This document shows, piece after piece, positions 1 to 64,000 of a stretch of DNA of 64,000 bases (its first letter is position 1; every line of letters starts with the position of its first letter). The notes beneath the pieces were generated by a model that saw only the letters and a program-made list of their open reading frames with translations, made no database searches and was not told the origin of the DNA. A program made the translations under genes and the position numbers. Origin of the DNA: Aquisphaera giovannonii (lineage in GTDB: Bacteria; Planctomycetota; Planctomycetia; Isosphaerales; Isosphaeraceae); assembly GCF_008087625.1 (NCBI RefSeq), contig NZ_CP042997.1, positions 3,906,001-3,970,000 of the forward strand, in the 5' to 3' direction.

Positions 1-94
1 AGATGCGCTCCAGGCCCTCGTAGGCGAAGCGGCCGTTCTGCTCGTCGGCCGGCTGTGCGGGCGCGGGCGTGGGGGAGGCTGTCTTACGAGGCAT
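1..94 (-). CDS. Winged-helix transcriptional regulator, N-terminal fragment
   Basis: Only the first 31 codons are present; the gene runs off the left edge. The peptide starts MPRKTASPTPAP and reaches FAYEGLERI, a segment I associate with the start of planctomycete and acidobacterial winged-helix regulators (continuing roughly as HEKARLGILTSL). The ATG lies inside the end of the upstream membrane-protein gene, with about an 11-nt overlap, so the two are translationally coupled. By family knowledge such pairs are a small DNA-binding regulator plus a membrane protein of unknown function. The family call rests on a short peptide and is an inference. Confidence 0.55.
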   Translation of the reverse strand, partial: MPRKTASPTPAPAQPADEQNGRFAYEGLERI

Positions 95-695
95 GGGCGC
101 GCTCCAGGGTCCGGTAGAGCACGGCGGCGGCGAGGAGCTGGCCGGCGCCGAAGGGGAAGCCCATCGCCCAGGGGCTGAGGGCATGCTCGCCGCGGGCCAG
201 GCCGAGGACGGCCAGCCCGCAGAGCATGTAGAAGGCGGCCACGATGGCGGTCGGCCGCGGGAGCAGGCGGCAGGAGGCGAAGATCCCGAGGCTGTAGAGC
301 ACCTGCCAGATCCCGGGCAGGATCCACGCCGCCTCCGGCGCCGAGCGGGCGATCACGACCGTCAGCAGCGAGCCGGCCACCAGGCACGGGCAGAACTGCT
401 CGATGGCCAGGTGCGTCAGCTCGCGGGTCAGGGGCGAGCCGGAGTTCCTGGCACGGACGAGCATCTCGAACGCCGCGGACGCGCCGCTGACCACCGCCGC
501 CCCGATCCAGAGTGCCAGGTACGCGGGCAATTGCTGCGTCGGGTCGGTCAGGAAGGCCGACTGGATCCACCCCGCGCCGATCGCCACCAGCCCGGAGAAC
601 GCCGCCGGCACGGCCCGATAGCCCCGGAAGACCTCCGTGCGCGCCATCTGCTGGCGGATTTCCGTGATCTGCGTCAGGGCCTCGTGCAATTCCAT
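84..695 (-). CDS. Polytopic membrane protein paired with winged-helix regulator
   Basis: This 203-residue protein has a polar N-terminal helix (MELHEALTQITEIRQQMARTE) followed by about five or six hydrophobic stretches, including residues near 30-50, 63-80, 103-120, 125-145 and 150-165. It belongs in the inner membrane. A GGAG ribosome site lies just upstream of the ATG. It overlaps the downstream winged-helix regulator gene, which is the usual partner of this uncharacterised family in Planctomycetes. No catalytic motif is visible and the function is unknown; a sensor or anti-regulator role is only a guess from the pairing. Confidence 0.75.
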   Translation of the reverse strand: MELHEALTQITEIRQQMARTEVFRGYRAVPAAFSGLVAIGAGWIQSAFLTDPTQQLPAYLALWIGAAVVSGASAAFEMLVRARNSGSPLTRELTHLAIEQFCPCLVAGSLLTVVIARSAPEAAWILPGIWQVLYSLGIFASCRLLPRPTAIVAAFYMLCGLAVLGLARGEHALSPWAMGFPFGAGQLLAAAVLYRTLERAHAS

Positions 696-920
696 GGGCT
701 CTCCTACCGGATGCTCGCCCGGGAGCGGACGTCGCGCCTTCGCTTTGCATCGTAAAGCCAGGCAACGGGGATGTCAAGGCCGGGGGGCGGGGAGGGCGGC
801 CCGGCGGCGGCGCGGCGATTGCAGGACCGGTCCGGGAGTGCGAGGCCGGCCGGTTTGGATTAGGATATTGCTTTCGGGCCAGGGGCTTCCACCAGGCGGG
901 GAGGGGACGACGGTCCCACG

Positions 921-2345
921 ATGGACTACTCTCATTTCCTGATCATCGCCGGGCTGATCCTGATCAACGCCTATTTCGTCGCCGCCGAGTTCGCGCTGGT
1001 CAAGGTGCGGACCAGCCAGATCGAGCAGCTCGTCGAGGAGGGCAACTGGGCGGCCCGGATGACGAGCCGGGCCCTGGACAAGCTGGACGTCTACCTCTCC
1101 GCCTCGCAGATCGGCATCACGGTGGCGAGCCTGGCGCTCGGGCGGGCGATCGAGGGCTGGATCGAGCCCATGGTCAAGACGATCTTCCACCGGCTCGGCG
1201 CGCTGCCGGCCGTGGGCGCGGCGATGGGGTGGCTGGGCCGGCCCTTCCACGTCCTGCTCGGCTGGATGGGGATCGACCTGGAGCGGCTGGCGCCGGGGCT
1301 CTCCGCGGGGATCGTCCCGGTGGCGGCGATCAGCCTGGTGACCTTCCTCCACATGGCCCTGGGCGAGCAGGCCCCCAAGACCCTGGCGATCCGCGTGCCC
1401 CTGGCCCTGGCCCTCATCACGGCGCCGCCCCTCGTGATGCTGGCGAGCCTCTTCTGGCCGGTGATCTGGCTGCTCAACACGGCGAGCAACCTGACGCTCC
1501 GGATCCTGGGCCTGGGGCGTGCCAGCTCCCACGAGCTGACGCACACGGAGGAGGAGCTGCGGCACATCCTCCTGGAGAGCACCGAGGGGGGGCACCTCTC
1601 GCGCCGCGAGCGGGTCATGATCGAGAACGTCCTGAACCTCGAGGAGAAGACCGCCCGGCGGATCATGGTGCCGAGGCCGGACATCGTCTACCTCAGCCTG
1701 TCGCGGCCGCCGGAGGAGAACCTGCGGCTGGCCCGCCAGGCCGGGCACACGCGGCTGCCGCTCTGCGAGGACGACCTGACGACGGTGATCGGCATCATCC
1801 ACGTCAAGGACGTCTTCCGGGCCGGGGCGTCGCACAACGGCCGGCTCGACCTGAGGCAGCTCGCGCGCAAGGTCCCGTTCCTGCCGGTCACGCTGCGGCT
1901 CGACCAGCTCCTGGTGGAGTTCCAGAAGAACCGCGTCCACCTGGCGATGCTGCTGGACGAGTACGGCAGCGTCGTGGGCATGGTGACGATGGAGAACGTG
2001 CTGGAGGAGCTCGTCGGGCCGATCCAGGACGAGTTCGACCGCGAGTCCCCGCCCATCATGGAGGCGGGCGACGGGGCCTTCGAGGTCGAGGCATCCTGCC
2101 CGCTCGACGTGCTGGCGGAGCAGGTGGGGATGACGCCGCCGGAGACTGACGTGGAGACGGCGGGGGGCCTGGTGCTGGACATCCTGGGCCGGCTCGCCCG
2201 GACCGGGGACTCGGTGGACGTGGGCTCGCATCGCCTGACCGTGATCCAGGCCGACCCCACCCGCATCCGCAAGCTCCGCGTCGAGCCGATCGCCGTCCAG
2301 GGCCAGGAAGAGGCCGGCCGGGAGCCCCATCCCGTGGAGAGCTGA
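921..2345 (+). CDS. CNNM/CorC-type hemolysin-family transporter
   Basis: The 474-residue protein has the three-part build of the hemolysin C / CorC / CNNM family: an N-terminal DUF21 membrane domain (about residues 1-190, with the characteristic ALVKVRTSQIEQLVEEGN segment after the first helix), a pair of CBS domains (about 215-335, including MVPRPDIVYLSL and HLAMLLDEYGSVVGMVT), and a C-terminal CorC_HlyC transporter-associated domain (about 360-450). Family members are implicated in Mg2+ or Co2+ handling at the cytoplasmic membrane; the hemolysin name is historical. It stands alone upstream of lutA, 56 bp away, with no shared function evident. Confidence 0.9.
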   Translation: MDYSHFLIIAGLILINAYFVAAEFALVKVRTSQIEQLVEEGNWAARMTSRALDKLDVYLSASQIGITVASLALGRAIEGWIEPMVKTIFHRLGALPAVGAAMGWLGRPFHVLLGWMGIDLERLAPGLSAGIVPVAAISLVTFLHMALGEQAPKTLAIRVPLALALITAPPLVMLASLFWPVIWLLNTASNLTLRILGLGRASSHELTHTEEELRHILLESTEGGHLSRRERVMIENVLNLEEKTARRIMVPRPDIVYLSLSRPPEENLRLARQAGHTRLPLCEDDLTTVIGIIHVKDVFRAGASHNGRLDLRQLARKVPFLPVTLRLDQLLVEFQKNRVHLAMLLDEYGSVVGMVTMENVLEELVGPIQDEFDRESPPIMEAGDGAFEVEASCPLDVLAEQVGMTPPETDVETAGGLVLDILGRLARTGDSVDVGSHRLTVIQADPTRIRKLRVEPIAVQGQEEAGREPHPVES

Positions 2346-2401
2346 GGCGGGCCGACGGCGGCCCGACCGACCGACATGCCGGGGAGTGCGAGCGACAGAC
2401 C

Positions 2402-3205
2402 ATGCGAGTTTCCCTGTTCATCGCCTGCTTCAACGACACCCTCTTCCCCGGCACCGGCCGCGCCGTGGTGAATGTGCTGGAACGCCTCGGCCACGAGGTG
2501 GACTTCCCGATGGCCCAGACCTGCTGCGGCCAGATGCACTACAACACGGGATACCAGCGCGAGGCCGTCCCCATGGTCCGCCACTTCGTGGAGACGTTCG
2601 GCGACGCCGAGGCCGTGGTCTCGCCCTCCCCCTCGTGCGTGGGGATGGTGCACGAGCTCTACCCGAAGGCCGCGGCCCTGGCCGAGGACGAGCGGCTCGC
2701 CCGCGACGTCGCCGCGCTGATCCCGAGGGTCCACGAGTTCACCACGTTCCTCGTCCACGTCCTCGGGGTCGAGGACCTGGGCGCGTATTTCCCGCACCGG
2801 GTGACGTTCCACCCGACCTGCCATTCGCTGCGGACGCTCAGGATCGGCGACGCCCCGCAGAGGCTGCTCCGCAAGGTCCGCGGCCTGGACCTCGTCGAGC
2901 TTCCCGACAAGGAGGAGTGCTGCGGCTTCGGCGGCACCTTCTCCGTGAAGAACGCGGACACGTCGATCGCCATGCTCTCCGACAAGGTGCGCTGCGTCCT
3001 CGGCACGGAGGCCGAGTACTGCGTCGCGGCCGACAACTCCTGCCTGATGCACATCGGCGGGGCCTTGCACCGCGAGCGGACCGGCGTGCGGCCCCTGCAC
3101 ATCGCGGAGATCCTCGAGTGCCGGGACGGCGACCCATCCCCGGCGCCCGGGTTCGTCGCCGCGGCGGAAGTCATCCGGGACATCGACGGGAGCGAACGGC
3201 CGTGA
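2402..3205 (+). CDS. lutA: Lactate utilisation protein A, (Fe-S)-binding subunit
   Basis: The 267-residue protein carries the duplicated cysteine-rich domain of the LutA/YkgE family. The first CCG motif is at about residue 40 (QTCCGQMHYNTGY) and the second at about 171 (EECCGFGGTFSV), with further cysteines at HPTCHS and DNSCLMH. In the LutABC system it forms part of the iron-sulfur L-lactate dehydrogenase complex that oxidises lactate to pyruvate. Its stop overlaps the GTG start of lutB by four bases (GTGA), so the three lut genes are one operon. Family and order are unambiguous; lactate as the substrate follows from the family. Confidence 0.93.
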   Translation: MRVSLFIACFNDTLFPGTGRAVVNVLERLGHEVDFPMAQTCCGQMHYNTGYQREAVPMVRHFVETFGDAEAVVSPSPSCVGMVHELYPKAAALAEDERLARDVAALIPRVHEFTTFLVHVLGVEDLGAYFPHRVTFHPTCHSLRTLRIGDAPQRLLRKVRGLDLVELPDKEECCGFGGTFSVKNADTSIAMLSDKVRCVLGTEAEYCVAADNSCLMHIGGALHRERTGVRPLHIAEILECRDGDPSPAPGFVAAAEVIRDIDGSERP

Positions 3206-4728
3206 AGACGAGGAACCCACGCACCACCGCCGAGCTGATGTCCCGGCACATGGACCCGCTGCCGACGCAGCCCGGCGTGCCCTTCCAGGAGGCCGCGAGG
3301 CTCTCGCTGGAGGACGTCCAGCTCCGCCGCAACATGGGCAAGGCCACGACCACGATCCGCCGCAAGCGCGAGAAGGTCGTGGGGGAGATGCCCGACTGGG
3401 AGCAGCTCCGCGAGGCCGGCCGCGCGATCAAGGAACGGACGCTCCGCCACCTGGACAAGTACCTGCTCCAGCTCGAGGAGTCCGTCACCCGGGCCGGGGG
3501 CGTCGTCCACTGGGCACGCGACGCGGCGGAGGCGAACGCGATCATCGGGGGGCTCGTCGCGAAGCACGACGCCCGCGAGGTGGTGAAGATCAAGTCCCTG
3601 ACTACCGACGAGATCGGCCTGAACGAGGCCCTGGAGGCGGCGGGCGTCGAGGCGACGGAGACGGACCTCGCCGAACTCATCATCCAGCTCGCCGGCGAGC
3701 GGTCCTCCCACATCCTCGTCCCGGCGATCCACAAGAACCGCTCCGAGATCCGGGCGCTCTTCCGCAGCAAGCTCGACGGCACGGAGCACCTCACCGACGA
3801 GCCGAAGGACCTGGCCGCCGCCGCCCGGGCGCACCTCCGCAGGAAGTTCCTGAGGGCGAAGGTCGCCGTCAGCGGCGTCAACTTCGGCGTGGCCGAGACC
3901 GGCACCATCTGCATCGTCGAGTCCGAGGGGAACGGCCGGATGTGCCTGACCCTGCCGAAGGTCCTGATCTCCGTGATGGGGATCGAGAAGACGATCCCGA
4001 CCTGGCGCGACCTGGAGGTCTTCCTCCAGCTCCTGCCGCGGTCGAGCACGGCGGAGCGGATGAACCCGTACACCTCGTTCTGGACCGGGGTCTCTCCGGG
4101 CGACGGCCCGGAGGAGTTCCACCTCGTCCTGCTGGACAACGGCCGGACGAAGGTCCTCGCCGACCCGGCCGGCCGCCAGACCCTGTACTGCATCCGCTGC
4201 TCGGCCTGCCTGAACATCTGCCCGGTCTACGAGCGGACCGGCGGTCACGCCTACAGCTCGGTCTACCCGGGGCCCATCGGCGCGATCCTCACGCCCCAGC
4301 TCGTGGGCGTGGAGAACGCCGCCTCGCTCCCGTACGCCTCGTCGCTCTGCGGCGCCTGCTACGAGGTCTGCCCGGTGAAGATCAACATCCCGGAGGTGCT
4401 CGTCCACCTCCGGGGCGAGGTCGTCCGCCACAAGCAGGACAGTCGCTTCCTGCCCTCGGGCGAGGACATCGCCATGAAGTCGCTCGCCCGCGTCTTCGCC
4501 CGGCCCGGCTCGTTCGAGCGGGCCCAGCGCCTGGGGCGGTTCGGCCAGCGGTTCGTGCTCAAGGGGGGCGTCATCACGTCCCTCCCCGGCCAGCTCGGCG
4601 GCTGGACCGCCGTCCGCGACATCTTCCCCGTCGCCGGCCAGACGTTCCGGGAATGGTGGCGAGCCCGGAAGAAGCCGGAGGCGAAGGTGCCGACGACCGC
4701 CGACGGGGCGAAGGGGGGGCAATCGTGA
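3202..4728 (+). CDS. lutB: Lactate utilisation protein B, iron-sulfur subunit
   Basis: I chose the GTG at 3202 because it overlaps the lutA stop and gives a normal-length LutB (508 residues) starting MKTRNPRTTAELMSRH. The open frame continues upstream, but that part is a shadow of lutA. The N-terminal two thirds is the LUD-type domain (AETGTICIVESEGNGRMC near residues 230-250). Two [4Fe-4S] ferredoxin motifs follow: CIRCSACLNICPVY near residue 330 and CGACYEVCPVK near 383. The last 100 residues match the DUF3390-type C-terminus. It is the electron-transfer subunit of the LutABC lactate oxidase complex, presumably soluble or membrane associated. Confidence 0.93.
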   Translation: MKTRNPRTTAELMSRHMDPLPTQPGVPFQEAARLSLEDVQLRRNMGKATTTIRRKREKVVGEMPDWEQLREAGRAIKERTLRHLDKYLLQLEESVTRAGGVVHWARDAAEANAIIGGLVAKHDAREVVKIKSLTTDEIGLNEALEAAGVEATETDLAELIIQLAGERSSHILVPAIHKNRSEIRALFRSKLDGTEHLTDEPKDLAAAARAHLRRKFLRAKVAVSGVNFGVAETGTICIVESEGNGRMCLTLPKVLISVMGIEKTIPTWRDLEVFLQLLPRSSTAERMNPYTSFWTGVSPGDGPEEFHLVLLDNGRTKVLADPAGRQTLYCIRCSACLNICPVYERTGGHAYSSVYPGPIGAILTPQLVGVENAASLPYASSLCGACYEVCPVKINIPEVLVHLRGEVVRHKQDSRFLPSGEDIAMKSLARVFARPGSFERAQRLGRFGQRFVLKGGVITSLPGQLGGWTAVRDIFPVAGQTFREWWRARKKPEAKVPTTADGAKGGQS

Positions 4729-5375
4729 GCGAGGCCCGCGAACGGATGCTCGAGCGGATCCGCTCCGCCCTGAGGGACGTGCCGGCCGGGGAGACGCCGG
4801 AAGACGTGCCGATCGACCGGTCCTACCGGACGGCCGACGACATGCCCGCCGCCGGGCGCCTGGAGCTGTTCATCGAGCGGGTCCGCGACTACAAGGCCGT
4901 CGTCCGTCGGGTCAACCGGGCGGACCTACCGGCCGCCATCGCCGAGGCCTGCTCCTCCCGGGGCATCCGCCGGCTGGTCGTGCCGGCCGACCTCCCCGAC
5001 GGCTGGGCCCCCCCCGGCGTGACCCTGATCCGGGACCCGGGCCTGACCAACGACGACCTCGAGCAGGGGGACGGCGTCCTGACCGCCTCGGCCGTCGGGA
5101 TCGCCCAGACGGGGACGATCGCCCTCGACTCCGGCCCCGGCGAAGGCCGCCGGGCGATCTCGCTCATCCCCGACTATCACCTCTGCGTGATCCGCGAGGA
5201 CCAGGTCGTCGGCCTCGTGCCGGAGGCCGTCGCCCGGCTCCACGAATCCGCATCGCGGCCCGGCCGCCCGATCACGTTCATCTCGGGCCCGTCGGCCACC
5301 TCGGACATCGAGCTCCACCGCGTGGAGGGCGTCCACGGCCCGCGGACGCTCGAGGTGCTGGTGGTCGGGGCGTAG
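4725..5375 (+). CDS. lutC: Lactate utilisation protein C (LUD domain)
   Basis: The GTG at 4725 overlaps the lutB stop (GTGA) and gives 216 residues beginning MSEARERMLERIRSAL, the standard LutC start. Residues about 115-215 form the LUD core, including GIAQTGTIALDSGPGEGRRAI and a C-terminal FISGPSATSDIELHRVEGVHGP signature. LutC is the third, non-iron-sulfur subunit of the lactate-oxidising complex. It ends the operon and is followed by a perfect inverted repeat that separates it from the converging citrate synthase gene. Confidence 0.92.
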   Translation: MSEARERMLERIRSALRDVPAGETPEDVPIDRSYRTADDMPAAGRLELFIERVRDYKAVVRRVNRADLPAAIAEACSSRGIRRLVVPADLPDGWAPPGVTLIRDPGLTNDDLEQGDGVLTASAVGIAQTGTIALDSGPGEGRRAISLIPDYHLCVIREDQVVGLVPEAVARLHESASRPGRPITFISGPSATSDIELHRVEGVHGPRTLEVLVVGA

Positions 5376-5407
5376 GACAGTTCACGAACAAATCGTGAGT
5401 GACGGAC

Positions 5408-5479
5408 GTGGGAGCCGGCTCCGTCCGGCGACCGCGCCGGCCGTGGCTCACGCGGTCGCCGGACGGAGCCGGCTCCCAC
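5408..5479. terminator. Perfect 29-bp inverted repeat between convergent genes
   Basis: The arms 5408-5436 and 5451-5479 are exact reverse complements over 29 bases, separated by a 14-nt loop. The arm starts GTGGGAGCCGGCTCCG and so contains a smaller palindrome. The repeat lies between the ends of lutC and citrate synthase, where a bidirectional terminator is expected. There is no T-tract, so this could equally be a REP-like dispersed palindrome used as a transcript-end structure. Confidence 0.7.
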
Positions 5480-5502
5480 GGGGCTTTATCCCGATCGTCG
5501 GC

Positions 5503-6849
5503 TCAGCACGCCCCCTTCGGCGCCGCGTCCGCCCGTTCGTCCACGGCGACGTACGCCCGCTGGGCCGGGCCTGTGTAGATCTGGCGGGGGCGGCAAATCC
5601 GCTTCTGGGGGTCGTGGTAGAGCTCGTACCAGTGGGCGATCCAGCCGGGGATGCGGCCGATCGAGAACATCACGGTGAACATGTTCAGCGGGATGCCGAT
5701 CGCGCGGAGGATGATGCCCGAGTAGAAGTCCACATTCGGGTAGAGCCTCCGCTCGAGGAAGTAGTCGTCGGTCAGCGCGATCTCGGCGAGCTCGTGGGCG
5801 ATGTCCAGGAGCGGGTCGGGCTCCGCCTTCGTGGCCAGGAGGTCGCGGGCGGTCCGCTCGAGGATCCGGGCCCTCGGGTCGAAGTTCTTGTACACCCGGT
5901 GGCCGAAGCCCATCAGCCGGAACTTCTTCTGCTTGACCTTCTCGACGATGGTCCTCGGGCTCTCGCCCCCCTGGTGGATCCGCTCGAGCATCTCGATGAC
6001 GGCCATGTTGGCGCCGCCGTGGAGCGGGCCCCAGAGCGCGCAGACGCCGGCGGAGACCGAGGCGAAGACGTTCGCCCCCGAAGAGCCGACCATGCGGACG
6101 GTCGAGGTGCTGCAATTCTGCTCGTGGTCGGCGTGGAGGATCAGGAACCGGCTGAGGGCCTTCACCACCTGGGGCGTGGGCTCGTAGCGGCGGTGCGGCC
6201 TCGAGAACATCATGTGGAGGAAGTTGCGGCAGTACGACAGCGACGGGTCGGGATACTCGACCCGCTGGCCCGAGGTCATCTTGTAGGCGAAGGCCGCGAT
6301 CGTGCAGACCTTGCTCATCAGGATGGCCGCGGCGTGGAAGAGCCGCTCGTCGTCCATCTCGGGGTCGAGCAGCTCGGGATGATAGCACCCGCAGGCGTTG
6401 ATCATCGCCGAGAGCATCGCCATGGGGTGCCCGTGGGGCGGGAAGCCCTCGAAGTGGTTCCGCATGTTCTCGTGCAGGAGCTGCTGGTCGGTCAACTGCT
6501 CGCGGAATCGCGCCACCCGCTCCCCGCTCGGCAGCTCGCCGTACATCAGCAGCAGCGCCGTCTCGACGAACGTGCTCTTCGCCGCGAGGTCCTCGATGTC
6601 GTAGCCGCGATAGCGCAAAATCCCCTTCTCGCCGTCGATGAACGTGATCTTGCTCTCGCACGCCCCGGTGTTGCTGTACCCCGGGTCGAGCGTGATGAAC
6701 CCCGTCTCGTCGCGCAGCGAGGAGATGTCGATGGCCTGCTCGTCCTCCGTCCCCGTGACGATCGAGAGCTCGACCTCCTCACCCGGGAGCCTCAATACGC
6801 CCGTCTTCAGGGGGATCTCCGATCGAGCGTCCTTCGTCGGCGTCGACAT
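5503..6849 (-). CDS. gltA: Citrate synthase, type II
   Basis: The 448-residue protein catalyses condensation of acetyl-CoA and oxaloacetate to citrate, the entry step of the TCA cycle, in the cytoplasm. The three catalytic positions are visible: the HADHEQN histidine (about 242), the GPLHGGAN histidine (about 277) and the aspartate in PNVDFYSG (about 374). The N-terminal small-domain segment (ITFIDGEKGILRYRGYDIEDLA) is typical of the long Gram-negative type II enzymes. It converges on lutC; the product of lactate oxidation, pyruvate, feeds this step via acetyl-CoA, but co-regulation is not shown. Confidence 0.96.
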   Translation of the reverse strand: MSTPTKDARSEIPLKTGVLRLPGEEVELSIVTGTEDEQAIDISSLRDETGFITLDPGYSNTGACESKITFIDGEKGILRYRGYDIEDLAAKSTFVETALLLMYGELPSGERVARFREQLTDQQLLHENMRNHFEGFPPHGHPMAMLSAMINACGCYHPELLDPEMDDERLFHAAAILMSKVCTIAAFAYKMTSGQRVEYPDPSLSYCRNFLHMMFSRPHRRYEPTPQVVKALSRFLILHADHEQNCSTSTVRMVGSSGANVFASVSAGVCALWGPLHGGANMAVIEMLERIHQGGESPRTIVEKVKQKKFRLMGFGHRVYKNFDPRARILERTARDLLATKAEPDPLLDIAHELAEIALTDDYFLERRLYPNVDFYSGIILRAIGIPLNMFTVMFSIGRIPGWIAHWYELYHDPQKRICRPRQIYTGPAQRAYVAVDERADAAPKGAC

Positions 6850-7471
6850 GGTGGCGTATCCAATCGTGGAGACTTGCTGCGGGCACGGGATGCCGCGAGG
6901 GCCGGCGGTGTGCCCAGGGGCCCAACCGACTGCTATGTTCGCAGGTTTCGTGCCCTTATTCAGGGCCCAACGCGTTGATCCGTGCGATGGCGACCAGCGG
7001 CGGCGCCGGATCAGGGGAACACCCGGCCATTGGGCCGAAATCCCGCGGTTGGCTCATCGACGCATTGCCAGTCCGCAAACCACATGCGCCGGGAAGCGGC
7101 CGGCGGGGGATCGGCCTGCGTCGATCTCATGGGCACGGCTGATGGTTTCTCAGGCAAGCGCGCCACGAGGCGGGGCGCGATGGCCCCGCCTCGTCCGTCG
7201 TCGCAATGCGGGTCGAATTTGGGCCAGGCCAGGAGTTCCTGTCGGCGAACTCCGGGCTCTCGCCGGACTCGTCGTCGAAGCCGGTGGGACCGATTCCGAT
7301 CCGCCGCTCCTTCGTCCCGGCGACGCAAGGGGAATCGGACGTTGTCCGGGGCCGAGGCCCCGGTGGAGCGACCGTTCCCGGCACCATCACGGGAAGCGAG
7401 ACCACCGGGCGGGGCCATCATACGGGACGGATGCTCGCTTCCTCGCGGCTCTCGCCGCGGGCGCGGGCGAC
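6850..7471. other. Gene-free stretch with one strong hairpin
   Basis: About 620 bp between the citrate synthase start and the end of the PEP-CTERM gene. The open frames here have no recognisable domain, ribosome site or plausible composition and overlap each other on both strands. The upstream region of citrate synthase presumably holds its promoter, but I see no convincing -35/-10 pair. The one clear structure is the hairpin at 7165-7194. Confidence 0.6.
7165..7194. terminator. 12-bp perfect stem-loop
   Basis: Arms 7165-7176 (ACGAGGCGGGGC) and 7183-7194 are exact reverse complements with a 6-nt loop. It lies about 280 bp beyond the end of the minus-strand PEP-CTERM gene, with no T-tract on either side. 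It may terminate a transcript from that gene or be an unrelated structured element. Confidence 0.45.
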
Positions 7472-8197
7472 TCAGGCTAATCCAGGCCCACTCCCTCCGT
7501 GGAAGGCTCGCGGCCTCCGAAACAGCCAGAGGGCACTGAGCAGCGATCCCAGTCCGGCCAGGACGATCGACGACGGCTCCGGGACCGCGTTCGGCACGCT
7601 CAGCACGAAGTTGTCGAAGGATTGGCGCGAGAAGTCATACAGCCCGACTGCGCCCGAGGAAAAGGCGCTCGTGGTCAGGGTCGTGGCGGCCGTCGTCGAG
7701 CCGTTCACGTAGGCCGAGTAGGTGTTGCCGGACACGACAATCTTGATATGTGCGTCGCTCTGGCCGGGCGTGAACAAGCCCGAGACGCCGTTGTATCCCG
7801 CCCCGTAGCTGGAGCCGTCGGTCACGACGTGCCAATAGAGGCCGGTCCCGGTCCCGCCGTTCCCCCCCGTAACCAGGAGGATGCCCGCGATGCCGACCGA
7901 GGTCCCCGCCTTCTCCGTGCTCCGCAGCCAGATGCCCCCGTCCTGGAGGTGGTTGATGTCGACATCGACGCTGAAATCCGTGAGTTGGAAGTTCAGGGTC
8001 GAATGGGCGTTGGGGAAGTTGCCGGGGCTCGCGGCCGAGTACGTCCCGCCGGTGGCCGACCAGTTGCCGACCTGGTTGCCCCACAGGGGCGACGCGCCTC
8101 CGTTGAAGTCGTCGCTGAAGATGGTCCCGGCACCGGCGCGGGGGGCGCCGAGGACCATCGATCCCAGGCAGAACGAGAGGAGGAGGATCCTTTGCAT
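7472..8197 (-). CDS. PEP-CTERM sorted secreted protein (LamG-like)
   Basis: I start the protein at the ATG at 8197 (MQRILLLSFCLGSMV), which begins a clean signal peptide ending near GAPRAGAGT; an upstream in-frame ATG adds 12 polar residues. The 241-residue product has a beta-rich middle (SDDFNGGASPLWGNQVGNWSATGG, YLWH-like and YAYVNG-like strands) resembling concanavalin-like glucanase/LamG domains. It ends with VPEPSS, a hydrophobic helix and a basic RRPRA tail, the PEP-CTERM signal read by exosortase. It is likely exported and anchored or released in the cell envelope or matrix. No exosortase gene is in this window. Confidence 0.85.
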   Translation of the reverse strand: MQRILLLSFCLGSMVLGAPRAGAGTIFSDDFNGGASPLWGNQVGNWSATGGTYSAASPGNFPNAHSTLNFQLTDFSVDVDINHLQDGGIWLRSTEKAGTSVGIAGILLVTGGNGGTGTGLYWHVVTDGSSYGAGYNGVSGLFTPGQSDAHIKIVVSGNTYSAYVNGSTTAATTLTTSAFSSGAVGLYDFSRQSFDNFVLSVPNAVPEPSSIVLAGLGSLLSALWLFRRPRAFHGGSGPGLA

Positions 8198-8430
8198 GCT
8201 GTGTTCGCCTTTCGAGGTCTTGCGAGGGGTCACTGGCCCTCACCGGGAGCGATGAGACACGACGCCTCACCGAGCCCGAGGCGCCAAGGGTGGCGACGCC
8301 CCAGCGGGAGGAGCCGGGGACGTATGACGACGGGACGCCCCGCGCGTTTGGCCGCGGGCGCCCGGTGCGTTCACGCCTCAATGGCGGATTTCTCGCTTGA
8401 ACCGAACGCAACTACTCCGAGATAATCGCG

Positions 8431-9087
8431 ATGATCGATCCGCGATCCACCGGCGAGCTCCACATCCTGAGGGCCGCATCGCCGCGGGCCCGCCGAACGG
8501 TGATTCCCATGATCCACGACTCGACGGCCACGGTCCGGGCATCGGATGGTCCCAACGCCGTTGAGGCCCTTGAAGGCTACCGCCCCTACCTGCTGATGAT
8601 CGCGGCGAGCGACCTCGATCCCGCCCTGAAGGCGAAGTGCGGGGCATCGGATGTGGTGCAGGAGACGCTCCTCGAGGCCCACCGCGGCTGGCCGGCCTTC
8701 CGGGGGCGCTCCCCGGCCGAGGTGAAGGGATGGCTTCGCGGCATCCTGGCGAACAACCTCAGGGACATCGGGCGGAGGTTCCGCCAGGAGAAGAGGCGGG
8801 CCGAGCGAGAGGTCCCCATCGGGTTGTCGCACGCGGCGGCGATCGCCGACGACGAGATGACCCCCAGCACCCGGGCGAGCCGGAATGAGGAGGTCCTTGC
8901 ACTGGTCGCGGCGATGGGCAGGCTTCCCGAGGCGGACCGGCGGGTGATCGAGCTCCGCAACCACGAAGGGCTTCCCTTCGCCGACGTCGGCCGGATCCTG
9001 GGCAAGTCTCCCGACGCGGCGCGGATGCAATGGTTCCGGGCGGTCGAGCGGCTCTCCAGGGACATGGCGCGGATCGATGGCGACTGA
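8431..9087 (+). CDS. ECF-type RNA polymerase sigma factor
   Basis: The 218-residue protein has sigma region 2 at about residues 65-120 (KCGASDVVQETLLEAHRGWPAFRG, then LRGILANNLRDIGRRF) and region 4 at about 160-210 (LPEADRRVIELRNHEGLPFADVGRILGKSPDAARMQWFRAVERL, a helix-turn-helix). The start is uncertain: an in-frame ATG at 8509 would remove a 26-residue unconserved leader. It overlaps the downstream kinase gene by 11 bases. A small ECF sigma followed by a kinase/WD40 protein is a common planctomycete pair, which suggests the kinase controls or is controlled by this sigma factor. Confidence 0.9.
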   Translation: MIDPRSTGELHILRAASPRARRTVIPMIHDSTATVRASDGPNAVEALEGYRPYLLMIAASDLDPALKAKCGASDVVQETLLEAHRGWPAFRGRSPAEVKGWLRGILANNLRDIGRRFRQEKRRAEREVPIGLSHAAAIADDEMTPSTRASRNEEVLALVAAMGRLPEADRRVIELRNHEGLPFADVGRILGKSPDAARMQWFRAVERLSRDMARIDGD

Positions 9088-12000
9088 CGACCGTCGCGAC
9101 GAGTCGGGGACGAAGGACGAGGAGTTGGCGGCGATGCTGGCCGCCTACGACTCCCGGCCTCGCCATCCGGAGGAGCAGACGGCCTTGCAGCCCCCCGCGT
9201 CGCTGGACGAGGCCGACCTCGGGCGATGGGCCCGCGCGGCCGGATGCGTGGACCTGCTGCACCGGATCTGGCCCGATCGAGGCGACGGCGAGCGATCCTC
9301 ACGGACCTTCGGCAAATTCGAGATCCTCCGCGAGCTGGGCCGTGGGGGGCACGGCGTGGTCTTCCTGGCGAGGGACACGACCCTCCGTCGCGAGGTGGCG
9401 CTCAAGGTGCCCCGCCGGGAGCTCCTGGAGGACGGGCGGCTGAGGGAGCGATTCCTCCGCGAGGCCCGCGCCGCGGGAATGCTCGACCATCCGGGGATCG
9501 TCCCGGTCCACGAGCTCGGCGAGGTCGGGCCGGTCTGCTACATCGCATCCCCCGTCAGCCGCGGGGAGACGCTCTCCGCATGGCTCGCCGGGCTCGAGGG
9601 GCGGCCGCCGTCACCCCGATGGGCGGCCGGGCTCCTGTTGATGCTGGCGGAGGCGGTCGCCCACGCGCACTCGCGCGGCGTCGTCCACCGCGACCTCAAG
9701 CCGAGGAACATCCTCCTCGAGCCCGCGCCGGACGCCGCCCCCGTCGTCGAAGGGCCGTCGCTGCGACCGCGGATCACCGATTTCGGCCTGGCCAAGCTGA
9801 TCGAGGCCGGCGCCGAGATCACCCAGCCCGGGGCCGTGCTCGGGACGCCCCGCTACATGGCCCCGGAACAGGCGACCGGGGACCATGGACGGGTCGGCCC
9901 GGCGACGGACGTGTACGCCCTGGGGATGATCCTCGGCGAGCTCCTCCGCCCGGCGGGAGGGTTCCCGGGGGCCGGCGAGCCTCCGGGGTCGGGGCCGGCC
10001 CGGTCCGACCCGCCGCGCGGCCTGGCGGCGATCCTCCGCAAGAGCACGAGGCCGCGCCCCGAGGACCGCTATCCCGACGCGGCCGCGATGGCCGAGGACC
10101 TCCGCCGGTTCCTGGCCGGCGAGGTCACCCGGGCATCCGGCCCTCTCCGGCTACCGCGCCCGCGGGCCGTCGCGGCCTGCGTGGCGCTGGCCGGCATCGC
10201 GTGGGCGATCGCCGTCAGGCCGAGGCTGGCGACGGGGCCGGGAAGGCTGCCTGCGGCCCCCCCCGCCGCCGTGGCCGACTCCGCCACCCCGAAGGTCCGG
10301 ATCGATCGTTACGTCAGCGACCTGAACGTCGCCGATCAGCTCCTGCCGGGCGACCTGAGCAACTCGCCGAACACCGAGCTGGCATCGCGGCTCGTCGACG
10401 AGCAGCGGCCTTCGCCCGGGGAGCCCGACATCCGATCCCTGGACTGGTACCACCTCCATCGCCGCCTCCACGACGAGCGGGCCGTCCTGGCCGGTCATCG
10501 CGGCCCCGTCTTCAAGGTCGCCTTCTCGCCCGACGGATCGGCCATCGCCTCCGCCGGCGAGGACGGGGTCCGGCTCTGGGACGCGACGACGGGGGAGATG
10601 CGGGCGGCCGTCGGCGAGCACGGCGACGACGTGAACTGGGTCGCCTTCTCGCCCGACGGATCCTCGATCGCCACGGCCAGCGACGACCGCACCGTGTCGC
10701 TCTGGCGGTGTTCTGACGGCGCCCGCCTGCTCGGCCCGCTCGCCCACCCCGGGAAGGTGGTCGCCGTCGTCTTCGGCGACGGCGGCCGGACGCTCGTCTC
10801 CGGCGACCGCGACGGCTGGGTGATCTCCCGGGAGCGGTCCGGCGGCAAGGAGCTTGCGCGGCGGCACCTCGCGACCGGCACCGTCGAGGGCATGGCCGCG
10901 ATCGCGGGCGAGCATGCCGTGGCCGTCGCCACATCGGGCTGCGTCCAATTCCTCGACGTGGCGACGGGCCGGATCGTCCGATCGCTCGGCGCCGAGCCCG
11001 GGCATCCCTTCCGCAACGTCTCGGGATCGCGAGACGGCCGATTGCTGACGACATCCGGGGGCTCGAGCCGGAGCGCACGGGTCTGGCGATCGGACGCCAT
11101 GGACGCCCCGATCTACGCCTCGACGCACGGCGTCGAGTCGATGGCCATCGCGCCGGGCGGGGAACTCGTGGCCTCGGCCGGCGTGACGGCCGTCATCGGC
11201 CTGCACGACCTCAGGTCCGGCGCCCCGAAGGGGGTCCTGCTCGGCCACGCGGGCCGGGTATGGGACGTCGCCTTCTCCCCGGACGGACGCACCCTGGCAT
11301 CCGCCGGGGAAGACGGGACGGTGAAGCTGTGGGACATCCCCCCGCGTCCCGCGTATTCGGTCTTCGCCGAAGGCGTGGACGAGGCCGTCTCGATGGCGCT
11401 CTCGTTCGATGGCCGCTGGATCTTCACGCTGGGCCGCGACGGGACCCTGCACCGCTGGGACCGCGACGGCCGGGCCACGGAGGACGCGAGGGCCGTCATC
11501 CCGGCCGGCGAGCTCACGGTCCAGGCGTCGATCGCGCCGGGGGCGAGGCGGATCGTCAGGGTCGGGAGGGACGGCACCGTGACCGTCGTGCGGCAGGACG
11601 GCACGCCCAGGCGCGTGCTCGTGGGCGTCGCGGATGCGACGGGGCCGCGACTCCGCTTCTCGGGGGACGGCTTGCGGCTCGCCTTCGCCGCGGACGGCGG
11701 ACGGGCCGCCTGGACCGACCTGGATCGCGCGGATGCCCCCGTGAACCGCCTGGAGCCGTCCGTCCCGGCGATCGGCCAACTGGCGATGGCCCCGGACGGC
11801 CGGCGGCTCGCGGCCGTGGCCGGGGAGGAGCTCCTGGTCTGGGACGTCGAACGCGGGACGCTCCTGCAACGCTCGCCGACCGGTCATGTCGGCCCGGTCC
11901 GCGCCCTCGCCCTCGCGCCCGGAAGTGGGCCCATGATCACGGGAGGAGAGGACGGCCGGGTCCTGCTCCACGCCGGCCCTGGGCTCGAGCCCGCAATCCT

Positions 12001-12301
12001 CCGCACGCACGACTGCACCCTGGACGCCCTGGCGATCACGGCCGACGGCCGATCCGCGGTCTGGGCGACCGGGGGCGGCAATCTCGAAATCTGGAACCTG
12101 GCGACCCGGCGTCAGTCCGTCTCACTCCCATGGTCGCGGGCCCACTTCGCGGCCGGCCCGGACGGGAGAGCACGCCGTCGAATGATGTGCATCGCCCCGG
12201 ACGACTCGTGCGTGGCCGCCTTCGCGGTCGATTCCAGCTCGGGACGTAGCTGGGGTACGATCTGGCTCGCGCCGCGGGGATCGTCGCCGGGCCGCGAGTA
12301 G
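9077..12301 (+). CDS. Serine/threonine protein kinase with WD40 repeats
   Basis: This 1074-residue protein has a Hanks-type kinase domain at about residues 75-345: invariant lysine in VALKVPRR (about 108), HRDLKPRNILL (about 204), ITDFGLAKL (about 234) and GTPRYMAPEQ (about 257). A single membrane helix sits near 363-380 (VAACVALAGIAWAIAV). The rest, about 465-1060, is a chain of WD40 blades with repeated VAFSPDGxxxASAGEDG and LWD endings, probably one or two propellers. The kinase would face the cytoplasm and the propeller the periplasm or paryphoplasm side. Translation is coupled to the upstream sigma factor. Substrate and signal are unknown. Confidence 0.93.
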   Translation: MATDDRRDESGTKDEELAAMLAAYDSRPRHPEEQTALQPPASLDEADLGRWARAAGCVDLLHRIWPDRGDGERSSRTFGKFEILRELGRGGHGVVFLARDTTLRREVALKVPRRELLEDGRLRERFLREARAAGMLDHPGIVPVHELGEVGPVCYIASPVSRGETLSAWLAGLEGRPPSPRWAAGLLLMLAEAVAHAHSRGVVHRDLKPRNILLEPAPDAAPVVEGPSLRPRITDFGLAKLIEAGAEITQPGAVLGTPRYMAPEQATGDHGRVGPATDVYALGMILGELLRPAGGFPGAGEPPGSGPARSDPPRGLAAILRKSTRPRPEDRYPDAAAMAEDLRRFLAGEVTRASGPLRLPRPRAVAACVALAGIAWAIAVRPRLATGPGRLPAAPPAAVADSATPKVRIDRYVSDLNVADQLLPGDLSNSPNTELASRLVDEQRPSPGEPDIRSLDWYHLHRRLHDERAVLAGHRGPVFKVAFSPDGSAIASAGEDGVRLWDATTGEMRAAVGEHGDDVNWVAFSPDGSSIATASDDRTVSLWRCSDGARLLGPLAHPGKVVAVVFGDGGRTLVSGDRDGWVISRERSGGKELARRHLATGTVEGMAAIAGEHAVAVATSGCVQFLDVATGRIVRSLGAEPGHPFRNVSGSRDGRLLTTSGGSSRSARVWRSDAMDAPIYASTHGVESMAIAPGGELVASAGVTAVIGLHDLRSGAPKGVLLGHAGRVWDVAFSPDGRTLASAGEDGTVKLWDIPPRPAYSVFAEGVDEAVSMALSFDGRWIFTLGRDGTLHRWDRDGRATEDARAVIPAGELTVQASIAPGARRIVRVGRDGTVTVVRQDGTPRRVLVGVADATGPRLRFSGDGLRLAFAADGGRAAWTDLDRADAPVNRLEPSVPAIGQLAMAPDGRRLAAVAGEELLVWDVERGTLLQRSPTGHVGPVRALALAPGSGPMITGGEDGRVLLHAGPGLEPAILRTHDCTLDALAITADGRSAVWATGGGNLEIWNLATRRQSVSLPWSRAHFAAGPDGRARRRMMCIAPDDSCVAAFAVDSSSGRSWGTIWLAPRGSSPGRE

Positions 12302-12357
12302 GGGCACGCCGGGGCCGGGACGGTCGCCGGGCGGAATCACCCCCTACGAAAAGGCGA

Positions 12358-12383
12358 GGGGCGGGACGCGAACGCCCCGCCCC
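12358..12383. terminator. GC-rich stem-loop between convergent genes
   Basis: Arms 12358-12368 (GGGGCGGGACG) and 12373-12383 pair with one mismatch around a CGAA tetraloop. It sits midway between the converging kinase and Gfo/Idh genes, a natural position for a shared terminator. No long T-tract follows. Confidence 0.55.
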
Positions 12384-12418
12384 CATTGGAAGCCGCAAAG
12401 CGGACCGCCTCCGCCCGA

Positions 12419-13981
12419 TCAGGACGTCTTGGCGGCGATCGCCGGGGCGGCCTCGGGGGTCTTGTCGGACTTGTAGTCGAACCAGGCCGGGTCGAACTCG
12501 ATCCGACGGTTCTGCCGCATGGCGATGTTGGTGGCCAGGGCGATGACGGCGTCGGCCAGGGCGACCTCGCCGCGGCAGCGGGGCTGGTGCTCCTTGTCGT
12601 CGTGGTAGTTCGACTGGTTCCCGTGGCGGACGCAGTAGGCGAAGTGCTCCAGCTCCTCGCGGTAGCCGCGGGAGGGGTCCGCCGTGGCCAGGGCTCCGAT
12701 CGCGGAGGCCGCGGACGGGCCGGCGAGGCTCGGGCTGGTCTCCAGCGCCGGCTTCTTGCCGACGGTCTCCACCGAGATGCTCGTCTGCCGCGACAGCTGG
12801 GCGTTGCCCGCCTCCTTGTAGAGGAGGATCTCCTTCTCCTGGGACACGATCATCGTCCCCCGGGAGCCCATCACCATCTCGCCGTAGCCGTCGAACGAGT
12901 TGGTGTTGATCGACGAGTAGGTGACGATCACGCGGTCCTTGTCGTCCTGGCCGTAGGGGAACTCGAACACGGTGAAGACGTGGTCGTCCACCTCGCGCCC
13001 GTCCTTGTAGAAGATCGTCCCGCCGAAACCCGTGACCGACAGCGGGTGCTTCTTGCCGAGGAAGATCGAGCAGGCGTCGAGCTGGTGGCTGCCCAGCTCC
13101 GCCATCAGGCCGGCGCCGGTGCGGTTGTAGAGCCGCCAGCGGATGAGCTCCTCCAGGCTCTTGTAGCCGAACTTGGCGTAGTCGATGTTCCGGTCGTCGT
13201 CCGGGATGGGCTTCTTCCAGCTGTCGCGGTAGACGATGTTGCCCTTGTCGTCCTTCACGAACTCGGCCAGGCCGGTCTTGGGGTCGTAGATCGTGTTGTT
13301 GTCCTTGTCCTTGGCGAGCGTCGGCAGGGCGTTGTTCCGGTGCCACAGGGCGCGGATGTGCCGGACGTCGCCGAGGACGCCGTTCTGGAGCAGGAAGTTG
13401 GCGTTGTCGTAGAGGACCGAGTAGTGCCGCTGGTGGCCGACGGCCAGCAGCTTGTTGGTCTCGCGGGCGACGCGGCACATCTCCTTGCACTCGGCCACGG
13501 AGTGGGCCATCAGCTTCTCGGTGAAGACGTGCTTGCCGGCCTTCATCGCCTCGATGGCGACCGGGGCGTGCAGCCAGAGCGGCAGGGCGATGACGACGAC
13601 CTCGACCTCCGGATCCTCGAGCATCTCCTTCTTGGAGGGGTACCGCTTCAGCTTCTTGACGTCGTCCGGGGAATACTGCTTGTGGTCCGTGAACTCCTTC
13701 TCCGCCCGCTTCTGCTGCGACGGGCGGATGTCGCAGAAGCCGATGAAGTTGAGGTAGTCGCGGTTGTGATACCGGATCATGGCCTGGCAGCCCTCGTCGC
13801 CGGTGCCGATGATGGCCGCCTTGACGGGGGGCTTGTCGCCCATGCCCTTGTAGCCGAAATAGAAGCCGCCCAGCGCGGCCGCTCCGCCGGCGGCGGACAG
13901 GAAGTCGCGGCGGGTCATGCCGAGGGCCCGATCCGCGTTCTCGCGTCCGAGGATCCGCTGCTCGGGGGTCAGGTTCGTCAT
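12419..13981 (-). CDS. Gfo/Idh/MocA family oxidoreductase, Tat-exported
   Basis: This 520-residue protein has a Tat motif in its leader (TRRDFLSAAGGAAALGG, residues 23-40) after an unusual 22-residue polar extension. The Rossmann fold follows (KAAIIGTGDEGCQAMI, about residue 55) and then the family motif EKLMAHSVAECKEM, equivalent to the EKP loop but with L in place of P. The C-terminal alpha/beta domain has ELGSHQLDACSIFLG, in the substrate-site region. Family members oxidise sugars or sugar derivatives with NAD(P); many planctomycete exported members have no assigned substrate. It precedes a DoxX-type gene on the same strand. Confidence 0.9.
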   Translation of the reverse strand: MTNLTPEQRILGRENADRALGMTRRDFLSAAGGAAALGGFYFGYKGMGDKPPVKAAIIGTGDEGCQAMIRYHNRDYLNFIGFCDIRPSQQKRAEKEFTDHKQYSPDDVKKLKRYPSKKEMLEDPEVEVVVIALPLWLHAPVAIEAMKAGKHVFTEKLMAHSVAECKEMCRVARETNKLLAVGHQRHYSVLYDNANFLLQNGVLGDVRHIRALWHRNNALPTLAKDKDNNTIYDPKTGLAEFVKDDKGNIVYRDSWKKPIPDDDRNIDYAKFGYKSLEELIRWRLYNRTGAGLMAELGSHQLDACSIFLGKKHPLSVTGFGGTIFYKDGREVDDHVFTVFEFPYGQDDKDRVIVTYSSINTNSFDGYGEMVMGSRGTMIVSQEKEILLYKEAGNAQLSRQTSISVETVGKKPALETSPSLAGPSAASAIGALATADPSRGYREELEHFAYCVRHGNQSNYHDDKEHQPRCRGEVALADAVIALATNIAMRQNRRIEFDPAWFDYKSDKTPEAAPAIAAKTS

Positions 13982-14024
13982 CGCTCGCTCCTTGGGGGTC
14001 GTGGATCGTGGGACGTGGTCGGAT

Positions 14025-15029
14025 TCAAGCCGCGCTGTCTTCGAGGACCAGGCCGTACTTCTCGGCGAGCCGACGCTCGTGCCGCGCCCAGCGGCGGCGG
14101 CGGAGCCAGCCGAAGAAGAGGGCGTCGAGGCCGAACCAGTGGCCGCTGGCCGTCGTGGCGACCACCAGGCAGGCGAACATCTCGACGAGGTTCTTGTTGA
14201 CGATCCAGTAATGACCCTCCGCCTTGGGATTCGGCGGCGAATTGGCCAGCGGGGGCATGCTGAGGTAGATCATCGCCAGGAAGCCCGCGGCGCAGAGGGC
14301 CGCGAACGGGGTGAGGAAGCCCAGGATCAGGCAGGCGCCCATGGCGCAGAGGCCGTACATCGTCATCCGGTTGGCCACGTCGAGGAACGTCCAGGGGGCC
14401 GCGTAGGTGCCGGCGGCCTTGGCCTGCTCGGGCGTGGCCAGGGCGGTCACGGCGGCGGCCAGGTCGTCGCCCCGGGCGACGATCGGCGCCGTGATGGTCT
14501 TGCGGTCCGCCTCCAGCGACCTCCGGGACTCCCAGGCCCGCTCGAGGTCATACGAGAGGGCGTCGGGGTTCCGCTCGGTCTCCTCGACCTGCTTCAGCCC
14601 GTGCAGGTACTTCTCCCGGGCCTCGCGGTTGTCCGGGGCGTTGAACCAGACGTCCACCCATTCGTAGGCCTTCTCGAGCAGCTCCTTGGCCTTCGCCTGC
14701 TGGCCGGCGTCCAGGCCGTAGTGCGCCTCGAGCCGCGAGACGCGGTCGGTCCAGCTCTCCTTGAGCGCGGCCGGGTCCAGCATCGCCAGGGCGTCGGCGT
14801 CGGGGAGCATCCTGCGGTATTCGGTGGCCAGGGGCCCGGCCGCGTTCCTCAGGTAGACCTCCGCGGAGAACGGCTTCTTCGCCAGCTCGACGGACTCGAC
14901 CTTGTCGAGCCCCTCCACCAGGAAGTGCCAGCCGATGGCGGTGCGGAGGACGACCAGGAAGAAGGCCGCGAGGAATCCCGGGTAATGTCGGTGGGAGATG
15001 AGCCAGGGAGGGACGGCGAGGGTGGGCAT
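14025..15029 (-). CDS. DoxX-like membrane protein
   Basis: The 334-residue protein has one hydrophobic helix at about residues 18-40 (FLAAFFLVVLRTAIGWHFLVEGLDK), a long charged region of about 150 residues, and a C-terminal set of three helices (MYGLCAMGACLILGFLTPFAALCAAGFLAMIYL and later LVEMFACLVVATTASG). The helix order and the GWHFLxEG motif fit the DoxX/TQO small-subunit-like family, here interrupted by a large soluble insertion that is frequent in Planctomycetes. It lies 43 bp downstream of the start side of the Gfo/Idh gene and probably shares its transcript. Role: possibly a quinone-linked membrane function; unproven. Confidence 0.8.
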   Translation of the reverse strand: MPTLAVPPWLISHRHYPGFLAAFFLVVLRTAIGWHFLVEGLDKVESVELAKKPFSAEVYLRNAAGPLATEYRRMLPDADALAMLDPAALKESWTDRVSRLEAHYGLDAGQQAKAKELLEKAYEWVDVWFNAPDNREAREKYLHGLKQVEETERNPDALSYDLERAWESRRSLEADRKTITAPIVARGDDLAAAVTALATPEQAKAAGTYAAPWTFLDVANRMTMYGLCAMGACLILGFLTPFAALCAAGFLAMIYLSMPPLANSPPNPKAEGHYWIVNKNLVEMFACLVVATTASGHWFGLDALFFGWLRRRRWARHERRLAEKYGLVLEDSAA

Positions 15030-15104
15030 GAGGTCGGTCCTGGAATTCGAGGCACGGCGGGGCGGGGGAGGCCGCGGCCGGGACGCGGCCTCCCGTACCG
15101 GCCT

Positions 15105-16214
15105 TCATGAAGTCGTCACCAAGTCTACCGCGGCGGGGTCGATCAGGAAATCCTCCGGCCGGAGGCCGGCGGTGAGGAGCCGGGGGCGCTCGTCCCCGGC
15201 ATCCTCCAGGACGAAGATCGCGGCGAGGTCCGGCCGGGACGAGACATACTCCCGGGCCGATTCCGGACCGAGCAGATAGAAGGCGGTGGAGAGCGCATCG
15301 GCCTCGGCCGCGGTGGGGGCCAGGACGGTGACGCTCGCCGGGCCCCTCGCCGGGCGTCCGGTCCTCGGGTCCAGGATGTGGCCGTACACCTCGCCGTCGG
15401 CGACGAAGCTCTGGAAGGCCCCGCCGGAGGTGCCCAGCCCGCGATTGCGGAGGCGGATCACGCCCAGCGGCCGTTCCGGGCTCCTCGGGTTCCGCAGCGC
15501 GACTTCCCAGCGCCCGCCGAACCGGCCGGGGGGCGACCCGAGGGCGAACAGGCTGGACTGGCCGCCGTGGACCATCGCCGAGGTCGGGAACCAGTGGTCC
15601 CGGATGACCGCGACCGCGCGATCGATCGCGTAGCCCTTGCCGATGCTCCCGAGGTTGACCTTGATCCCCGGCCGGTCGAAGGCGACGGCCCGCGCGGAGG
15701 CGTCCAGCCGGAGATGCCTCCAGCCGGAGCACGCGATCGCCGCGTCCAGGGCCTCCGGAGCGGGCACGCGCTTCGGGCCGCGGGTGAAGCCCCAGGCGTC
15801 CGAGAGGGCCCCGGCGGTCACGTCATAGGCCCCTCCCGTCAGCCGGCTCAGCTCGAGGGCCCGCTCCAGCAGCCCGAAGAGGCCGGGCTCCACCTCAACC
15901 GGCCCGAGGTGGGCCGTCGCGTTCAGGCGGCTGACCTCGGAGTCGTCTCGATAGACGGTGAGCTGCGCCTCGAGCTCGTCCACGAGGTCGAGGGCCCTGG
16001 TGGCCAGCTCGACCGAGCCGGGGACGCCGGCCCCCAGGCGGACCTCGAAATACGAGCCCATGGCCGGGCGGTTCACGCGGAGCAGGTCGCCGGCCCCGGG
16101 GGATTCCTCGGCGGGGGCATCGGCGCGGCCGGCCGGCGCCTCCGGCTGTGCCGGCGGGCGGAGGCGGAAGAGGTTGCGACGGTTCACGCCGGGGCGGGGG
16201 CCGTTCACGAACAC
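15105..16214 (-). CDS. apbE: FAD:protein FMN transferase (ApbE)
   Basis: The 369-residue protein matches ApbE, which covalently attaches FMN from FAD to Thr/Ser of flavoproteins such as RnfG or NqrC. Visible signatures are RVNRPAMGSYFEVRLG (about residue 48), VNLGSIGKGYAIDRAV (about 186), a TSGG start of the flavin-binding stretch, HILDPRTGRPA (about 285) and the Mg-site segment EADALSTAFYLLGPE (about 310). The N-terminus has no convincing lipoprotein signal, unlike many periplasmic ApbE proteins. No Rnf or Nqr genes are nearby, so its target is not evident. It is on the same strand as DoxX and Gfo/Idh, 75 bp upstream. Confidence 0.9.
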   Translation of the reverse strand: MFVNGPRPGVNRRNLFRLRPPAQPEAPAGRADAPAEESPGAGDLLRVNRPAMGSYFEVRLGAGVPGSVELATRALDLVDELEAQLTVYRDDSEVSRLNATAHLGPVEVEPGLFGLLERALELSRLTGGAYDVTAGALSDAWGFTRGPKRVPAPEALDAAIACSGWRHLRLDASARAVAFDRPGIKVNLGSIGKGYAIDRAVAVIRDHWFPTSAMVHGGQSSLFALGSPPGRFGGRWEVALRNPRSPERPLGVIRLRNRGLGTSGGAFQSFVADGEVYGHILDPRTGRPARGPASVTVLAPTAAEADALSTAFYLLGPESAREYVSSRPDLAAIFVLEDAGDERPRLLTAGLRPEDFLIDPAAVDLVTTS

Positions 16215-16329
16215 CTCGACGATCGGGGGCGGGGCGGGCGGGGCCTCGAGCGTTCGGCGGGGAGACCTAGAGTCTGTCCCATAAGCAACGCTTCCTGCAA
16301 TCCCTCTCGAGAAGGCGAGCCGATCCCGG

Positions 16330-16425
16330 TTCTCCCCCTTACGAAGGGGGAGCCAGAGGGGGTGTATTGATCCAGGCCGAGGCGATCGAAATCACCCCCC
16401 TGTATCCCCCCTTCGTAAGGGGGGA
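16330..16425. repeat. Imperfect inverted repeat, MITE-like
   Basis: The left arm (16330-16373) and the right arm (16384-16425) are inverted copies of the same sequence, each containing the palindrome CCCCCTTACGAAGGGGG or its close variant, followed by a run of G and a TGxATTxGATC-like tail. The whole element can fold into a long cruciform. It lies between the divergent apbE and membrane-protein genes. Whether it is a mobile element remnant or a regulatory structure cannot be told from one copy. Confidence 0.6.
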
Positions 16426-16587
16426 AGCGGATCCGGATCTTCCTCTTGCCGGAGACTGGTCGCGACGAGTCGCTGCCCGGGGTACAGGACTTGTGGGAAA
16501 GCCACTTACCCATTATAGCCCGCCGCGGCCCGCGTGAACTAGGGTTCCTGGGGAGGCCCGTTCCCGAGTTACGAGAGGAGAGCCCCC

Positions 16588-18066
16588 GTGGTTCGCGCAC
16601 GCCGCTTCCTGCCCGGCCCGGCCGAGGCGGTCTTCGGGCTGGTCCTCCTCGTGATCCTGTCCCGGGGCCGGGCCGCCCTGTTCAACGACCCGGGGACGCT
16701 CTGGCATTACCGGCTGGGCCGGGACATCCTCGCCTCGGGGTGCGTGCCGAGGTCCGACACCCTGACCTACACCCGGCTGGGGTCGCCCTGGGTGGACCAG
16801 TCCTGGGCCTTCGACGCGGGCCTCGCCCTGGTGGTCGCCCGGTGGGGCTGGCCGGCGGCCGTGGCGATCGCGGCGCTGCTGCTGGCGGGAGTCTACGCGG
16901 CGCTGACGAGGTTCCTGATCCGGGACGGGACCTCGCCGGTGATCGCCGCCTACGTCTCGATCGGGGCGATGACGATCGGCTGCATCCACTTCCTGATCCG
17001 CCCGCACCTGCTGACCCTGGCCCTCGTCCTCGCCGCGGTCCGGATCTGCCAGGTGCAGCACGAGCGGGGGGGATGGGTCGTCGCCTGGGTGGCCCCCCTG
17101 ACGGCGATCCTGGCGAACATCCACGGCGGTTTCCTGGCGCTGCCGGGGATCGTCGCGACGGCCGCGGCGGGCCACGCCGTCGCCGGCCCCTGGGACGCCC
17201 AGCGGGCAGGGGAGGTGGCGAAGTTCGCCCTGACGTTCGTCGCGTGTCTCCTGGCCGCCCTGATCAACCCCTACGGATGGGGCCTCTATCGCCACGTCGG
17301 CACCCTGCTGGTGTCCAGCGGCGTCACCTCGCTCATCCAGGAGTACGCCCCCGTCCAGTTCGGCCAGCCGAACGTGCAGGCGATGGAGCTGGCGGTCGTG
17401 GCGCTCATCGCCCTGCCCATGCTCGTCAACCGCCGCGTGGACCGATACCAGCTCGTGCACCTCCTCGTCTGGCTGCACCTCTCCCTCACGTCGGTCCGCA
17501 ACGCCCCCCTCTTCGCGATCGTCGCCGCCTTCCCCCTCGCCGCCCTGCTCGACGCGCTGCCGGCCCGCTTCGCCGACACCTGGCGGCCCGGCCCCGAGGG
17601 CCGGATCTGGATCCCCGCGATGATCCTGGGCGTCGCCCTCCTGGTGGCGGCCGGGGTGCCGCTGGGGACGATCGACAACGGCAAGTGGCCCGTCGCCGCG
17701 CTCCCGTCCCTCGACGCCCGGCCCCTCGCGGCCAGGCTCTTCCACGAGCTCGAGTGGGGCGGCCTGATCGAGTCCGAGGCGACCCCCCGCCGACTGGCCT
17801 ATATCGACGATCGCTTCGAACTCCACGGCAAGCCCGCCGTCGTCGAGTATGCCGAGGCGCTCTCCGGAGGCCCCGCCTGGGACTCGATCCGGGATCGCGA
17901 GCACATCGCGACCGTATGGATCCAGCCCGATCGCGGCCTCGCCACGCGCCTCGGCCGCGACCCGGGTTGGCGGGAGCTATACCGCGACGAAAAGTCCGTT
18001 CTCTATGCATTGCGTCCGGGGGGGGCGATGGTCGAGGCGACCGCATGGTCGGGCCGGCTTCCTTGA
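16588..18066 (+). CDS. Polytopic membrane protein, unknown function
   Basis: The 492-residue protein has about nine or ten hydrophobic helices (for example residues 14-30, 75-105, 117-150, 165-195, 205-225, 305-325 and 345-370) and a soluble C-terminal part of about 110 residues. The early segment LWHYRLGRDILASGxVPRxDxLTYT is one I have seen in many uncharacterised planctomycete and acidobacterial membrane proteins, some of which resemble GT-C type glycosyltransferases or their partners. No catalytic residues can be assigned. A GAGAGGAGAG ribosome site lies before the GTG start. Confidence 0.75.
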   Translation: MVRARRFLPGPAEAVFGLVLLVILSRGRAALFNDPGTLWHYRLGRDILASGCVPRSDTLTYTRLGSPWVDQSWAFDAGLALVVARWGWPAAVAIAALLLAGVYAALTRFLIRDGTSPVIAAYVSIGAMTIGCIHFLIRPHLLTLALVLAAVRICQVQHERGGWVVAWVAPLTAILANIHGGFLALPGIVATAAAGHAVAGPWDAQRAGEVAKFALTFVACLLAALINPYGWGLYRHVGTLLVSSGVTSLIQEYAPVQFGQPNVQAMELAVVALIALPMLVNRRVDRYQLVHLLVWLHLSLTSVRNAPLFAIVAAFPLAALLDALPARFADTWRPGPEGRIWIPAMILGVALLVAAGVPLGTIDNGKWPVAALPSLDARPLAARLFHELEWGGLIESEATPRRLAYIDDRFELHGKPAVVEYAEALSGGPAWDSIRDREHIATVWIQPDRGLATRLGRDPGWRELYRDEKSVLYALRPGGAMVEATAWSGRLP

Positions 18067-18182
18067 CAGGCCTCTCGACAAGATCGAAAGTCGCGCTCCC
18101 CGACCGCGACGGAAGAGGTATACAATCGTGGAGGATCGGCAACGTCCCTTGTCCGCGCCCGCTCCCCGGGGAGACACGTCCC

Positions 18183-18911
18183 ATGAGCACGCCCGCCGCC
18201 CGCCCGAGGCCGACATGGATCGACTATCCGGACACGGACGGTAAGCCCATGGCCGAGAACACGATCCAGTACGAGTGGATCGTCAAGATCAAGGGGAGCC
18301 TGGGATCTGCCTTCGCGGATCGGCCCGACGTCTTCGTCGCGGGCGACCTCTTCTGGTATCCGGTCGAGGGGGATAACAAGACCCGCATGGCACCCGACGT
18401 CATGGTCGCGGTCGGACGGCCCAAGGGGGACCGTTACTCGTACATGCAGTGGGTCGAGGAGGGCATCCCGCCGCAGGTGGTCTTCGAGATCCTGTCGCCG
18501 GGAAACCGCAGCCGCGAGATGCAACGGAAGCTCGAGTTCTACGAGCGGTTCGGCGTCGAGGAATACTACATCTACCATCCCGAACGCGACCGCCTCACGG
18601 TCCGGATCCGCGAGGGGGGCCGACTCGTGGAACGCCCCGTGACGGGTGAATGGGTCAGCCCCCTGCTGGGAATCCGCTTCGACACGACCGTCCATCCCAT
18701 GGTCATTTACAAGCCGGATGGCGGCCCCTTCGAGACGTTCGACGAGGTCGTATCGGGCAGGGGGAAGGCCGTCAGGGAGCGCGACGCCATCGCCGAGCAG
18801 CGCGACGCCATCGCCGAGCAGCGCGACGCCATCGCCGAGCAGCGCGACGCCGCCCTGAGGGATCGCGATCGATTGCTCGCCCGGCTTAAAGAGCTGGGGA
18901 TCGAGCCCTGA
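18183..18911 (+). CDS. Uma2 family (PD-(D/E)XK) putative endonuclease
   Basis: The ATG at 18183 gives a 242-residue protein; the longer open frame upstream is a shadow of the membrane-protein gene. The Uma2/DUF820 core includes MAPDVMVAVG (about residue 65), VVFEILSPGNRS (about 100) and QRKLEFYERFGVEEYYIYHP, which supply the D, E and K of the restriction-like active site. The C-terminus is a coiled-coil tail with three copies of the heptad DAIAEQR. Uma2 proteins are very abundant in Planctomycetes and Cyanobacteria; their biological role is not settled. Confidence 0.88.
   Translation: MSTPAARPRPTWIDYPDTDGKPMAENTIQYEWIVKIKGSLGSAFADRPDVFVAGDLFWYPVEGDNKTRMAPDVMVAVGRPKGDRYSYMQWVEEGIPPQVVFEILSPGNRSREMQRKLEFYERFGVEEYYIYHPERDRLTVRIREGGRLVERPVTGEWVSPLLGIRFDTTVHPMVIYKPDGGPFETFDEVVSGRGKAVRERDAIAEQRDAIAEQRDAIAEQRDAALRDRDRLLARLKELGIEP
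18781..18854 (+). repeat. 21-bp tandem repeat encoding DAIAEQR heptads
   Basis: Three exact consecutive 21-base units begin at 18781, 18802 and 18823, followed by a partial fourth. They encode a heptad that extends the coiled-coil tail of the Uma2 protein. Exact identity of the units at the DNA level suggests recent expansion by slippage. Confidence 0.85.
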
Positions 18912-18953
18912 TCGACCGGGCTGGATCCCCGGGACCTCGCGGCCCGAGGCCGC

Positions 18954-20168
18954 TCAGGGCTTCGACCCGAGGTTCTCGAACAGGTAGAGCCCGCTCTTGC
19001 CCGGGCAGACGAGGTCGAGGTCGCCGTCGCCGTCGATGTCCACGGCGGTAACCTGGAGGCCCGTGCCGGCGGTGCCGGCGGGGAAGTCCCGGAGGGCGAG
19101 CCGCTGGTCCGCCTTCGCCGGCGCGTCCTTCGCCGGGTCTCCCTGGTAGATGACGTGCTTCACCCAGGACTTGGAGCCGCGGTCGAAGGCGTACCAGGCC
19201 AGCAGCGAGCCGTCGGTCGCGCCCGGCTCGATCTCGTGGGCATAGACGCGCTTGCCGCTGATCAGCTCGTTGGCCTGGCCGTCGCCGTCGAGTTCCGCCC
19301 AGAGGAGGGTGTGCACCGACGCGACCGCGGCGTCGATCGTCCCCTTCGTCCAGGTGGCCTCTCCGCCGGCGCTCCTGCCCTGCTTCATCCAGAAGAGGCC
19401 GTAGTCGTGGCCGTTGCCGTAGACGAGGTCGGCCAGGCCGTCGCCGTCCACGTCGCGGGCGAGGATCTGGATCCCGGTCGCGCCGAGGTTCCAGTCGGCG
19501 TGCCAGGCCCACGGCTGGCGAGAAGGCTCCGCGGGGGCCTCGAACCAGCCCTTCGGCGTGAGCAGGTCCACGCGGCCGTCGCCGTTGACGTCCCCGGAGC
19601 CGACGCCGTGCCCCGCCGCGGCGGCACCGAAGTCGTGTTTCTTGAGGGTGACCGCCTTGGAGCCGGGCGTCGGGACCACCTCGTACCAGGCCACGACGTT
19701 GACCGTGTTGGGGAGCAGGTCGGGGACCCCGTCGCCGGTCAGGTCCACCATCGCGGCCGTCTCCGAGGGCCCCGGGACGTCCACCTGGTGATAGGCCCAT
19801 GGGCCGCCGGACTTGCCGGGGTTCTCCACCCAGCCGACGTCCTTCCCGAAGTAGGAGACCGTGAGGTAGTCCGCCTGGCCGTCGCCGTTGACGTCCAGCG
19901 GGAAGGTCGCGAAGTCGTTGTAGTAGGTCCCCTGGCGGACGACGTCCCGGACGTGGTGCGGGGCCCACGAGGGGCCCTGGTACCACGTGTCCCCGCAGAC
20001 GATGTCGAGCTTGCCGTCGTTGTCCACGTCGAAGACGCCGGCCGCCTCGAACTCGCTCCGGCCGTTGATGGCGTGCTGCTTCCACCTCGGCTCGCCGGCC
20101 CATGCCCCCGCGGCCGCGGCCAGGAACAGGGCCGCCGCCCCCGTCGACATCAAACGACGCTTCGTCAT
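18954..20168 (-). CDS. Secreted FG-GAP/VCBS repeat protein
   Basis: The 404-residue protein has an N-terminal signal peptide (MTKRRLMSTGAAALFLAAAAGAWAG) and at least six repeats with the calcium-binding pattern DxDxDGxxD, for example FDVDNDGKLDIVCGD, LDVNGDGQADYLTVS, GDVNGDGRVDLLTPKG, RDVDGDGLADLVYGN and VDIDGDGDLDLVCPG. This predicts an integrin-like beta propeller outside the cytoplasm. Its start is 73 bp from the stop of the Gfo/Idh gene on the same strand, so the two may be co-transcribed. No enzymatic domain is present; ligand or carbohydrate binding is a reasonable guess. Confidence 0.9.
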   Translation of the reverse strand: MTKRRLMSTGAAALFLAAAAGAWAGEPRWKQHAINGRSEFEAAGVFDVDNDGKLDIVCGDTWYQGPSWAPHHVRDVVRQGTYYNDFATFPLDVNGDGQADYLTVSYFGKDVGWVENPGKSGGPWAYHQVDVPGPSETAAMVDLTGDGVPDLLPNTVNVVAWYEVVPTPGSKAVTLKKHDFGAAAAGHGVGSGDVNGDGRVDLLTPKGWFEAPAEPSRQPWAWHADWNLGATGIQILARDVDGDGLADLVYGNGHDYGLFWMKQGRSAGGEATWTKGTIDAAVASVHTLLWAELDGDGQANELISGKRVYAHEIEPGATDGSLLAWYAFDRGSKSWVKHVIYQGDPAKDAPAKADQRLALRDFPAGTAGTGLQVTAVDIDGDGDLDLVCPGKSGLYLFENLGSKP

Positions 20169-20241
20169 GTCATTCTCCTGAACGTATCAATGATTCGGAT
20201 GATGAATCCCGGATTCCAAGGGCGGCCCACCTTCGGGGCGA

Positions 20242-21561
20242 TCAGACCTCCGGCAGGGCCCAGGGCGCCCGGTAGGTCTTCGACAGCATGCGGTTGGCCT
20301 CGGGATGGTTGGTGAACCGCTCGGCCGCGGCGTCCCACTTGAGCTTCTCGCCGACCCGGAGGGAGATGTTCCCGAGCGCACCGACCGAGCTCAGCCGGTG
20401 CCCGTAGTCGAAGTTGCACGAGCAGGTCGCTCGCGTCTTGATGGCATCCAGCCACTCCCTGTGGTGGCCGACGGAGCGGGGGAGCGTCCTCGGGACCTCG
20501 GGTACGTCCTTGCCTTTGGCCGGGATGATCTTGTGGGTGTTGTAGTTCGTGACGAGGGTCGCCTCGGTCCCCTGGAACATGATGCCCTGGCCCATGCCCT
20601 CGATGCCGTGGGTGTTCGCGTCGGTGTGGCTCCAGACGAGCAGGAAGTTCCTGCCGTCCTTCTCGTACTCGTAGGCGACCTCGAGAGTGTCCGGCGTCTC
20701 GCCGTTGTCGTTGAGCGCGAACCGGCCGCCGGACGCGGAGATCGTCCGCGGGGCGTCCACGCCCATGGCCCAGTGCACCGGGTCCACGATGTGGCAGCAG
20801 AAGTCGGTCAGCAGACCCCCGCCGTAGTCCCAGAACCATCGCCAGTTGAACAGGAACCGATTCGGATTGAACGGCCGCTTCGGCGCGGGGCCGAGCCAGA
20901 GGTCGTAGTCGCAGCCGGCCGGCGGGTCGCCGTCGGCGGGCCTGCCCAGGCCGCTGCGGTCCGCGGCCATCCAGACGCGGACCTTGCTGACCTGCCCGAG
21001 AACCCCGGACCGGACGATCTCGACGACCCGGTGGTAATTCTCGCCGGCGTGGATCAGGTTGCCCATCTGGGTGACGCGCCGGTGCTTCGCGGCGGCCTTC
21101 ACCACGGCCCGGCCCTCGGCGACGGTGTGCGTCAGCGGCTTCTCGCAGTAGACGTCCTTGCCGGCCTGGCAGGCCAGGATCGTCGGGATGGCGTGCCAGT
21201 GGTCGGGCGTGGCGACGACCACCGCGTCCAGGTCCTTCCGCTCGAGCAGCTTCCGGAAGTCGTGGTAGACCTCCGGCTTGCCGTCGGCCGCCGACTGGGC
21301 ACGCCGGGCGTTCGGCTCGTAGACGTCGCAGACCGCGCCGACGCGGACGTCCGGGAAGCCCTTGAAGATGTTGAGCAGCCCGCTCCCCATCCCCCCGACG
21401 CCGATGAAGCCCAGCACGATCGAGTCGCTGGGCGCCGCCTTGCCCTCGCCCGGCTTCGCCTCCTCGTCCGCGGCCGTCCCCGCGAGGCCCCGCCGCGACG
21501 CCATCGTCGCCGCCCCGAGCGCAGAGGCCGCCATCATCTCCCGCCGCGTCCAGCCCCTCAT
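20242..21561 (-). CDS. Gfo/Idh/MocA family oxidoreductase, Tat-exported
   Basis: I place the start at the ATG at 21561 because a GAGGAG ribosome site lies just upstream and the Tat leader (MRGWTRREMMAASALGAATMA) then begins the protein; an upstream in-frame start adds 13 residues. The 439-residue product has the Rossmann motif GFIGVGGMGSGLL near residue 48 and the EKP motif (CEKPLTHTVAEGRAVV) near 138. The DYDLWLGPAPKRPFNPNRF segment and the following WRWFWDYGGGLLTDFCCHIVD are typical of the large planctomycete group of exported oxidoreductases. Probable NAD(P)-linked sugar oxidation; substrate unknown. Confidence 0.92.
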   Translation of the reverse strand: MRGWTRREMMAASALGAATMASRRGLAGTAADEEAKPGEGKAAPSDSIVLGFIGVGGMGSGLLNIFKGFPDVRVGAVCDVYEPNARRAQSAADGKPEVYHDFRKLLERKDLDAVVVATPDHWHAIPTILACQAGKDVYCEKPLTHTVAEGRAVVKAAAKHRRVTQMGNLIHAGENYHRVVEIVRSGVLGQVSKVRVWMAADRSGLGRPADGDPPAGCDYDLWLGPAPKRPFNPNRFLFNWRWFWDYGGGLLTDFCCHIVDPVHWAMGVDAPRTISASGGRFALNDNGETPDTLEVAYEYEKDGRNFLLVWSHTDANTHGIEGMGQGIMFQGTEATLVTNYNTHKIIPAKGKDVPEVPRTLPRSVGHHREWLDAIKTRATCSCNFDYGHRLSSVGALGNISLRVGEKLKWDAAAERFTNHPEANRMLSKTYRAPWALPEV

Positions 21562-21672
21562 GAGAAGCTCCTCGCCGTTGGCCGTCCTGGGTCCCACCAT
21601 CCCGGTTCGTACCAGAGCCGGGGCCCGACCTCAAGGCCCCGCCTCGCCGCGGGCCGCCCGGGACGGTTCCGG

Positions 21673-21720
21673 CTCACCCATACCTCGGGACCTGCGGGTC
21701 GGCCTCGAGGGACCGGGCGT
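21673..21720. repeat. Direct repeat, left copy (duplicated rhodanese 3' end)
   Basis: These 48 bases match 22519-22566 at 46 positions. The right copy is the end of the rhodanese gene, including its stop codon; this left copy preserves the same reading (SLEADPQVPRYG then stop) but without the rest of the gene. The two copies bracket the antitoxin-toxin pair. Confidence 0.85.
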
Positions 21721-21741
21721 ACGCATTGCGGCCGGGATGCG

Positions 21742-22197
21742 TCACGCCGTGATGCTCTCCCATTCTCGGGCGTCGACGAACCTGCCAAGGTGGCCGACGT
21801 TCGTCGTGGCGACGACCGCGTCACTCCCTTCCCGGGCCGCGAGGTCGGCCTGGGCGGCGAGGATGATGTCGAAGTCGAGGGCCGAATCGTCGGCGTTCGC
21901 ATGACCCGCATTCCTTGCATCAGCCCACATCTCGGCGGCTCGGCGCCAGACGGACGTGGTCACCGGGAGGTAGCCGAATTGATGGGCCAGTCGATCGAGC
22001 CGATCGAGCCCCCCACGACGCCCGGATCGGAAGAGTTCTCGACGAACTTCATAGTCGGCCCCCTCCGGGATCATCACCCGATTGCCCGCCGCGATGACCC
22101 CGGAGAGCCACGCTCGACATCGGCGTGAGACCTCGTCCCCTTTGGGATTGGTCACCAGCCCGAGCGGGCCGGCGTCCAGGAGGATGAGCCGGCTCAC
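21742..22197 (-). CDS. PIN-domain toxin (VapC-like ribonuclease)
   Basis: The GTG at 22197 overlaps the antitoxin stop (GTGA) and gives 151 residues beginning MSRLILLDAGPLGLVTNPKG. PIN-domain acidic residues are visible: D in LLDAGPLG, E in PEGADYEVRREL, D in DSALDFDIILAAQAD, and the terminal ATTNVGHLGRFVDA motif, where N takes the place of the more usual D. Family members are Mg-dependent RNases acting as toxins of type II modules. The neighbouring 71-residue ORF is the expected antitoxin. The pair is flanked by a 48-bp direct repeat, suggesting arrival as a small cassette. Confidence 0.88.
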   Translation of the reverse strand: MSRLILLDAGPLGLVTNPKGDEVSRRCRAWLSGVIAAGNRVMIPEGADYEVRRELFRSGRRGGLDRLDRLAHQFGYLPVTTSVWRRAAEMWADARNAGHANADDSALDFDIILAAQADLAAREGSDAVVATTNVGHLGRFVDAREWESITA

Positions 22198-22409
22198 GGG
22201 AAGAGGCTCCGAGTCGAACCCACTCGCTTCGCCCCCAACGCCTCCCGGAGCACGGCCAGCGTCTCCCGTTGCTCTTCCTCGTCGCCGTCCACATCCCACG
22301 ACTCGAGTAGCCGGAGGGCTTCCTGGTTGCGTCGCGCCAGTTCCTCCGCGCTCAAGCTAGGGACGAGCGGCCGCTCGGTCGTGGATCTGGATGATGGTGC
22401 AACCGACAT
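22194..22409 (-). CDS. Putative antitoxin of PIN toxin-antitoxin pair
   Basis: This 71-residue gene starts at the ATG at 22409, preceded by GGGAGG, and ends by overlapping the toxin GTG. The protein (MSVAPSSRSTTERPL...) has a flexible N-terminus and a predicted helix rich in E, A, L and R (LSAEELARRNQEALRLLESWD), then an acidic DGDEEEQRETLAVLREAL helix. No classic AbrB, RHH or Phd fold motif is evident. The antitoxin role is inferred from size, position and four-base overlap. An alternative start at 22445 would add 12 residues. Confidence 0.75.
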   Translation of the reverse strand: MSVAPSSRSTTERPLVPSLSAEELARRNQEALRLLESWDVDGDEEEQRETLAVLREALGAKRVGSTRSLFP

Positions 22410-22518
22410 TTCATGCCTCCCGTAGCCGAAGATCGGATGGATCATCTCGCGAAATTCTAGGCGAACCGGCCGGGTCTGAGAGCCGGGGAATCCGGAGGAA
22501 TCGTCCGGCCGCCTCCGC

Positions 22519-22566
22519 CTCACCCATACCGCGGGACCTGCGGGTCGGCCTCGAGGGACCAGGCGT
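22519..22566. repeat. Direct repeat, right copy (rhodanese 3' end)
   Basis: Partner of 21673-21720, 846 bases apart, 46 of 48 positions identical. It overlaps the last codons and stop of the intact rhodanese gene. The antitoxin and toxin lie wholly between the two copies. Confidence 0.85.
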
Positions 22567-22900
22567 CGATGCCGCCGCGGAGATTTTGGACGCCCCGCAC
22601 GCCCCTCGCGACGAGCCACTCGGCGACGGCCATCGAGCGGACGCCGTGGTGGCAGTAGACCACGAGCGGGCCGCGATCCGCGGCGGCGGCCAGGGCTTCC
22701 AGGTGCGACGGGACCTGACGCATGGGGATGTGGAGGTCGCCCGCCGTGGGCGGGACGGGGATGGCGCAGAAGGACCGCTCCATCGGCTCGCGGACGTCGA
22801 GCAGCGTCATCGGCTCGCCCTCGTGTAGGCGGCGGAGGATCTCCCGCGGAGCCAACTCGGGGATCTCCGGGGATGGATGCGGATCGCTCGCGGGGCTCAC
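22520..22900 (-). CDS. Rhodanese-like sulfurtransferase domain protein
   Basis: This 126-residue single-domain protein has the rhodanese fold: LLDVREPMERSFCAIP (about residue 34), a LHIPMRQVPSHLEAL segment, and the active loop VVYCHHGVRSMAVAEWLVARG, in which C is the catalytic cysteine (about residue 82) and HHGVRS forms the six-residue loop. LRGGIDAWSLEADPQVPRYG ends the protein. Such GlpE/PspE-like proteins move sulfane sulfur or bind it; the loop shape is of the small single-domain type. No signal peptide, so cytoplasmic. Its last 16 codons are repeated beyond the neighbouring toxin gene. Confidence 0.92.
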   Translation of the reverse strand: MSPASDPHPSPEIPELAPREILRRLHEGEPMTLLDVREPMERSFCAIPVPPTAGDLHIPMRQVPSHLEALAAAADRGPLVVYCHHGVRSMAVAEWLVARGVRGVQNLRGGIDAWSLEADPQVPRYG

Positions 22901-22945
22901 GGTGGGGCCTCGATGGGTGGGGGGGGACGCGGCGGGGATGCCGCC

Positions 22946-23956
22946 TCACTTGGCGGCGACCGGGATCGCGAAGTCGCCGAGCATGTTCCGCCAGACGGAG
23001 TGGATGTGGTTGGCGTTGTTCTGCGTGTTGTTGAACTCGATGAGGAACGTGGGCCCCTGCACCCGGTAGGCGTGCGGCCGGGTCCGATCCGCGGGGCCGT
23101 ACCAGGCGAACCTGATCCCCTCGGGATTGGCGCGGCGGATCTCGTCCAGCCAGGACTTGGCCACCTCGTCCGGCATGTCGGATGAGTAGGCGTCGATCAG
23201 GGCCCGGAGGTAGCCCTTCTGGTCCGCGTTCAGGGCGTCGTAGGCGATCCCCGGGGCCGCGTCCGCCGGGGGCTGGGGGGTGTTGGCCGCCCGGATGTCG
23301 CGAGGCGCCTCGGGGGCGACGATCGCGGTCTTCTGCTGGTTGCCGTCGAGCGCCTGGACCAGCCGCAGGGCCGTGTCCTCGCGATCGGCCAGCGTCCGCA
23401 CGCCCTGACGAGGCCCCTCGCGGACCTCGGCGGGGTTGGAGCCGAAGAACGTGGGCGTGGCGCCGACGACCTTGCCGTCCTCGATCGCGAAGTTGAGCGA
23501 GAGGTGATGCCCCTCGACCCGCCAGCCCCACTTGCCGGTGTCCGACGGCGTGCCGAAGATCGTCAGGAAGTACCGCTCGGGATCGCGGACCGGTCCGCGC
23601 CCCTTCTCGAGCTCGAGGAGGACCTGCTCCAGGCTCATGATCGTGGTGGCCTTGAGGTAGCCCCCGCCGCCGGTCCCCGTCGCGATCAGGCCGAACGCGA
23701 GGGCCCGCTGCGCCGGGGTCAGCTCCTTGATGGGGATCCCCTTCCGATCGCGCGGGATGAAGTGCCAGTTCAGCCGCTCGGGCGAGTCATAGGGGAAGAC
23801 CGCCTTTGCCGCCTGCTCCTTGCCGAGAGCCCCCACGAACCGCCCCGCGGCGGTCGCCATGCGGGTCCCCGTCTGCTCGACGTAACCGCTGGCCACGACG
23901 GCGAGGCCGACCACCGCCGCGGAGGCGAGGACCAGGCTGGGCTTCATGCGCTTCAT
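22946..23956 (-). CDS. DUF3500 domain exported protein
   Basis: The 336-residue protein begins with a hydrophobic export signal (PSLVLASAAVVGLAVVASGYV). The body matches the DUF3500 family: FPYDSPERLNWHFIPRDRKGIPIKEL, ALAFGLIATGTGGGGYLKATTIMSLEQVL, YFLTIFGTPSDTGKWGWRVEGHHLSLNF and, near the end, FLIEFNNTQNNANHIHSVWRNMLGDFA. The histidines and acidic residues are conserved in the family but no activity is established that I know of. It lies 46 bp upstream of the rhodanese gene on the same strand. Confidence 0.88.
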   Translation of the reverse strand: MKRMKPSLVLASAAVVGLAVVASGYVEQTGTRMATAAGRFVGALGKEQAAKAVFPYDSPERLNWHFIPRDRKGIPIKELTPAQRALAFGLIATGTGGGGYLKATTIMSLEQVLLELEKGRGPVRDPERYFLTIFGTPSDTGKWGWRVEGHHLSLNFAIEDGKVVGATPTFFGSNPAEVREGPRQGVRTLADREDTALRLVQALDGNQQKTAIVAPEAPRDIRAANTPQPPADAAPGIAYDALNADQKGYLRALIDAYSSDMPDEVAKSWLDEIRRANPEGIRFAWYGPADRTRPHAYRVQGPTFLIEFNNTQNNANHIHSVWRNMLGDFAIPVAAK

Positions 23957-24183
23957 GGCGGGTCTCCAGGAGGCGGGGAGTTTCCTACGCGGCCGTCGTC
24001 GCGGACGAGGCGTTCCACCCTAACAGGTTAACGAACGGCCGAGCCGCCGCCAGGCTCTTGCCGCCGGGCCGGCCCCGCGACCCGCCGGGCCGCCGATGTT
24101 TCGGGGGTCGGGCGAGGATCGTCGGCATGCTCCTTGATCACGCCCGGCCGGTCCCGGACCATGGGTGGCAATCGGAGGCAACC

Positions 24184-24573
24184 ATGGGAGATCCCCGCCC
24201 GGCGACCGCCGCCATCGACGACTACATCGCGTCCTTCCCGTCCGAGATCCGAGCCATCCTGGAGCGCGTCCGCTCGACGATCCGCGACGCGGCGCCGGGC
24301 GCGGAGGAGGCGATCCGATACCGGATGCCGACCTTCCGATGGAAAGGCAACCTCGTCCACTTCGCGGCGTTCAAGCACCACATCGGGCTCTATCCCCCCG
24401 TGAAGGGCGACGCGGCCCTCAGATCCGACCTGGAGCGGTACGCGGGCGAGAAGGGGAACCTGAAGTTCCCGCTCGACGAGCCGATCCCCTACGAGCTGAT
24501 CGCCCGGGTCGTGCGGCGTCGCGTGCAGGAGCAGGAGGAAGCGGCCGGGGCGAAGGGGCGGCGGCAACGGTAG
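24184..24573 (+). CDS. DUF1801 / YdhG-like small protein
   Basis: The ATG at 24184 gives 129 residues, the usual length for this family; the longer open frame upstream has no support. Conserved pieces are DDYIASFPSEIRAILERVRSTIRDAAPGAEEAIRYRMPTFRWKGNLVHFAAFKHHIGLYP and the later EKGNLKFPLDEPIPYELIARVVRRRV, which define the DUF1801 (iron chaperone-like YdhG) fold. Proteins of this family in Bacillus are called iron chaperones (Fra), but many relatives are uncharacterised. Divergent from DUF3500 with 227 bp between starts. Confidence 0.88.
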   Translation: MGDPRPATAAIDDYIASFPSEIRAILERVRSTIRDAAPGAEEAIRYRMPTFRWKGNLVHFAAFKHHIGLYPPVKGDAALRSDLERYAGEKGNLKFPLDEPIPYELIARVVRRRVQEQEEAAGAKGRRQR

Positions 24574-24743
24574 AGCCGATCGCGCGGCCGCGCGGCCGAG
24601 CCAGCCTGACCCGCCCTCCACCGGCGGGACGCCCGTCCGGCCCGGCACTTGCCGCGGCCGCTCCGGCGCGGCATCCTACGGGCGCCCTCGCGGTTTGCAT
24701 CCGTTCCCTGCCACAAAATCCCTCCCCCCACCCGGTGCGACTC

Positions 24744-26786
24744 ATGAACCCGACTCGACACGAGCGCCCCCGCACCATGCGCCGGACCATCGCCTGCCTG
24801 ATCTTCCTGGCGACGGCCGTCGCGGCCCGCGGGGCCGAGCCGCCGCGGCTCCGCAGGTCCGAGAGCTTCCTCGGAATCCACTTCGACTTCCACGCCGGGC
24901 CCGACTGCAAGGAGGTCGGCAGGAACACGACGGCCGCCATGGTGGACCGCATCATCGACCTGGTGAGGCCGGATTATCTCCAGGTGGACTGCAAGGGGCA
25001 CCCCGGCTACACGAGCTACCCGACGAAGGTCGGCAACCCCGCCCCCGGCTTCGTCGGCGATCCGCTCAAGGTCTGGCGCGAGGCGACCGCGCGCCGCGGC
25101 GTGGCCCTCTACATGCACTACTCGGGCATCTACGACGAGCACGCGGTGAGGACTCACCCCGACTGGGCCGCCACCCGGGCCGACGGCGCGAAGGACGACC
25201 GGGCCACCACGCCCTTCGGTCCCTACGCCAACGCGCTCCTGATCCCGCAGCTCCGCGAGCTGGCCGGCGTCTACGGCGTGGACGGCGTCTGGATCGACGG
25301 GGACTGCTGGGCCACCGTGCCCGATTACGGCGACGCCGCGGCCGCGGCCTTCCGCTCCGCGACGGGGTTCCAGGCGCCGCCGAAGGGCCCCGGCGATCCC
25401 GCCTGGCGGCCGTTCCTGGACTTCCACCGGGACGCGTACCGGGATTACCTGCGCCGGGTCGTGGCCGGCGTGAAGGCCACGAACCCGACGTTCCAAGTCT
25501 GCTCCAACTGGGCCTTCACCGACCACATGCCCGAGCCCGTCTCCGCGCCGGTGGACTTCCTCTCCGGCGACTTCTCCCCGCAGGACAGCGTGAACTCCGC
25601 GCGGCTCTCGGGCCGCTACCTGGCCCGCCAGGGCATCCCGTGGGACCTGATGGCCTGGAGCTTCACGACCGTCGCGAGCAAGACGACCGCTCCGGGACGG
25701 AACACCAAGTCGGCCGTGCAGCTCGAGCGCGAGGCGGCCGGGATCCTCGCCCTGGGAGGCGGCTTCCAGGCGTACTTCGGCCAGGGTCGCGACGGGTCCG
25801 TGAACCTGGACCGCATGCCCGTGATGGCGGAGGTCGCCGCCTTCTGCCGGGCCCGGCAGGCCCTCTGCCATCATTCACGGGCCGTCCCGCAGGTCGCCCT
25901 GCTCTTCTCCACGCCGGCCCACTACCGGGGCGTCGACCAGCTCTTCGGCCGCGACAACGAGCGACTCGCGGGAGTGCTCGCGTCGCTCCTGGAATCCCGC
26001 CACTCCGTCGAGGTCCTCGGCGAGCACCACCTGGCCGGGCGCCTGGACGACTACCCCCTCATCATCGTCCCGGAGTGGGAGTACCTCGCCCCGGGCTTCA
26101 TCGAGGACCTGAAGGGCTACGCGCGGAGGGGGGGCAGCCTCCTGCTCATCGGCCCCGAATCGGCCGGGCTGTTCGCCGACGTGCTCGACGTGAAGTTCGA
26201 CCCGGCAGCCGGCCGGGACGTCCACCTCGCCCACGATGGTGCTGTCACGACTCTCCCCGGCAAGGCGCCCGGCGTCGCCCTCGGGCCGCGGGCGAAGCCC
26301 GTCGGCACCCTGCTGGCGACCAAGTCCGACAGGTCGTCCGGCCGACCCGCCGCGGCCGTGACCGGACTCGGCGAGGGCAAGGTCGCCGCGACCTTCTTCC
26401 CCATGGGCCGGGCCTACAGCCACGAGCCGGACGCCACCGCCCGCGCCTTCCTCGACGCCCTCGCGCGATCCCTCTTCCCCGACCCGATCGCCGTCGTCGC
26501 GGGCTCGCCGTCGGCCGACGTCGACGTCCACGTCGCCACGAAGGGAGGGCGGCTCCTCGTCAACCTCGTGAACGCCTCCGGCCCCCATCGCACCGAGCCG
26601 ATCCTCGACGCGATCCCCCCGGTCGGCCCGCTGGATGTCACCATCCGCGTGCCCGCACGCCCGGCGCGGGTCACGCTCCAGCCCGCAGGGATCGACCTCC
26701 CGTTCGCCCATGAGAACAGCCGCATCCGTTTGACCGTCCCCGGCGTGGCCGTGCACGAGGTCGTCGTCGTCGAGCCGTCGAAGTGA
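24744..26786 (+). CDS. Secreted glycosidase-like (beta/alpha)8 protein
   Basis: The 680-residue reading starts at 24744; an ATG at 24777 begins the signal peptide directly (MRRTIACLIFLATAVAARGAEPP) and is equally plausible. The N-terminal half resembles the alpha-L-fucosidase / GH29-like or hypothetical glycosidase barrel: GIHFDFHAGPDCKEVG, DYLQVDCKGHPGYTSYPTKVG, a VDGVWIDGDCW strand with an aspartate in the nucleophile position (about residue 180), and FSPQDSVNSARLSGRYLA. The C-terminal half has a glutamine-amidotransferase-like Rossmann part (YPLIIVPEWEYLAPGFIEDLKGYARRGGSLLLIGPESA) and a beta domain, as in many bacterial GH families. Substrate unknown. Confidence 0.75.
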   Translation: MNPTRHERPRTMRRTIACLIFLATAVAARGAEPPRLRRSESFLGIHFDFHAGPDCKEVGRNTTAAMVDRIIDLVRPDYLQVDCKGHPGYTSYPTKVGNPAPGFVGDPLKVWREATARRGVALYMHYSGIYDEHAVRTHPDWAATRADGAKDDRATTPFGPYANALLIPQLRELAGVYGVDGVWIDGDCWATVPDYGDAAAAAFRSATGFQAPPKGPGDPAWRPFLDFHRDAYRDYLRRVVAGVKATNPTFQVCSNWAFTDHMPEPVSAPVDFLSGDFSPQDSVNSARLSGRYLARQGIPWDLMAWSFTTVASKTTAPGRNTKSAVQLEREAAGILALGGGFQAYFGQGRDGSVNLDRMPVMAEVAAFCRARQALCHHSRAVPQVALLFSTPAHYRGVDQLFGRDNERLAGVLASLLESRHSVEVLGEHHLAGRLDDYPLIIVPEWEYLAPGFIEDLKGYARRGGSLLLIGPESAGLFADVLDVKFDPAAGRDVHLAHDGAVTTLPGKAPGVALGPRAKPVGTLLATKSDRSSGRPAAAVTGLGEGKVAATFFPMGRAYSHEPDATARAFLDALARSLFPDPIAVVAGSPSADVDVHVATKGGRLLVNLVNASGPHRTEPILDAIPPVGPLDVTIRVPARPARVTLQPAGIDLPFAHENSRIRLTVPGVAVHEVVVVEPSK

Positions 26787-27108
26787 CGCCCGCACGCATC
26801 CGCGAGACGGCAGGTGCCCCTGCAATGCCCGGCAACGGGGGAAGCACCGCCGCGGCGACCGAGACGCGGCCGACATCCCCCTTCCGCCCCCGCCGGGATG
26901 TGTCGGTTTCAAATCTTTCTATCTTCCTCGAACTGCCGAGTCTCTACTTGTCCGGCGGCCGACTGTTCGCATAAGCTAGCTCACCCAAACGGCCGAGGAC
27001 TCCGACTTGCGTCCCTCGTCGGAGCCGACGAGCGAGCCCCGGCCGTCACGTTCTCCGGATGAGCGAACCCCCATCGTGCCGCGATCCCGCACCTCCAACC
27101 GGACGCCG
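26787..27108. other. Gene-free stretch upstream of small secreted protein
   Basis: About 320 bp with locally lower GC (around 26905-26975: CAAATCTTTCTATCTTCC). No ORF here has support. A run TTCGCATAAGCTAGC near 26967 contains a possible -10-like AT-rich block, but I find no convincing -35 partner. Confidence 0.4.
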
Positions 27109-27534
27109 ATGCGCCTCCTCGGGACGGCCCTTGCCCTCCTGACGGCGGCCTTCTGCGCGCCCGGACGGGCCGAGGCGGGATGCTCCCACGACGTGGCGGC
27201 GGTGCCGCTCGCCCACGACCGGCTTGCTCTCCTCGAGGAGGCATGCGCCCTGGCGACGATCGCCGGCCCCGATGACGACGCGGAGGCCGGCCCTCCTCGC
27301 AAGGGCCGGCCCGGCGGATGCACCGGGCCGTCGTGCTCGGGCCGTTCCGGCCTGCCGACGGTGCCCCCCTCGGTCGCTTCGCCCCGCTCGAGCGAGTGGG
27401 CGGCCATCGAGCCGAGGACCGCGTACGCCGGCCAGGCCCGCGAGGCCGTGCTCGACGAGGCCCGCATCGCCTGGTCCAATCCTCCCGCCGATCGCATCTT
27501 CCACCCGCCCCGACCGCCCCACCTCGCCCGCTGA
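27109..27534 (+). CDS. Small secreted Cys-containing protein, unknown
   Basis: The ATG at 27109 starts a clean signal peptide (MRLLGTALALLTAAFCAPGRAEAG), leaving a mature protein of about 117 residues. An upstream ATG in the same frame would add 34 arginine/serine/proline-rich residues with no family features. The mature part has CSHDV immediately after the predicted cleavage and a GGCTGPSCSGRSG pair of cysteines, then a proline-rich tail. I recall similar CSH...CSGPSCS proteins in Isosphaeraceae, always uncharacterised. No domain is recognised. It precedes the prepilin gene by about 300 bp. Confidence 0.55.
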   Translation: MRLLGTALALLTAAFCAPGRAEAGCSHDVAAVPLAHDRLALLEEACALATIAGPDDDAEAGPPRKGRPGGCTGPSCSGRSGLPTVPPSVASPRSSEWAAIEPRTAYAGQAREAVLDEARIAWSNPPADRIFHPPRPPHLAR

Positions 27535-27830
27535 TCCTCGGGATGCGCACGGCGACGCCCCTCGTCCCTGGGGTTGAGCCCCCGGTGCGACCATCCCCGC
27601 CGTCTCAAGGCGTCGCACGACCCGCCCCGTCGGCCCCGGCCCCGCGGCGGTCGCCCGCGCCCGCAGCCCCCGTCCGCCCCGCGGCAACGATCGATCGCGC
27701 GACGCGACGATCGCCGTGACGCGGCCCGCGCCCGCAACGTCGCGGGCCGCGTCGGGATCGGGGTGCGCGCATCGATCGTCCCTCGAGCTCAATCCCGAAT
27801 CATCGACCCATTCCATGAGGAGGATTTGTC

Positions 27831-28829
27831 ATGAATCGCAGGTTCTCGCGCCCCGGCTTCACCCTGATCGAATTGCTCGTGGTCATCGCGATCATCGCCG
27901 TGCTCATCGCGCTGCTGCTGCCGGCCGTCCAGTCGGCCCGCGAGGCGGCTCGGCGGGCGCAGTGCACGAACAACCTGAAGCAGATCGGCCTCGCGGTCCA
28001 CAACTACCTCAGCACCCACGGCCGCTTCCCGATCGCCCGGGGGACTCGCCCGGCGCGTCCGTATGACATCACGTCGCGGTACAACTACTCCGGCTTCGCC
28101 CAGATCCTGCCCTTCATGGAGCAGAAGCCGGTGTACGACGCGATCAACTTCAACCTGACGGTCAACGTCCAGCCCGGGAACTCGACCGCGATGGTGACGG
28201 TCATCAACTCCTTCCTCTGCCCGTCGGAGAGCCAGCAGGTCCCGTCCGGCACGGCCGGCACGAACTACCGGTTCAATGAGGGCGCCAACACCCTCTACTC
28301 CTACGGCGAGACGGACACGGGCTCGGTGAACACCGACCAGCCGGCCCCCAACGGCCCGTTCTTCCCCGAGCGGTCGATCCTCCTCAGCCAGGTGACCGAC
28401 GGCACGAGCGGCACCGCGATGGCCTCGGAGAAGCTCTTCGGCGACTTCAACCAGGGGATCGCCACGGTCCGCCGCGACGTCTACGTCGGCTCGACCTGGC
28501 CGCCGACCATGGAGCAGGCGTACCAGGACTGCGAGGCCACCGACAACTCGAGCGTCCCCTCCAACGGCGAGTCCAACGCTGGCACCCCGTGGCTGGACGG
28601 CTTCCTGCACACGTCGATCTACAAGTCGAACGCGACGCCCAACAAGAAGTCGTGCTACTTCTACCCCGCGAGGCTCGTGATGACCGTGTCCAGCCTCCAC
28701 CCCGGCGGGGTGAACGTGACGATGTGCGACGGCTCGGTCCGCTTCGTCAAGGAGACGATCGACCGCAACACCTGGCGGGCGATCGGCTCGTCGAACGGCG
28801 GCGAGGTCGTCTCGGCGGACCAGTACTGA
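27831..28829 (+). CDS. DUF1559 prepilin-like protein
   Basis: The 332-residue protein begins [44 protein letters not shown], a type IV prepilin signal (cleavage after G, before FTLIE) followed by the long hydrophobic helix. The C-terminal DUF1559 (SBP_bac_10) domain ends with [29 protein letters not shown], the family hallmark. Such proteins are present in dozens of copies per planctomycete genome and are presumed pseudopilin or extracellular components. A GAGGAGGA ribosome site precedes the ATG. The next gene, a lipoprotein, starts ten bases after the stop. Confidence 0.95.
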
Positions 28830-28838
28830 TCCCACCCC

Positions 28839-29258
28839 ATGAGCACGCAGAAGGAGAAGCCGATGATCGCCATCCCGAGACGCCGGGCCGCTGCCCGATT
28901 CGCCCTGCTGCCCCTCGTTGCGGCTCTCGCGGGCTGCGGCGGCACGCCAGCGCCGGCGGTCGCACCCCAGGAGCAGGCCCGCCAGACGCTCGACCAGGCC
29001 CTGGCCGCGTGGGCCGAGGGCAAGACCGTCGACGCCGTCAAGGCGGGCAGCCCCTCCATCCTCGTCGAGGATCCGCAGTGGAAGAAGGGCGTCGCCCTCA
29101 AGAAGTTCGAGGTCCGGGGCGAGGGCAAGCCCTCCGGGGCCGAGCGCGTCTTCACCGTCAAGCTCACGCTGTCCGACTCCGGCAAGGAGAAGACCCAGGA
29201 GGTCGACTACAAGGTCGGCACGAGCCCCATCTTCACCGTCTTCCGGTCCATGTTCTGA
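28839..29258 (+). CDS. Small lipoprotein
   Basis: The 139-residue protein has a positively charged leader and lipobox-like LVAALAGCGG, giving Cys at about residue 33 as the lipid-modified position. The mature part is mostly soluble (AVAPQEQARQTLDQALAAWAEGKTVDAVKAG ... FTVKLTLSDSGKEKTQEVDYKVGT). This size, an early helical ALAAWxxGK segment, and position after a DUF1559 gene match a common planctomycete lipoprotein pairing. A second in-frame ATG nine codons in could be the real start. It sits in the outer or inner membrane. Confidence 0.8.
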   Translation: MSTQKEKPMIAIPRRRAAARFALLPLVAALAGCGGTPAPAVAPQEQARQTLDQALAAWAEGKTVDAVKAGSPSILVEDPQWKKGVALKKFEVRGEGKPSGAERVFTVKLTLSDSGKEKTQEVDYKVGTSPIFTVFRSMF

Positions 29259-29278
29259 ACCCACGCGAGGGAACCGAT

Positions 29279-31948
29279 ATGATCCGCTCTCGAATGCTCT
29301 TCTCCCTGGCCGCGACGCTGGGCCTCGCGGGCCCGGCGATCGCCGCCGAGGGTGCGGGCGGGCCGCCGACGCCGCTCACCGACGAGGAGGCCTGGAAGGC
29401 CCTGCCGGAGGCCACCGCCGGCAGGGGCCAGCCGCTCCCCGCCTGGGCCCGCAGCCTGGCCCGCGAGATGCCCCGGACCGCCGCCGCGCTCCTGCGGCTG
29501 GACTACGTGCAGCGGGCGAGGAGCCCCCTGGATCCGAAGCTCCGCGCCGCCATGCGGTGGACGGCCGCCCACGCCAACCGTTGCGCGTACGCCGAGGCCT
29601 ACGCCCTGGCCGACGCCCGCCGCGCCGGCTTGTCGGAGGAGGACCTCGCGGCGCTCCGGTCCGGCGACGCCTCCCGCCGGCCGGCGGCCGAGCGGGCGGC
29701 CCTGGAGTTCGCCCGCAAGATGACCGTCGCGTCCTCGACGGTGACCGACGACGAGTTCGCCGCGCTCGTCAAGGCGTTCGGCGAGAAGGACGTCGTCGCC
29801 ATGGTGCTCCTCATGGCCTACTCCAACTTCCAGGACCGCCTGCTGACCTGCCTGGGCACGGCGGTCGAGCCGGGCGGCCCGCGGCCGCCGCTGGAGGTTC
29901 AGTTCGCCCCCGGCTCGCTCCAGGGCCAGATGCTCTCGTTCCCGAAGGGGAACCCCGCGCTCGCCGGGCCGACCGGCAAGGACGTCGTGCCGGACGACCC
30001 GAGGTGGGCGGCCGTCACGTACGACGCCCTCCAGGAGAAGCTCGAGCGGCAGCGGAGCAGGACCACCCGCGTGCGCGTGCCGTCCTGGGATGAGGTCGTC
30101 CGCGGCCTGCCGGCCGACTTCCATGCCCCCCAGAAGCCGGTCCGGATCGTCTGGACGCTCGTCTGCCTGGGCCACCAGCCGGAACTCGCGGCGGCCTGGG
30201 AGACCCTGATGCGGACCGCCGGCGCGGAGTCTCGCGGCAAGATGGACCGCGTCTTCTCCCAGGGCCTGTTCTGGGTCGTCACGAAGACCGTCGACTGCCC
30301 CTACTGCATGGGCCACTGCGAGATGAACTGGGAGGTCGCCGGGCTCGACAAGTCCCAGATCGCGGAGCGGAGCCGGCTGCTCGCGGGCGACGACTGGTCC
30401 GCGTTCCCGCCCGAGGAGCAGCGGGCCTTCGCGTTCGCCCGCAAGCTGACGGGCGACCCGGGCTCGGTCACTCGCGAGGACGTCGGCCGGGTCATCCAGG
30501 ACTTCGGCGTCGAGCGGGGGATCAACGTCCTCGTCTACGCGTCCCGCTGCAACTACATGGTGCGGGTCTCGAACGGCTTCCAGCTCAGCCTGGAACGCGA
30601 CAACGTCTTCTTCGACTACTACTCGCAGGAGAAGCCTCCCGCGCCCGCCGGCGTCCCCGCGGCCAGCCGGGCGGACCAGGAAACCTGGAAGCGACTCCCG
30701 GCGACCGTCTCCGGCGGCGGCCAGGCGCTCCCGTCCTGGGCGACGGCGATCGCGACGCGCCTGCCCCGCACGGCGGCCGCGATGCTCGAGCTCGACTTCG
30801 CCCAGCGGACGAAGAGCCCGCTCGACCCGGCGCTCCGGGCGAAGATGCGCTGGGCGATCGCCCACGCCAACCACTGCGCCTACTCGGAGGCGACGGCGCT
30901 CGCCGACCTGAAGCGGGCCGGAGCGGACGAGGCCGCGATCCGGGTGCTCACCGGCGACCCGTCCGGCTGGCCGGAGGCCGACCGCGAGCCGCTGGAGTTC
31001 GCCCGGCTGCTGACCGTCGCGGCGCCGACGATCGGCGACGACCTGTTCGCCCGCCTCCGCGAGCGGTTCGGCGCCAAGCAGGTCGCCTCGATGGTCCTGC
31101 TGGCGGCCTACGGCAACTTCCAGGATCGGATCGTCCTCGGGCTGAATCTGCCGATCGAGGCGGGCGGCCCGCTGCCGCCCGTCGACGTGAAATTCGCGCC
31201 GGGCGCCATCCAGATGACGCCCTTGCCGCTGGTTCGCCATGACAAGCCGACCCTGCGGGAGTCGGGCGAGACGGTCGTCGATCGCGACCCCGAGTGGTCG
31301 GAGCTGTCCTACGATGAGCTCCAGTCGCGGCTCGAGCGCCAGCGGGCCCGGTCTCCGCGGCTGCCGATCCCGGTCTGGGACGACGTGAAGAAGACGCTCC
31401 CGCCGGCCCTCGCGGACCGGCCGATCAAGATCGTCTGGACGCTCGTCTGCATGGGGTATGTCCCCGAGCTGGCGATCCCCTGGAACAACGCCACGAGGAC
31501 CCTCTGGGCCGAGTCGCCGTCGGACCGGGTCTTCGAGGAGAGCCTGTTCTGGGTCGAGACCCGGGCGATCCGCTGCAACTACTGCATGGGCCACTGCGAG
31601 ATGCTCATGGAGGTCGGCGGGCTGGACAAATCCGAGATCGACGAGCGCACCCGGCGGCTCGCGGGCGACGACTGGTCCGCCTTCCCGCCCGCCGAGCAGC
31701 GAGCCTACGCCTACGCCCGAAAGCTCGCCAAGACGCCATGGCAGCTCACCTCGGCGGATTACGCCACGCTGGAGAACGACCTCGGGTCCGAGCGGGCCAT
31801 GGCCGTCTTCTGGTGGCTCTGCCGCGGCCTCTACATGACCCGCGTGTCGGACGGGTTCCAGCTCCCCCTGGAGCGGGAGAACGTCTTCCGGAACTTCTTC
31901 CCGCCGAACACCGGCCAGCCGCCGGCCGGCTCGACGACCTCGAAGTGA
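29279..31948 (+). CDS. Tandem carboxymuconolactone decarboxylase-like exported protein
   Basis: The ATG at 29279, 20 bp after the lipoprotein stop, gives 889 residues with a signal peptide (MIRSRMLFSLAATLGLAGPAIAAEG). The body is two homologous halves of about 430 residues. Each half has a CMD/AhpD-like helical domain with an ANxCAYxEAxALAD segment and then a second one with a CxYCMGHCEM motif (DCPYCMGHCEMNWEVAGL near residue 340, CNYCMGHCEMLMEVGGL near 770), the AhpD-type CxxC redox site. AhpD-like domains act in peroxide reduction or lactone chemistry; the first domain of each half has no CxxC. The substrate is not known. Confidence 0.87.
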   Translation: MIRSRMLFSLAATLGLAGPAIAAEGAGGPPTPLTDEEAWKALPEATAGRGQPLPAWARSLAREMPRTAAALLRLDYVQRARSPLDPKLRAAMRWTAAHANRCAYAEAYALADARRAGLSEEDLAALRSGDASRRPAAERAALEFARKMTVASSTVTDDEFAALVKAFGEKDVVAMVLLMAYSNFQDRLLTCLGTAVEPGGPRPPLEVQFAPGSLQGQMLSFPKGNPALAGPTGKDVVPDDPRWAAVTYDALQEKLERQRSRTTRVRVPSWDEVVRGLPADFHAPQKPVRIVWTLVCLGHQPELAAAWETLMRTAGAESRGKMDRVFSQGLFWVVTKTVDCPYCMGHCEMNWEVAGLDKSQIAERSRLLAGDDWSAFPPEEQRAFAFARKLTGDPGSVTREDVGRVIQDFGVERGINVLVYASRCNYMVRVSNGFQLSLERDNVFFDYYSQEKPPAPAGVPAASRADQETWKRLPATVSGGGQALPSWATAIATRLPRTAAAMLELDFAQRTKSPLDPALRAKMRWAIAHANHCAYSEATALADLKRAGADEAAIRVLTGDPSGWPEADREPLEFARLLTVAAPTIGDDLFARLRERFGAKQVASMVLLAAYGNFQDRIVLGLNLPIEAGGPLPPVDVKFAPGAIQMTPLPLVRHDKPTLRESGETVVDRDPEWSELSYDELQSRLERQRARSPRLPIPVWDDVKKTLPPALADRPIKIVWTLVCMGYVPELAIPWNNATRTLWAESPSDRVFEESLFWVETRAIRCNYCMGHCEMLMEVGGLDKSEIDERTRRLAGDDWSAFPPAEQRAYAYARKLAKTPWQLTSADYATLENDLGSERAMAVFWWLCRGLYMTRVSDGFQLPLERENVFRNFFPPNTGQPPAGSTTSK

Positions 31949-32020
31949 TGACCGCGACCGCCGGGCCGCCGCATGACGGGCGGCCCGGCAGCCTACCTTG
32001 CTCCCACGCTCCGAGTCTCA

Positions 32021-32455
32021 TTACACCTCGTAGATGTGCTCGCCCCCGTGAGCCGGATTGCCGACGAGGGAGCGGCTCCGGAGGTCCACCACGAAATCCA
32101 GGTGCCCGAGGACCAACTGTCCGATCAGTACCGGGTTCCCGTCAGCGATCTCCCGGACATCCATGGTGCAGGTCCGTCCCTGGATGGTGAGACGCACGGC
32201 ATCGTAGGGCCTTACCTCATCGACTCCGCTTACCGTTCGCTCCCGCCTCGTGCCGACCGGCTCCAGCCCGAGCCGCTTGATCATGGCGGTCGGGATGCAG
32301 AGGAAAATCGCCGCGGCGTCCACCGGAGCATCGGTGACTGTCGCCGAGCGCGCACGCCCCGAGAGGAGCCGGCCTTTCTCAGCGGCCCAGGCGTCCGCCA
32401 AGTTCTCAATCTTCACCTCGGCGGTGACCGGCACGCGACCCAGCGATTCGCCCAT
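32021..32455 (-). CDS. Clan AA aspartic protease-like protein, active site altered
   Basis: This 144-residue protein aligns by eye with the small bacterial retropepsin-like family: SATVTDAPVDAAAIFLCIPTAMIKRLGL corresponds to a region that normally reads VDTGATxLCLPxxxIxxLGL, and NPVLIGQLVLGHLDFVVDLRSRSLVGNPAHGGEHIYEV is the usual C-terminal strand. The catalytic DTG/DSG triad is DAA here, so hydrolysis would not be expected. No signal peptide. It lies between the CMD-like and aminotransferase genes with a 29-bp gap. Confidence 0.75.
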   Translation of the reverse strand: MGESLGRVPVTAEVKIENLADAWAAEKGRLLSGRARSATVTDAPVDAAAIFLCIPTAMIKRLGLEPVGTRRERTVSGVDEVRPYDAVRLTIQGRTCTMDVREIADGNPVLIGQLVLGHLDFVVDLRSRSLVGNPAHGGEHIYEV

Positions 32456-32483
32456 GCTGCCTGCCTCGTCGCATCGTGAGCCC

Positions 32484-33764
32484 TCAACCGAGCTCCTTGA
32501 TCGCCTTCAGCACGGAGGCCGCAAACATGTCGACCTCTTCGACCGAGGCGTCCACGTTCGGCGTGACGCGGAGGCCGTCGAACTCGTCGTGCTTGATGGC
32601 GATGGTGACGATCCGCCGCTTCTCCCAGAGCCACTCCCGCAGCTTGTAGGGGTCCAGGCCGTCCACGTGCAGGAGCCCGATCCCGCTGGCCCGCTCGGTC
32701 TCCTGGGGAGGCAGGAGCCGGGCCCTCGGGCTGGCGTCGGCGATCTGGGAGGCGTAGCGCGAACGGAGGTAGCGGAGCCTCGCGATCTTGCGGTCGGCGC
32801 CGATGGATCGGTGGAAGGCGAGTGCCCCGGCGATCGCGTTGTGGATCGCCGCCGGGTGCGTGCCGATCTCCTCGAACTTGCGGATGTCGTTCGCGAGCGA
32901 TTCGGGCGCGGCCATCAGGGGCCAGATCCGCGGGATCATCTCCTTGCGGACGTACAGGAAGCCCGTGCCGACCGGCGCGAGGAGCCACTTGTGCAGGCTC
33001 GTCGCGTAGAAGTCGCAACCCAGGTCGTCGCGGCGGAACGGGAAGTGGGCGAAGGCGTGGGCGCCGTCCACGTAGGTGAGGATGCCCCGCTCGCGGGCCG
33101 CCGCCACGACCTCGCGGACCGGCAGGATGTTCCCGGTGAGGTTCACGACGTGCGTGACCTCGACCACCTTCGTCCTTGGCGTCATCGCCTCGCGGAACCG
33201 GGCGACGACCGCCTCGGGGGACGGGCCCGGGCCGCCGAGCGAGATCGTCTTCACGACGACCCCGTCCCGACGGGCCCGCTGGGCCCACATGTTCGTCATC
33301 CGCGGGTAGTTCTGGTTCGAGACGATGACCTCGTCGCCCCGCTTCAGGTCGATCCCGTTGATCAGGATGCCGAGCGACTCCGAGGCGTTCCGCGTGATCG
33401 CCATCTCCTCCGCGTCGCAGCCGAATTCCCGCGCCAGCTCGCGGCGGACGGACTCGATCCGGGGCTCCAGGACGTCCCACATCTGGTGGGCCGGAGCGAC
33501 GTTCGAGAACCGCAGGTCGCGGAACATCGCCTCCAGCACGCCGAGCGGCGCGGGGGCGACGCCGCCGTGATTGAAGTTGATCAGCGTGCGGTCCGCGTCG
33601 AACGCCCGGCGGATCTCGGCCCAGTAATCCTCGGCCGCCGCCATGTCGTCGCCCTGGCGTGCGGCGGCGATCTCCGCGGCCCGGAGCAACCGTCCCGGCG
33701 CCTCGGCCGCGAAGCAGGCGGCGCCGACGCCGGCGAGGAAACCGCGACGATGACCCTCGAGCAT
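32484..33764 (-). CDS. Class V aminotransferase-fold PLP enzyme, Tat-type leader
   Basis: I start at the ATG at 33764, which has a GGCGGGAT ribosome-like site and begins MLEGHRRGFLAGVGAACFAAEAP, a Tat-like RRGFLAG leader. The 426-residue protein has INFNHGGVAPAPLGVLEAM near the substrate entrance, ITRNASESLGILINGIDL, FSYVDGAHAFAHFPFR-like DGAH aspartate, and CDFYATSLHKWLLAPVGTGFLYVRK, with the PLP lysine in SLHKW. This is the class V / cysteine desulfurase superfamily; related exported members are often called isopenicillin-N-epimerase-like. The reaction is unknown. Confidence 0.88.
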   Translation of the reverse strand: MLEGHRRGFLAGVGAACFAAEAPGRLLRAAEIAAARQGDDMAAAEDYWAEIRRAFDADRTLINFNHGGVAPAPLGVLEAMFRDLRFSNVAPAHQMWDVLEPRIESVRRELAREFGCDAEEMAITRNASESLGILINGIDLKRGDEVIVSNQNYPRMTNMWAQRARRDGVVVKTISLGGPGPSPEAVVARFREAMTPRTKVVEVTHVVNLTGNILPVREVVAAARERGILTYVDGAHAFAHFPFRRDDLGCDFYATSLHKWLLAPVGTGFLYVRKEMIPRIWPLMAAPESLANDIRKFEEIGTHPAAIHNAIAGALAFHRSIGADRKIARLRYLRSRYASQIADASPRARLLPPQETERASGIGLLHVDGLDPYKLREWLWEKRRIVTIAIKHDEFDGLRVTPNVDASVEEVDMFAASVLKAIKELG

Positions 33765-33852
33765 GATCCCGCCTTCCGCTGTCGGGGACGTATCGGCGTC
33801 CGTTCCTGGCGCCATCGATCTTCGCGGATCGACGCCGTTGCCGTCCAGCGAA

Positions 33853-35682
33853 TCATCGGGAAGGGCCGTGGATCGCCCAGAGCAGGATGGCGGAGGCGGT
33901 GCCGTCCATCGTCGGCTCGTCCGTCACGTAGTCCTTGATGTCGTCGTGGTAGACGGCCCGCGCGTCCTGGAAACGCGCCAGGGGGTCGGGCTCCGTGACC
34001 GACACCCCGCGCTGGGTCCGGAAGATCCGCTCGGTGACCGGCCCGTCCACGAGGGCCCCGCGGACCGAGCGGCCGGTGAGCCGGGTGGTCTGGAGGTGGA
34101 CGTTCCTCGGGTGGACGCTGCCCACGCCCGTGAGCATCGCGAATCCCCATGGGTTGCGACCCAGGAGCCAGTCCCGGTTCCTCGCCGCGAAGCCCCGGAA
34201 GGACCCATCGCCGGTCATCCGCTCGTAGAGCTCGCACTGGGTCACGAGGGCGACCAGCAGGTTGTTCGAGCACCAGATGAACGGCACGCCGACGCGGTAC
34301 GGATTCCCGAGCCCGGCCGCCACGCAGCGCTCGATGCCCTGGCGATAATAGCCCGCGAGCACCACGCGGAGCCGCGCGTCCACCTGATCGCTCAGCCGGT
34401 AGTGGCCCAGGTTCATGAACGGGTAGAAGCCGTAATGCGGCGCCCGCTCGCGGCCCATCCAGCCTTCCGAGGCGGCGAGGCGGGAGTAGCTCTCCGCCTC
34501 GTCCCGAAAGCGGGCCTCGCCGGTGGCGCGGAGCAGCTCGGCGGCCCCCCACTCCATGTCGTCGGCCCAGGTCGATTCCTCGTAGCGGTACGGGGCGGAG
34601 AAGGAGTTGCCCTGCTGCGAGCCCTCGCGGGCCCGGCCGAGCTCGTAGACCTCGCGGCCGGCCTTCAGGCAACGCTCGGCGAACGCCCGCTGGAGCGGGT
34701 CGTCCTTCCAGACCTGGTAAGCGAGGCCCATCGCCGCGGCGTAGCGCCCGGCGAGGTTCGCGACGCCGGTGGACTGGCTCCTGTGCTTCCCCAGGCCCTG
34801 CGGCCGGCCGTCGGCGAAGTAGACGACCCGGGCGCCGCCCTTTCCCCACCCATAGTCCGCAATCTCGTGCTGCGGGAGCCGGAAGCCCGCGTGATCGCGG
34901 TCGTCGGCGACCTGGTGATACAGCTCGTCCGGCGACGGGTGGAGCTTGAGCATCCATTCGAGGCCCCAGCGGGCCTCGTCCAGCAGGTCGGGCACGCCGT
35001 TGCCGCCGGGGTCTCCCCGGGCGTCCACGACGTCGGCGAACCGCGGCGCCCTCGGCTCGGCCTCGCCTCTTCGCGTCCCCTCCAGGTACGCCAGGAGCAT
35101 CTGCGCCGTCGCGTTGCCGGAGGTCATGAGGTACTTCAGCAGGTCCGCCGCGTCGTGCCAGCCGCCCCGCGCGTCGATCGGGGTCCCGGCCGGCCGCGGT
35201 CCGTACGCCGTGCGGCCATCGAGCTGGTGGCACTCCGCGCGTAGCCACGGATTATATCCGCATCGCTGCTGCCGCATGGACTCGAGGAGCACGCTGGGCA
35301 GCTCGCGATAAGGGCCGTCCCCGATCGCGAAGGGGAGGGAGCGGGCACCGCCGACGAGCAGGACATAGCGGCCCGGCGCCGTCAACGGGCTGAAATCCAG
35401 CTCCGCCTGGTTGGCGAACCTCCCCCAGGTTTCGCCCGGCAGGACCGCCACGCGGCCCTCGAAGGCCCGCTCGTCGGAGCCTTCCCGCAACACGACGAAC
35501 GAGGCCGGGAGGGTCGCGTCGGAGAAGGCCAGGGCGACCTTCGGGCCGTTGCGATCGTATCCCACCTGGTTCGCGCGGATATGGACCTCGGCGGCCGGCA
35601 TCCGTGCGGAGCACAGGAGCAAGATGGCCGTCGACGTCGCGACTCGGATCCAGGGGCGCACCGGTCCGGGCGAGTGGGGCAT
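33853..35682 (-). CDS. Glycoside hydrolase family 9, secreted
   Basis: The 609-residue protein has an N-terminal signal region (VATSTAILLLCSARMPAAEV), an Ig-like N-terminal CelD_N domain at about residues 32-120 (IRANQVGYDRNGPKVALAF), and a GH9 (alpha/alpha)6 catalytic domain at about 125-605. The general-base region reads GGWHDAADLLKYL (HDAAD for the usual YDAGD), and the C-terminal acid sits in DDIKDYVTDEPTMDGTA. NPYRVGVPFIWCSNNL and the QTGVGSVHPRNVH-like HPRN motif are present. Family members are endo- or exoglucanases and related enzymes. It is divergent from the sugar operon by 194 bp. Confidence 0.92.
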   Translation of the reverse strand: MPHSPGPVRPWIRVATSTAILLLCSARMPAAEVHIRANQVGYDRNGPKVALAFSDATLPASFVVLREGSDERAFEGRVAVLPGETWGRFANQAELDFSPLTAPGRYVLLVGGARSLPFAIGDGPYRELPSVLLESMRQQRCGYNPWLRAECHQLDGRTAYGPRPAGTPIDARGGWHDAADLLKYLMTSGNATAQMLLAYLEGTRRGEAEPRAPRFADVVDARGDPGGNGVPDLLDEARWGLEWMLKLHPSPDELYHQVADDRDHAGFRLPQHEIADYGWGKGGARVVYFADGRPQGLGKHRSQSTGVANLAGRYAAAMGLAYQVWKDDPLQRAFAERCLKAGREVYELGRAREGSQQGNSFSAPYRYEESTWADDMEWGAAELLRATGEARFRDEAESYSRLAASEGWMGRERAPHYGFYPFMNLGHYRLSDQVDARLRVVLAGYYRQGIERCVAAGLGNPYRVGVPFIWCSNNLLVALVTQCELYERMTGDGSFRGFAARNRDWLLGRNPWGFAMLTGVGSVHPRNVHLQTTRLTGRSVRGALVDGPVTERIFRTQRGVSVTEPDPLARFQDARAVYHDDIKDYVTDEPTMDGTASAILLWAIHGPSR

Positions 35683-35876
35683 GCTGAGTGGCTCCGGGGG
35701 TGGGACGCGGCGACGCGGCCGCGATCATACTCAGCGTGCCGATGGCGCGTCGAGCGGCGACCACCCTGCATGCCGCCGAGGATCCGCTAGAATGGAGCGA
35801 CGCGCGGTCGCGGCGGGTCATCGAGCCCCGCTCCTCCGGGCGAGGCCATGGCCCGATTTGCGACGAGGCAGCAGCC

Positions 35877-37289
35877 ATGCGTATTCCGATCACGACGAGC
35901 CACCCGACGCACGACCGGGCCGCGGCGGCCCGCTACGTCCTCTTCGCCACCGGAGTGACGGCGATCGGGGGTTTCCTCTTCGGCTACGACACGGCCGTGA
36001 TCAACGGCGCGAACTCCTACCTGAAGGCGCACATGGGGCTGTCGCCCGCGCAGGAGGGCCTCGCCGGCGCCGGCGCGATCCTCGGCTGCATCCCCGGCGC
36101 GATGTTCGCCGGATTCCTCAGCGACCGCTTCGGCCGGCGGAAAATGCTCTTCGCCTGCGCGTTCCTGTACGCCGCGTCGGGCGTCCTCTCGGCGATCCCC
36201 CGGAGTTTCGAGCCGTTCCTGGCGGCGCGGCTCGTCAGCGGGCTGGGGATCGGGGCGTCGTCGATGATCTGCCCGGTGTACATCGCGGAGATCGCGCCGG
36301 AGAAGCAGCGTGGGCGGCTCGGCACGCTCTTCCAGCTCGGCATCGTCGCGGGCATCTTCCTGACCCTGTTCGTCAACAAGCTGATCCAGGGCCTGGGCGA
36401 CGACGCGTGGAACGCGGCCTACGGCTGGCGCTGGATGATCGGCATGGAGGCCATCCCCGCGGTCGCGTTCATCGGCCTCCTGGTCGCCGTGCCCGAGAGC
36501 CCGCGCTGGCTCGCCCAGAAGGGGCGAGAGAGAGAAGCCCTCCATGTCCTCGAGAGGGCGGGGGGGGCAGAGGCGGCCGCCCGCGAGATGGCCGCCATCC
36601 GCGCGGCGGGGACGCAGGAGGAGGGCCGCTTCCGGGAGCTTCTCGGCGGGCCGTTCCTCCGGCCGCTGGTGCTGGCCATGGCGCTCATGGCCTTCTCGCA
36701 GTTCTGCGGCATCAACGCCGTGATGTACTACTCCACCAAGATCTTCGCCACGGCGGGCGGGGGCACGGACGCGGCGTTCACCTCGACCGTCTGGCTCGGG
36801 CTGGTCAATCTCCTGTTCACGTTCGTCGCGATCGGCTTCGTGGACCGCGCGGGGCGCAGGCCGCTGCTGCTCGTCGGCACCGCGGTGCAGGCCGTCGCGC
36901 TCGGGCTGGTGGGCTGGATGTTCCGGACCCACCAGCAGGGCCCCGTGCTGCTGGCCTGCATCGTCGCCTTCGTCGCCGCGTTCGCGATGTCGATGGGGCC
37001 GATCGGCTGGCTGTTCGCCTCGGAGGTCTTCCCGAACAAGGTCCGGGGGCGGGCCATGTCGCTCGCGACGCTGACGGTCTGGGTGTCGTGCTACGTCGTG
37101 GCTCAGACGTTCCCCATGATGAACGACAGCCCCGCGGTCGGCCCGGCGCGGACCTTCTGGGTCTACGCCGCGGTCAGCCTGGCGTCGTTCCTCTTCGTGC
37201 TCGTCTGGATCCCGGAGACGAAGGGCCGGACGCTCGAGGAGATCGAGCGAATGTGGGAGCGTCGCGGCGTCGGGGAGGCCCGGCCGTGA
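35877..37289 (+). CDS. MFS sugar transporter
   Basis: The ATG at 35877 (MRIPITTSHPTHDRAAAARYV) gives 470 residues with 12 membrane helices, the length of the sugar-porter subfamily. Its motifs are visible: FLFGYDTAVINGA after helix 1, GFLSDRFGRRKMLF between helices 2 and 3, VPESPRWL before the central loop, GFVDRAGRRPLLL and PETKGRTLEEIE at the C-terminus. It likely imports a hexose by proton symport. Its stop overlaps the ROK kinase start by four bases (GTGA), the first of two such overlaps in this operon. Confidence 0.94.
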   Translation: MRIPITTSHPTHDRAAAARYVLFATGVTAIGGFLFGYDTAVINGANSYLKAHMGLSPAQEGLAGAGAILGCIPGAMFAGFLSDRFGRRKMLFACAFLYAASGVLSAIPRSFEPFLAARLVSGLGIGASSMICPVYIAEIAPEKQRGRLGTLFQLGIVAGIFLTLFVNKLIQGLGDDAWNAAYGWRWMIGMEAIPAVAFIGLLVAVPESPRWLAQKGREREALHVLERAGGAEAAAREMAAIRAAGTQEEGRFRELLGGPFLRPLVLAMALMAFSQFCGINAVMYYSTKIFATAGGGTDAAFTSTVWLGLVNLLFTFVAIGFVDRAGRRPLLLVGTAVQAVALGLVGWMFRTHQQGPVLLACIVAFVAAFAMSMGPIGWLFASEVFPNKVRGRAMSLATLTVWVSCYVVAQTFPMMNDSPAVGPARTFWVYAAVSLASFLFVLVWIPETKGRTLEEIERMWERRGVGEARP

Positions 37290-38239
37290 CCGTCCTGGCC
37301 TGCGACATCGGCGCGACGCGCATCAAGTTCGGCCTCGTCCGCGAAGGCCGCGTGCTCGACCGCGGCTCGATCCCGTCCCGATCGGAGCGCGGGCTGGCCG
37401 AGCGGCTCCCCGACCTGGCCGCCGCGCTGCGGGATCTGTGCGCAAGCCGGGGGACGGCCATCGGGGAGTGCGCCGGGATGAGCGTCTCGATCGCGACCCT
37501 CGTCGACGTCGCGTCCGGCCGGCTGCTGGCGGAGTACGGCCGCTTCCGGGACATGCCGTCGCTGGACCTGCGGGGCTGGGCCCGCTCCGAGTTCGACCTC
37601 CCCCTGGCCCTCGAGAACGACGCCCGGATGGCGGCCATCGGCGAGTGGCGGCTCGGCGCGGGCCGCGACGCCGAGAGCCTCGCGATGATCACCTTCGGGA
37701 CCGGGATCGGCACGGGAGTCGTGATCGAGGGCCGCGTCCTCCGCGGGCCGCACGCCCAGGCCGGATGCCTGGGCGGGCACCTGACCGTCCGACCCGGCGG
37801 CAGGGCCTGCGGCTGCGGCAACCTCGGCTGCGCCGAGGCCGAGGCATCCACGGCCGCGCTGCCGGCCGTCGCCGCGGAGACGCCCGGATTTTCGCAGAGC
37901 ACGCTCCGCGAGGCGACGAGGATCGACTACGACCTGGTCTTCCGCGAGGCGGCCGCCGGGGACGCGTGCGCGGCGGCCATCCGCGACCACAGTCTGCTCG
38001 TCTGGTCCTCGCTGGCGGTGAGCCTGATCCACGCCTACGACCCGGAGGTCCTGGTCCTCGGGGGCGGCATCATGGCGAGCGCGGACGCCATCCTGCCGGC
38101 GATCCGCGAATTCGTCGGGCGGCACGCCCACACCCCGTGGGGCGAGGTGCGCGTGGTGGCCTCGGAGCTCGGCGACGACGCCGCGCTCGTGGCCGGCGAG
38201 TGGCTCCTCCGCGAGCAGTTCCCGGACCTGACTCCATGA
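37286..38239 (+). CDS. ROK family sugar kinase
   Basis: The GTG at 37286 overlaps the transporter stop and gives 317 residues. It has ATP-binding LACDIGATRIKFGLV at the start, catalytic-aspartate region LENDARMAAIGEW, ITFGTGIGTGVVIEG, and the ROK zinc motif CGCGNLGCAEAEA near residue 170. The family includes glucokinases, fructokinases and mannokinases; placement between a hexose transporter and a mannose-6-phosphate isomerase suggests a mannose or fructose kinase. The stop overlaps the next start (ATGA). Confidence 0.92.
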   Translation: MTVLACDIGATRIKFGLVREGRVLDRGSIPSRSERGLAERLPDLAAALRDLCASRGTAIGECAGMSVSIATLVDVASGRLLAEYGRFRDMPSLDLRGWARSEFDLPLALENDARMAAIGEWRLGAGRDAESLAMITFGTGIGTGVVIEGRVLRGPHAQAGCLGGHLTVRPGGRACGCGNLGCAEAEASTAALPAVAAETPGFSQSTLREATRIDYDLVFREAAAGDACAAAIRDHSLLVWSSLAVSLIHAYDPEVLVLGGGIMASADAILPAIREFVGRHAHTPWGEVRVVASELGDDAALVAGEWLLREQFPDLTP

Positions 38240-39993
38240 GAAAATCGACCTACGATAGATCCCCCTTCGTGGCCGTGCCGGGCGGCGAGGACGCCTGCGT
38301 GACCGGCTGGGACGCCGTCGCCGCGAGGCTGGAGGGGGCCGTCGCCGGGCGTCGGACGAGTCGGCCGGTCCTCGCCGTCGAGTGCTACCCGGGCGTCCAC
38401 GAGGATGCGATCCTGGGCGAATTGAGGACGCGGATGGAGCCGGCCCTCGTGGTCCGCGCCGGGGACGCCATGCTACCGCCCGAGGCCGTCGACGCGCTCG
38501 TCGCCCCATTCCTCGGCGGCGACGACCGGGTCTTCGGCTTCCTCTGCGGGCTCACGCTGCCGCAGTTCTTCGACGCCGATCGGCTGCGGCGCGCTCGCGA
38601 GGCAATCGACCGCGTCGAGAAGGGCCCTGTCCTGATCGTCGGCTGCGGGGCCACGCTGCTCCACGAGGCGGACGTCCTCGTCTACGCGGACCTCGCCCGC
38701 TGGGAGGCCCAGATGCGGTTCCGCCGCGACGAGATCGGCAACCTCGGCGTCGAGAATCGGGCCCTTTCGGCCGGCCTGCAATACAAGCGGGCCTTCTTCG
38801 TGGACTGGCGCGTGGCCGACCGATGGAAGCGGCCGCTGATCGCGCGCTGGGACTTCGCCCTGGACACGAACGACCCCCGCACGCCGAAGCTCGCCGAGGG
38901 CGAGGCGGTGCGCCGGGGCCTCCGGCATGCGGTCACGCGGCCGTTCCGCGTCGTCCCCTTCTTCGACCCCGCGCCCTGGGGCGGGCAATGGATGAAGGAG
39001 GCCTTCGACCTCGACCGCTCGGCGGCGAACTACGGGTGGTGCTTCGACTGCGTGCCGGAGGAGAACAGCCTGCTGCTCGGCTTCGGCGACGTCCGGGTCG
39101 AGATCCCTTCCATCGACCTCGTCTTCGACCGGCCGAGGGCACTCCTGGGCGAGGCCGTCCACGCGCGGTTCGGGGACGAGTTCCCGATCCGCTTCGACTT
39201 CCTGGACACGATGGGGGGCGGCAACCTCTCATTCCAGGTCCACCCGCTCACCGAGTCCATCCAGCACAACTTCGGGATGCACTACACCCAGGACGAGAGC
39301 TACTACATGCTCGACGCCGGCCCGGGGGCGAGCGTCTACCTCGGGCTCCGCGACGGCGTGGACCGCGAGGCCATGGCCCGCGACCTCCGCGAGGCCCAGG
39401 CCGGAGGCCCCCCATTTCCGGCGGATCGATACGCGAACAGGTGGCCCGCCAGGAAGCATGACCACTTCCTCATCCCCGCGGGCACCGTCCATTGCAGCGG
39501 CGCGGAGTCCATGGTCCTGGAGATCAGCGCGACGCCCTACATCTTCACGTTCAAGATGTGGGACTGGGGCCGCCTGGGCCTCGACGGCCGGCCCCGGCCC
39601 GTCCACCTGGAGCACGGCCTCGCGAACATCCAGTGGGACCGCACGACCGACTGGACCCGGGACAACCTGGTCAACCGCGTCGAGCCGCTCGGGGAGGGGG
39701 ACGGCTGGCGCGAGGAGCGCACCGGGCTGCACGAGCGAGAGTTCATCGAGACCCGCCGACACTGGTTCGCGAAACGCGTGCCGCACGACACGCGCGGCGG
39801 CGTGAACGTGCTCAACCTCGTCGAGGGCGAGGAGGCCGTCGTGGAGAGCCCCTCCGGCGCCTTCGAGCCGTTCCTTGTGCGCTACGCCGAGACCTTCATC
39901 GTGCCGGCCGCCGTCGGGCGTTACACCATCAGCCCGCACGGCCGCTCGGTCGGCCGCGAGTGCGCAACGATGAAGGCCTACGTCAGGACGTGA
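38236..39993 (+). CDS. Class I mannose-6-phosphate isomerase with N-terminal extension
   Basis: The ATG at 38236 overlaps the kinase stop and gives 585 residues, well above the 310-400 usual for class I isomerases. The C-terminal half has the type I cupin metal site: FQVHPLTESIQ, HYTQDESYYMLDAGPGASVYLGL, IPAGTVHCSG. About 215 N-terminal residues resemble a kinase-like P-loop domain whose Walker A position reads VECYPGVHEDAI and lacks the GK(S/T), so nucleotide binding is doubtful. The isomerase would interconvert mannose-6-P and fructose-6-P, completing import, phosphorylation and isomerisation of mannose. Confidence 0.85.
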   Translation: MRKSTYDRSPFVAVPGGEDACVTGWDAVAARLEGAVAGRRTSRPVLAVECYPGVHEDAILGELRTRMEPALVVRAGDAMLPPEAVDALVAPFLGGDDRVFGFLCGLTLPQFFDADRLRRAREAIDRVEKGPVLIVGCGATLLHEADVLVYADLARWEAQMRFRRDEIGNLGVENRALSAGLQYKRAFFVDWRVADRWKRPLIARWDFALDTNDPRTPKLAEGEAVRRGLRHAVTRPFRVVPFFDPAPWGGQWMKEAFDLDRSAANYGWCFDCVPEENSLLLGFGDVRVEIPSIDLVFDRPRALLGEAVHARFGDEFPIRFDFLDTMGGGNLSFQVHPLTESIQHNFGMHYTQDESYYMLDAGPGASVYLGLRDGVDREAMARDLREAQAGGPPFPADRYANRWPARKHDHFLIPAGTVHCSGAESMVLEISATPYIFTFKMWDWGRLGLDGRPRPVHLEHGLANIQWDRTTDWTRDNLVNRVEPLGEGDGWREERTGLHEREFIETRRHWFAKRVPHDTRGGVNVLNLVEGEEAVVESPSGAFEPFLVRYAETFIVPAAVGRYTISPHGRSVGRECATMKAYVRT

Positions 39994-40245
39994 TGCCCCA
40001 CGCGTTCCGCCGGGAAGATCCTCTTGTGGCACCCAACATCTGCCAACCCGAGCTATCGTGGCGAGGCCCGTTACGCATGCGGCGCGGCTGGGAAGGACCG
40101 GGGCGAAGACCAATCCCCCTGGCGAGGCGAGCCGGCGGCGGGGGCCATGTTCCCATGACAAACCATGTCGTTTTCCTTCGCCGCGGCAGAGAGTGATAGC
40201 GGGTGATGAGGAACATCACGGGGCCGTGGCGAGAGGTCGTGGTTG
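39994..40245. other. Gene-free stretch before sigma-factor fusion
   Basis: About 250 bp without a supported gene. It must carry the promoter of the downstream sigma factor fusion, but I see no clear -35/-10 consensus. Confidence 0.35.
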
Positions 40246-42666
40246 ATGAACAAAGCAGGGCAGGGAGCCGGTTCGCCGTCTCTGGCACGAGAACTCGAGG
40301 CGATCTTTCGCGGCGCGGCGACGGCGGGCACGTCCGAAGGGCAGTTGATCGACCGGTTCGTGGACCGGGGGGATGAGGCGGCCTTCGCGGCGATCCTGAC
40401 CAGGCACGGCCCGATGGTGCTGGGCGTCTGCCGACGGATCCTCGGCCCGGGCGGCGACGCCGAGGACGCCTTCCAGGCCACCTTCCTCGTCCTGCTACGA
40501 CGAGCCCGCACGCTACGGCGATCGGAGCCGCTGGGCCCCTGGCTGCACGGCGTCGCCTGGAGAGTGGCGACGCGGTCGCGGGCGGACGGGCGGCGGCGTG
40601 ATCAGGACGCTGCCCGAGCCGTCCGGGACGCCATCTCGCACGAATCCCCGGCGATCGCCGCCGAACGCCTCGAACTGAAGGCCCTCGTCGATGAGGAGCT
40701 CGGCCGGCTCCCGGAGAAGTATCGGCTCCCGATCGTGCTCTGCGACCTGGAGGGCATGACCAAGGAGTCGGCCGCCGCGCGCCTGCGGTGGCGCCCCGGC
40801 GTCCTCCGAGGCCGACTCGAGCGGGCCCGCCTCAAGCTCCGCGACCGCCTCGCCCGGCGTGGCCTGGCACCGGCCGCGGCCGTCGCGATCGTCGAGGCGT
40901 GGAATGCCGCCGAAGCAGCCGTCCCGGGAGACCTGATCGCCGCCGCCCGAGCGGCCGCCTTCCGCGACCTGGCCGTCTCGGAGATCGCGGGAGTCGTCGC
41001 GCCCTCGGCGGCCGCCCGGCTGGCCGGCGGCTTCCTCGGCGCCCAGGCCCGGACGCGTACGCTCCTGGCGACAGCGACGGCCGTCGCGCTTGCGGTCGTC
41101 ACCTTCTCCGCGCTCGGGCTTGCCTCGGCGCCGCGATCTGCCGGACGGCGAGCCGAAGGGCCCAGGCCCAGGGCGGCGGCCCCGGCCCCACCGCCCGACG
41201 CGCCGACAGGCCAGCCCCGCGACTTCGAGCTCTCCGTCGTCGGCCCGGGCGGGAAGCCAATCCCGGATGCCAACGTCGAGATCCATGCCGTGCCCGGCCT
41301 GAAGGCGGAGGATGTCCGCCGGGGCCGGTTCGTGAAGAGTGGCCCCAGATTGAGCCTCGCCCGGGCAGACGGCGGCGGCAAGCTCGCCGTCCATTTCCCG
41401 GCCGGGTGCAAGGAGCTTGATCTCTTCATCGAGGCGCCCGGCCACGGCTTCTATCACGCCGGATGGTCGCCTCGCGGTCGATGGCCTTCCCCCGTCGAGT
41501 GGCCGACCCGCGAGCAGTCCGTCATCCCGGATCGCTTCACCGCCGAGCTCGAGCCGGGGTGGGCCGTGGGGGGCGTGGTCGTGGATTCGCAGGGCCGTCC
41601 CGTCGAGGGGGCGGAGGTGCGGTGCAAAGTATGGACGGCCCGACCCGGCGACTGGATCGCTCCGTACGAAGGAAATCAGCCCGCGACCGACCGCGAGGGC
41701 CGATGGCGGTTCGACAACGTCCCCAACTCGGTCAAGGCGCTCTACGTGATCGTCAGCCATCCCGCGTTCCGCCCGTTCTTCGGGCCGATCGAGGAGGCCC
41801 AGTACGGGCTGGCGAGAGGCGGCGGGCCGAGGGAGAAGATCGTCCTGCAACGCGGCGATTTCCTGTTCGGCAAGGTCACCGACGAGCGCGGACGCCCGAT
41901 CCATGGGGCGCGCGTGGAGGTACGACTCGAGCGGGACACGCGCGATGCCACTTCAGATGAGCACGGCATGTACCGGCTGAACGGCCTCGATGGTCGGATC
42001 TACTACATCCGCGCGTCGGCTCCTGGGAAGGGCCTGGACGAGAAAGGGCCATTCGAGCGGATCGAAGGCCCGATCGCTTTCACCCTGAAGCCCGGCCGCA
42101 AGATCCGAATCCGGGTCCTCGACGCCGGCGGCAATCCGCTGCCAGACACCGCGATCTTTCCGATGGTCTGGCGGGACAAATTCAGCTTCCCCGAAATCAA
42201 CCATGGGAATCGGTACACCGACAAGGATGGGGTCTGGGAGTGGAACGAGGCCCCGGAGGACGAGTTCCAGTTCGAAATCTGCCCTCCCGGAGGCATGGTG
42301 TTCCCCCGTCAGCGTATCAAGGCCCGCGAGGAGGAGTACGTCTTCCGATCGATCCCGCCGCTCGTGATCGCCGGCCGCATCATCGACGAGACGACGAAGC
42401 AGCCCATCCCCTCGGCCCGGATCAACCCGGGCGTCGAGTTCGCCGCCGAACCCGGCAGCGTCGCCTGGAATGATAAGCTCGCTCTGCCCTTACAAGCCGA
42501 CGGACGCTTCGAGTATCGCCCGCGGCGTGCGGAGGCGGGACACGGCCTCCGCATCGAGGCCGATGGCTACGAGCCGCAAACCACTCGGTGGTTCAAGAGC
42601 ACCGAGGGGAAGGTCGAGATCGAGGTCCGAATGAAGAAGGCCCGGGCGGCGAGGCCCGGGCCTTGA
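40246..42666 (+). CDS. ECF sigma factor fused to carboxypeptidase-regulatory-like domains
   Basis: The 806-residue protein starts at the ATG at 40246. Residues about 30-215 are a full ECF sigma: region 2 (HGPMVLGVCRRILGPGGDAEDAFQATFLVLLRRA, then LGPWLHGVAWRVATRSRADGRRR) and region 4 (LGRLPEKYRLPIVLCDLEGMTKESAAARLRWRPGVLRGRLERARLKLRDRL). A membrane helix follows at about 276-295 (LLATATAVALAVVTFSALGLAS). The remaining 500 residues contain beta-sandwich, carboxypeptidase-regulatory-like repeats (LSVVGPGGKPIPDANVEI; GGVVVDSQGRPVEGAEVRCKV; FGKVTDERGRPIHGARVEVRLERD; IAGRIIDETTKQPIPSARI). This architecture links transcription to an extracytoplasmic beta domain and is known from planctomycete ECF groups with long C-terminal extensions. 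Confidence 0.9.
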   Translation: MNKAGQGAGSPSLARELEAIFRGAATAGTSEGQLIDRFVDRGDEAAFAAILTRHGPMVLGVCRRILGPGGDAEDAFQATFLVLLRRARTLRRSEPLGPWLHGVAWRVATRSRADGRRRDQDAARAVRDAISHESPAIAAERLELKALVDEELGRLPEKYRLPIVLCDLEGMTKESAAARLRWRPGVLRGRLERARLKLRDRLARRGLAPAAAVAIVEAWNAAEAAVPGDLIAAARAAAFRDLAVSEIAGVVAPSAAARLAGGFLGAQARTRTLLATATAVALAVVTFSALGLASAPRSAGRRAEGPRPRAAAPAPPPDAPTGQPRDFELSVVGPGGKPIPDANVEIHAVPGLKAEDVRRGRFVKSGPRLSLARADGGGKLAVHFPAGCKELDLFIEAPGHGFYHAGWSPRGRWPSPVEWPTREQSVIPDRFTAELEPGWAVGGVVVDSQGRPVEGAEVRCKVWTARPGDWIAPYEGNQPATDREGRWRFDNVPNSVKALYVIVSHPAFRPFFGPIEEAQYGLARGGGPREKIVLQRGDFLFGKVTDERGRPIHGARVEVRLERDTRDATSDEHGMYRLNGLDGRIYYIRASAPGKGLDEKGPFERIEGPIAFTLKPGRKIRIRVLDAGGNPLPDTAIFPMVWRDKFSFPEINHGNRYTDKDGVWEWNEAPEDEFQFEICPPGGMVFPRQRIKAREEEYVFRSIPPLVIAGRIIDETTKQPIPSARINPGVEFAAEPGSVAWNDKLALPLQADGRFEYRPRRAEAGHGLRIEADGYEPQTTRWFKSTEGKVEIEVRMKKARAARPGP

Positions 42667-42696
42667 TTCACGGCTCATCTCATCCGCTTCCGCGGC

Positions 42697-44235
42697 TCAC
42701 TTCGCCCCGAAGTGCTCCAGCAGGAACGGCAGGTCGAGCTCGGGGTAGACCGGGAAGGAGTCGAGCAGGGCCTTGATGCGGGCGTGGGCCTTCTTCTCGA
42801 CGGCCTCGTCCAGCGTGTATTTGGCCTTGTCGCGGCCGCCCGACTTGTTCGTCCCCGGGGTGATGGCGCGGAGGACGTCGGCGACGACGGAGGCGATCTC
42901 GGCCATCTCCGCCGGGCCCATCCCCAGGGTGGTCACGGCCGGGGTGCCGAACCGGAGGCCGCTCGTGTACCAGGGGCCGTTGGGGTCGAAGGGGATCGGG
43001 TTGCGGTTCAGGGTGATCCCGCACCGCCGGACGGCCTCCTCGGCCTGGCGGCCGGTGATGCCGAGCGCAGAGCCGACGTCCACGAGCACCAGGTGGTTGT
43101 CGGTCCCGCCGCTGATGACCTTCAGGCCCTGCTTGAGGAAGGCCTCGGCGAGGGCCCGGGAATTGTCGACGATCTTCGCCGCGTAGGCGGCGAATTCGGG
43201 CCGGAGGGCCTCGGTGAAGGCCACGGCCTTGGCGGCCATGACGTGGGGCAGGGGGCCGCCCAGGACGAGCGGGCAGCCCCGGTCCACGTGCTCCTTGAAC
43301 GCCTCGGTGCAGAGGACCAGGCCGCCGCGGGGGCCGCGGAGGGTCTTGTGCGTGGTCGTGGTCACCACGTCGGCGTACTCGATCGGGTTCTCCTCGCCCT
43401 TCAGCACCTTGCCGGCGACCAGGCCCGAGAAGTGGGCCATGTCCACCATCAGCACGGCGCCGACCTTGTCGGCGATCTCCCGCATCCGCCGGTAGTTGAT
43501 GTTCCTCGGATAGGCGCTGAAGCCGGCCAGGAGGATGAGCGGCTTGACCTCCAGGGCCTGCTTCTCGATCGCGTCGTAGTCCAGGAGCAGGCTCTCGCGG
43601 TCCACCGTGTAGCCGTGGGCCTCGAACATCTTGCCCGAGGCGTTCAGCCGGTAGCCGTGCGTCAGGTGGCCGCCGGAGGCGAGGTCCATGCCCAGGAGCC
43701 GCTGGTTGCCCAGGGCGTGGCGGACCTCGTTCCACTGGGCGATCGGCATCTTCTGCCAGTCGGCCGGCGCCAGCTTCTCCGGATCCTCGGCGCCAAGGAC
43801 CTTCGCCATGGCCGGCAGCTCGACCCTCGCCCGGAGGATCGCCCAGAAGGCGACGAGGTTGGCGTCGGCGCCGCTGTGGGGCTGGGAGTAGGCGTGCGCC
43901 GCGCCGAAGAGCTCTCGGGCCCGGGCGTTGGCCATGTCCTCCACGGAGTCCACGTTGTCGCAGCCGGCGTAGAAGCGGTGGTGCGGGATGCCCTCGGCGT
44001 ACTTGTCCGTCAGCAGGTTGCCCATGGCGCACTGGGTCGCCAGCGAGGAGTAGTTCTCGCTGGCGATCAGCTTGATGTTCCGCCGCTGGTCGGCCAGCTC
44101 CTGGACGACTGCCCGCGCGACATCCGGCGCGACGGCGGCCACGGTGTCGAGGTTGGCGAGGTACGCGAGGAATCCCGGGGCGACCTCCGCGGCCGGCTTG
44201 CGGCCGAGGTACGACCGGATCGATGAAGCGTGCAT
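42697..44235 (-). CDS. glyA: Serine hydroxymethyltransferase
   Basis: The 512-residue enzyme interconverts serine and glycine with tetrahydrofolate. Motifs: LIASENYSSLATQCAMGNLLTDKYAEG (about residue 55), PHSGADANL, MVDMAHFSGLVAGK, and the PLP lysine in TTTTHKTLRGPRGG (about 296). It is about 90 residues longer than E. coli GlyA, mainly through an insertion after ANLVAFWAIL (VELPAMAKVLGAEDPEKLAPADWQKMPIAQWN) and a 35-residue N-terminal extension, a variant seen in Planctomycetes. Converges on the sigma fusion with only 30 bp between ends. Confidence 0.95.
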   Translation of the reverse strand: MHASSIRSYLGRKPAAEVAPGFLAYLANLDTVAAVAPDVARAVVQELADQRRNIKLIASENYSSLATQCAMGNLLTDKYAEGIPHHRFYAGCDNVDSVEDMANARARELFGAAHAYSQPHSGADANLVAFWAILRARVELPAMAKVLGAEDPEKLAPADWQKMPIAQWNEVRHALGNQRLLGMDLASGGHLTHGYRLNASGKMFEAHGYTVDRESLLLDYDAIEKQALEVKPLILLAGFSAYPRNINYRRMREIADKVGAVLMVDMAHFSGLVAGKVLKGEENPIEYADVVTTTTHKTLRGPRGGLVLCTEAFKEHVDRGCPLVLGGPLPHVMAAKAVAFTEALRPEFAAYAAKIVDNSRALAEAFLKQGLKVISGGTDNHLVLVDVGSALGITGRQAEEAVRRCGITLNRNPIPFDPNGPWYTSGLRFGTPAVTTLGMGPAEMAEIASVVADVLRAITPGTNKSGGRDKAKYTLDEAVEKKAHARIKALLDSFPVYPELDLPFLLEHFGAK

Positions 44236-44452
44236 GAAAAATCCTGCTGTCGAGGTCGAAGGGCCGACGCCGGGCCGTCGCGCAGAGGGCTCGCCTCGCC
44301 AGGCCCTTCGCGGTCGCTATAATCGGGCGAGCAGAGGGGATTGTAATGGCCCGGGGCGAGCCGGCTCAAGACATCATGCGCCGCCCCACGGCCCCGATCG
44401 CCCCCAGACGACTCAACGCAAGACAACCTGCTGATTGACCTTGGAGCCCGCC

Positions 44453-45373
44453 ATGGAACTCGCGTTCGCCCCCGGGAAGACCCGCATCGGCTGGATCGGC
44501 ACGGGCGTGATGGGGTCGTCGATGTGCGGGCACCTCATCGCGGCGGGCTACGGCGCGACGGTCTACAACCGCACGGCCGAGAAGACGCGAGGGCTGGCGG
44601 AGAAGGGGGCGGCCGTCGCGTCCTCGGTCGCCGAGGTGGCGGAGGCCTCGGACGTCGTCTTCACGATCGTCGGCTATCCGCGCGACGTCCGAGAGGTGAT
44701 CCTGGGGCCGCAGGGCGTGGTCGCCTCCGCAAGGCCGGGGACCGCGATCGTGGACATGACGACGAGCGAGCCGGCGCTCGCCGTCGAGATCGCGCGGGCG
44801 GCCGCCGCGAAGGGCCTGCACGCCGTGGACGCGCCGGTCTCCGGGGGGGACATCGGCGCCCGCGAGGCGAGGCTGTCGATCATGATCGGCGGCGAGGAGG
44901 CCGTGGCCCGGGCCCTCAGGCCGCTCTTCGAGTGCATGGGCAAGACGATCGTCTACCAGGGGCCGGCCGGCTCCGGGCAGCACACCAAGATGGTCAACCA
45001 GATCCTGATCGCCTCCGGCATGATCGCCGTCTGCGAGGCCCTCCTCTACGGCCACAAGGCCGGGCTGGACCTGGAGACGGTCATGCAGAGCGTCTCCAGC
45101 GGGGCCGCGGGCTCGTGGAGCCTCACCAACCTGGGAGCCCGGATGATCGCCGGGAATTTCGAGCCGGGCTTCTTCGTGGAGCACTTCCTCAAGGACATGG
45201 GCATCGCCCTGGCGGAATCCCGACGGATGAAGCTCGCCCTCCCCGGCCTGGCGCTGGCCGAACAGCTCTACAGGGCCGTCGAGGCGCAGGGCTACGGCCG
45301 GAAGGGGACGCAAGCGCTCCTGCTAGCCCTGGCCGATCTCTCCCGATCCGAGTGGCCGGTACGGACCCAATGA
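44453..45373 (+). CDS. NAD(P)-dependent 3-hydroxyisobutyrate dehydrogenase family
   Basis: The ATG at 44453 has GGAG nine bases upstream; an upstream TTG would add six residues. The 306-residue protein has the dinucleotide motif [22 protein letters not shown], the family signature [22 protein letters not shown] (about residue 128), and the catalytic lysine in [19 protein letters not shown] (about 180). Family members reduce short-chain semialdehydes such as 3-hydroxyisobutyrate, tartronate semialdehyde or succinate semialdehyde. It is divergent from glyA with about 215 bp between, so serine/glyoxylate metabolism is a loose guess. Confidence 0.92.
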
Positions 45374-46082
45374 GTCGCAGCGAGCCCTCTCGCACACGCA
45401 CACCGACAACCCATCACGCCAACACCCAGCTCAGTCGTCTGGATCCGTGGCAACTCTTGCCCGCGAAGCGAGCACCCTTCTCCGCACGGTTATCGCCATC
45501 GTGCGACTCCCGCTTTCTTCGAAATTTCCGCAAGGTTTTAATAAGTTCTGCCCTTCCGCCTGCTACATTCCATCAACAGTTCATGGTCCGGTTTTGGGCG
45601 CACGAGTTGCAAAATAGCTGGTCATGGAACGGGGTTGAACGATGCAACTCTGCGAGGAGTCAGGAGGCCATTGAGATGGTGATGTTGTTCTGGACGCCTT
45701 ATCACATCCTCCGTCGCTCGCTGGGCCGGAACCGACCCGGACATCCCAGGTAGACGGAACCCCGCAAGGAACTCCCCACACCCGGCGCCGCCATTCCTCC
45801 TCCCCAGCCGGCCCCGAGATCGCCGCCGGGCACGCGGCCTTCGCCATTCCATCGCTTACGTGCCGGCCGGTCGCCCTCGCTCCTCCCTCCCTCGCCACGC
45901 GCATCATTGGCTTTCCGGATTTGTTGGCGCGTGCCCCGGCCATGCGGCCATGCCGAAGGCACCAGGATCCCTTGAGATCAGGCCCGGAGTCGGTTATACC
46001 TTAGTTTTTCCCTCCGGCTTACCCGTGAGCCTGTCGGACTCTCGTGCCCCGAGGCCCCGTTTCGAAATCCCGAGGAGAGCGC
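45374..46082. other. Gene-free stretch, lower GC in first half
   Basis: About 710 bp. Positions 45460-45700 are clearly more AT-rich than the surroundings (AAATTTCCGCAAGGTTTTAATAAG) and contain short inverted pieces (GAGTTGCA near 45605 and TGCAACTC near 45645). No ORF on either strand has a recognisable domain. The right end carries the promoter candidate for the 29-residue protein. The composition suggests a remnant of foreign or mobile DNA, but no transposase is visible. Confidence 0.45.
45972..46000 (+). promoter_or_regulatory. Sigma70-like promoter candidate
   Basis: TTGAGA at 45972-45977 and TATACC at 45995-46000 are separated by exactly 17 bases. They match the -35 and -10 consensus at five and four positions respectively. 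The only gene immediately downstream is the 29-residue basic protein at 46083. This is one of few consensus-like promoters visible in a high-GC window, but it is a pattern match only. Confidence 0.45.
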
Positions 46083-46172
46083 ATGGCCAGTCGTCGCCGT
46101 GGAAAGGGCCGCCGCAAGGTCGGCCGGAAGAAGCGTCGGATGCGCAGCCGGATCCGGCACCGCAAGAAGTAA
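46083..46172 (+). CDS. Very small basic protein (29 aa), ribosomal-type composition
   Basis: An ATG at 46083 preceded by GAGGAGAG opens a 29-residue frame, MASRRRGKGRRKVGRKKRR and on to a TAA at 46170-46172. Some 18 residues are R or K. The closing pattern KKRRMRSRIRHRKK recalls small ribosome-associated proteins of the bS22/AURKAIP1 type and bTHX, but it is too short to assign. Too small for most gene callers. Supported by a good ribosome site, a promoter candidate 83 bp upstream and a strongly biased, protein-like composition. Confidence 0.65.
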   Translation: MASRRRGKGRRKVGRKKRRMRSRIRHRKK

Positions 46173-46475
46173 CGCACGCTGGAAACTGAAGCGAATCATC
46201 CCGTCCGCTCGCCGTCGGCCCCGTCGCCGCGCGGGCATGGCCCGCCAGGACGGCTCGAGCGGCACTCGACCGCTTCGTCCCGATCAACCTCCGCTTCGAA
46301 GCATGCCCCGGCGCCGGCGACTCTCGGCCCCGGGGCCTTTTTCGTTCCCGGGCCGCATGGTCGCCCCGCACCGGGAAAAACGGGCGGCGGATTTGTCTCG
46401 TCTTTGGTCGTCCTCCTAAGATGGACTTGTGAACCGTCCTCCACATCGGTCCCGGACATCTCAGAGGAGCGGGCC

Positions 46476-46772
46476 ATGCAACAATACGCCGATCATCGTC
46501 CCTCGGTGGAATTGCTCGAATCCACCCACCTGTTCCCCGGCGTCTACCAGATGAAGGCGATCGGGCGGACGGCCGGCGATTTCGAACGGCGGGTGGTCGA
46601 GGCGGTGGTCTCGCAGCTCGCCGCCCCTTCGGACCTGGACTACTCGGTGCGGAGCACGCCGGGGGGCCGGCACGTGGCCGTCACGCTGGATATCACCGTC
46701 CAGAATGCGGAGCAGGTGCGGTCCATCTACGCCGAGGTCCGCGAGCTGGAAGGGCTTACGCTCCTCTTCTGA
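46476..46772 (+). CDS. DUF493 / YbeD-like regulatory domain protein
   Basis: The ATG at 46476 gives 98 residues with the DUF493 fold: LLESTHLFPGVYQMKAIGRTAGDFERRVVEAVVS, then DLDYSVRSTPGGRHVAVTLDITVQNAEQVRSIYAEVRELEGLTLLF. The family has an ACT-like ferredoxin fold; the E. coli member YbeD lies near lipoate synthesis genes and has no assigned role. AGAGGAG precedes the start. The neighbours here do not reveal its function. Confidence 0.9.
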   Translation: MQQYADHRPSVELLESTHLFPGVYQMKAIGRTAGDFERRVVEAVVSQLAAPSDLDYSVRSTPGGRHVAVTLDITVQNAEQVRSIYAEVRELEGLTLLF

Positions 46773-46935
46773 TCGGGGCGGGTGGGCGGTCGCGAATTTG
46801 CCGCCCGCCTTCGATTTCGCTTCCCCCGGCCCTCGCCGCGGCTATGATGCTCAGGCGGCGGGGGTCGAACCTCCCGGCCGTACGTGCAACGCGGTCGACC
46901 GATCCGCATGGCCCCCCTCAGGATCCCGGGAAGCG

Positions 46936-48069
46936 ATGACCGAAGCTTCAGCGACCCGCGCGGCACAGTGGATCGACCTGGCAAACTGCGACGACCCGCG
47001 CGACGCCGTGCACCAGGCCGTGGCCTGCCTGGCGCAGGGGGGCGTGGTGGCCGTGGCGAGCGAGGCCGCCTATCTCCTGGCGGCCAGCACGCTGAACGAG
47101 GGGGCCGTGAGTCGACTCCGGGCGATCTGCGGTGCGCCGGAAGGTGAGCCGCTGCCGCTCCTGGTGCGCGGGTGCGAGGAGGCGCTCGACTGGGCGCCGG
47201 CCCTGTCCTCGGCGGGACGTCGGCTGGCCCAGAGGGCCTGGCCCGGGCCGCTGGTGCTCCGCGTCCCGTCCGCCGCCGGCGAAGGGCTCTGCGGTCGCCT
47301 TCCCCGGGGCGTCCGCGACCTGGTGTCGCCCGGGGGCGAGCTCGCCCTCTCGTGCTCGGCGGAGCCCTTCCTGCGGGGCGTGGCGGACCTCATGCCCGGC
47401 CACCTGGCCACCGGGAGGCCGGCCGAGGGCCAGGACGTGGCCCTCGGCGCCGAGTCCCTGCGCGGCCTGGCCGGGGTGGACATGGTCGTCGACTCGGGCC
47501 CGGCCCGGCCCGGCGTGGAGAGCACGCACGTCCGGCTCGAGGGCGGGGGATGGTCGATCCTCCGCCGCGGGGCCATCGACGAGCGGGCCCTGGCCCGCAT
47601 GTCCTCCGTGATCCTGCTCTTCGTCTGCACGGGCAACACCTGCCGCAGCCCCATGGCGGAGGCGATCTGCAAGGGCCTGCTCGCCCGCAAGCTCGGGTGC
47701 AGGGCCGAGGAGCTGGAGCAGAAGGGGATCGTCGTGCTCTCGGCCGGGGTAGCCACGTCCGGCGGGTCACCCGCCACGAGCCAGGCCGTCGAGGTGCTCA
47801 GGGCACTGGGAGGCAGCCTGGAATCGCACCGCAGCCGGCGGGTCACCGCCGAGCTCGTCCGCCAGGCCGACCACCTCTTCGCGATGACCATCGACCACCT
47901 CGAGGCCCTCCTGAGCGTCGTCCCGGAGGCCGAGCCGTACGCGATGCTCCTGGACCCCCACGGCCGCGACGTCCCCGACCCCTTCGGCGCCGACCAGGAG
48001 GTCTACCGCCAGACCGCCGGCGCCATCGAGGCCATGCTCCGCGAGCGGCTCCGCGAGATCGGGCTCTGA
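46936..48069 (+). CDS. Sua5/YrdC-like domain fused to low-molecular-weight protein phosphatase
   Basis: The 377-residue protein has two parts. Residues about 12-215 resemble the Sua5/TsaC (YrdC) threonylcarbamoyl-AMP synthase fold: VVAVASEAAYLLAAS and the end GVESTHVRLEGGGWSILRRGAIDE are recognisable, but the nucleotide-binding KxR segment reads ICGAPEGEPLPLL, with the basic residues missing. Residues about 222-377 are a low-molecular-weight phosphotyrosine phosphatase with the P-loop FVCTGNTCRSPMAE (catalytic C and R) and the acid loop DVPDPFGAD. The fusion is known from Planctomycetes; the phosphatase half should be active. Confidence 0.87.
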   Translation: MTEASATRAAQWIDLANCDDPRDAVHQAVACLAQGGVVAVASEAAYLLAASTLNEGAVSRLRAICGAPEGEPLPLLVRGCEEALDWAPALSSAGRRLAQRAWPGPLVLRVPSAAGEGLCGRLPRGVRDLVSPGGELALSCSAEPFLRGVADLMPGHLATGRPAEGQDVALGAESLRGLAGVDMVVDSGPARPGVESTHVRLEGGGWSILRRGAIDERALARMSSVILLFVCTGNTCRSPMAEAICKGLLARKLGCRAEELEQKGIVVLSAGVATSGGSPATSQAVEVLRALGGSLESHRSRRVTAELVRQADHLFAMTIDHLEALLSVVPEAEPYAMLLDPHGRDVPDPFGADQEVYRQTAGAIEAMLRERLREIGL

Positions 48070-48437
48070 GCCTCCGCAGCGGGCGCGGCATGCCCGCCCG
48101 TGCCCTGCACGGCGCAACCCAACGCCCGGCCACGCCGCGGCCACCCGAACGGCGAGGATCGCCCCCGGACGCCCCGGCCGAACGCCGTCGATCGGCATCT
48201 CCCCCGGCCTGCAATGCCAGGGATCGGCGGGCGACGTAAGCGTGGGCGTGGGATCGCGATGGCCGTACTTTCTGCGCCAGCCAGGGGCCACGGCCAGGCA
48301 AACGGGTCAGACGGAAATATCAAGGAAAGGCGTTCGGCCGATCTCAAATAGGGAATGGGATTGGAGGCCACCTGCCGCCGCCCTATCATCGTCCGATGCC
48401 CTTTGGTCCCGCCTTCCGTCCCCCAGGAACCAGCGCC
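48070..48437. other. Gene-free stretch upstream of SGNH hydrolase
   Basis: About 370 bp. No supported ORF, hairpin or clear promoter. The segment 48300-48345 is relatively A-rich (CAAACGGGTCAGACGGAAATATCAAGG) and may include the upstream signals of the SGNH hydrolase gene. Confidence 0.35.
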
Positions 48438-49736
48438 ATGAAGCTTCGTCATCTCGCGGCGATCGTAGGAATCGCCGCGCTGGTCGCCCCCGCCGTCGCC
48501 AGGGGCGGCGAGGGCTCGTTCTACCTCAAGGACGGCGACCGCGTCGTCTTCTACGGCGATAGCATCACCGATCAGCTCCTCTACACGACCTACACCGAGA
48601 CGTTCGTCGTCACCCGCTTCCCGCGCCTGAACCTGACCTTCACGCACTCGGGCTGGGGCGGCGACAGGGTCGGCGGCGGCGCCGGGGGCTCGATCGACCG
48701 CCGGCTGGCGCGAGACGTCGTCGCCTATCGGCCGACCGTGGTCACGATCATGCTCGGGATGAACGACGCCTCGTACCGGCCCTTCCAGCAGGACGTCTTC
48801 GACCGGTACGCCTCGGGCTACCGCCACATCGTGGACGAGCTGAAATCCGACCTGCCCGGCGTCCGGCTGACCCTGATCCGGCCCTCGCCCTACGACGACG
48901 TGACGCGCGAGCCGAAGTTCGAGGGGGGTTACAATGCCGTCCTGCTCCGCTACGCCGACTTCGTCTCCGAGCTGGCCAAGAGCAGCCATTGCGCCGTCGC
49001 CGACCTGAATGCTCCGCTCGTCGAGGCCACGAAGAAGGCCGCCGCGATCGACAAGGAGAAGGCGACCGCCTTCAACCCGGACCGCGTCCACCCCTCGCCC
49101 GCCGGACAACTGATCATGGCCCAGTCGCTGCTCAGGGCGTGGAACGCCCCGTCGCTGGTCTCGGCCGTCTCGCTCGACGCGAAGGGCGTGCGGATCATCT
49201 CGGCCGACAACGCGGAGGTCACCAACCTGGCCCGCTCGGGCGACGCGCTGACCTGGACCCAGCTTGATAAGGCCCTGCCTTTCCCGATCAGCCACAAGAG
49301 CTTCTTCGAGAACCTCGACTTCAAGGACCCGACCGTCGCCCTGGCGGTCAAGACGTCCGACTTCTTCTCGGCCCTGGACCGCCAGCCCCTCAAGGTGGAC
49401 GGGCTCGACGCCGCCGCCGAATACACGCTGAGCATCGACGGCACCCCGGTCGGGACGTTCTCGACCTACGACCTCGGCAGCGGCGTCAACCTCGCCGAAT
49501 ACAACACGCCGATGACCGAGCAGGCGCTGGCCGTCCACCACAAGACCATCGACCACACCCAGATGCACAAGTACCGGTGGCGAGAGATCCAGATGCGCTT
49601 CCAGGATGCCCCGGCGGAGTACGTCCGCTCGGCCGTCGAAGGCCTCGACGGCCTGGAGCGGACCCTCGTCGCCGAGCAGCACGCCCTCGCCCAGCCCAGG
49701 CCGCACAAGTTCGAGCTGAAGCCGAAGGCGAAATAA
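48438..49736 (+). CDS. Secreted SGNH/GDSL-family hydrolase
   Basis: The ATG at 48438 starts a signal peptide (MKLRHLAAIVGIAALVAPAVARGGE); the upstream in-frame start would add 14 residues. The 432-residue protein has the SGNH blocks: VVFYGDSITDQ (catalytic Ser), SGWGGDRVGG (Gly oxyanion), IMLGMNDASY (Asn), and FNPDRVHPSPAGQLIMA (Asp and His). A C-terminal beta-rich domain of about 180 residues follows. Family members are esterases on carbohydrates, lipids or rhamnogalacturonan. A typical planctomycete secreted esterase. Confidence 0.92.
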   Translation: MKLRHLAAIVGIAALVAPAVARGGEGSFYLKDGDRVVFYGDSITDQLLYTTYTETFVVTRFPRLNLTFTHSGWGGDRVGGGAGGSIDRRLARDVVAYRPTVVTIMLGMNDASYRPFQQDVFDRYASGYRHIVDELKSDLPGVRLTLIRPSPYDDVTREPKFEGGYNAVLLRYADFVSELAKSSHCAVADLNAPLVEATKKAAAIDKEKATAFNPDRVHPSPAGQLIMAQSLLRAWNAPSLVSAVSLDAKGVRIISADNAEVTNLARSGDALTWTQLDKALPFPISHKSFFENLDFKDPTVALAVKTSDFFSALDRQPLKVDGLDAAAEYTLSIDGTPVGTFSTYDLGSGVNLAEYNTPMTEQALAVHHKTIDHTQMHKYRWREIQMRFQDAPAEYVRSAVEGLDGLERTLVAEQHALAQPRPHKFELKPKAK

Positions 49737-49799
49737 ATCCTGGGGGGTTTCGTCCGGTCGTTTTTCGCGACCCACGAGTCGAGCGGTCCAGGCCTACTT

Positions 49800-49835
49800 G
49801 TCCCCTCCCCGCATCCGCGGGTGGGGGGAGGGGAC
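49800..49835. terminator. 11-bp stem-loop after SGNH hydrolase
   Basis: Arms 49800-49810 (GTCCCCTCCCC) and 49825-49835 are exact reverse complements around a 14-nt loop, 64 bp after the SGNH hydrolase stop. A weak T-run lies before rather than after it. Probable transcript-end structure. Confidence 0.5.
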
Positions 49836-50079
49836 GAGACAGCCCCGTCGGCCTCGGTTCTGGGTAAATCAAGGACCCAGGCGAGGGGAGGGGAGGGGAT
49901 CGAGATGAGGCGGCCTCCTCCGTCGGTACTGACGGGCCCGCGGCCGGGGGACGCGACCGGAGAATCCGGGCCCGGCTGATGACGGAGGCCGGAGGCTCCG
50001 CCCGCGCGAACCAAGCGCTTATGCGAGTGGCCACCGGTCCGGGACCTTTGCGATGACGTATCAAGTCGTCGGTTCTGTC

Positions 50080-50114
50080 TTCGGGACGACCCCACGAAGC
50101 GGGATCGTCCCGAA
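50080..50114. repeat. 10-bp inverted repeat
   Basis: Arms 50080-50089 (TTCGGGACGA) and 50105-50114 are exact reverse complements; three more pairs continue inward with a one-base bulge. Lies in the gene-free hairpin-rich stretch. Confidence 0.5.
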
Positions 50115-50171
50115 TGACCGGGGCGCCATCGCGGAGAGGTTGACACCTGGCATTGCCCCCATGCACGGGCG

Positions 50172-50193
50172 ACCACGATCGTCGGATCGTGGT
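50172..50193. repeat. 9-bp perfect stem with GTCG loop
   Basis: Arms 50172-50180 (ACCACGATC) and 50185-50193 are exact reverse complements around a four-base loop. It abuts the left end of the MITE-like element. Confidence 0.5.
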
Positions 50194-50330
50194 TCGGACG
50201 GGCGAAGACTCCAGCCTCTCACGTCAGTGCGACTTGGAGCTAGCCCCGAGGTCGACCGAGCCGGCGGGCCGGCATCGCCGCATACCAGGCCGGCTTCCGC
50301 CGGAGGCTGGAGCCTTCGCCCGCCTGAACC
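50191..50330. repeat. MITE-like element with terminal inverted repeats
   Basis: The ends 50191-50218 and 50303-50330 are 28-base inverted copies with four mismatches; the inner 20 differ at one position (CGGGCGAAGACTCCAGCCTC). The element is 140 bp with no coding capacity. A third partial relative of the right end is seen near 49985-50012 (CCGGAGGCTCCGCCCGC). This fits a small non-autonomous repeat family, but I cannot see copies outside this region. Confidence 0.6.
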
Positions 50331-50613
50331 ACCCACTCACGCGTGCTGTCACATGCTCCTGGATTCCCGGGCGATGTGTCAAAGCCTCGAATGGGGCCCT
50401 CGGCCGCACGGTCCTCGCGGGACGGGCCGGGGCGTCGTGTCCGCCTGAGGCCCTTGTCGGCCTTGCCAATTCCGCCGTGAACGTCAAATATGGTGCGGGG
50501 GTGCTCTCCTCGGAGAGCGGGCCCTGTGTGCGGCGGCCTGGCGGGGCGCCGCCACGGTGCGGCCACGGGGTGTCCCTGCCGGCCGACGACCGGTGCGGGG
50601 GAGGCGTCCCAGG

Positions 50614-51471
50614 ATGGCTGTCGCCGAAATCGGTCCCGAGAAGGGTCAGGCCCCGAGCGTCGTCTCGCCCGTCCAGCGCCTCGGGGAGCACGTCTTCGAC
50701 GCGGTCGTCGAGGTCGGGGACGTCGCCCAGTTCTCGACGAAGACGCTGGCCTGGATCTTCCGCCGGCGGCCCCGGTGGTCGGTGCTCGTGCCGATCTTCT
50801 ACGCGATCGGCGTGCAGAGCGTCTCGGTGGTGGCGATCACGGGCACGTTCATCGGCATGGTGCTGGCCATCCAGGCGTTCCACTCGTTCTCCATGATGGG
50901 GCTGGCCAGCCGGCTGGGGTCGGTGATCAACATCTCGGTCGTCCGGGAGCTCGGCCCGGTGCTGGCGGCGACCATGCTGGCGGGCCGCGTGGGCTCGTCC
51001 ATGGCCGCGGAGCTGGGGACGATGCGGGTGACCGAGCAGATCGACGCCCTCACGGCGCTGGGGACCAATCCGATCTATTACCTGGTCGTCCCCCGGTTCC
51101 TGGCATGCCTGCTGCTGATCCCCCTGCTCACCCTGATGGCCGACTTCATGGGGGTGATCGGGGGCGCCGTGATCTCGACGCAGGTCCTGGGGGTCGATTC
51201 GTTCGCCTACTGGCAGCACTCGCGCCGCTTCGTGGAGAGCCTGGACATCTTCGCCGGGGTGTTCAAGAGCTTCTTCTTCGGCGCGGCGATCGCCCTGATC
51301 AGCTGCCACCGCGGGTTCAACTCGACCGCGGGGGCCGAGGGCGTGGGCAAGGCGGCGACCGAGGCGTTCGTCTTCTCGTTCATCGCCATCCTGTTCCTCG
51401 ACTTCGTCATCGGGCTGGGCTGGAACACCGTCTATCAATCGCTCTGGCCTCAGGCCCAGGGGCTGCTATGA
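50614..51471 (+). CDS. mlaE: MlaE-type ABC transporter permease
   Basis: The ATG at 50614 (MAVAEIGPEKGQ) gives 285 residues. The MlaE permease core is clear: TGTFIGMVLAIQAFHSF, SVVRELGPVLAATMLAGRVGSSMAAELGTMRVTEQIDALTALGTNPIYYLVVPR (the EQIDAL coupling helix), and five or six hydrophobic helices. It forms the inner-membrane core of a phospholipid trafficking transporter with the next two genes. Its stop overlaps the ATPase start by four bases (ATGA). Confidence 0.92.
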   Translation: MAVAEIGPEKGQAPSVVSPVQRLGEHVFDAVVEVGDVAQFSTKTLAWIFRRRPRWSVLVPIFYAIGVQSVSVVAITGTFIGMVLAIQAFHSFSMMGLASRLGSVINISVVRELGPVLAATMLAGRVGSSMAAELGTMRVTEQIDALTALGTNPIYYLVVPRFLACLLLIPLLTLMADFMGVIGGAVISTQVLGVDSFAYWQHSRRFVESLDIFAGVFKSFFFGAAIALISCHRGFNSTAGAEGVGKAATEAFVFSFIAILFLDFVIGLGWNTVYQSLWPQAQGLL

Positions 51472-52352
51472 CCGACGGGGCGAGCCCGCCGCGGCCGGGC
51501 CCGGCGAGGCCGGATGAGGATCAGGGCGGGGGGCCGCCGGGGCCGGCCGCGCCGCTGATCGAGGTCCGCGGCGTGAGCATGCGGTTCCGGGCGCAGAGCG
51601 TTCTCCGGGACATCAACCTCGGCATCGAGCGGGGCCAGACGGTCTGCATCATCGGCGAGAGCGGGTGCGGCAAGACGGTGATGCTGAAGCTGCTCATCGG
51701 CCTGCTCCAGCCGACCTCGGGCTCGGTCCTGTTCGACGGCGGCGACATCGCCTCGCTCCGGGGCAAGGATCTGATCAAGCTGCGGCTGAGGTTCGGCTTC
51801 CTCTTCCAGATGGCGGCGCTCTTCGACAGCCTGACGGTCTACGACAACGTCGCCTTCGGCCTCCGCGAGCACCACGTCTGCGACGAGGCGGAGGTCAAGC
51901 GGATCGTCTCCACCCGGCTCCAGGAGGTGGGGCTGCCCGCCGGCCTGGAGTGGAAGAAGCCGGCGGAGCTCTCCGGCGGGCAGCGGAAGCGCGTGGGGCT
52001 GGCCCGGGCGTTGGCCCTGAAGCCCGAGGTGATGCTCTACGACGAGCCGACGACCGGCCTGGACCCGATCATGACCGACGTCATCAACGAGCTGATCCTC
52101 CAGACGAAGGAGAGCGAGAAGGCGACGGGGATCGTGGTGACCCACGAGATGAAGACCGTCGCCAAGGTGGCCGACCGGGTGGTGATGTTCTACCCCCTGG
52201 CGCGGCTCGGCCCGGACGACCCGCAGGTCATCTACGACGGCCCGCCGGAGGGCCTGGAGGACGCCGCGGATCCGCGCGTCCGCCAGTTCGTCCGGGGCGA
52301 GGCCGGCGAGCGGCTCCGGGAGATGGCCCAGCAGCGGACCGCGTCGCCGTGA
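51468..52352 (+). CDS. mlaF: MlaF-type ABC transporter ATP-binding protein
   Basis: The ATG at 51468 overlaps the permease stop and gives 294 residues. After a 30-residue G/P-rich leader come Walker A GESGCGKTVM (about residue 64), the Q-loop FLFQMAALFDSLTVYDNVAF (typical of MlaF), signature LSGGQRKRVGLARAL and Walker B VMLYDEPTTGLDP. It powers lipid transport together with the permease. The MCE protein gene follows 73 bp downstream. Confidence 0.93.
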   Translation: MTDGASPPRPGPARPDEDQGGGPPGPAAPLIEVRGVSMRFRAQSVLRDINLGIERGQTVCIIGESGCGKTVMLKLLIGLLQPTSGSVLFDGGDIASLRGKDLIKLRLRFGFLFQMAALFDSLTVYDNVAFGLREHHVCDEAEVKRIVSTRLQEVGLPAGLEWKKPAELSGGQRKRVGLARALALKPEVMLYDEPTTGLDPIMTDVINELILQTKESEKATGIVVTHEMKTVAKVADRVVMFYPLARLGPDDPQVIYDGPPEGLEDAADPRVRQFVRGEAGERLREMAQQRTASP

Positions 52353-52425
52353 ACGGACCCTCGCGCGACGGCCCCGGTGGGGCCGCCGGCCGGCCAGGTA
52401 CGGGAACCCCAGACTCGAGGCAGCG

Positions 52426-53532
52426 ATGAACGAACGGGTCATGCAGTTCCGGATCGGCATGTTCGTGATCGTCGCCGGCCTGGTGCTGACGATGCTCATC
52501 GTCTGGTTCGGCGAGTCGCCGGCGCTGCTGCGGGACCAGGCCTACCTGAGGGCCCGCTACGCGGAGGCCCCCGGCGTCCTGGAGGGCGTCGCCGTGCGGA
52601 AGAGCGGGATCCGCGTCGGCGAGGTGGTCGCCATCGCCTTCGACGAGCGCCCCGGCCAGCCCGACGGCGTGCTCGTGACCCTGGCCATCGAGCGCAAGTA
52701 TTCCATCCGCAAGGGGTCGGTGCCCCGGCTCTCCCGCTCGCTCATCGGCGACGTCTCCATCGACCTGCTCCCCGGCACGGGGGAGGGCGCGATGGAGCTG
52801 GGGCGCAAGCCGGCCGACGCGCCCGTCGTCGAGGGCGAGGTGTCCGTCGACCCCGGCAAGGCTCTCGCCGCGGCCACGCAGGCCTTCGACCAGGCCGGCG
52901 ACACGCTCCGGAGCATCAACGAGGCGGCCACCGGCCTGGCGAAGATCACCCGGAGCGCGGACAAGGTGGACGAGTTCCTGAAGACCTGGACCGACACCGG
53001 CCGCGACGTCTCCTCCGCCGGCAAGGGGATCTCCACCTTCATCAAGGACAACGAGGGGGACTTCCGCGCCGCCGTGGCCGACATCCGGAAGGTCGGTGAC
53101 AAGCTGAACGAGACGCTCGGCCCCGAGACCCAGGACGCGGTGAAGACCGGCGTCGCGAAGTTCTCCTCCGCCTCCGCCCGGCTCGACGGCGTGCTCGCCG
53201 AGTTCTCGCCCGTCTCCAAGGACCTGGGTGCGCCGGCCAGCCACGCCCCGACCACCGACGTCGGCCAGGCCGTCCGGCGGATCAATCGCGTCGCCGCGGA
53301 CCTGGAGCTGCTCTCCGGGGCGCTCCGCAACCGCCAGGGGACGCTGAACACCGACGGGACCATCCAGAAGCTGCTCACCCAGGCGGAGATCTACGAGAAC
53401 TACAACGCGATGGCCATCAACGCCACCCAGGCCCTCAACCAGTTCAAGACCATCCTCGCCACGCTGCGGGCCTTCGCCGAGCGGGTCTCGCGCGACCCGT
53501 CGGCGCTCTCCAGGGGCATGCTCCAGCGGTGA
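52426..53532 (+). CDS. mlaD: MlaD-type MCE-domain protein
   Basis: The 368-residue protein has one N-terminal membrane helix (IGMFVIVAGLVLTMLIVWFG) and an MCE domain at about residues 40-120 (YAEAPGVLEGVAVRKSGIRVGEVVAIAF; KGSVPRLSRSLIGDVSIDLLPG). The long helical tail (150-350) is predicted coiled coil and longer than in E. coli MlaD (183 residues). It likely sits in the periplasm, joining the permease and handing lipids across the envelope. With the two upstream genes this is a complete MlaFED-like core; MlaB and MlaC are not nearby. Confidence 0.9.
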   Translation: MNERVMQFRIGMFVIVAGLVLTMLIVWFGESPALLRDQAYLRARYAEAPGVLEGVAVRKSGIRVGEVVAIAFDERPGQPDGVLVTLAIERKYSIRKGSVPRLSRSLIGDVSIDLLPGTGEGAMELGRKPADAPVVEGEVSVDPGKALAAATQAFDQAGDTLRSINEAATGLAKITRSADKVDEFLKTWTDTGRDVSSAGKGISTFIKDNEGDFRAAVADIRKVGDKLNETLGPETQDAVKTGVAKFSSASARLDGVLAEFSPVSKDLGAPASHAPTTDVGQAVRRINRVAADLELLSGALRNRQGTLNTDGTIQKLLTQAEIYENYNAMAINATQALNQFKTILATLRAFAERVSRDPSALSRGMLQR

Positions 53533-53652
53533 TCGCGGCCGTCCCGGCGGGGCGGCGGCCCGCTTGACTCGGCCCCGGCGATCCGGTCTGATGGGCGGAG
53601 ATTCACCCCGGGATCTGCACCCCTCCTGTCCCACCGCCGCGGAGGCCCCGCC

Positions 53653-54984
53653 ATGCGTCCCCTCGATCGCCGCAGCTTCCTGCACAACACCGCCGCGCTC
53701 GCCGGCGCGATCGCCGCGATGCCGCCCTCCGGCGCCAGGGCCGAGCGGCCCGAGGACGCCCCGGACGGGGGCAAGCCGGCCGGCCCGAACGAGGTCCTCC
53801 GCGTCGCGGTCGTCGGCGTCCGGGGCCGCGGCAACGACCACATCCAGGGCTTCACCCACCTCAAGGACGAGGCGCGGGTCACGGCCATCTGCGACATCGA
53901 CGAGAACGTGGCCGCGAGCCGCAAGAAGTACCTCGAGGAGCAGAACGGATCGGCCCCGAAGTACTACCAGGACATCCGCAAGCTCCTCGAAGATAAAGAT
54001 ATCGACATCATCTCGGTCGCCACCACCAACCACTGGCATGCGCTGGCCACCATCTGGGCCGTGCAGGCGGGGAAGGACGTCTACGTCGAGAAGCCGGTGA
54101 GCCACAACGTCACCGAGGGCCGGCGGATGGTGGAGGCCGCCCGCAAGTACAAGAAGATCGTCCAGACCGGGACGCAGTGCCGCAGCAGCAAGGGGCTCCG
54201 GGACGCCGTCGAGTTCATCCGCTCGGGCAAGCTCGGGCAGGTCTACATGGCCAAGGGCCTCTGCTACAAGCCCCGCGGCTCGATCGGCCACAAGCCGGAC
54301 GGCCCGGTGCCGGCGGGCGTCGACTACAACGTCTGGCTGGGCCCCGCGCCCGAGCGGCCGTTCAACGCCAACCGGTTCCACTACAACTGGCACTGGTTCT
54401 GGGACTACGGCAACGGCGACCTGGGCAACCAGGGCATCCACCAGATGGACCTCGCCCGGTGGGGGCTGGGCAAGCAGGAGTTCCCCAAGTCGGTCCTCGC
54501 CTCCGGCGGCCGGTTCGGCTACAAGGACGACGGCGAGACCCCCAACACGCTGAGCGTCTCCTTCGAGTTCGACGACTGCGAGCTTCAGTTCGAGGTCCGC
54601 GGCCTGCCCACCAACGACGAGCTGAAGGTGAAGGTCGGCGACATCTTCTACGGCACCGAGGGCATCCTGGCCATGACCAGCTACGAGAGCTGGCAGGTCT
54701 ACTTCGGCGACAAGCTGGAGAAGGGCCCCTCGGGCCGGGGCGGCGGCGACCACTACCTGAACTTCCTCAAGGCCGTCCGGGCCCGCGACCACAAGATCCT
54801 GAACGCCGACATCGAGCAGGGGCACCTCTCCAGCGCCTACTGCCACCTGGGGAACATCGCCTACCGGCTCGGCCGCAAGCTGCACATCAACCCCTCCACC
54901 GAGTCCTTCGTGAGCGACCCCGAGGCCGACGCGATGCTGACCCGCGAGTATCGCAAGCCGTTCGTGGTCCCCGAGAAGGTCTGA
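53653..54984 (+). CDS. Gfo/Idh/MocA family oxidoreductase, exported
   Basis: The 443-residue protein has a Tat-like leader (MRPLDRRSFLHNTAALAGAIAAMPP) with DRRSFL. The Rossmann fold begins RVAVVGVRGRGNDHIQGF (about residue 50), and the EKP motif is VYVEKPVSHNVTEGRRMVEAARKYKK (about 146). The DYNVWLGPAPERPFNANRFHYNWHWFWDYGNGDLGNQGIHQMDLARWGLG stretch defines the common planctomycete subgroup also seen at 20242-21561. NAD(P)-linked oxidation of an unknown sugar or cyclitol is the likely reaction. It stands alone, 120 bp after mlaD. Confidence 0.92.
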   Translation: MRPLDRRSFLHNTAALAGAIAAMPPSGARAERPEDAPDGGKPAGPNEVLRVAVVGVRGRGNDHIQGFTHLKDEARVTAICDIDENVAASRKKYLEEQNGSAPKYYQDIRKLLEDKDIDIISVATTNHWHALATIWAVQAGKDVYVEKPVSHNVTEGRRMVEAARKYKKIVQTGTQCRSSKGLRDAVEFIRSGKLGQVYMAKGLCYKPRGSIGHKPDGPVPAGVDYNVWLGPAPERPFNANRFHYNWHWFWDYGNGDLGNQGIHQMDLARWGLGKQEFPKSVLASGGRFGYKDDGETPNTLSVSFEFDDCELQFEVRGLPTNDELKVKVGDIFYGTEGILAMTSYESWQVYFGDKLEKGPSGRGGGDHYLNFLKAVRARDHKILNADIEQGHLSSAYCHLGNIAYRLGRKLHINPSTESFVSDPEADAMLTREYRKPFVVPEKV

Positions 54985-55061
54985 CCGCCTGATCCTCGCG
55001 CCGCCCCCCGGACGGCGGGCGGCGCGACGCCTCTTCTCCGCCTACACGACCGGGACGGCCC

Positions 55062-56624
55062 ATGAGCAGGATCGCGAGGATCGCGGCGGCGCTGGCGGTG
55101 GTCCTCGCCGAGCCATGCCTGCCGGCGGACGAGCCCGGCCCGTTCACCGCCGCCCGCTTCCGCGAGCACGTGGCGTTCCTGGCGTCGGACGCCCTGGAGG
55201 GCCGCAAGGCCGGGTCGGAGGGGGCGGCGAAGGCCGCGGACTACATCGCGGAGAGGTTCCGGGCGGCCGGGCTGTCCCCGGCCGGCGACGCGGGGACGTA
55301 TTTTCAGGCGTTCACGGCCCGCCGCGACCTGCGGTGCCGCAACGTCGTCGGCGTACTCCCGGGCGACGGGGGGCTCGCGGGCGAGAATGTGATCGTCGCC
55401 GCCCACTACGATCACCTGGGCCGCGTCCAGCTCGGGGCGGGGGACGCGGGCGACGCGACCTTCAACGGGGCGGACGACAACGCGTCGGGCGTCGCGGGGA
55501 TGCTGCTGATGCTCGAGGACATCGCCCGCGATCGCGCCGCACGTCCGGACGCGGCGCGTCGGGCCGTCGTGTTCCTCGCCACCGACGCGGAGGAGCAGGG
55601 CCTGCAAGGCGCCGCGCACTACGCCGATCATCCCGCGCTGCCGCTCGACCGGGCCGCCGCGATGCTCAACCTCGACATGATCGGCCGGCTCTCGGGCGGC
55701 CGGCTGTTCGCGCTCGACGCGGAGACCTCGCCGGGGCTCGCGTCCGCGATCCGCGAGCGGGCGAGGTCCTCTCGCGTCCGCGTGGAGACCCGCATCGGCG
55801 GCAACGAGCGCAGCGACCACGTGCTCTTCCTCCGGCGGCGGATCCCGTCGGTCCACTTCTACACCGGCCTCCACGCCGACTACCACGAGGTCGGCGACGA
55901 GCTGTCGACGATCGACTGCGAGGGGGGCGCCCGGATCGCCGCCCTCGGGGCGGGGTTCGTCCGCTTCGCGGCCGGCCATCCCGGGCGATTCGAGTACCGC
56001 CGCGTCGAGCCGGGCATGGACATCCGCAACGCCCTGGCGCTGGCGGGCCGGCTCGGGGTCGTCCCCGCGGGGGGATCCCAGGGCGGGCGCCATCCCCGGA
56101 TCGTGCTCGTCGTGCCCGGCAGCCTCGCCGCCCGCAAGGGCGTGAAGGTGGGCGACGAGATCGCGAGCATCAACGGCGTCGCCATGGACCGGATCGAGGA
56201 CGCCATCCTCGCGATCTCCCAGCTTCGGCTCGACCAGCCCCAGCGGGTGACCATCCTGCGGGGCGGCGAGCCGATCGACGTCCGCGTCGCGGCCGGCGAG
56301 CTCACCGACCTCACGGGCCCGCGACGCGAGGCCGCCCCGGGCGGCCGGATCGCCGTCACCTTCCAGTTCACTCCCCCCGCCGGGACGGAGCAGGTCTCCG
56401 TCGGCGGGGACTTCGGCGCGTCCCATGCCCACGAGGAGAGGCCCATGGAAGGCCCGGGCCCGGGTGGCAGGTACACCCTGCGACTGATCCTCGACCCCGG
56501 GGATTACGCCTACAACTTCCAATGCCGTGGGCCGGGCGCCGACGGCTCCTACCCCGACCCGACCAACACGGAGCAGGACGAGTTCGGCAACAGCGTGCTC
56601 CGCGTCGGGGCCGCCCCGCGGTGA
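55062..56624 (+). CDS. M28 peptidase with PDZ and CBM48-like domains
   Basis: The 520-residue secreted protein starts with a signal peptide (ARIAAALAVVLAEPCLPA). The M28 domain (about 25-310) has the two-zinc site: AAHYDHLGRV (H), ADDNASGVAGMLL (D), TDAEEQGLQGA (EE), LNLDMIGRL (D) and FYTGLHADYHEVGDE (H). A PDZ domain follows at about 345-415 (IVLVVPGSLAARKGVKVGDEIASINGV). The last 95 residues (AVTFQFTPPAGTEQVSVGGDFG ... YAYNFQCRG) resemble the AMPK-type glycogen-binding CBM48 fold. Likely an aminopeptidase with a carbohydrate-binding module. Confidence 0.88.
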   Translation: MSRIARIAAALAVVLAEPCLPADEPGPFTAARFREHVAFLASDALEGRKAGSEGAAKAADYIAERFRAAGLSPAGDAGTYFQAFTARRDLRCRNVVGVLPGDGGLAGENVIVAAHYDHLGRVQLGAGDAGDATFNGADDNASGVAGMLLMLEDIARDRAARPDAARRAVVFLATDAEEQGLQGAAHYADHPALPLDRAAAMLNLDMIGRLSGGRLFALDAETSPGLASAIRERARSSRVRVETRIGGNERSDHVLFLRRRIPSVHFYTGLHADYHEVGDELSTIDCEGGARIAALGAGFVRFAAGHPGRFEYRRVEPGMDIRNALALAGRLGVVPAGGSQGGRHPRIVLVVPGSLAARKGVKVGDEIASINGVAMDRIEDAILAISQLRLDQPQRVTILRGGEPIDVRVAAGELTDLTGPRREAAPGGRIAVTFQFTPPAGTEQVSVGGDFGASHAHEERPMEGPGPGGRYTLRLILDPGDYAYNFQCRGPGADGSYPDPTNTEQDEFGNSVLRVGAAPR

Positions 56625-56700
56625 GGCCCGAGGAGTCCGCCTTCGGCCGCGGCCGACGGCCTCCCGGGCGTCCCGCCCGCCGACGCCGCCTCGGCGGTCC

Positions 56701-56709
56701 CGCGCGTCC
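56701..56709. repeat. 9-bp target-site duplication, left
   Basis: CGCGCGTCC directly abuts the left end of the insertion sequence and is identical to 58455-58463 abutting its right end. Confidence 0.85.
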
Positions 56710-56718
56710 GGGTGCACG

Positions 56719-58023
56719 TCAGCTTCTGATTTTCTTGCGCGTTAATCTGGGCGCTCGTGGCCGGCGAGTGAAGGGACAGCCCGGACGTGTCTCGAGGTGC
56801 GCCTCCAGCCGTTCGTCGTCCGAGAGCGCCGCGGCGCGCACCTGGAGGATGGCCTCGGCCCCCTCCGGGTCGTTCCAGAACATCTCGGTCCCCTTGACCC
56901 GGTAGTTCACCTCCTTGACGAGCGACTCCATCCAGGCCGTCGTCACCGGCAGCCCGCTCCGGCGATATTCGGGATATCTCATGCGCCCTTCGTTGTTGCT
57001 CAGGTAGGTGATCGTCACGGCCAGGACCTTCCGCGGGTCCTGATCCGGCGCGGTCGCGGGCGGCTCGCCCAGCTTCGCCCGCCAGGCCTGCAACTCCTCG
57101 ATCACCTGGCCGACCTCCCCTCGCCATGCGCCTCGCATCCAGGCCAGGTACCGGTCCCACGCGTCCTCGGGCCCCTCGTGCACGGCCTTGGCCACCAGGA
57201 ACAGGTAGCTCAGCACGTGGATGAAGTCGAGGATCGGCGTAAACTCGCCGAAGTGCCGCTTCCGGATCGACCAGTTCCACGCCAGCCCATCGCCCAGGAA
57301 CGCCTTGGCTGACGCCTCGGGGAATCGCCGCCGCTTGGCTTCCCGCGCCATCTGCTTGCCGAACTCCTTCGAGTCCGCCATGCTGCTCAGCACGGTGCGC
57401 ACCGACCGCTTCGGCCGCCAGTCGGCCGGCGGCACCATCTCCATGCCCTCGGGGGGCTCGCCGGCCCGCGATGGCGACTCGGGCGGCGAGGCCATGGAGG
57501 CGACCGACAGGGCTTCGGTCTCGGCGATCTTGGCCACGTGCTCCGGGTCGGCGAAGCAGGCCGGCGGCTCGGGCTCGGGGTCTTCCTCGGAGGTCGTGGG
57601 CCGGGCCCGGATCAGGCAGGCGTTCTTGGTCTCTCGCCACCCCTCGGATGTGCGGTGGACGCCGGGGCCGTGTCCCGGCTCGCGGGTGCGGATCCGGCCG
57701 CCGTCGCATTCGACCACCGCCAGCGCCGGCGGGCCCTCGGGGCGCCGTGCCAGCGAGTCATCGGTCCTGGGATCGGCGTCCCGACGTCGGGCCAGCTCGA
57801 GGCCGACGTCGCGCACCACGCGCTCGATGGTCTTGGCCGAGACGGGCTGGCCGGCCACCTGCTTCATCACGATGGCGGCCCGCTTGAACGAGCGGGCCTC
57901 GGCTCCGGCGTAGGTGAGCCGTCGCACGAGGGTCGGGGTCAAGGCCCGAGCATCAAGGCCCAGCGCCTCCCGGAGGGGGGAAAAACCCGCGGCGACAGCG
58001 GGGGCAATGACCCATCGGCTCAT
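56719..58023 (-). CDS. ISKra4-like transposase, catalytic part
   Basis: The 434-residue frame covers the catalytic part of the transposase. Recognisable pieces include LVRRLTYAGAEARSFKRAAIVMKQVAGQPVSAKTIERVV (helix-turn-helix-like), ALAVVECDGGRIRTRE (first catalytic Asp), KAFLGDGLAWNWSIRKRHFGEFTPILDFIHVLSYLFLVAKAVH (second Asp), and TAWMESLVKEVNYRVKGTEMFWN (catalytic Glu). Its first 20 codons overlap the upstream frame in another register and are not needed for the fold; the true product probably starts in that frame and shifts at the T5C6 run. Confidence 0.88.
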   Translation of the reverse strand: MSRWVIAPAVAAGFSPLREALGLDARALTPTLVRRLTYAGAEARSFKRAAIVMKQVAGQPVSAKTIERVVRDVGLELARRRDADPRTDDSLARRPEGPPALAVVECDGGRIRTREPGHGPGVHRTSEGWRETKNACLIRARPTTSEEDPEPEPPACFADPEHVAKIAETEALSVASMASPPESPSRAGEPPEGMEMVPPADWRPKRSVRTVLSSMADSKEFGKQMAREAKRRRFPEASAKAFLGDGLAWNWSIRKRHFGEFTPILDFIHVLSYLFLVAKAVHEGPEDAWDRYLAWMRGAWRGEVGQVIEELQAWRAKLGEPPATAPDQDPRKVLAVTITYLSNNEGRMRYPEYRRSGLPVTTAWMESLVKEVNYRVKGTEMFWNDPEGAEAILQVRAAALSDDERLEAHLETRPGCPFTRRPRAPRLTRKKIRS

Positions 58024-58324
58024 CGAAGTCCAGGGGGCCGTCTATCGAAGTGACGGAGCGACTCCTGGGGACGACCTCGCAGCGGGTGCCGCACTCGGGG
58101 CACTTGACCGAGCGGGTCGCGTGCGAGGCCAGCTCCCCCATGTGACGGGCTTGCACCGTACGGCTGAGCCGCCGCCCCAGCTCGTGGGCACGGGCTTCGA
58201 TGACCGAGTAGTGGGGGATGCCCACCACCGTGCCGTCGGCCCGATCGAGGGCCACGGCGACGCGTGCCGCCTCCTTCAGGAGTTGGTCCAATCTCGCCTG
58301 AAGTTCGGTCATCGTCCCATCCAT
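57953..58324 (-). CDS. ISKra4-like transposase, N-terminal zinc-ribbon part
   Basis: The 123-residue frame has a helical start (TELQARLDQLLKEAARVAVALDRADG) and a zinc ribbon with CPECGTRCEV and CPRCRRGFFPP. In one-piece ISKra4 transposases this ribbon is followed directly by the PLREALGLD region, which here lies in a different frame of the overlapping gene. Reading must move forward one base (or back two) near TTTTTCCCCCC on the minus strand. It could be programmed or transcriptional slippage, or a simple inactivating mutation. Confidence 0.85.
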   Translation of the reverse strand: MDGTMTELQARLDQLLKEAARVAVALDRADGTVVGIPHYSVIEARAHELGRRLSRTVQARHMGELASHATRSVKCPECGTRCEVVPRSRSVTSIDGPLDFDEPMGHCPRCRRGFFPPPGGAGP

Positions 58325-58454
58325 GGATCGGCCTCCGCCGGGGTAGATCGGGCCTCCAAAGCACCGAAGGGCCGCACTCTACCACGGAACCACCGCGTTC
58401 CTCCATTGACATCCTCGTCCTCGCAGTAGAAGGCGCAGAAGCTGACGTGCACCC

Positions 58455-58463
58455 CGCGCGTCC
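58455..58463. repeat. 9-bp target-site duplication, right
   Basis: CGCGCGTCC directly follows the right inverted repeat of the insertion sequence, matching 56701-56709 exactly. Confidence 0.85.
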
Positions 58464-58661
58464 CGGGCGGGGTGCATTGAGGTTGCGTCGGCCGGCGTGC
58501 GGGAGTAATCTGAGCGGCCGGTTGCAAGAGCCACAGGGAGCGGACTCCCCGAATCCACGGCGCCATCCCCGGTGGCGCCGACCGTCGCGTCGCTCTTCTC
58601 CCCGCACGGACGCTGGGGCATGGCCCAGGTGTCCGGCCACCGGTCCGGAGACACGAACAGG

Positions 58662-58979
58662 ATGTCACAGCTCACGATGGCGCCGGAAACCGCGGACCAG
58701 ACCCAGCTCTCCAGGATGTCCCACTCGATCCGCGGCAAGCTCCAGTTCATGGACTACCTCGTCCGCGCCGCGGTGGCGGACGTGGAGCGATTCCAGGACG
58801 AGCCCGACCCGGGCACGCGGATCTTCATCCGCCAGCTCGTGGAGATGCACGCGGCGAGCCTCCGGCTCGAGAGCCAGAACATGCGGAGCATCGGCGAGCT
58901 CTGCGACACGCTCGAGGCGATGGTCTCCGGCGCCCCCGCGACGCTCGGCACGCCGAACAGCCCGGGAGAGATGGCATGA
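58662..58979 (+). CDS. Small helical protein, unknown, paralog of next gene
   Basis: The ATG at 58662 gives 105 residues (MSQLTMAPETADQTQ...); an upstream ATG at 58620 is possible. The region I-R-G-K-L-Q-F-x-x-Y-L (about residues 23-34) starts a helical stretch to about residue 90 that aligns without gaps to the next gene product. No signal peptide, membrane segment or known domain is visible. The stop overlaps the next start (ATGA), so the two proteins are made together and may form a heteromer. Confidence 0.7.
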   Translation: MSQLTMAPETADQTQLSRMSHSIRGKLQFMDYLVRAAVADVERFQDEPDPGTRIFIRQLVEMHAASLRLESQNMRSIGELCDTLEAMVSGAPATLGTPNSPGEMA

Positions 58980-59365
58980 CGCCCCCAGAGAATGGGACCC
59001 TCAACGGCCAGGCCGCCGAGCCGGCCGGCCCTCACGCCGAGTTCGAGGAGCATGCCCCGGCCCCGGCGGCCCCGCCGGCCGCGCCCTCCCCGGAGCTCCG
59101 CCAGTTCCTCGCCGAGATCAAGGGGCAGGCCCAGTTCCTGCTCTACCTCGCCGACCAGATCGAGGAATCGCTGAACCAGCTCGGCGGCGAGAGCGACCGC
59201 TGCCACGGCGCCTTCCTGTGCAAGGTCCTGACCATGTACTCCGGCCAGCTCGAGACCAAGCACCAGGGCCTGGGCGAGAAGATCGCCGAGGCCTGCCAGG
59301 AGGTCTACATCACCGTCCGCGAGCACGGCCACGACTTCGACATGGACCGCGGCGACCGGGACTGA
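58976..59365 (+). CDS. Small helical protein, unknown, paralog of previous gene
   Basis: The 129-residue protein starts in the stop of the previous gene. It has a Pro/Ala-rich N-terminus (about 1-40) and then IKGQAQFLLYLADQIEESL..., with FLCKVLTMYSGQLETKHQGLGEKIAEAC. About 13 of 60 positions match the upstream protein without gaps, including G, QF, YL, F, M, L and Q. It ends in an acidic HDFDMDRGDRD tail. Function unknown; the pairing and overlap suggest a two-subunit complex. Confidence 0.75.
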   Translation: MTPPENGTLNGQAAEPAGPHAEFEEHAPAPAAPPAAPSPELRQFLAEIKGQAQFLLYLADQIEESLNQLGGESDRCHGAFLCKVLTMYSGQLETKHQGLGEKIAEACQEVYITVREHGHDFDMDRGDRD

Positions 59366-59425
59366 GCCCTCAAGCCCGGCATCCGGCGCCGGGCGGCCAC
59401 GGCCGCCCCGACGGGCCCGGGCCGA

Positions 59426-60172
59426 TCAGCCGATGACCCGGCTCACGCCCAGGCGGAAGAGGATCCACAGCGCGCTGCGGGCCTCCTTCATGTTGATCTT
59501 CGAGACCCCCGAGCGGCGGTTCTCGAAGAGGATCGGCGTCTCGCCGATGCGGCAGCCGACCTTCTTGCACCAGTAGAGGATCTCCTCCTGGAAGGAGTAG
59601 CCCCGCGATCGCACCTTGCTCGGGTCGATCTGGGCGAGCTTGCTGACGCGGTAGCAGCGGAACGCGCCGCTGTTGTCCTTGCTGGTCAGGCCGAGGAGGA
59701 GCCTGGCGTACCAGTTGATGCCCGAGCTCATCACCTTCCGCTTGAGGTTGAAGCCCCCCTCCACGCCCCCGCCCGGGACGTACCGCGACCCGATCATCAC
59801 GTCGTGATCCCGCATGCCATCCACCAGCGCGGGGATGAACCGCGGGGGATGGCTGAAGTCGGCGTCCAGGTTCAGCAGGTAGTCATATTGGTTCTTGACC
59901 GCGTAGGCCATCGCCTCCAGCATGGCGGTGCCCAGGCCGAGCTTGCCCGCGCGGTGGATCACGTGGATCCTCGGCAGGCGGGCGGCCAGGTCGTCGGCGA
60001 TCTGGCCCGTGCCGTCCGGGGAATTGTCATCGACGACGAGGATCGAGCACCCGGGGGCGAACTCGCGGATCGACGCGACCAGGGGCTCGAGGTTGCCCGC
60101 CTCGTTGTAAGTGGCCAGCGAGACCAGGAGCTTCGGCCCCGCGGGGGCGTTCTCGTCGTTGGGGACGCTCAC
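59426..60172 (-). CDS. Polyprenol-phosphate mannosyltransferase (GT2)
   Basis: The 248-residue enzyme is a soluble GT2 of the dolichol/polyprenol-phosphate mannose synthase type. Visible: VSLATYNEAGNLEPLVASI, the nucleotide site VVDDNSPDGTGQIADDL, LNLDADFSHPPRFIPAL (metal-binding DAD), and YSFQEEILYWCKKVGCRIGETPILFENRRSGVSKINMKEA. It makes a lipid-linked sugar from GDP-mannose or a similar donor for extracytoplasmic glycosylation. No C-terminal membrane domain is present. The mannose isomerase at 38-40 kb could supply the precursor, but the two are not linked. Confidence 0.92.
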   Translation of the reverse strand: MSVPNDENAPAGPKLLVSLATYNEAGNLEPLVASIREFAPGCSILVVDDNSPDGTGQIADDLAARLPRIHVIHRAGKLGLGTAMLEAMAYAVKNQYDYLLNLDADFSHPPRFIPALVDGMRDHDVMIGSRYVPGGGVEGGFNLKRKVMSSGINWYARLLLGLTSKDNSGAFRCYRVSKLAQIDPSKVRSRGYSFQEEILYWCKKVGCRIGETPILFENRRSGVSKINMKEARSALWILFRLGVSRVIG

Positions 60173-60679
60173 GATTCATCCATTCTCTATCAGGGTGGCC
60201 CCCGGACCTCTCGGGGAGGCCCTGCCGGGGCGCCGAAGCCGATCCGGCCGGAATACCGCCGTGCGCCGTTGGAGGGTAGCTCGAGGTAGGTTAATCCACG
60301 AGGGGACACGCGCCAAGGCTCTCGGACGAACGCCGTTGCACGGACGGAACGAGGCCCGGAGGCGGTTGCGGCGGAGGGTAGACAGGTGCCGCCGTCGTCG
60401 AATCCCATGACGCGACGCCGCCACAGCGCGTGGCGAGGAGGCGACGCCGGCCGTCCCCCCGGGAAGGGGACGGGCGGGAGCACAGGGAACGCGAGAGGCG
60501 GCGGCACCTGCTATTCGAGTCGGCCCGTGAGTGCGGCCATGTCGTGGGTCTCGTGATCGCGACGCGGGCATCCCGCGGCTCAAGGGTTGCAGCGAGCCCC
60601 CGGTTTCACGCCGAGGGTGCCGGCCGCGACGAATCGCCGCCGCCCTGTCCCCCGGCACCGAGGCGGTCGCGCCCGGAGG
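60173..60679. other. Gene-free stretch
   Basis: About 500 bp between the mannosyltransferase start and the end of the AAA ATPase gene. Several ORFs of arginine/proline-rich shadow type cover it on both strands; none has a domain or a ribosome site. I see no clear hairpin. Confidence 0.5.
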
Positions 60680-62164
60680 TCATGGTCGCCCCTGGCGGAG
60701 CCTGGAGAAGAGCTGGCCGTAGGGGGCATGCTCGTGCTCGGCCTCGACGCGGACGACGGACGGCGGTGCCTCGGGGCCGGCGGCCTCCGGCGCGGCGGCC
60801 GCGTACGCCCTCGGGCGGGCGGAGGGCCGGGCCTCGGCCGTCGGGTCGGGCCCCTCGGCCTCCGCGTCCACGGCCCGGCCTCGATTCCTCGCCCATTCGG
60901 CCCACGCCTGGAGCGCCGCGTAGTGGTCCTCGACCATCTCCTCGCTCGGGAGTTCCGCCGCCTCGTCGGCCTGCGGCAGGCTCACGGCGGCGGCCTGCGG
61001 CGGAGAGGGGAGCGGATCGCCGAGGATGGAGGCATCCATGGAAAAGCGAGGCGGCGGGGCCGGCGTGTCATCCCCCGCCGGGATCGGCCGGGGTCCGGCC
61101 AGGCTCTCGACCCGACCCTCGACCCCGGCGTCTTCCAGATCGGCGTCGTCCTGGCCGGCGGCGTCGGCCTCGAGGCTGCCCCCCCAGCCGACCTCGATCA
61201 GGCCCTCCTCGACGCGGAGCGGAGGCCGGCTCGGGATGAGGGCCGCCGTCGTGGGCGTCTCGACGAGTCCCGCGACGCCGGGGGCCGCGTGGTACGGCCG
61301 CTCCGGAGTTCGAGAGGCCCGCGCGACCGATGCGGGCGTCGGCGCCAGGATCCGCCCGGCCTCCGGGAGCCGCACGGGCCTCGATCCGCCGGGGGTCGAC
61401 GGGGACGGGCCGGGGGCCGGTTCCGGGGCGGACCGATCCGACCGCGCACGGATCGCCCGCAGGATCCGGCGGGGATTTCCGCCGTTCCGCCGGTGCAGGT
61501 CCTCGAGCGACGAAGGATCGAGGGGCCTGGGGGCCTCGGACTCCACCAGGACCCGGCACTCCTCGACATCCAGCGGCGGGAGGTGGATGTGCAGGCCCAG
61601 CCGGCCCGCCAGCGGATCCCGCCGCCGCCCCATGAGGAGCCTCGTCAGGCCGGTCGTCCCCACGAGGAGCATGCCGGCGAAGCCCGCCGCGACCTGGTCG
61701 GATTCCATCGCGTGGACAAGGGCCGCGAGCTCGGACCACACCCCCGCCGACGCGTCCTGGGCCTCCTCCAGGACGAGGAGCCATCGGCGTCCCTCGGCGG
61801 CCTCTTCGCGGAGCGACCGGGCGATCCTCAGCCGGTTCGCGGCGAGTCCGCGAGGCGTCCCCTCGTCGTCGGGGTCGAGTCCGTCGGCGATCAGCTCGAG
61901 CAGGCCGGCGGGGTCCAGGGCCCCCGAGGCGGCCACCGAGAGGGTCCGCCAGGCGGGCGGCAGCTCCTCGCGCATCTTCCTGCACAACCACGACTTGCCG
62001 ACGCCCGGCTCGCCCGTCAGGAGGGCCGGCCCCGGGCCCTCGGCCAGGACGTGGGCCGTCAAGGCGTCGAGCGCCCGGCGGCGGCTCGGCAAGGGAGATT
62101 CGCTCGATGCCCCCCCTGGCGCGGCAAGACGAACCTCGAGCCGGTCGCCCCGGATTCCCTTCAT
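60680..62164 (-). CDS. ExeA-like AAA ATPase with disordered C-terminus
   Basis: I start at the ATG at 62164 (MKGIRGDRLEV), which follows GGGAGACGAGGCG; in-frame ATGs upstream add 7 or more residues. The 494-residue protein has an AAA/ExeA-type ATPase in residues 25-235: Walker A LLTGEPGVGKSWL (about 49-60), Walker B WLLVLEEAQD (about 128-137), sensor GTTGLTRLLMGRRRDPLAGRLGLHIHLPPLDVEE and RRNGGNPRRIL. The remaining 255 residues are Pro/Ala/Glu-rich and look disordered. ExeA/GspA family ATPases act in secretin assembly; here no secretion genes are adjacent. Confidence 0.85.
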   Translation of the reverse strand: MKGIRGDRLEVRLAAPGGASSESPLPSRRRALDALTAHVLAEGPGPALLTGEPGVGKSWLCRKMREELPPAWRTLSVAASGALDPAGLLELIADGLDPDDEGTPRGLAANRLRIARSLREEAAEGRRWLLVLEEAQDASAGVWSELAALVHAMESDQVAAGFAGMLLVGTTGLTRLLMGRRRDPLAGRLGLHIHLPPLDVEECRVLVESEAPRPLDPSSLEDLHRRNGGNPRRILRAIRARSDRSAPEPAPGPSPSTPGGSRPVRLPEAGRILAPTPASVARASRTPERPYHAAPGVAGLVETPTTAALIPSRPPLRVEEGLIEVGWGGSLEADAAGQDDADLEDAGVEGRVESLAGPRPIPAGDDTPAPPPRFSMDASILGDPLPSPPQAAAVSLPQADEAAELPSEEMVEDHYAALQAWAEWARNRGRAVDAEAEGPDPTAEARPSARPRAYAAAAPEAAGPEAPPSVVRVEAEHEHAPYGQLFSRLRQGRP

Positions 62165-62485
62165 CGCCTCGTCTCCCTTCCTCATCGCGTTCGACCGGCG
62201 GCCCGCATGGGCCTCGCCGCGCGGGCCTCCGCCGCGTCTCCGCCGCAGGGCCGGTCTATCCCTTAGATTCGGTGCCGGACGGCCCCCGGCTTGAGCCGGC
62301 CATCGCGTCGGCCCGGGCCGGACGCCCCTCGGCGGCCCGGACGCCTCTCCGGAAGTTGCCTCCGGCGATGGGTTTCTAGTACGATCGGGCGTCATAAAGG
62401 GGTGCCATCGGCGTACGGGATGACGCGGGGTGTGCGGACGGCGCGTGCCGGAAGCGGCCCGCGGGGTGGCAGCCGGGGGTCAGTT

Positions 62486-63379
62486 GTGGCGACCGAATCC
62501 AATACCCTCAGTGAAGATCGGATCGGCGGCTACCGGATCATCCGGGTCATCCATCCGGGCGCGACCTCCATCGTCATGGAGGTGGTCCAGGACGGCACCG
62601 AGAAGCGATTCGCCCTCAAGCAGCTCCTCGCCTCCCGCGGCGAAGACTCGGATGAACGCAAGGCCTTCGGCCACGAGGCGATGATCGGGATGGAGCTGCG
62701 GCACCCCAACCTCGTCCGCGTCCACGAGTACAACCGCGACCCCGTCCAGCCCTGGTTCACGATGGACTTCTTCGCGGGCTACCACCTCAAGCTGCCGATC
62801 GCCCGCCCTTCCGTCTACCCGATGCCCAAGGCCCAGCTCCACCGGATCATCGAGCAGGCGGCGGCGGGCCTGGCGTACATGCACGACAAGGGCTGGACGC
62901 ACCGCGACGTGAAGCCGGAGAACATCATCGCCAGCAAGTCCGGCGAGGTGAAGGTGATCGACTACGCCCTGGCGATGAAGCCCATCGGCGGCCTCCGCAA
63001 GCTCTTCGGCGGGAAGGTGCCGCGCCAGGGGACGCCCAGCTACATCTCGCCGGAGCAGATCCGCTGCGAGTCCCCGGCGCCGTCCGCCGATATTTACAGC
63101 TTCGGGATCACCTGCTATGAATTGGCCTGCGGGCGCCCCCCGTTCCGCGCCAATTCCCTGCAAGAGCTGCTCAACAAGCACCTGCAGGAACGGCCGCTCC
63201 CGCTGACCACGCACAACAAGCTGGTGACCCAGGAATACAACGACCTGGTCCTGAAGATGATCATGAAGAAGCCGGCGGACCGGCTCGCCAGCCTCCACGA
63301 ATTCCTGACCCGGTTCCGGAGCGTCCGCATCTTCCAGGACGACCCGGCCCCGACCGCCGTTGCCGGCGGCCCCTACTGA
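62486..63379 (+). CDS. Serine/threonine protein kinase, DFG altered to DYA
   Basis: The GTG at 62486 gives 297 residues (first residues M-ATESNTLSEDRIGGYRII); the open frame upstream lacks features. It is a compact Hanks-type kinase with RVIHPGATSIVMEV, FALKQL (lysine), WTHRDVKPENIIAS (about 139), VKVIDYALAMKP in place of DFG (about 158), GTPSYISPEQIRC (about 181) and DIYSFGITCYELACG. No membrane helix or sensor domain. The D of the metal site is retained, so activity is possible. It is divergent from the ATPase and precedes accA. Confidence 0.9.
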   Translation: MATESNTLSEDRIGGYRIIRVIHPGATSIVMEVVQDGTEKRFALKQLLASRGEDSDERKAFGHEAMIGMELRHPNLVRVHEYNRDPVQPWFTMDFFAGYHLKLPIARPSVYPMPKAQLHRIIEQAAAGLAYMHDKGWTHRDVKPENIIASKSGEVKVIDYALAMKPIGGLRKLFGGKVPRQGTPSYISPEQIRCESPAPSADIYSFGITCYELACGRPPFRANSLQELLNKHLQERPLPLTTHNKLVTQEYNDLVLKMIMKKPADRLASLHEFLTRFRSVRIFQDDPAPTAVAGGPY

Positions 63380-63437
63380 CGGATCGTCGGTGGCGCGGCC
63401 CGCCCGCCCGCCGCCCCCGCCCGAGGATGTCCCGTCC

Positions 63438-64000
63438 ATGCCCAGCCCCACCGAGTACCGGCTCCCGTTCGAAGCCTCCATCTATGACATGGAGGCCCGC
63501 CTCGGCGAGATGGAGAACCAGTACGCCAGGGACCGGGGCGCCGGCGGGGCTTCCAAGATCGGCGACCAGATCCGCCGGCTCCGCCGCGAGCTCGCCTCGC
63601 TGAAGCGGGAGATCTACTCGCAGCTCGATCCCTGGCAGGTCGTCCAGGTCTCCCGGCATCCCCAGCGGCCGCAGACCCGCGATTACCTGGAGCTGGTCTT
63701 CGAGGAGTTCCTGGAGCTCCACGGCGACCGCGCCGTCGGCGACGACAAGGCGGTGGTGACCGGCCTGGCGAACCTCGACGACATGAAGGTCATGTTCGTC
63801 GGCCACCAGAAGGGGAAGAACCTCGCCGAGCGGACCGCCTGCCACTTCGGCTGCGCCCACCCGGAGGGCTACCGCAAGGCCCTGCTGAAGATGCGGTTCG
63901 CCGCCAAGTTCGGCCTGCCCGTGGTCTCGTTCATCGACACCCCGGGCGCCTACCCGGGCATCTCCGCCGAGGAGCGCGGGCAGGCGGCGATCATCGCCGA
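63438..64000 (+). CDS. accA: Acetyl-CoA carboxylase carboxyltransferase subunit alpha, N-terminal part
   Basis: The gene starts at the ATG at 63438 and runs off the right edge; 187 residues are visible. Family features are the N-terminal coiled coil (ASIYDMEARLGEMENQYARD ... RRLRRELASLKREIYSQLDPWQVVQVSRHPQRPQTRDYLELVFEEFLELHGDR), VMFVGHQKGKNLAERTACHFGCAHPEGYRKALLKMRFAAKFGLPVVSFIDTPGAYPG. It carries out the transfer of CO2 from biotin to acetyl-CoA, the first step of fatty acid synthesis. It follows the kinase gene by about 60 bp. Confidence 0.95.
   Translation, partial: MPSPTEYRLPFEASIYDMEARLGEMENQYARDRGAGGASKIGDQIRRLRRELASLKREIYSQLDPWQVVQVSRHPQRPQTRDYLELVFEEFLELHGDRAVGDDKAVVTGLANLDDMKVMFVGHQKGKNLAERTACHFGCAHPEGYRKALLKMRFAAKFGLPVVSFIDTPGAYPGISAEERGQAAIIA

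What the first reader, a model, noticed from the sequence alone, without database searches (positions are those of the whole stretch)
40246..42666. Sigma factor, membrane helix and large beta-sandwich region in a single protein
A complete ECF sigma (regions 2 and 4) is joined through one membrane helix to about 500 residues of carboxypeptidase-regulatory-like repeats. A sigma factor tethered to the membrane with an extracytoplasmic sensor-like region would combine sensor and regulator without an anti-sigma factor. Long C-terminal extensions are known for planctomycete ECF groups, but how such a sigma is released or used is unclear.
Basis: partly seen in the sequence, partly recalled or inferred. 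Interest (0 to 1): 0.55.

Follow-up and report, generated by a model that had tools for sequence, protein, structure and literature searches.

The report
Membrane-tethered sigma factor with outside sensor
This gene encodes a transcription-starting sigma factor joined by one predicted membrane helix to a string of beta-sandwich domains that probably sit outside the cell; it is one of about fifty similar proteins in this planctomycete, and its outer part is also found on a different kind of bacterial receptor, which suggests that the sigma factor is itself part of a receptor.

Summary
Window 40246-42666 encodes one 806-residue protein: ECF sigma regions 2 and 4, a 67-residue linker, one hydrophobic helix (273-295), and about 480 residues of tandem carboxypeptidase-regulatory-like beta-sandwiches. 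It is not a singleton: among the own-genome loci I fetched, 51 ORFs join an ECF sigma to a C-terminal extension, and 43 of them have a clear hydrophobic stretch at the same place. Two conserved cysteines match the published planctomycete group ECF57. The strongest new evidence concerns the outer region. The same module (37-45% identity, nearly full length) also occurs in planctomycetes behind signal-peptide-like N-termini, and behind an M56 (BlaR1-type) membrane protease, mostly with a BlaI-type repressor gene nearby. On the module tree these contexts interchange repeatedly. So the region is probably extracytoplasmic and sensor-like, and the protein is best read as a one-protein receptor whose output is the sigma factor. 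How the sigma is released is not shown; regulated proteolysis is the likeliest route, by analogy. The target is about 280 residues shorter than its two closest paralogues. An upstream element shared with one paralogue hints at autoregulation but does not prove it. I rate it a new variant of a known kind.

The parts
40246..42666 (+). Whole gene: ECF sigma - linker - membrane helix - beta-sandwich ectodomain, 806 aa
   Evidence: Open frame; Pfam; continuous GC3
40399..40596 (+). Sigma-70 region 2 (residues 52-117)
   Evidence: PF04542, 1.8e-11
40687..40839 (+). Sigma-70 region 4 (residues 148-198)
   Evidence: PF08281, 1e-06
40429..40431 (+). Conserved Cys62 in region 2 (ECF57 hallmark)
   Evidence: At least 90% conserved in the own-genome alignments; hallmark described in PMC8999054 section 15
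40741..40743 (+). Conserved Cys166 in region 4 (ECF57 hallmark)
   Evidence: At least 90% conserved in the own-genome alignments
40861..41061 (+). Linker (residues 206-272), predicted helical, without Cys or His, presumed cytoplasmic
   Evidence: Alignment; AlphaFold model helices at 209-221, 228-244 and from 255 on
41062..41130 (+). Predicted membrane helix (residues 273-295)
   Evidence: Hydropathy; one continuous helix 255-294 in the model
41203..42663 (+). Predicted extracytoplasmic module: a row of beta-sandwiches (residues 320-806)
   Evidence: AlphaFold mean pLDDT 88.6; Foldseek's 50 listed PDB matches are surface or secreted proteins by title; homologous module behind signal-peptide-like and M56 N-termini
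40161..40188 (+). Bipartite upstream element AACC[AG]TG-N14-CG[AC][CG]GCA, candidate promoter of the gene itself
   Evidence: 13 of 14 fixed positions shared with the upstream of paralogue L003 and 14 of 14 with L065, against at most 10 in the other own-genome paralogues; strict pattern has 4 matches in the own genome, 2 of them before the target and L003, but the reversed control pattern also has 4
40231..40236 (+). Shine-Dalgarno-like GAGAGG, 9 nt before the ATG
   Evidence: Read from the sequence
42637..42664 (.). Perfect 11-bp hairpin overlapping the stop codon, between convergent genes; no T run follows
   Evidence: RNA fold -31.7 kcal/mol for 42625-42690, z -2.6

Best explanation
The protein is a latent, membrane-anchored sigma factor that acts as a one-protein receptor. 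The sigma domains and the linker face the cytoplasm, one helix (273-295) crosses the membrane, and the tandem beta-sandwiches face outward and sense a ligand, a partner protein or envelope damage. While anchored, the sigma factor is kept away from RNA polymerase or is held closed, perhaps by the linker and by the Cys62/Cys166 pair. On a signal the outer part is cut or rearranged, an intramembrane protease of the site-2 type cuts the helix, and the freed sigma factor starts transcription, possibly of its own gene too. Shown by computation: domain order, a single hydrophobic helix kept across the family, an outer module of beta-sandwiches of a kind known from surface proteins, and its exchange with BlaR1-type receptors. 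Inferred: membrane insertion, sensing, proteolytic release, autoregulation.
For: (1) The helix is kept: 43 of 51 own-genome ORFs, and 27 of 29 and 27 of 28 scored loci from other genomes (30 loci each). (2) The outer module is found on other N-termini. Of the 30 loci classified (36 matches were listed), 12 have a sigma domain (the target included), 13 an M56 protease, 4 a signal-peptide-like start, 1 (L081) is unassigned. Of 25 named-genome loci, 15 have M56, 8 a signal-peptide-like start, 1 sigma, 1 is a fragment; six of these are the same loci as. A BlaI-like ORF lies in 12 of the 15 M56 loci and in none of the 8 signal-peptide-like ones; Pfam confirms M56 in the 3 proteins tested and Penicillinase_R in the 4 small ORFs tested. 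(3) On a 46-row module tree the three N-terminal labels need 10 changes (2 would be the least possible), and starred branches force at least 3 for sigma. (4) The 50 listed PDB matches of the module (of 1104) are by title surface, extracellular or secreted proteins such as pilins, adhesins, S-layer proteins and complement. (5) K+R is higher before than after the helix in 25 against 12 of 51 (own genome), 19 against 2 of 29 and 17 against 5 of 28. (6) In Tuwongella immobilis, ECF sigma factors were recovered from the Triton or SDS fractions (PMC8567305, abstract and passages). (7) No anti-sigma domain in the protein; neither immediate neighbour looks like one. (8) Peptidase_M50 (site-2 type) is present in the genome, 12 matching stretches. 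(9) IutY of Pseudomonas putida is a sigma fused to a membrane anti-sigma part and activated by proteolysis (PMC8999054, passages).
Against: The target's own flanking charges do not favour the proposed orientation (2 against 3 K+R; net +3 against +4). The T. immobilis fractions are not specific: the housekeeping sigma paralogues SigA_1 and SigA_2 and RapA were in the SDS fraction too, three of the five ECFs were seen in a single experiment only, and I did not check that those ECFs are of this build. No protease site was found: A-x-A at the helix end is weakly enriched in this family (39 of 49, expected 31.2; 20 of 29, expected 14.8) but not in other families (11 of 28, expected 13.7), and in the target it is followed by Pro, which from recalled knowledge hinders signal peptidase I. 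No shared autoregulatory motif was found over 52 paralogue upstream regions; AAC-N16-17-CGT was in 2 of 52 (3 of 52 on the reverse strand, 3.7 by shuffling). The cysteine pair is rare in homologues from other families (2 of 28 by a loose pattern). The target lacks about 280 C-terminal residues of L002 and L003, so its outer part may be degenerate. The review I read proposes protein interaction and conformational change for ECF57, not proteolysis.
Confidence: 0.6

Rival explanations
1. The sigma factor works while anchored: it is active or inactive at the membrane by a conformational change (the Cys62/Cys166 pair, linker packing on regions 2 and 4) that the outer part controls through the helix, without being cut.
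For: The review of non-canonical ECFs favours conformational control for ECF57 and points to the two cysteines; both are at least 90% conserved in the own-genome alignments and found in 25 of 29 other loci of the family by a loose pattern. The pre-helix stretch and the helix form one long predicted helix, 255-294, which could pass on motion. No protease site was found.
Against: An anchored sigma factor would have to bring RNA polymerase and DNA to the membrane. The known fused case IutY is released by proteolysis. Homologues from other planctomycete families keep the helix (27 of 28) but mostly not the cysteine pair (2 of 28).
Confidence: 0.22
2. The helix is not inserted and the whole protein is cytoplasmic; the beta-sandwiches act as a protein-interaction platform, as proposed for WD40 extensions of ECF57.
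For: Alanine-rich helices are common in GC-rich genomes; the target's charges do not follow positive-inside; a few paralogues carry WD40 repeats (2 of 49); the ECF57 proposal.
Against: The same module is behind signal-peptide-like starts and behind BlaR1-type receptors. Only 3 of 51 paralogues have another such hydrophobic stretch in the C-terminal part. T. immobilis ECFs were found in detergent fractions, though not they alone.
Confidence: 0.13
3. The gene is a decaying or non-functional copy: a truncated relative of the longer paralogues L002 and L003 that no longer senses anything.
For: The target ends about 280 residues before L002 and L003 and has one of the longer end branches (1.11, median 0.43) on the module tree.
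Against: The frame is open with coding-type GC3 throughout; both sigma regions match nearly full length; an upstream element is shared with L003 and L065; the last modelled strand is complete.
Confidence: 0.05

Closest known systems
ECF57 group of planctomycete sigma factors (example WP_015250107.1, Singulisphaera acidiphila)
   Same: Planctomycete ECF sigma with long C-terminal extension; conserved cysteines in regions 2 and 4
   Different: The passages read name WD40 repeats and regulation by protein interaction; they do not mention a membrane helix or BlaR1-type ectodomains. The defining 2021 paper was not held, so this may be in its text.
IutY (ECF243), Pseudomonas putida
   Same: One protein with sigma factor and membrane-bound anti-sigma part; activated by proteolysis
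   Different: IutY is a sigma joined to its anti-sigma factor (FecR type, recalled); no FecR or other anti-sigma domain matched here
ECF48, ECF52, ECF53 of Actinobacteria (SCO4117)
   Same: Sigma factor joined to membrane helix and, in SCO4117, an outer domain; expected to be activated by proteolysis
   Different: They carry a zinc-finger anti-sigma part and one to two helices; the linker here has no Cys or His and no such Pfam match
BlaR1-BlaI type receptors (Peptidase_M56 with Penicillinase_R)
   Same: The same outer module stands behind the M56 membrane part, in the position of the BlaR1 sensor (position of the sensor recalled)
   Different: Output is a protease acting on a repressor; here it is a sigma factor. 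No penicillin-binding domain is among the Pfam matches of the target.

Membership tests
ECF57 | Two conserved cysteines, one in region 2 and one in region 4 | tested here: met
   Cys62 and Cys166, at least 90% conserved in the own-genome alignments; feature from PMC8999054 section 15
ECF57 | C-terminal extension, often with WD40-like repeats | tested here: inconclusive
   Long extension met, but of carboxypeptidase-regulatory type; PD40 in 4 and WD40 in 2 of 49 own-genome extensions
ECF57 | Place in the ECF57 branch of the 2021 classification (profile or tree) | not testable with these tools
   The classification paper and its models are not held
ECF sigma factor | Sigma regions 2 and 4 only | tested here: met
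   PF04542 and PF08281 above their cut-offs, TIGR02937 60.9 bits against 42.9
ECF48/52/53 or sigma with zinc-finger anti-sigma part | Zinc-binding anti-sigma domain between sigma and helix | tested here: not met
   No Pfam match at E 1 or less; residues 206-272 hold no Cys or His
IutY-type sigma/anti-sigma fusion | Recognisable anti-sigma part (FecR type) | tested here: not met
   No such match at E 1 or less
IutY-type sigma/anti-sigma fusion | Release by regulated intramembrane proteolysis | not testable with these tools
   Needs experiment; M50 matches are present in the genome
BlaR1 receptor | M56 metalloprotease domain | tested here: not met
   No M56 match in the target; only its outer module is shared

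The most novel reading that the evidence does not exclude
Planctomycetes run a large family (about fifty in this genome) of single-protein membrane receptors in which the sigma factor itself is the tethered transcription factor, comparable in logic to eukaryotic membrane-bound transcription factors that are cut free, and whose outer sensor domains are freely exchanged with BlaR1-type protease receptors, so that one signal can be wired either to repressor cleavage or to sigma release.
Probability: 0.45. Interest if true: 0.78.

Novelty: new variant of a known kind. Interest (0 to 1): 0.56.

Why it matters
If right, dozens of sigma factors per cell would be direct transmembrane receptors without anti-sigma factors, whereas the review I read lists IutY as the only such ECF in which activation by proteolysis has been characterised experimentally. 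The shared outer module offers a direct way to find the signal: the BlaI-BlaR1 pairs and the secreted versions should respond to, or bind, the same thing. It would also help to explain why many planctomycete ECF sigma factors come without a recognisable partner.

Tried and rejected
A promoter motif common to all own-genome paralogues: gapped 4-mer pairs and 6-mers over 52 upstream regions gave nothing convincing against shuffles; AAC-N16-17-CGT was at or below chance (2 of 52; 3 on the reverse strand; 3.7 by shuffling). The element before the target was picked out of an alignment after the fact. By 14 fixed positions only L003 (13) and L065 (14) stand out; L064 has 10 and L002 at most 9, no more than unrelated paralogues reach, although L002, L064 and L065 share the looser form CC[AG]TG-N14-CGNNGCA. 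The strict pattern is no commoner than its reversed control (4 and 4 in the own genome, 2 and 2 in G001).

A signal peptidase site as first cut: A-x-A is weakly enriched in this family in two sets but not in other families, and the target has Pro after it; not adopted.

An anti-sigma-like linker: no Pfam match. The sigma-linker-helix model resembles ECF sigma factors, several of them solved with anti-sigma factors; no conclusion drawn.

Regulon search: the pattern matches in the two genomes gave no clear target beyond the sigma genes themselves; one in G001:C18 lies at the start of an ORF that by eye is an AAA-type ATPase, left open.

Neighbourhood: L002 and L064 share, by eye, a GNAT-type ORF and a small ORF downstream on the other strand; not seen at the target, so not pursued.

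One search mislocated the helix in L113 and L141; one search repeats it with these and L150 set aside as not scorable.
Full report
What is there. The open frame 40246-42666 (ATG to TGA, 806 aa) carries Sigma70_r2 (52-117), Sigma70_r4_2 (148-198) and CarboxypepD_reg in three stretches; NCBIfam places it in the ECF sigma superfamily (TIGR02937, 60.9 bits, cut-off 42.9). Hydropathy gives one peak, within 270-297, maximum 2.01. GC3 stays at 0.83-0.88 along the gene, so one coding frame crosses the joint. The downstream gene is a convergent serine hydroxymethyltransferase; the upstream ORF on the same strand had no Pfam match at 0.001 and looks by eye like a mannose-6-phosphate isomerase. Neither looks like an anti-sigma factor; more distant genes were not examined for one. 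A perfect hairpin overlaps the stop codon.

It is one of many. A search of the own genome (10.5 Mb) gave 66 matching places at 1e-5 or better. From the loci I fetched (58, plus 5 longer versions) 60 ORFs matched the sigma part. I dropped nine: one duplicate fragment, the two pieces of L024 with an in-frame stop, and six sigma ORFs of 205 to 275 residues. The remaining 51 run on for 46 to 1156 residues after the helix position (median 422); 43 of 51 reach hydropathy 1.6 there and 49 of 51 reach 1.4. L046 (0.7) shows no helix, and L057 is a distant member. Only L060, L053 and L057 have a second such stretch. For 30 loci from six other genomes of the family 27 of the 29 scorable ones reach 1.6, and for 30 loci from ten genomes of other families 27 of 28. 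In a draw of 199 genomes over the phylum, own genome included, 26 had a match to the sigma-linker-helix profile at 1e-40 (at most 12 candidates per genome were scored, so counts are lower bounds). What follows the helix is varied: of 49 own-genome extensions scanned, CarboxypepD_reg 12, Big_1 10, DUF4198 6, PD40 4, SBP_bac_10 3, AhpC-TSA 3, WD40 2 (overlapping families, first 25 of 77 shown).

The outer module is shared with other receptors. Full-length relatives of the target are L002 (51%) and L003 (45%) in the own genome and L064 (48%) and L065 (46%) in a genome of the same genus. Beyond these, the search of 45 genomes of the family found the module without the sigma part. Reading those ORFs showed three contexts: an M56 metalloprotease N-terminus (L067, and the more distant own-genome L052), a signal-peptide-like N-terminus (L066, L068), and the sigma factor. 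A wider search gave matches in 18 of 45 genomes at 1e-25 (at most 35 candidates per genome scored): 36 places, 30 of them with loci. Of these 30, 12 have sigma (the target included), 13 M56, 4 a signal-peptide-like start and 1 is unassigned. In named genomes 25 loci were found: 15 M56, 8 signal-peptide-like, 1 sigma (Aquisphaera insulae), 1 fragment. A BlaI-like ORF is in 12 of the 15 M56 loci, in none of the 8 signal-peptide-like ones, and divergently beside the one sigma gene. Pfam confirms Peptidase_M56 in the three M56 ORFs tested and Penicillinase_R in the four small ORFs tested. In BlaR1 the C-terminal sensor is outside the cell (recalled), so both alternative contexts put the module outside.

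On a tree of 46 modules the labels sigma, M56 and signal peptide need 10 changes against a possible minimum of 2; starred branches force at least 3 changes for sigma. For example the sigma row L091 groups with four M56 rows at 97/94. One label (L081) rests on its likeness to L083. The labels are clustered more than shuffled ones, so exchange is repeated but not frequent. Its direction is not settled, because the root is at the midpoint only.

Structure. The model of residues 25-305 from 46 paralogues has mean pLDDT 85.5; the linker is helical and the pre-membrane stretch plus membrane helix form one helix, 255-294. Its leading PDB matches are ECF sigma factors. The model of residues 320-806 has mean pLDDT 88.6 and is nearly all strands and loops; the 50 PDB matches listed of 1104 are by title pilins, adhesins, S-layer and other surface or secreted proteins, at low TM-scores, that is, similar domains in other arrangements. 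The target stops about 280 residues before L002 and L003.

Orientation. K+R is higher on the sigma side of the helix in 25 against 12 of 51 (14 ties) in the own genome, 19 against 2 of 29 (8 ties) in the family and 17 against 5 of 28 (6 ties) elsewhere. The target itself has 2 against 3, which speaks against; its relatives and the shared module outweigh this in my judgement. In Tuwongella immobilis, ECF sigma factors were found in Triton X-100 or SDS fractions (PMC8567305, abstract and passages). This is soft support: three of the five named were seen in a single experiment, the housekeeping sigma paralogues and RapA were in the SDS fraction too, and I did not check that those ECFs have this build.

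Release. IutY is the characterised case of a sigma joined to a membrane part and activated by proteolysis, and ECF48, 52 and 53 are expected to work so (PMC8999054, passages). For ECF57 the same review favours a conformational change and protein interaction (section 15). The genome has M50 matches (12 stretches) and 18 M56 matches. A-x-A at the helix end is weakly enriched in this family (39 of 49, expected 31.2; 20 of 29, expected 14.8) but not in other families (11 of 28, expected 13.7), and the target's A-S-A is followed by Pro. I therefore name proteolysis as the likeliest route by analogy, not as shown.

Cysteines. Cys62 and Cys166 are at least 90% conserved in the own-genome alignments, and a loose pattern finds both in 25 of 29 other loci of the family but in 2 of 28 from other families. 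So the ECF57 mark fits this family, while the sigma-helix-extension build is wider.

Own promoter. An alignment of upstream regions of the five module-bearing sigma genes drew attention to a block CC[AG]TG-N14-CGNNGCA, ending 57 nt before the target's start. By 14 fixed positions, the target matches L003 at 13 and L065 at 14, L064 at 10, and the other own-genome paralogues, L002 among them, at 10 or fewer. The strict form has 4 matches in the own genome, two of them before the target and L003; the reversed control also has 4. So it is the position, not the number, that is notable. It may be the gene's own promoter; no further target gene was recognised.

Host. A contig of the genus-mate G001 has the length and match position of one of Aquisphaera insulae JC669, so the window is probably from Aquisphaera; this is inferred.

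Literature. Ten searches of the held library listed no paper that I recognised as describing sigma factors sharing ectodomains with BlaR1-type receptors; only asked for BlaR1, and it found nothing. ECF sigma factors with WD40 repeats in planctomycetes are well known (PMC8567305 and PMC11032199, passages; PMC8999054 section 15). The 2021 ECF reclassification and the 2012 and 2020 planctomycete surveys (seen as references) and a 2020 paper on planctomycete protein architectures (recalled) were not held, so a membrane helix in ECF57 may already be on record there. For this reason I call it a new variant of a known kind and not more.

Noticed in passing
G000:C1:3895460-3896308 and 3902197-3903075 (just upstream of the window; L053, L037): Two further sigma-plus-helix paralogues lie about 43 to 50 kb upstream of the target.
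   Followed up: partly
L024 (G000:C1:4850297-4851247): A paralogue with one in-frame TAG within the matched stretch; probably a pseudogene or a sequencing error.
   Followed up: no
L106 1809-2198 (G001, Aquisphaera insulae): A BlaI-like repressor ORF stands divergently beside a sigma gene with this module.
   Followed up: no
L110 3569-7983 (G000:C1, own genome): BlaI-like gene (Pfam) followed by an M56 protease joined to carboxypeptidase-regulatory-like repeats and, by eye, a redoxin-like end.
   Followed up: partly
window 46705-48069: One ORF that by eye joins a Sua5/YrdC-like part to a low-molecular-weight tyrosine phosphatase-like part.
   Followed up: no
window 40798-40818 (region 4, residues 185-191): The target, L002 and L003 read GVLRGRL or GALRGRL where the paralogue consensus is GTVxSRL, which may mean a different -35 preference.
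   Followed up: no
L141-L170 (other planctomycete families): The sigma-helix-extension build is kept in families whose members mostly lack the ECF57 cysteine pair (2 of 28), so the build is wider than that group mark.
   Followed up: partly
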